From positions 1-13,753 of the forward strand of contig NYZA01000095.1 in NCBI GenBank assembly GCA_002686955.1: 13,753 nt of DNA. Direction: 5' to 3'. Within the stretch, counting starts at the first letter, position 1. Every line of letters starts with the position of its first letter. This document shows positions 1 to 13,753 of this stretch, piece by piece. The position numbers and the translations under genes were made by a program. Source of the stretch: Gemmatimonadota bacterium. GTDB taxonomy: Bacteria; GCA-2686955. The notes beneath the pieces were generated by a model. The model did no database searches. It saw only the letters and a program-made list of their open reading frames with translations, and was not told where the DNA came from.

Positions 1-1
1 G

Positions 2-70
2 AAGGACCCGAAGGCCACTTTCAACAGGAGGACGCTGAAGGGCCGAGGTCGCGGAGACTGGCCCGGTTGA
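2..70 (+). CDS. C-terminal tail of a gene that begins outside the window (tentative)
   Basis: One frame is open from the first bases and ends at TGA 68-70. It gives a short basic tail ending in RRTLKGRGRGDWPG. The stop shares its last base with the ATG of the next small frame (TGATG), the usual sign of translational coupling. The tail is too short to assign a family. The competing reading is that the next frame is itself open to base 1 and this one is a shadow. Confidence 0.22.
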   Translation, partial: KDPKATFNRRTLKGRGRGDWPG

Positions 71-228
71 TGATGACCCTCGTCGCCTATGGATTCTTCG
101 CGGCAGAAGACCATTCGGAAGCGATCGCGGTCGTCTACGGCATACCACCTGAAGACTTGGAGACCGAAGGGATGCGCCGAGCGGGACGGGTGGTGGCGTT
201 CCTCGCTCCCGCGCTGGCATCGCCGTGA
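70..228 (+). CDS. Small hypothetical protein, 52 aa (or the end of a longer gene open at base 1)
   Basis: From ATG 70 the frame encodes 52 residues, beginning MMTLVAYGFFAAEDHSEA and ending AGRVVAFLAPALASP. I do not recognise the family. The same frame has no stop back to base 1, so it could equally be the C-terminus of a larger protein. A GGAGA stretch at 53-57 lies 12 bases before ATG 70, slightly far for a ribosome binding site. The stop TGA 226-228 is embedded in GTGA, where the next gene starts, so the two frames overlap by four bases. That overlap is the main reason to believe either gene. The composition is mildly hydrophobic but shows no convincing membrane helix. Confidence 0.35.
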   Translation: MMTLVAYGFFAAEDHSEAIAVVYGIPPEDLETEGMRRAGRVVAFLAPALASP

Positions 229-458
229 GCGACCACACCGTCGTCCTCGAGCATCCCGAACTCGGCGGGTACCAGGCGACCGTCGAGGCGCACTACTACG
301 GCCCGGTCTGCGGTGCCCACCGCCTCATGGTCGTCGACGAAGAGGGCGACGTTGTTCTGGACTACCTGAACCGCATGGACCCGCCCGAGCTGCGTCTGGC
401 CAAGATCCAGAACCTTCTCTGCGAGTACGGATTCACCGTGCCGAACGAGTCCGAGTAA
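225..458 (+). CDS. Small hypothetical protein, 77 aa
   Basis: The GTG at 225 overlaps the preceding stop by four bases (GTGA), and the frame runs 77 codons to TAA. The protein is acidic and soluble. The N-terminal half looks like beta strands (residues about 4-35, TVVLEHPELGGYQATVEAHY). A turn with DEEGDVVLDYLNR follows at about 38-50, then an amphipathic helix at about 53-68. There is no signal peptide, membrane segment or catalytic motif. I do not recognise the family. Its size and tight coupling recall the small partner genes of toxin-antitoxin or phage-type operons, but nothing in the sequence confirms that. A shadow frame overlaps it on the other strand; the GTGA coupling and even codon use favour this one. 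Confidence 0.5.
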   Translation: MSDHTVVLEHPELGGYQATVEAHYYGPVCGAHRLMVVDEEGDVVLDYLNRMDPPELRLAKIQNLLCEYGFTVPNESE

Positions 459-609
459 TGACCCCTGTCCTGACACATCATGTTTCGAGCTGTCCCCGGA
501 TCTGTGCCCACTCTGGGACCGCCAGGGACATTCTCGGACACATCGGCGGAAATGGGCGGATCGCTAAGTGCCTGTAACGACTGCGATCAGAGGGGTGGGG
601 ACACCTTGC

Positions 610-1647
610 TCACACATTGAACCGATAGTTGACCACATCGCCGTCGACCATCACGTAGCTCTTTCCCTCCAGACGCATCTTTCCGGCGGACCGCAACGCT
701 GTCTCGCTTCCGAGCTCTTCCAGGTCCTCGAGCCGATAGATCTCGGCGCGGATGAAGCCCCGCTCGATATCGCTGTGGACCTTTCCGGCGGCCTTGCGCG
801 CGATCGTGCCGCGGCGAATCGGCCAGGCACGGCATTCGTCGGGTCCGGCGGTCAGGAAGCTGATCAGATCGAGCAGACGGTAGGCGGTCTGAATGAAAGC
901 GTTGCGCGCCGGTTCGCCGAGACCCAACCCCTCCAGGAATTCCCCCTGCTCTTCAGCGGGAAGTGTCGCGATCTCGGCCTCGATGGCGCCACAGATGGCC
1001 ATCGTGAGGGATGAATTCCCCTGATCTCGATGATCGCTGTACCGCGAGAACTCTGGATCGGCGTACGCGTCTTCCGAGAGGTTGTAAAGAGTGATCAGCG
1101 GCTTTGACGAGAGAAGCTGCACATCTCTGAGCGTCCCCCATCCTTCCTCCCCGATCTCGAGCGAGCGCAAGGGCCGGCCCGATTCGAGCTGCTCGATGCA
1201 CCGCAAGGTGATGTCCGCATCGAGTCCTTTCCTGTTCTCTTTTCGAAATCGATCACGGCGGGCCTCGAGCAGCATCAGATCGAGAAGCATGATCTCGTCC
1301 AAGAACAGACCTTCGTCTCGATCCGGATCGCTCACTTTGCCCAAGATCGGGTTGTCGAACCCCCTCACAACGTGGGTCAATACGTCGGCGTTCCGCATCG
1401 CCTGAACCGTCTCCGGCGGGAATGCGCCCGAATCGATCCGCCCGGGCTTCCCGCCGACGTCCACGAATACGATCTCCGCATACACCTTCTTTTTCGGCGT
1501 GAAAACCTCGGCCAATCGGTCGACCCGAGGGTCCGGTACCGCGATTCGACCATAGGTGATGCCCCGCTCCGACCAGGTGTTGCCGGCCAGCGCGCCAAAT
1601 ACGGTCGATTTGCCCGATCCGGGATAGCCGCAGATTCCAACTTGCAT
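610..1647 (-). CDS. YchF/Ola1-family P-loop GTPase/ATPase, divergent paralogue
   Basis: This cytoplasmic nucleotide hydrolase belongs to the Obg-related YchF/Ola1 family, whose members bind ribosomes and are linked to translation and stress. With the start at 1647 it has 345 residues; a GGAGA lies seven bases before that ATG, better placed than for the upstream ATG at 1677. The P-loop is GYPGSGKST (residues 7-15), where canonical YchF has GLPNVGKST. The switch II region is DVGGKPGR instead of DIAGLVKGAS, and the KGEGLGN segment is absent. The base-recognition loop reads LYNLSED, comparable to the NVNEDG region of canonical YchF. The C-terminal TGS domain is clear: FLTAGPDECRAWPIRRGT, then GKVHSDIERGFIRAEI, and the ending GDVVNYRFNV. 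It is slightly shorter than the usual ~363 residues. The gene is divergent from the exported propeller gene. I give no symbol because the G domain suggests a paralogue rather than the housekeeping YchF. Confidence 0.9.
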   Translation of the reverse strand: MQVGICGYPGSGKSTVFGALAGNTWSERGITYGRIAVPDPRVDRLAEVFTPKKKVYAEIVFVDVGGKPGRIDSGAFPPETVQAMRNADVLTHVVRGFDNPILGKVSDPDRDEGLFLDEIMLLDLMLLEARRDRFRKENRKGLDADITLRCIEQLESGRPLRSLEIGEEGWGTLRDVQLLSSKPLITLYNLSEDAYADPEFSRYSDHRDQGNSSLTMAICGAIEAEIATLPAEEQGEFLEGLGLGEPARNAFIQTAYRLLDLISFLTAGPDECRAWPIRRGTIARKAAGKVHSDIERGFIRAEIYRLEDLEELGSETALRSAGKMRLEGKSYVMVDGDVVNYRFNV

Positions 1648-1668
1648 AATCGATTCTCCGAAGACATC

Positions 1669-1696
1669 ACGATACATGGCGCCGGGGCGATTGCAA
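1669..1696 (-). promoter_or_regulatory. Possible sigma-70-like promoter for the YchF-family gene
   Basis: On the minus strand TTGCAA (1691-1696) and TATCGT (1669-1674) are separated by 16 bases. Each matches 4 of 6 consensus positions, and together they would give a leader of about 15 bases before ATG 1647. This lies in the 123-base divergent gap that also serves the plus-strand propeller gene. Weak matches in GC-rich DNA are common, so this is tentative. Confidence 0.25.
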
Positions 1697-1770
1697 GTTT
1701 CAGCTTGTGCGCCGCCCGAACCGATGGTACCGATGGAGGATGGGTGGGTCCAACTCGAGGAAGCGCAGGC

Positions 1771-1980
1771 ATGAATCGATCCCTTCCCATCTTCTTGAGC
1801 CTCATCAGCGCGCCCCTGCTCCTGAGCGGGGCGGCCGGCTCGCTCGAGATCTGCTCACTGCCGATCGGGCTGCGCGATCTCGACAGCGGGGCGGTGAGCG
1901 AGCACAGCTTGATCACGAGCACTCGATTCATGCGTCATCTCTGGGTCACCGACGATGGCTGGAGCACCGAATCGAGCGGG
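1771..1980 (+). pseudogene. N-terminal piece (signal peptide) of the exported propeller protein, out of frame with its body
   Basis: ATG 1771 is preceded by GAGGA nine bases upstream, a good ribosome binding site. It opens a classical Sec signal peptide: MNRSLPIFLSLISAPLLLSG followed by AAGS. The mature start then reads LEICSLPIGLRDLDSGAVSE and continues to DDGWSTESSG. After about 1980 this frame turns Arg-rich and meaningless, while the frame one base further on carries the rest of the protein. Removing one G from the GGG at 1978-1980 joins the two as STESSG-LLAIAQHGRHAPIG. So this is the true N-terminus of the gene annotated from 1955, separated by a one-base frameshift, whether real or a sequencing error. 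Confidence 0.7.
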
Positions 1981-3076
1981 ACTGCTCGCGATCGCGCAGC
2001 ACGGCCGACACGCGCCTATCGGGATCTGGCTTCACACAGCGATGTGGAGCAGCATGGATCCTACCTGGGAAGAAACGACCCAGATCGATCCGAACTACCG
2101 CCTGGTTTCGGACGGGTTGCTCGATTCCGAAATGACGCTGCACGTCGTCGTGGGCGGGACCTTCGAAGCCGATTTCGCCGAAAGGGTGAAGTACTACAAG
2201 TTGACCTATGACCGCTTGCTGGGTGAGTGGGAGATCGCCGCGCCGACCACTGTTTACGAATCGGGTGCCGGTCGGGCGACGATCGCACGTGAACTGGGTG
2301 AGATTGATCCCAAGCTCTGGAGCGCGTTCACGACCGACAACGACATCGATGATGTGCGGATCAAGGTGCGGTACAGCAGCGACGGAGGTTCGACCTGGAA
2401 CAGTAGTGGGCAGGCATTTGGATCGAGCAATACGGAGCATCGAAAGAGCGCCAAGATCCTCGCGTTCGCGGACAAGATCGGGCTGGCGTATCAAGACGAC
2501 GATGGCGTGGCGGAGAGGAGCAAGTGGTTCGCTTTCCGCGACAATAGCGACGATCCTCTCGCCCCTTGGGCCGTCGCACCGATCGCGACGATGGAGGCAC
2601 CCTACAGTGTCATCAACTCGATGCACCTGCACTGGTCGATCGCCGCGGCGAGCGACGGTAAGCTACACTTCGTCTATCAGGACGAAGGGGATGGATTCGG
2701 TTCCCGCTACGCGACGGGGGAAATTGTCGGCGACTCACTCGAGTGGACGATTGCCGAGAACGGTGAGGCCCAAGGGGAGTTCCCGGTCAACTCGGCGACC
2801 TACCCGCAGGTTTCGATCGATGCCGACGATCGTCCATATGTTTTTCTGGATCAAGCCTATACCGTGTGGGCGACTCTGCTCGTAGGCGGCTCATGGGTGG
2901 AACCTCGGGCGGTTTCGGCGAAAGAGGATACGATCTGCGGCAACAAGCGCGTCAATACGCCGAGCCGTTTCTGCGATATGTTGCCATTTGCGTATCAGGT
3001 CTATGACTGTGATGCGGGATTGACTAGCCTGGACTACGGCGTTGCCGTCGGGTGTTGCGACGGTTGTTGCCGGTGA
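1955..3076 (+). CDS. Exported beta-propeller (BNR/Asp-box, sialidase-like fold) protein, main reading frame
   Basis: This frame carries the body of a secreted protein of unknown function. An Asp-box motif, SSDGGSTW, lies at residues 141-148, typical of BNR repeats in sialidase-like propellers. Blade-like strand pairs recur around it: IGLAYQDDDG...SKWFAFRD, DGKLHFVYQDEGDG and RPYVFLDQAYTVW. None of the Arg/Tyr/Glu catalytic set of a true sialidase can be placed, so enzymatic activity is not claimed. The C-terminus is cysteine-rich (RFCDML, VYDCDAG, VGCCDGCCR), which would suit disulfides outside the cytoplasm. The ATG at 1955 is probably not the real start: the signal peptide sits at 1771-1980 in the other frame. 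The first ~10 residues here (MAGAPNRAG) are therefore likely an artefact of the frameshift. It converges on the GNAT gene with a 14-base gap. Confidence 0.72.
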   Translation: MAGAPNRAGLLAIAQHGRHAPIGIWLHTAMWSSMDPTWEETTQIDPNYRLVSDGLLDSEMTLHVVVGGTFEADFAERVKYYKLTYDRLLGEWEIAAPTTVYESGAGRATIARELGEIDPKLWSAFTTDNDIDDVRIKVRYSSDGGSTWNSSGQAFGSSNTEHRKSAKILAFADKIGLAYQDDDGVAERSKWFAFRDNSDDPLAPWAVAPIATMEAPYSVINSMHLHWSIAAASDGKLHFVYQDEGDGFGSRYATGEIVGDSLEWTIAENGEAQGEFPVNSATYPQVSIDADDRPYVFLDQAYTVWATLLVGGSWVEPRAVSAKEDTICGNKRVNTPSRFCDMLPFAYQVYDCDAGLTSLDYGVAVGCCDGCCR

Positions 3077-3090
3077 TTCGCAACAGGTCT

Positions 3091-4341
3091 CTAGACCAGC
3101 CTCGCATCGGGATCGGCCCACGAGATCGGCCAGGAGCTGCGCTTTGCGATCACCTCGGGTTCGAGTATCTGCGGGGGGCGCCAGAATATGATCTTCCGAT
3201 CGTCGTCGCCCCGAGAGCGGAAGCCGAGGGCCGTATAAGCTCTCAGATGTTCCTCGTATTCGGGGTTTCGCGCCCGGACCGAGCGCGCACCTGAGGCCCG
3301 TGCGATCCGAAGCGCCATCCGGAGCGCCGCCGAGATATGGTCCGACCGGTCCCTGGCCGTGAGCAGATCGCTGATCTCCCAGGCGTCATGGCCCCGAGGA
3401 TCGGGGATGTTCTCCGCAACGAAGAGCGCGATCGGGTTGTCCGGTCCGTGCTCGACGATGAAGCGACGGTATTGTGTGAATGGGCACTCCGCGAAGCGCC
3501 AGTTCAGATAGCGCGTATTGCGGTCCAAGATGAAGGTGTGCGTCTTCGACGCGGCCGAGATCCACGGGTCGAGCGAGGCGGGGAATCGTTCGACCTCGCG
3601 CACCCTGGTGTCGCCGCGGCGGTGAAGAAACACGCCGTCGACCGCGCGTGCCGCGAGATTGGCCAGCGACGCCAGAGGGCGCACCGGCAAATACGGATCG
3701 GCGCGCAGGGGACGAACCAGGGGGCCCGGCTCGCTCCAGTAGAAATACGCCGGGCGCGTCGCATGGCTCACGGGCATATCGGTCGGGGTCGAGACCCTCG
3801 ATACCTCGGGGAAGCGACGGAACTCCATCTTCCCCAGAGTGCGGTGGTAAAGCGGTACCGCCCATGAGGCCCATCCCCAGAGGGTGATCGGATGGTGATC
3901 ACGCACGTAGGCGTGGAGTCGCGCCGCGCCGCCGGGGGCGTCGGGATCGGCGGTCAACGAACCGACCAGATAGGCCCGCCAGGGTTCGCCGCGCACCAGA
4001 AAGCCCTGAGGCACGTTGATCTGGTAGGCGCGCAGCTTCGTTCCACGGAAGTACGCCGGAATCGTCCGCTCTCCCGGCGCCCTGTGCGGATTGCGCTGCA
4101 TCCACGACCAACGGCGCTCCAGGGAACTGCCGATTCCCTCGCCCCAAACTCTGGAATGGAGCTCGAGGAGTTGGGGGACCTCTTCGTCGCGGAGCATCCT
4201 GTAGCCCCGCGCGGCCCCCGCCGCGGGCATCGGGATGACTCCCGGCATCTCGGAATCGAAGGGACGCTCGTCCGGATCCCAGAGGTCGGTCCAATGCTGG
4301 AGCTTACGCGCGCTCATCGCTTGTTGTCGCGGTTGTGGCAT
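3091..4341 (-). CDS. GNAT-type N-acyltransferase-like protein, possibly tandem domains
   Basis: This 416-residue protein is predicted to be cytoplasmic, with no signal peptide or membrane segment. Residues about 47-180 (YRMLRDEEVPQLLELHSRVWG through LYHRTLGKMEFRRF) have the layout of an acetyltransferase fold. It starts with a helix after a binding strand; a GSLTADPDAPGGAA stretch sits where the acetyl-CoA loop is expected, and a late YHRTLGKMEF resembles the usual C-terminal FY..GF strand. Residues about 265-385 contain THTFILDRNTRYLNWRF, a pattern common in the second half of large GNAT proteins of polysaccharide or cell-surface loci. A further GNAT-like ending, YTALGFRSRG, lies at 369-378. 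The substrate is unknown. The start is uncertain: neither ATG 4341 nor ATG 4317 has a good ribosome binding site. Upstream on the same strand lie the palindromic element and the exported protein gene. Confidence 0.75.
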   Translation of the reverse strand: MPQPRQQAMSARKLQHWTDLWDPDERPFDSEMPGVIPMPAAGAARGYRMLRDEEVPQLLELHSRVWGEGIGSSLERRWSWMQRNPHRAPGERTIPAYFRGTKLRAYQINVPQGFLVRGEPWRAYLVGSLTADPDAPGGAARLHAYVRDHHPITLWGWASWAVPLYHRTLGKMEFRRFPEVSRVSTPTDMPVSHATRPAYFYWSEPGPLVRPLRADPYLPVRPLASLANLAARAVDGVFLHRRGDTRVREVERFPASLDPWISAASKTHTFILDRNTRYLNWRFAECPFTQYRRFIVEHGPDNPIALFVAENIPDPRGHDAWEISDLLTARDRSDHISAALRMALRIARASGARSVRARNPEYEEHLRAYTALGFRSRGDDDRKIIFWRPPQILEPEVIAKRSSWPISWADPDARLV

Positions 4342-4390
4342 GTATCAGCGGTACATCGGCCGGTCGACCCTTCCCCTTCAGCCTAGCAAA

Positions 4391-4418
4391 GCCATGGGCC
4401 GACGGGGCAGCCCATGGC
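4391..4418. repeat. Perfect 9-bp hairpin upstream of the GNAT gene
   Basis: GCCATGGGC (4391-4399) and GCCCATGGC (4410-4418) form a perfect nine-base-pair stem with a ten-base loop. Read on the minus strand it lies about 50 bases before the GNAT start and is followed by TTTGCTAGG rather than a U-run, so it is not a classical terminator. It could be an operator dyad, a transcript-end hairpin for the upstream gene, or chance. Confidence 0.45.
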
Positions 4419-4483
4419 GGCGGTGTTGGAGCCGGGGGGAGGCGCCGGCACGCCGTCCGCCTCGCGGCGCCATGTGCCCTTGA

Positions 4484-4661
4484 GGTTCGCGCAAGAATAA
4501 CCTCCCATTCTTGCATCCCATCTGCACCACGCCTCCGGCCGATCGGCGATCTCCGGAATCCTCGAAATAGGCCTGCTATTCCTCCGGCTTCGAAGATCGC
4601 CGATCGACCAGATCCGCGGCACATCTGGGCGCCAAAACGGGAAGTCATTCTTGCGCGAACC
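4484..4661. repeat. ~178-bp self-complementary element (MITE-like or large REP-type palindrome)
   Basis: The outer arms GGTTCGCGCAAGAAT (4484-4498) and ATTCTTGCGCGAACC (4647-4661) are perfect inverted repeats. The match continues inward with scattered mismatches and one gap to CGATCGGCGATC (from 4540) and GATCGCCGATCG (to 4605). It closes on AATAG/CTATT around the centre at 4573. Nearly the whole element would fold into one long hairpin. The left arm also holds a nested 8-bp hairpin (GCAAGAAT 4491-4498, ATTCTTGC 4507-4514). CCCTT occurs at both edges (4477-4481 and 4660-4664), a possible but imperfect target duplication. It carries no gene. It begins 11 bases beyond the stop of the exported-protein gene, so on that transcript it would act as a strong 3' hairpin. 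The rest of the 4342-4672 gap holds only the small hairpin at 4391-4418. Confidence 0.8.
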
Positions 4662-4672
4662 CTTAGCCCTGC

Positions 4673-5536
4673 CTACTCGATCAACAGGTGGAATTGGTCC
4701 GTGGCGATCGCTACGCCGTCCCGCTCCACGCTGATCTTCACCGTGTACTCCCCCTCCGCGCTCGGAGGAACCGACAACGAAGCGACCGAGCCTACCGTGC
4801 TCGCTGTTCCCAGGATCACATCGGCACCGTGGTAGAGCGCTCTCGACATGCCGATCGATCCCGTGACCTCCAACATGATCGCATCGAAGGTCCCCTCCTC
4901 GTCACAGCCGTTCGACACATCGAAACGAAACGCAAACTGGGAGCCTGGGGGCGCCGAGTCGGCGTGATCGCTGGCCGCGATATCGAGCTCGCATCCACTT
5001 CCCATGAAATGCATCGGCTCGAAGGTCGCCAACTCACCATTGCCCACGAGCGTGCTGAAGAGCAGCTCCTCCGTGTAGTGAGACGAGATGCCGGACCAGG
5101 TGAGTAAGTCCCCCTCTTCCACGGGGGACCACTCGTCGAGCACGTGCCATAGAGTGGGGCCGTTGTGGTAGCCCATCGACACCGTGTACGTGTCCCACGG
5201 ACCGATCGGCAGATCCGCGGGATCGCCTACGAAGTCAGCCAAGGGCGAGTCCGACTCCTGGGCATCGGCGGCGATGACCCACCCCCAGCTCTGCCCGGGC
5301 TCCCAGCTTGAGTCATGGTTGTCGAGCTTGAGGACGAATTCGTAGTCGTAGAGTCCATCCCCCAGCTCCGTCACCGTGAAGTCCATCCTCAGCGGGGTCG
5401 CAGCCATCGCCTGCCTGGCCCGAGAGCGGATCACTTGGTCCTCGGCTCGGGTCACCTGGGCGGCCCACCCCCGCGGGCAAACCATGAGCATCGAAATCAA
5501 CGCGACAGTGGCTCGCGCGATAGAGGGGTGGTACAT
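4673..5536 (-). CDS. Exported hypothetical protein, 287 aa
   Basis: The start is placed at ATG 5536, where GAGGAG lies about five bases upstream; the open frame extends to 5629 but without an equally good site. The N-terminus is a Sec signal peptide: MYHPSIARATVALISMLMVC, then PRGWAA with probable cleavage before QVTRAEDQ. The cysteine context (LMVC) does not fit a lipobox, so it is probably not a lipoprotein. The mature protein is acidic and strand-rich. Residues about 50-90 (MDFTVTELGDGLYDYEFVLK, then SSWEPGQSWGWV) look like an immunoglobulin-like or jelly-roll sandwich. A second strand-rich segment with two cysteines (SGCELD, SNGCDEEG) ends in GEYTVKISVERDGVAIATD, like a PKD- or bacterial Ig-type repeat. 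No family is recognised. It is divergent from lhr and followed by the palindromic element. Confidence 0.8.
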   Translation of the reverse strand: MYHPSIARATVALISMLMVCPRGWAAQVTRAEDQVIRSRARQAMAATPLRMDFTVTELGDGLYDYEFVLKLDNHDSSWEPGQSWGWVIAADAQESDSPLADFVGDPADLPIGPWDTYTVSMGYHNGPTLWHVLDEWSPVEEGDLLTWSGISSHYTEELLFSTLVGNGELATFEPMHFMGSGCELDIAASDHADSAPPGSQFAFRFDVSNGCDEEGTFDAIMLEVTGSIGMSRALYHGADVILGTASTVGSVASLSVPPSAEGEYTVKISVERDGVAIATDQFHLLIE

Positions 5537-5654
5537 GGGATCTCCTCGGTTGGATGTACACTCCTCATTGATCGGGTGCTTGCGACATCGGGAATCAACC
5601 CGAGAAGCTCCACAGCGCAGAAAGAGCACAGACGATCAACGTAAAGCCGACGCA

Positions 5655-5664
5655 GGACCGGTCC
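5655..5664. promoter_or_regulatory. Perfect palindrome covering the lhr ribosome binding site
   Basis: GGACCGGTCC directly abuts the lhr ATG and includes the AGGA that serves as its ribosome binding site. A self-complementary initiation region could lower translation or bind a regulator; ten bases can also arise by chance. Confidence 0.3.
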
Positions 5665-8600
5665 ATGAACCCCCTTTCCAACTTCCACCCTCTCATCCAA
5701 CGGTGGTTCCGGCGAGACATCGGAGAGCCCACCGATGCGCAGACGAAAGTCTGGCCCCGCATCGCCGCCGGCGAGCATGTGCTCCTCACCGCCCCCACCG
5801 GTAGCGGCAAGACACTCTCCGCCTTTTTGTGGGCGATCGATCGCCTTGTAAGTGGCGGCTGGAGCACCGGGCGAACGCGTGTGCTCTACGTCTCTCCACT
5901 CAAGGCGCTCAACAACGACATCCGCAGGAATCTGCTCGGCCCTCTCGATTCGCTACGCACCATATTCGCCGACTCGGCGACTCCCTTCCCCTCGATCGAG
6001 GTCCTCACGCGAAGCGGTGACACTCCGCCCGAGGATCGCCGCCGTATGTTGCGACATCCACCTGAGATCCTCATCACCACACCGGAGAGTCTGAATCTCA
6101 TCCTCAGCTCGCAGGCGGGTGGTGTGCTACTGACGGGAATCGAGACGGTCATTCTCGACGAAATCCATGCCCTGCTCGGTTCGAAGAGGGGAACACATCT
6201 CATTACCGGCGTCGAACGCATCGTGCGCCTCTCGGGCGAGTTCCAGCGCGTGGCTCTCTCCGCCACTGTTCGTCCCCTCGATAGAGTCGCCGAATTCGTG
6301 GGGGGATACGAGCGGGATGGGGGAGGATACCGTCGCAGGCCGGTCTCCGTAGTGCGCTCCGCCGACTCCAAGGCATATCCGGTCGAGATTCGTTCTCTCG
6401 ATTCCACGGAATCCGATAATAATCAAGAGACACTTTGGGAAGCGCTGGCTCGCGATCTCAAGGCCGTGATCTCGAACAACCGTTCGACGCTGCTCTTCGT
6501 CAGGAGTCGAAACATCTGCGAAAAAGTGACGCGGTTGATCAACGGCGACGAACCCGAGCCGATCGTGTACGCGCACCACGGGGCTCTTTCGAGAGAAATC
6601 CGTACCGAGGTCGAGCGGCGCCTGAAACGTGGAGAGCTCCGCGGCATCGTCGCGACCAGCTCGTTGGAGCTCGGGATCGATATCGGTGCGCTCGATGAGG
6701 TAGTGCTGATCCAATCGCCCGAGAGCTTGTCTTCGGCGATCCAGCGGGTTGGTCGGGCGGGCCACGGCGTCGGTGAGATCAGTCGCGCGATTCTCTATCC
6801 ATCGAGCGCCCATGAGATGATCGAGGTCGCCGTGCTCGCGGAGGGGATCCTGGAACACGATATCGAGGAATCCTCTCCGATCAAGGGGCCCCTGGATGTC
6901 CTGGCTCAGATCATCGTTTCGATGGTCACCGTCGAGAAGTGGGATATCGACGCCCTTCATGCGCATCTCCGCACGAGTGAGCCATACCACCATCTGCGAA
7001 GGGATGAGCTCGACATCGTCCTGAAGATGTTGGCGGGACGTTACGCCGACAGCCGAATTCGGGACCTCAGAGCGAGAATAGCGATCGACAAGCTCGAAAA
7101 CACCGCCGTTGCTCGCAAGGGAGCCAAACTTGCGCTCTATATGTCCGGGGGGACGATTCCCGATCGCGGCTATTTTCGGCTGCGACACCGCGAAACCAAC
7201 GCGTTGATCGGCGAGCTAGACGAAGAGTACGTTTGGGAAGCATCGATCGGGCAATCCATGACCTTGGGCACACAGAGTTGGCGTATCGAGCAGATCACAC
7301 AAAGCGACGTTTACGTGCTCCCCGGAAGAGCCGGCGCCCGCGATGTTCCCTTCTGGAAGGCGGAGGGGCGCAACCGCGACTTCCATCTCTCGACGAGGAT
7401 CGGTGAGTTCCTGGAGAACGCCAACCGGATCGAGGACAAGATCTGTCTCAAAGCCTATCTCTTGGCGCGGGCTCCCATCGATGAAATCGGCGCCGAGCGG
7501 CTCGCGGACCATCTCTCACGACAAAGAAGTCACACGCGATGCGATCTTCCCCACCGCCATCACATTGTTTTCGAACATGTGGACGCCGCTCCGGGCACGA
7601 CGGCGGGGGGCAATCAGCTCATCATCCATACATTCTGGGGGGGGCGGGTCAATAGGCCCTTTGCGCTGGCTCTCGAGGCTGCGTGGGAGAGCCGTTTCGG
7701 TGCGCCGATCGAGACTTTCGCGGCGAACGACTGCATCTGTCTCGTACTTCCGCACGAGGTATCGGCCGAAGAGATCCTCTCGCTCGTTCCCTCCACTTCG
7801 CTCGAAGGGCTTCTCCGCAAGCGCCTCGAAGCCTCCGGCTTTTTTGGGTCCCGCTTTCGAGAGTGCGCCGGCCGGGCTCTTCTGCTAACGCGAAATCGCA
7901 TGAACGAGCGGATGCCTCTCTGGGTCCGCAGGCTCCGCTCGCAACAACTCCTCGATGCGGTCATGCGCTACGAAGACTTCCCGATACTGCTCGAGGCCTG
8001 GCGAACTTGCCTCCAAGATGAGCTCGATCCCGAGGCCTGCGCCGGTGTTCTCGGGGAACTGGAGTCGGCGGAGATCGCCTGGTCTGAAACGCGATCGTCC
8101 ACGCCGAGCCCATTCGGCCGATCGGTCGCTTGGCGCCAGGTGAGCGAGTACATGTATCGAGACGACACCCCCAAGGAGGGGAAGAGATCGAGAATCAGCA
8201 CCGATCTCCTTCGAGATGTGGTTTTCGATTCCGGCCTTCGCCCCGCGATCTCCCCCGAGCTCGTAGAGCGTTTCAACCTGCGGCGCCGGAGGCTCGAGCC
8301 CGGCTACCTTCCGTCAGATTCCACGGAGCTGATCGAATGGGTGAAGGAGAGAGGAGCGATTCCGCTGCCTGAATGGAACCGCCTTCTGGGAGAGATCGAA
8401 AGCTGCGCGCCGTCGAAGGAGATCGTCGATCCGATCAGTGACAGACTCGTGCGCGTGACGCCGAGTGGAGCGGCGCACCCCCTGATCCTCGCTCTCGAAG
8501 ATGCACCACGGATCGCGGGCACCTTGTGGAACGCCGCGACGGTGGAGGACTACGAGCGAACGGGGCCGGCTCCGCTTCCCCCTCCCCAATCGGAGCTCGA

Positions 8601-10116
8601 TCGCGAGCAGACCTTCACCTCGATCGTGGGGGAGTGGTTGCGTTTTTTCGGTCCAGTGACGCCATCCGAGATCATCGATGCTTTGGGTGTATCGGAGCGC
8701 CGGCTGGTCGCCGCGCTGGAAGACCTGATCGATACGCGCGAGCTCGTCGCCGGAGCGCTGGTCGAAGGAAGAGAGGAGGAGCTTGTCTGCGACGCCCGGA
8801 ATCTCGAGTCGCTCCTGCGAATGGCTCGGGCGGAATCCTCGCCGCGCATCGATCCTCTCCCGCTCGACGCCCTTCCCGGCTTTCTGGCGGCATATCAGGG
8901 GCTCACGGAACCGGGCGAAGGGGTCGAGACATTGTTCGACCTCATCGAACAGCTCGCCGGTTTCCCCGCCCCGGCCCCTCAATGGGAGGGCGAGATACTG
9001 CCCGCTCGCATGCCCGTCTATCGCGGCGCGCATCTGGACCAGCTCATGCAGGAGGGTGATCTGCTCTGGGTCGGGTCGGGCGAGAAACGGATCGCCTTCT
9101 GGTTCGAATCGGAGCTCGAGCTGATGGAGCCCTCCGAAACGACAGAGGACGGCGCTTCGAATCTGATGCCGAGCGATTCAGCACGCTACAGATTCGATCA
9201 ACTCCTGCGAGAATCGGGATGCACCGCCGCCGATCTCAGCGAGAGACTCTGGAGCTGGGCCTGGCAAGGTGAAGTCACCAACGACACGGTTGCCGCATTG
9301 CGACGCGGCATCGAGACCCGCTTCCGCGCGCCGCGCACGCCCTCCGCTCCGTCCGGGCGGCGACGGCGACGAGGAGTGGCGCGGCCATCCTTCGGGCAGT
9401 GGAAAAGCGCGGCTCCTTTCGCCGGCAACTGGCATCGCCTTCCCGCCATCGCTTCCGACATCGATCCGATCGAGGCACAGGAACGAAATCGCGATCGGGC
9501 TCGGCTCCTTTTCGATCGCTACGGAGTGCTCTTCCGCGAGCTTCTGGAGCGAGAATCGGCTCTCTTTCGTTGGTCGAAGCTCTTTCGAACGTTGCGTCTG
9601 ATGGAGCTCTCGGGAGAGATCGTCTCCGGATGTTTCTTCCACGGCATTCCGGGCCTGCAATTCGCTTCACACAAAGCGCTGCGTACCGTGCGCCGAAGAC
9701 CGCGCGAAGACAAGGTGTTCTGGCTCAGCGCCATCGATCCGGCATCACTTTGCGGCATCGGCCTGGACGGTCTTCGCGGCGGACTACCGAAGCGGATGCC
9801 CGGCACGCATATCGTCTATCGCGGTTCGGCGGTGATGATGATCTCAAAAGGGAAAGGACGGGAGATCGACTTCCAACTCGCTCCCGACGACGAGGCCTTC
9901 CCTGAAGTTCTCGGCCCTCTCCACCATCTGCTCGGCCGAGAGCAGCTGCCCAGCCGGAGCATCTCAGTCGAGAAGATCAACGGAGAGCCGGCGCGAGAAA
10001 GCAAGTATCTCGAACCGCTCGCAACACTCTTCGACGTCGAGCTCGATCACAAGAACGTGATTCTGCGAAAGAGCATTGGCCGTACTCTCCGTCAGTCGAC
10101 CTTGGAAAGCTCGTAG
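5665..10116 (+). CDS. lhr: Lhr, large superfamily 2 ATP-dependent helicase
   Basis: This 1483-residue protein is close to the length of full Lhr proteins (about 1500-1540). It would use ATP to translocate on single-stranded DNA and unwind DNA or RNA:DNA hybrids, a DNA-repair role. Motifs in order: Q-like PTDAQ at 22-26, Walker A APTGSGKT 43-50, Ia YVSPLKAL 75-82, Ib TTPESL 138-143, DEIH 165-168, SAT 199-201, IV LLFVRSR 276-282, V TSSLELGIDIG 331-341, VI QRVGRAGH 360-367. The Lhr-specific domain follows: TIPDRGYFRLRH near 497 and GELDEEYVWEASIG near 515. The C-terminal half has the winged-helix/AlkZ-like extension: LPGFLAAYQGL near 1070, ELSGEIVSGCFFHGIPG near 1315, IDPASLCGIG near 1357. In E. 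coli this extension has been linked to uracil-DNA glycosylase activity; that is not visible here. AGGA lies eight bases before the ATG. The gene is divergent from the exported-protein gene and overlaps the convergent gene by 25 bases. Confidence 0.96.
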   Translation: MNPLSNFHPLIQRWFRRDIGEPTDAQTKVWPRIAAGEHVLLTAPTGSGKTLSAFLWAIDRLVSGGWSTGRTRVLYVSPLKALNNDIRRNLLGPLDSLRTIFADSATPFPSIEVLTRSGDTPPEDRRRMLRHPPEILITTPESLNLILSSQAGGVLLTGIETVILDEIHALLGSKRGTHLITGVERIVRLSGEFQRVALSATVRPLDRVAEFVGGYERDGGGYRRRPVSVVRSADSKAYPVEIRSLDSTESDNNQETLWEALARDLKAVISNNRSTLLFVRSRNICEKVTRLINGDEPEPIVYAHHGALSREIRTEVERRLKRGELRGIVATSSLELGIDIGALDEVVLIQSPESLSSAIQRVGRAGHGVGEISRAILYPSSAHEMIEVAVLAEGILEHDIEESSPIKGPLDVLAQIIVSMVTVEKWDIDALHAHLRTSEPYHHLRRDELDIVLKMLAGRYADSRIRDLRARIAIDKLENTAVARKGAKLALYMSGGTIPDRGYFRLRHRETNALIGELDEEYVWEASIGQSMTLGTQSWRIEQITQSDVYVLPGRAGARDVPFWKAEGRNRDFHLSTRIGEFLENANRIEDKICLKAYLLARAPIDEIGAERLADHLSRQRSHTRCDLPHRHHIVFEHVDAAPGTTAGGNQLIIHTFWGGRVNRPFALALEAAWESRFGAPIETFAANDCICLVLPHEVSAEEILSLVPSTSLEGLLRKRLEASGFFGSRFRECAGRALLLTRNRMNERMPLWVRRLRSQQLLDAVMRYEDFPILLEAWRTCLQDELDPEACAGVLGELESAEIAWSETRSSTPSPFGRSVAWRQVSEYMYRDDTPKEGKRSRISTDLLRDVVFDSGLRPAISPELVERFNLRRRRLEPGYLPSDSTELIEWVKERGAIPLPEWNRLLGEIESCAPSKEIVDPISDRLVRVTPSGAAHPLILALEDAPRIAGTLWNAATVEDYERTGPAPLPPPQSELDREQTFTSIVGEWLRFFGPVTPSEIIDALGVSERRLVAALEDLIDTRELVAGALVEGREEELVCDARNLESLLRMARAESSPRIDPLPLDALPGFLAAYQGLTEPGEGVETLFDLIEQLAGFPAPAPQWEGEILPARMPVYRGAHLDQLMQEGDLLWVGSGEKRIAFWFESELELMEPSETTEDGASNLMPSDSARYRFDQLLRESGCTAADLSERLWSWAWQGEVTNDTVAALRRGIETRFRAPRTPSAPSGRRRRRGVARPSFGQWKSAAPFAGNWHRLPAIASDIDPIEAQERNRDRARLLFDRYGVLFRELLERESALFRWSKLFRTLRLMELSGEIVSGCFFHGIPGLQFASHKALRTVRRRPREDKVFWLSAIDPASLCGIGLDGLRGGLPKRMPGTHIVYRGSAVMMISKGKGREIDFQLAPDDEAFPEVLGPLHHLLGREQLPSRSISVEKINGEPARESKYLEPLATLFDVELDHKNVILRKSIGRTLRQSTLESS

Positions 10117-11597
10117 AGCGTGTAGTGATACGGCCCGGGCTTACGGATTCCGAGGCAACGAACCGTCGTCTCGAACACCTTTTCGAATCGATGACCGGCT
10201 AGAATCCTGCCTTCGAAGCGGTCCCTCTCGAGATCTCGGTCGATGAAGTAGTCGACTCGGGCGTATGAGGGCAGTCCGAAGTACAGTCCCCGATCGACGA
10301 TCTCTTCATAACTATGTTGCGACCTGAGCTCGCCGGTGATCGGCTCGACCAATCCACCCAAATCGAGCACGCGCCGCTTTCCGTAGAAAGCCAGATAGCC
10401 GATATCGGCCGCCGCCACCACGGCCTCTGCCGCGGCATGCGCGTCTAGATAGAGAGCAACGCCCTTCATCCGGCCCTTCAGATCCTCCGCGAAGGCGCGA
10501 GATGGAGGGAGGACGACAAGGGTGTAAAAGAAGGCGCTCAGGACGATCGCGATCGCGGCCAGGCAGCCCATCAGGGCGCGTCGGGAGCCTGCGGCCACGA
10601 ATCGATCGCTCAGCTCCTCGATCGCCAGCCAGCCGAGAACCGCGACCATCGGCGATATCAGCAACATGTAGCGCGAGAGGACCTGAACCCCCAGCACGAT
10701 GAACATCGCCGGCAGAGCGACAACCCACAGAAGCATGAAGCGATTCCGCCGGTCGAGAATTCGTGATCTTCCCCGCAACACGAGCAACGACACAGCCAAC
10801 GCCAGTGCGGGCACCCCCTCGCTGCTCGCAACGATCTTAGCGATCGGACCGATCCGTTCCGCGATCGCCGCCGGCCCGAGCGCGAGCCCGACGCTCTTGG
10901 CCGCCGCCGTGTTCGGCAAAAAGGTCCCGATATGGAGCTTGGCGAACGCAAACCACGGAACGAGAAGTGCCGCCGCCGCCGCGAGCGCGACCATCGCCGA
11001 GCGACGCCCCCGTACGCCTCCTCCCGTCGCCGCGATCAACACGATCAACGGCAGCGCGAGGTAGACCTCTTGTCGTACGAGTCCGGCGAGCGCGATCAAC
11101 GCACCCATCAGCGCCGCGTCGCGGCAATCGTCGACCGCACGCACCGACGCAAACCCAACCAAGGCCACCGCCAGCACCGCCACCGACGATTCCATTGAGA
11201 GCGCCGTCCAGCGCGCGAACCAAACGTGTGTCGCGAATACGCAGGTAGCCAAAAAAGCGGTATACCGCCGCGCCCCGGCCTCGATCGCAAAGAAGAAGAC
11301 GACCGCCAGCGCCGCGAAGCCGGCAAGCCACGAGAGCACGCGGCTGATCCAAATGAGCGACTCCCCCCCTTCGGAGAAACAGCCGATCGCCGCCAGCATC
11401 AGCACCCACAATGGGCTCGAGGTTCCGAACGAAACCTCGCCTGGATTGAAACTGTATTCACCGAGTGCAATCAGATTGCGCGCGTATTGAATGTGGATGA
11501 AACCGTCGTCGGTGAACCCCCCGCGAAGCGGCAGCAGGTACACCAAGAAGAGCAGCGCTGGTGCGAGCAGCACCAATCGGGAACGACGTTCCAACAT
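10092..11597 (-). CDS. Polytopic membrane glycosyltransferase, GT-C fold, AftB-like
   Basis: This 501-residue inner-membrane protein has many hydrophobic helices from about residue 8 to 375 and a soluble C-terminal domain probably on the outer face. After helix 1 comes FTDDGFIHIQYARNL (28-42) with the Asp pair 30-31, then FNPGEVSFGTSSPLWVL (50-66). This matches the DDAFI..RYA..L...FNPGE..EGYTSPLW pattern of arabinofuranosyltransferase AftB-like and related lipid-phosphosugar-dependent glycosyltransferases. The first Asp is likely catalytic by family analogy. The C-terminal ADIGYLAFYGKRRVLDLGGL (about 399-418) is the usual DIG..GYY....V.DL.GL signature. The sugar donor and acceptor are unknown; a cell-envelope glycan is the natural inference. 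The start is 42 bases after the HEAT-SpoU stop, with a strong hairpin in between. Its last 25 bases overlap the lhr end on the other strand. Confidence 0.85.
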   Translation of the reverse strand: MLERRSRLVLLAPALLFLVYLLPLRGGFTDDGFIHIQYARNLIALGEYSFNPGEVSFGTSSPLWVLMLAAIGCFSEGGESLIWISRVLSWLAGFAALAVVFFFAIEAGARRYTAFLATCVFATHVWFARWTALSMESSVAVLAVALVGFASVRAVDDCRDAALMGALIALAGLVRQEVYLALPLIVLIAATGGGVRGRRSAMVALAAAAALLVPWFAFAKLHIGTFLPNTAAAKSVGLALGPAAIAERIGPIAKIVASSEGVPALALAVSLLVLRGRSRILDRRNRFMLLWVVALPAMFIVLGVQVLSRYMLLISPMVAVLGWLAIEELSDRFVAAGSRRALMGCLAAIAIVLSAFFYTLVVLPPSRAFAEDLKGRMKGVALYLDAHAAAEAVVAAADIGYLAFYGKRRVLDLGGLVEPITGELRSQHSYEEIVDRGLYFGLPSYARVDYFIDRDLERDRFEGRILAGHRFEKVFETTVRCLGIRKPGPYHYTLYELSKVD

Positions 11598-11605
11598 CCG
11601 CCCAG

Positions 11606-11633
11606 GATACCGGTCCCTCGCCGGATCGGTATC
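11606..11633. repeat. Intercistronic hairpin, 11-bp stem
   Basis: GATACCGGTCC (11606-11616) pairs with GGATCGGTATC (11623-11633) across a six-base loop, with one G-T wobble. On the minus strand it fills most of the 42-base gap between the HEAT-SpoU stop (11640) and the glycosyltransferase ATG (11597), ending about nine bases before that ATG. No U-run follows. It may shape mRNA stability, attenuate, or limit ribosome access to the downstream gene. Confidence 0.55.
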
Positions 11634-11639
11634 AGCGAT

Positions 11640-13079
11640 CTACACCCCCTCCACCCCCATCCGCCATTCGAAGAGCACCACGCTCACCGCCGCCGCGACG
11701 TTCAGGCTGTCGATCTCTCCGAAGTGCGGAATCTCCACCAGCAGATCCGCGCCGACGCGCAAGGCCGCCGGCAACCCTTCCGCCTCGGCGCCCGCGACGA
11801 AGAGCGGCCGTGGCGGATAGGGCGCCCGGTGGTAGGAGTGGCTGGCCGGCGTCTGCTGAATCCCGACGATCTGATACCCCCCCAAACGCGCCGCCCGAAT
11901 CAGAGCCGCCGGATCGGCCACCACGGCGATCGGAAGCACGTCCTCGGTTCCGCGCGACGCCGCCCGCTGGAGCTCTCCCCGGCCGACCAGAAAAACCTCC
12001 CTCAGACCCGCGGCGTCTGCACTGCGCACGGCCGCGCCCAGATTGACATCGAGACGGGTCTGGCAAAGCGCGAGCGCGGCGTGAAGCCGGGAGGCTGGGG
12101 GGGAGGTGCTCGATTCTCCCCCGCCCTTGATCCCGTAAGGAGGGGTGGCGGAGAGCGCGCCGGATCGTTCGTGCCGGCGTCGGCGCATGCTTAGCTTGGC
12201 CGCCCTATAGTCACCGGCTCGCGAGCGTTTCGCGAGCCACGCCACCCCCCGGTCAACGTCGTTCGCGAGCGCTTCGAGCCGGGAATCCTCGGGGGCCAGA
12301 GCCCGCGCCACCGCCGAGCGCACCCTTGCATCAGGATCGCGCAGAAGCTCCTCGACGAGCTCATCGGAGACCGCCCCCGCCCGTGCCAACCCCCACGCGG
12401 CCGATGCCCGATACTCCGTGGAGAGCAGCGCCCGCAGGACGCCCGGATCGCTCGCATGGTCCAGCGCGAGCGACTCACCCTCGATCGCCCGTGTCCCGAC
12501 CTCGGCCGCCGCCGGGTCGATCGTGGCCAGCGCCCGGAGCAGCGCCTCGGGCGGGGAGCGATGCCGGTCGATCGCCGCCCGAACCACCTCCGGGTCGATT
12601 GCGCCCTGCTCCCCGCGCCGGCAGACGATCTCCGCGGCCCGAGCGGCCACCGAGGGGTCGGAATCGCCGATCGCGCGCTCCAGAGCCGCTACGGGGGTGG
12701 ACGCCGTCAGCACCGCGCGTCGAACGCGGGCCGATCCGTCAGCCAAGATCCGATCCGCGAGCTCGGCATCTTCGTCCGATTGGGCCGCGAGCAGGCGGGT
12801 GGCGATCGCGCGGGCCCTCTCCGCCGGCCGGCCCGATCGATCGAGCGCCAGGCCGAGCAGCGCCGGACGCGTCAGCGAAACCGGCATCTCCCACAGAATC
12901 CGCTCGGCGCGGCGGCGGGTCAGCCGCGTTCCCGCTCCGAGCAGTTCGGCGATCGACTCAACGATTCCCGCATCGGCGTGGGCGCGCAAGTACGCGCGAG
13001 CGCGATCCCGCTCCGCCGGGTCGTTCGAGTAGAGCGCGTCGTCGAGAGCCTCGGGCAGGGCGTTGTAGCGTGAGATCAC
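11640..13079 (-). CDS. HEAT-like repeat protein fused to a SpoU/TrmH-type RNA 2'-O-methyltransferase
   Basis: A GTG start at 13077-13079 gives 479 residues. Residues 1 to about 300 are Ala/Arg/Leu-rich helical repeats of HEAT type; examples are DPSVAARAAEIV (141-152) and DPDARVRSAVARALAPED (248-265). An Arg-rich, Ser/Pro/Gly-rich linker spans about 298-330. Residues about 333-475 form a SPOUT domain: motif 1 DVNLGAAVRSADAAGL (344-359), with the N..G....R of SpoU enzymes; motif 2 LFVAGAEAEGLP (426-437); motif 3 VEIPHFGEIDSLNVAAAVSV (448-467), the trefoil-knot SAM site. These enzymes methylate the ribose 2'-OH of tRNA or rRNA. The HEAT part may supply RNA or protein binding in place of the usual L30e-like or TrmH extension. 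No stop or frameshift separates the halves. The ribosome binding site is weak. The gene probably forms an operon with the esterase and the glycosyltransferase. Confidence 0.85.
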   Translation of the reverse strand: MISRYNALPEALDDALYSNDPAERDRARAYLRAHADAGIVESIAELLGAGTRLTRRRAERILWEMPVSLTRPALLGLALDRSGRPAERARAIATRLLAAQSDEDAELADRILADGSARVRRAVLTASTPVAALERAIGDSDPSVAARAAEIVCRRGEQGAIDPEVVRAAIDRHRSPPEALLRALATIDPAAAEVGTRAIEGESLALDHASDPGVLRALLSTEYRASAAWGLARAGAVSDELVEELLRDPDARVRSAVARALAPEDSRLEALANDVDRGVAWLAKRSRAGDYRAAKLSMRRRRHERSGALSATPPYGIKGGGESSTSPPASRLHAALALCQTRLDVNLGAAVRSADAAGLREVFLVGRGELQRAASRGTEDVLPIAVVADPAALIRAARLGGYQIVGIQQTPASHSYHRAPYPPRPLFVAGAEAEGLPAALRVGADLLVEIPHFGEIDSLNVAAAVSVVLFEWRMGVEGV

Positions 13080-13108
13080 GACACGACTCGTCGAGAGAGA
13101 AGCGCGGG

Positions 13109-13633
13109 TTAGTTACTCAAAGCATGTCGCTGGAAGAACTCCCATGCCTCGTCCACATACACAATATCTTGGTTCTTCCATCCGTTCAGCAGGCGCCACA
13201 ACCAGCTGAATTGTGTCGGCCCCGGCCACGCGTGCCCGCCCCCATCGGCATCGTCGTACGCGATTTCGGTGCCTTCGAGCCCACCGGAGAAGAGGTAGCG
13301 GGTAACGGTGCATCGATCACCTGGAACAGCATCGGCAAAGGGCTCGATCGAGGGAGTGGGATCGACCTGCAAGAAGCCGGCCCAGAGTCGAACGGTGTCG
13401 TGCGCCGATAGTACCGTCCCCCGATTGAAAGCGAGTTCGCCCCCCTCGTACGGCACGATCGGATCGTCGGTTCCCGCGGCGAGCATGATCGAGATCGGGT
13501 TCTCCGGCTCCCCACAGTCGTTCACCGCCGCGGCGTAACCGGCGGCGCACGCCACCGCGGCGATCCGCTGCGATCCCGACGGCGGCCGCAGCCTGTCGGT
13601 GGTCGAGATCGGCGGCCAGGACGCCAAGTTCAT
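13109..13633 (-). pseudogene. PHB-depolymerase/LpqC-type esterase, N-terminus missing at the breakpoint
   Basis: The C-terminal half of an alpha/beta-hydrolase of the polyhydroxybutyrate depolymerase (esterase PHB, LpqC) family is clear. RIAAVACAAGY begins at residue 23. The acid loop GTDDPIVPY is at 54-62 (Asp57 likely catalytic), and the histidine loop DGGGHAWPG lies near 130-138 (His134). In this family a G-L-S-N-G-G-M-type nucleophile motif should lie a few tens of residues before RIAAVA, along with the oxyanion region. Here the upstream bases instead encode an activator protein on the opposite strand. The first ~22 residues (MNLASWPPISTTDRLRPPSG) are therefore antisense of that other gene, not esterase. 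As it stands the product would be inactive. Substrates of the family are polyesters, feruloyl esters or related esters. The stop lies 29 bases before the HEAT-SpoU start, suggesting one operon. Confidence 0.82.
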
Positions 13634-13753
13634 CCAGATCGTCGATGGTCAGATCGTCGAGAGTGACATGAACAAGGCCTGCAGCGCCGGGACGGGTTCG
13701 TTTCTCGAGGAACAGGCGGTGTTCCACGGCGTGCACGATATCGAACAGTTCAC
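13539..13753 (+). CDS. Internal fragment of a 2-hydroxyacyl-CoA dehydratase activator (BadF/BadG/BcrA/BcrD ATPase family)
   Basis: After TAA 13536-13538 the plus frame is open to the window end and reads PAAHATAAIRCDPDGGRSLS, then VVEIGGQDAKFIQIVDGQIV, then ESDMNKACSAGTGSFLEEQA, then VFHGVHDIEQF. EIGGQDAKFI is the phosphate-binding motif of the ASKHA ATPase fold. MNKACSAGTGSFLEEQA is the hallmark segment of acyl-CoA dehydratase/reductase activases; its cysteine corresponds to a ligand of the [4Fe-4S] cluster shared across the dimer. These proteins pump electrons into dehydratases or benzoyl-CoA reductase-like enzymes using ATP. The MNKACSAGTGSFLEEQA wording resembles the long, multi-domain activase-like proteins. 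There is no start codon or N-terminal domain: the homology begins abruptly where the minus-strand esterase ends, and the gene runs off the window. Confidence 0.85.

Follow-up and report, generated by a model that had tools for sequence, protein, structure and literature searches.

A probable chimeric contig end joins half of an esterase gene to an unrelated activase fragment in a Gemmatimonadota draft genome

One described way in which metagenome assembly fails is to build chimeric contigs where sequences share k-mers (PMC7299287). The locus described here brings together pieces from two known protein families, the type-1 short-chain-length PHA depolymerase-like esterases (NF050058/PF10503) and the large two-ATPase acyl-CoA dehydratase activases (PF01869/TIGR00241). 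Activases of the two-ATPase type are present in many phyla, and an intact one in the related locus L051 has 1452 residues. A shared k-mer of about 18 to 23 bases can connect unrelated genomes in a small-k de Bruijn graph, and template switching in library amplification would leave the same mark. The window, meaning the whole stretch of DNA that was analyzed, is the complete contig C95 (13,753 nucleotides) of a Gemmatimonadota draft genome of 4.28 Mb that is 84.5% complete and divided among 270 contigs, a degree of fragmentation and completeness that points to a metagenome bin. The lineage is sparsely sampled: of 78 genomes drawn as relatives, one belongs to the same family, and the rest have only the domain in common.

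A preliminary description of this contig claimed that two unrelated truncated genes meet head to head near its right end. Both homologies proved real by profile and BLASTP matches, and the join, 209 bp from the contig end, is present in the deposited sequence. To the left, on the minus strand, positions 13109 to 13573 encode the C-terminal half of a type-1 PHB-depolymerase-like esterase, assigned to the genome's own sequence. This half matches NCBIfam NF050058 at positions 166 to 276 of 276 (E = 3.7e-7), and its BLASTP alignments to the proteins of related loci L022, L023, and L030 begin at their residues 171, 190, and 188. The esterase halves reached E-values of 5e-25 by BLASTP and 5e-23 in an own-genome search with the L022 protein; a comparison of the C-terminal half with solved structures gave no match. 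The S of SQRIAAVA (13573), or a residue at most two away, is where alignments to intact relatives start; the preliminary description called the esterase recognizable from RIAAVA leftward. The family's conserved (S)DRIAA(V/I)A..AG motif lies exactly where the gene breaks.

To the right, the plus-strand frame at 13539 to 13753 matches PF01869 (E = 2.9e-7) and TIGR00241 (E = 6.5e-11) and carries the VEIGGQDAKFIQI and NKACSAGTGSFLEEQA motifs of the activases. The homologous part, 13545 to 13753, encodes about 69 residues of the second ATPase domain, corresponding approximately to residues 415 to 483 of the L051 protein. This tail, probably foreign, stops on its right side only because the contig does. 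The preliminary description was right to see the middle of an activator here, but not a short activator lacking its N-terminal half: the parent type is a two-ATPase protein of approximately 1450 residues. When 84,980 species genomes were scanned and 80 loci kept, the tail was up to 87 to 91% identical to its relatives; among the loci kept, the closest were mostly deltaproteobacterial metagenome-assembled genomes, with some labeled Acidobacteria, Schekmanbacteria, and others. In one relative, the CSMAG_234 activase (JAUVBB010000052.1; L105, 4962 to 5001), the gene is apparently frameshifted at AHATAAIR compared with the intact L051 copy. With pieces of only 69 and about 154 residues, one or both homologies might be spurious, in which case there would be no junction at all. 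The chance of this is negligible, and the matches refute it: several activases are 87% identical to the tail across 69 residues, and the esterase halves have the E-values given above.

Next, we located the edges of the two homologies. Coming from the left, esterase similarity ends at 13567 to 13573. On the activase side the edge is sharp and lies at 13545, the A of AHATAAIR; all but a few of the 80 kept loci begin to match exactly at this point (query residue 3). Directly before this point related loci read NEIV (71 of 76), NEII (4 of 76), or NEIL (1 of 76); all three are missing from the window, where a stop codon in frame and unrelated residues take their place. DNA identity to 17 activase relatives is likewise 24 to 44% across the 45 bases upstream of the edge, whereas it is 71 to 84% to the right. 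The join thus has a different incomplete gene on either side of a sharp edge. By the residues before the edge and the drop in DNA identity, plus-strand homology begins at 13545 rather than at about 13542 as first proposed, and the overlap said to suit both proteins, which does exist, is corrected from 13542 to 13567 to 13545 to 13567. This stretch of 23 nucleotides reads AHATAAI(R) on the plus strand and RIAAVAC on the minus strand and would be the microhomology at a false join.

How two unrelated genes could fit the same bases is suggested by the activase family itself. Activase DNA for AHATAAIR gives RIAAVA when its complementary strand is read in a shifted register. Antisense at this motif, RIAA occurs in 18 of 76 relatives and xxAAVA in most of them. 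Antisense frames of activase loci hold only about 10 RIAAVA-like motifs in 88,542 residue positions. Given this rarity, the in-register fit with the A-G that follows in the esterase is not due to chance. Because RIAAVA lies antisense at the activase motif and the esterase motif lies at the break, the source genes most likely shared about 18 to 23 bases at the join; the dual fit over 13545 to 13567 is seen directly, and exact identity of the parental sequences is what we infer from it.

The esterase half on C95 was described as lacking its nucleophile-serine region, and this is so; we found the missing N-terminal half, with its GMSNG motif, at the right end of another contig, C65 (6719 to 7150), by searching the genome with the L022 protein. 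In that search the intact relative maps with residues 16 to 161 to C65:6725-7153 and with residues 170 to 321 to C95:13121-13573. BLASTP with the separate pieces agrees (L022 residues 24 to 161 and 171 to 322). Only about 8 to 11 residues are absent between the halves, so the two contigs stop inside the same gene, about 24 to 33 nucleotides apart. On C65 (7214 bp), the last esterase-like residues are GMSNGSM, and the remaining 64 bp of the contig are not esterase. The complementarity of the two protein halves, rather than any bridging sequence, suggests that C65 and C95 are neighbors in the genome. A truncated esterase on C162 was rejected as the partner of the C95 half because its similarity ends approximately 45 residues too early and inside the contig. 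That N-terminal part (MAAALPQNRQ...HWNDGREGG, about 14705 to 15322; L155, 1426 to 2043) covers relative residues 39 to 117 and loses similarity in midgene within a 25-kb contig; gene decay, a frameshift, or a further misjoin inside the contig may be the cause.

C65 and C95 carry different unrelated tails beyond the esterase, of 64 bp and 186 to 209 bp, respectively. The 64-bp tail (C65 7151 to 7214; L011, 1810 to 1873) has a plausible coding frame, VERFDEAPFKNAIRRCEQDGVVFESM, and had no match in Pfam or NCBIfam or in 20 of the genomes carrying activase relatives. An HslU-like assignment was rejected, as it rested on 60% identity over only 15 residues (E = 0.04) to a 579-residue frame with AAA-ATPase motifs in another genome. 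GC3 is 0.729 in both esterase halves, 0.870 in the activase tail, and 0.476 in the C65 tail, although in such short pieces this is weak evidence. Two tails that start within about 30 nucleotides of each other in one gene and yet differ are also what the two ends of a single insert would look like, and activases of this type are found in many phyla. A real foreign insert, acquired horizontally for example, would then interrupt the esterase, with C65 and C95 ending shortly inside its two ends. We consider this quite unlikely, because one boundary of the insert would have to fall within the activase gene, neither join shows any mobile-element sequence, C65 and C95 end only 64 and 209 bp beyond the joins, the assembly contains no further piece of the activase, and neither tail matches another contig.

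We then asked what else of the activase the genome holds. With the 1452-residue L051 protein as the query, the genome yielded the C95 tail and, beyond it, just distant ATPase-domain paralogues at 25 to 36% identity. Nothing of residues 597 to 1452 was matched, and neither contig tail has a second copy in the same genome. Close to the end of C210 lies a BcrAD/BadFG-type ATPase (7633 to 8105; L007, 1501 to 1973) that contains an in-frame TAG and changes frame, possibly as a pseudogene or through poor sequence. The sole same-family genome contains just a 283-residue activase relative (43%); in a comparison of synteny, its aldolase locus (72% identical) has neither an esterase nor any C95 gene within the 4.2 kb examined. 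In a genome that is 84.5% complete, failure to find the remaining activase does not prove that the piece is foreign. Still, another organism in the sample is its most likely source, with horizontal transfer as a possible alternative.

The microhomology of up to 23 nucleotides would also suit an inversion or deletion in the chromosome that joined the esterase to an activase of the same genome, as the preliminary description had allowed. A simple inversion with breakpoints in both genes predicts a reciprocal product, with the activase N-terminal part beside the esterase N-terminal half; C65 has a different sequence there. Neither a reciprocal junction nor the remaining N- and C-terminal parts of the activase were found in the genome (84.5% complete), which favors misassembly and leaves such a rearrangement very unlikely. 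Even taken broadly, as foreign activase-carrying DNA that interrupts the esterase by a real insertion or rearrangement in a little-sampled lineage, a biological origin appears unlikely. Of the two origins first offered for the shared stretch, misassembly through microhomology is thus favored over microhomology-mediated rearrangement: the esterase N-terminal half directly abuts at the end of C65, the two contigs bear different tails, and no reciprocal half of the activase turned up in the assembly.

Taken together, these results indicate that the contig very probably has a chimeric right end, made by the assembler or in the library, and not a biological breakpoint. The organism's esterase gene, presumably intact in the cell, would cross the point at which the assembly broke. 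From RIAAVA onward, the C95 side would have run into an unrelated activase gene through the 18 to 23 or so identical bases, and the other half, on C65, into a second unrelated sequence. Either a shared k-mer in assembly or a chimeric template in library preparation may have made the join.

The value of this result is one of caution only. The final 209 bases are best trimmed from the contig, the esterase ought to count as a single split gene and not as a pseudogene, and the activase piece is no basis for claiming a dehydratase pathway in this organism. The case is also an example of how two conserved protein motifs on opposite strands can provide the k-mer for a false join.

With respect to known systems, both esterase halves belong to the PHA depolymerase-like family, with the GMSNG nucleophile on C65 and the GGGHAWPG histidine on C95; unlike an intact member, this one is split across two contigs with a few residues absent between them. 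The activase piece has the motifs of the two-ATPase type but, unlike a full protein, lacks a start and a C terminus. There is no new system at the join. As in chimeric contigs from metagenome assembly, unrelated gene fragments meet, close to a contig end, in a short sequence that both share, and the true continuation of one gene lies at the end of another contig; judged here from the assembled sequence, the locus does not differ from them in kind.
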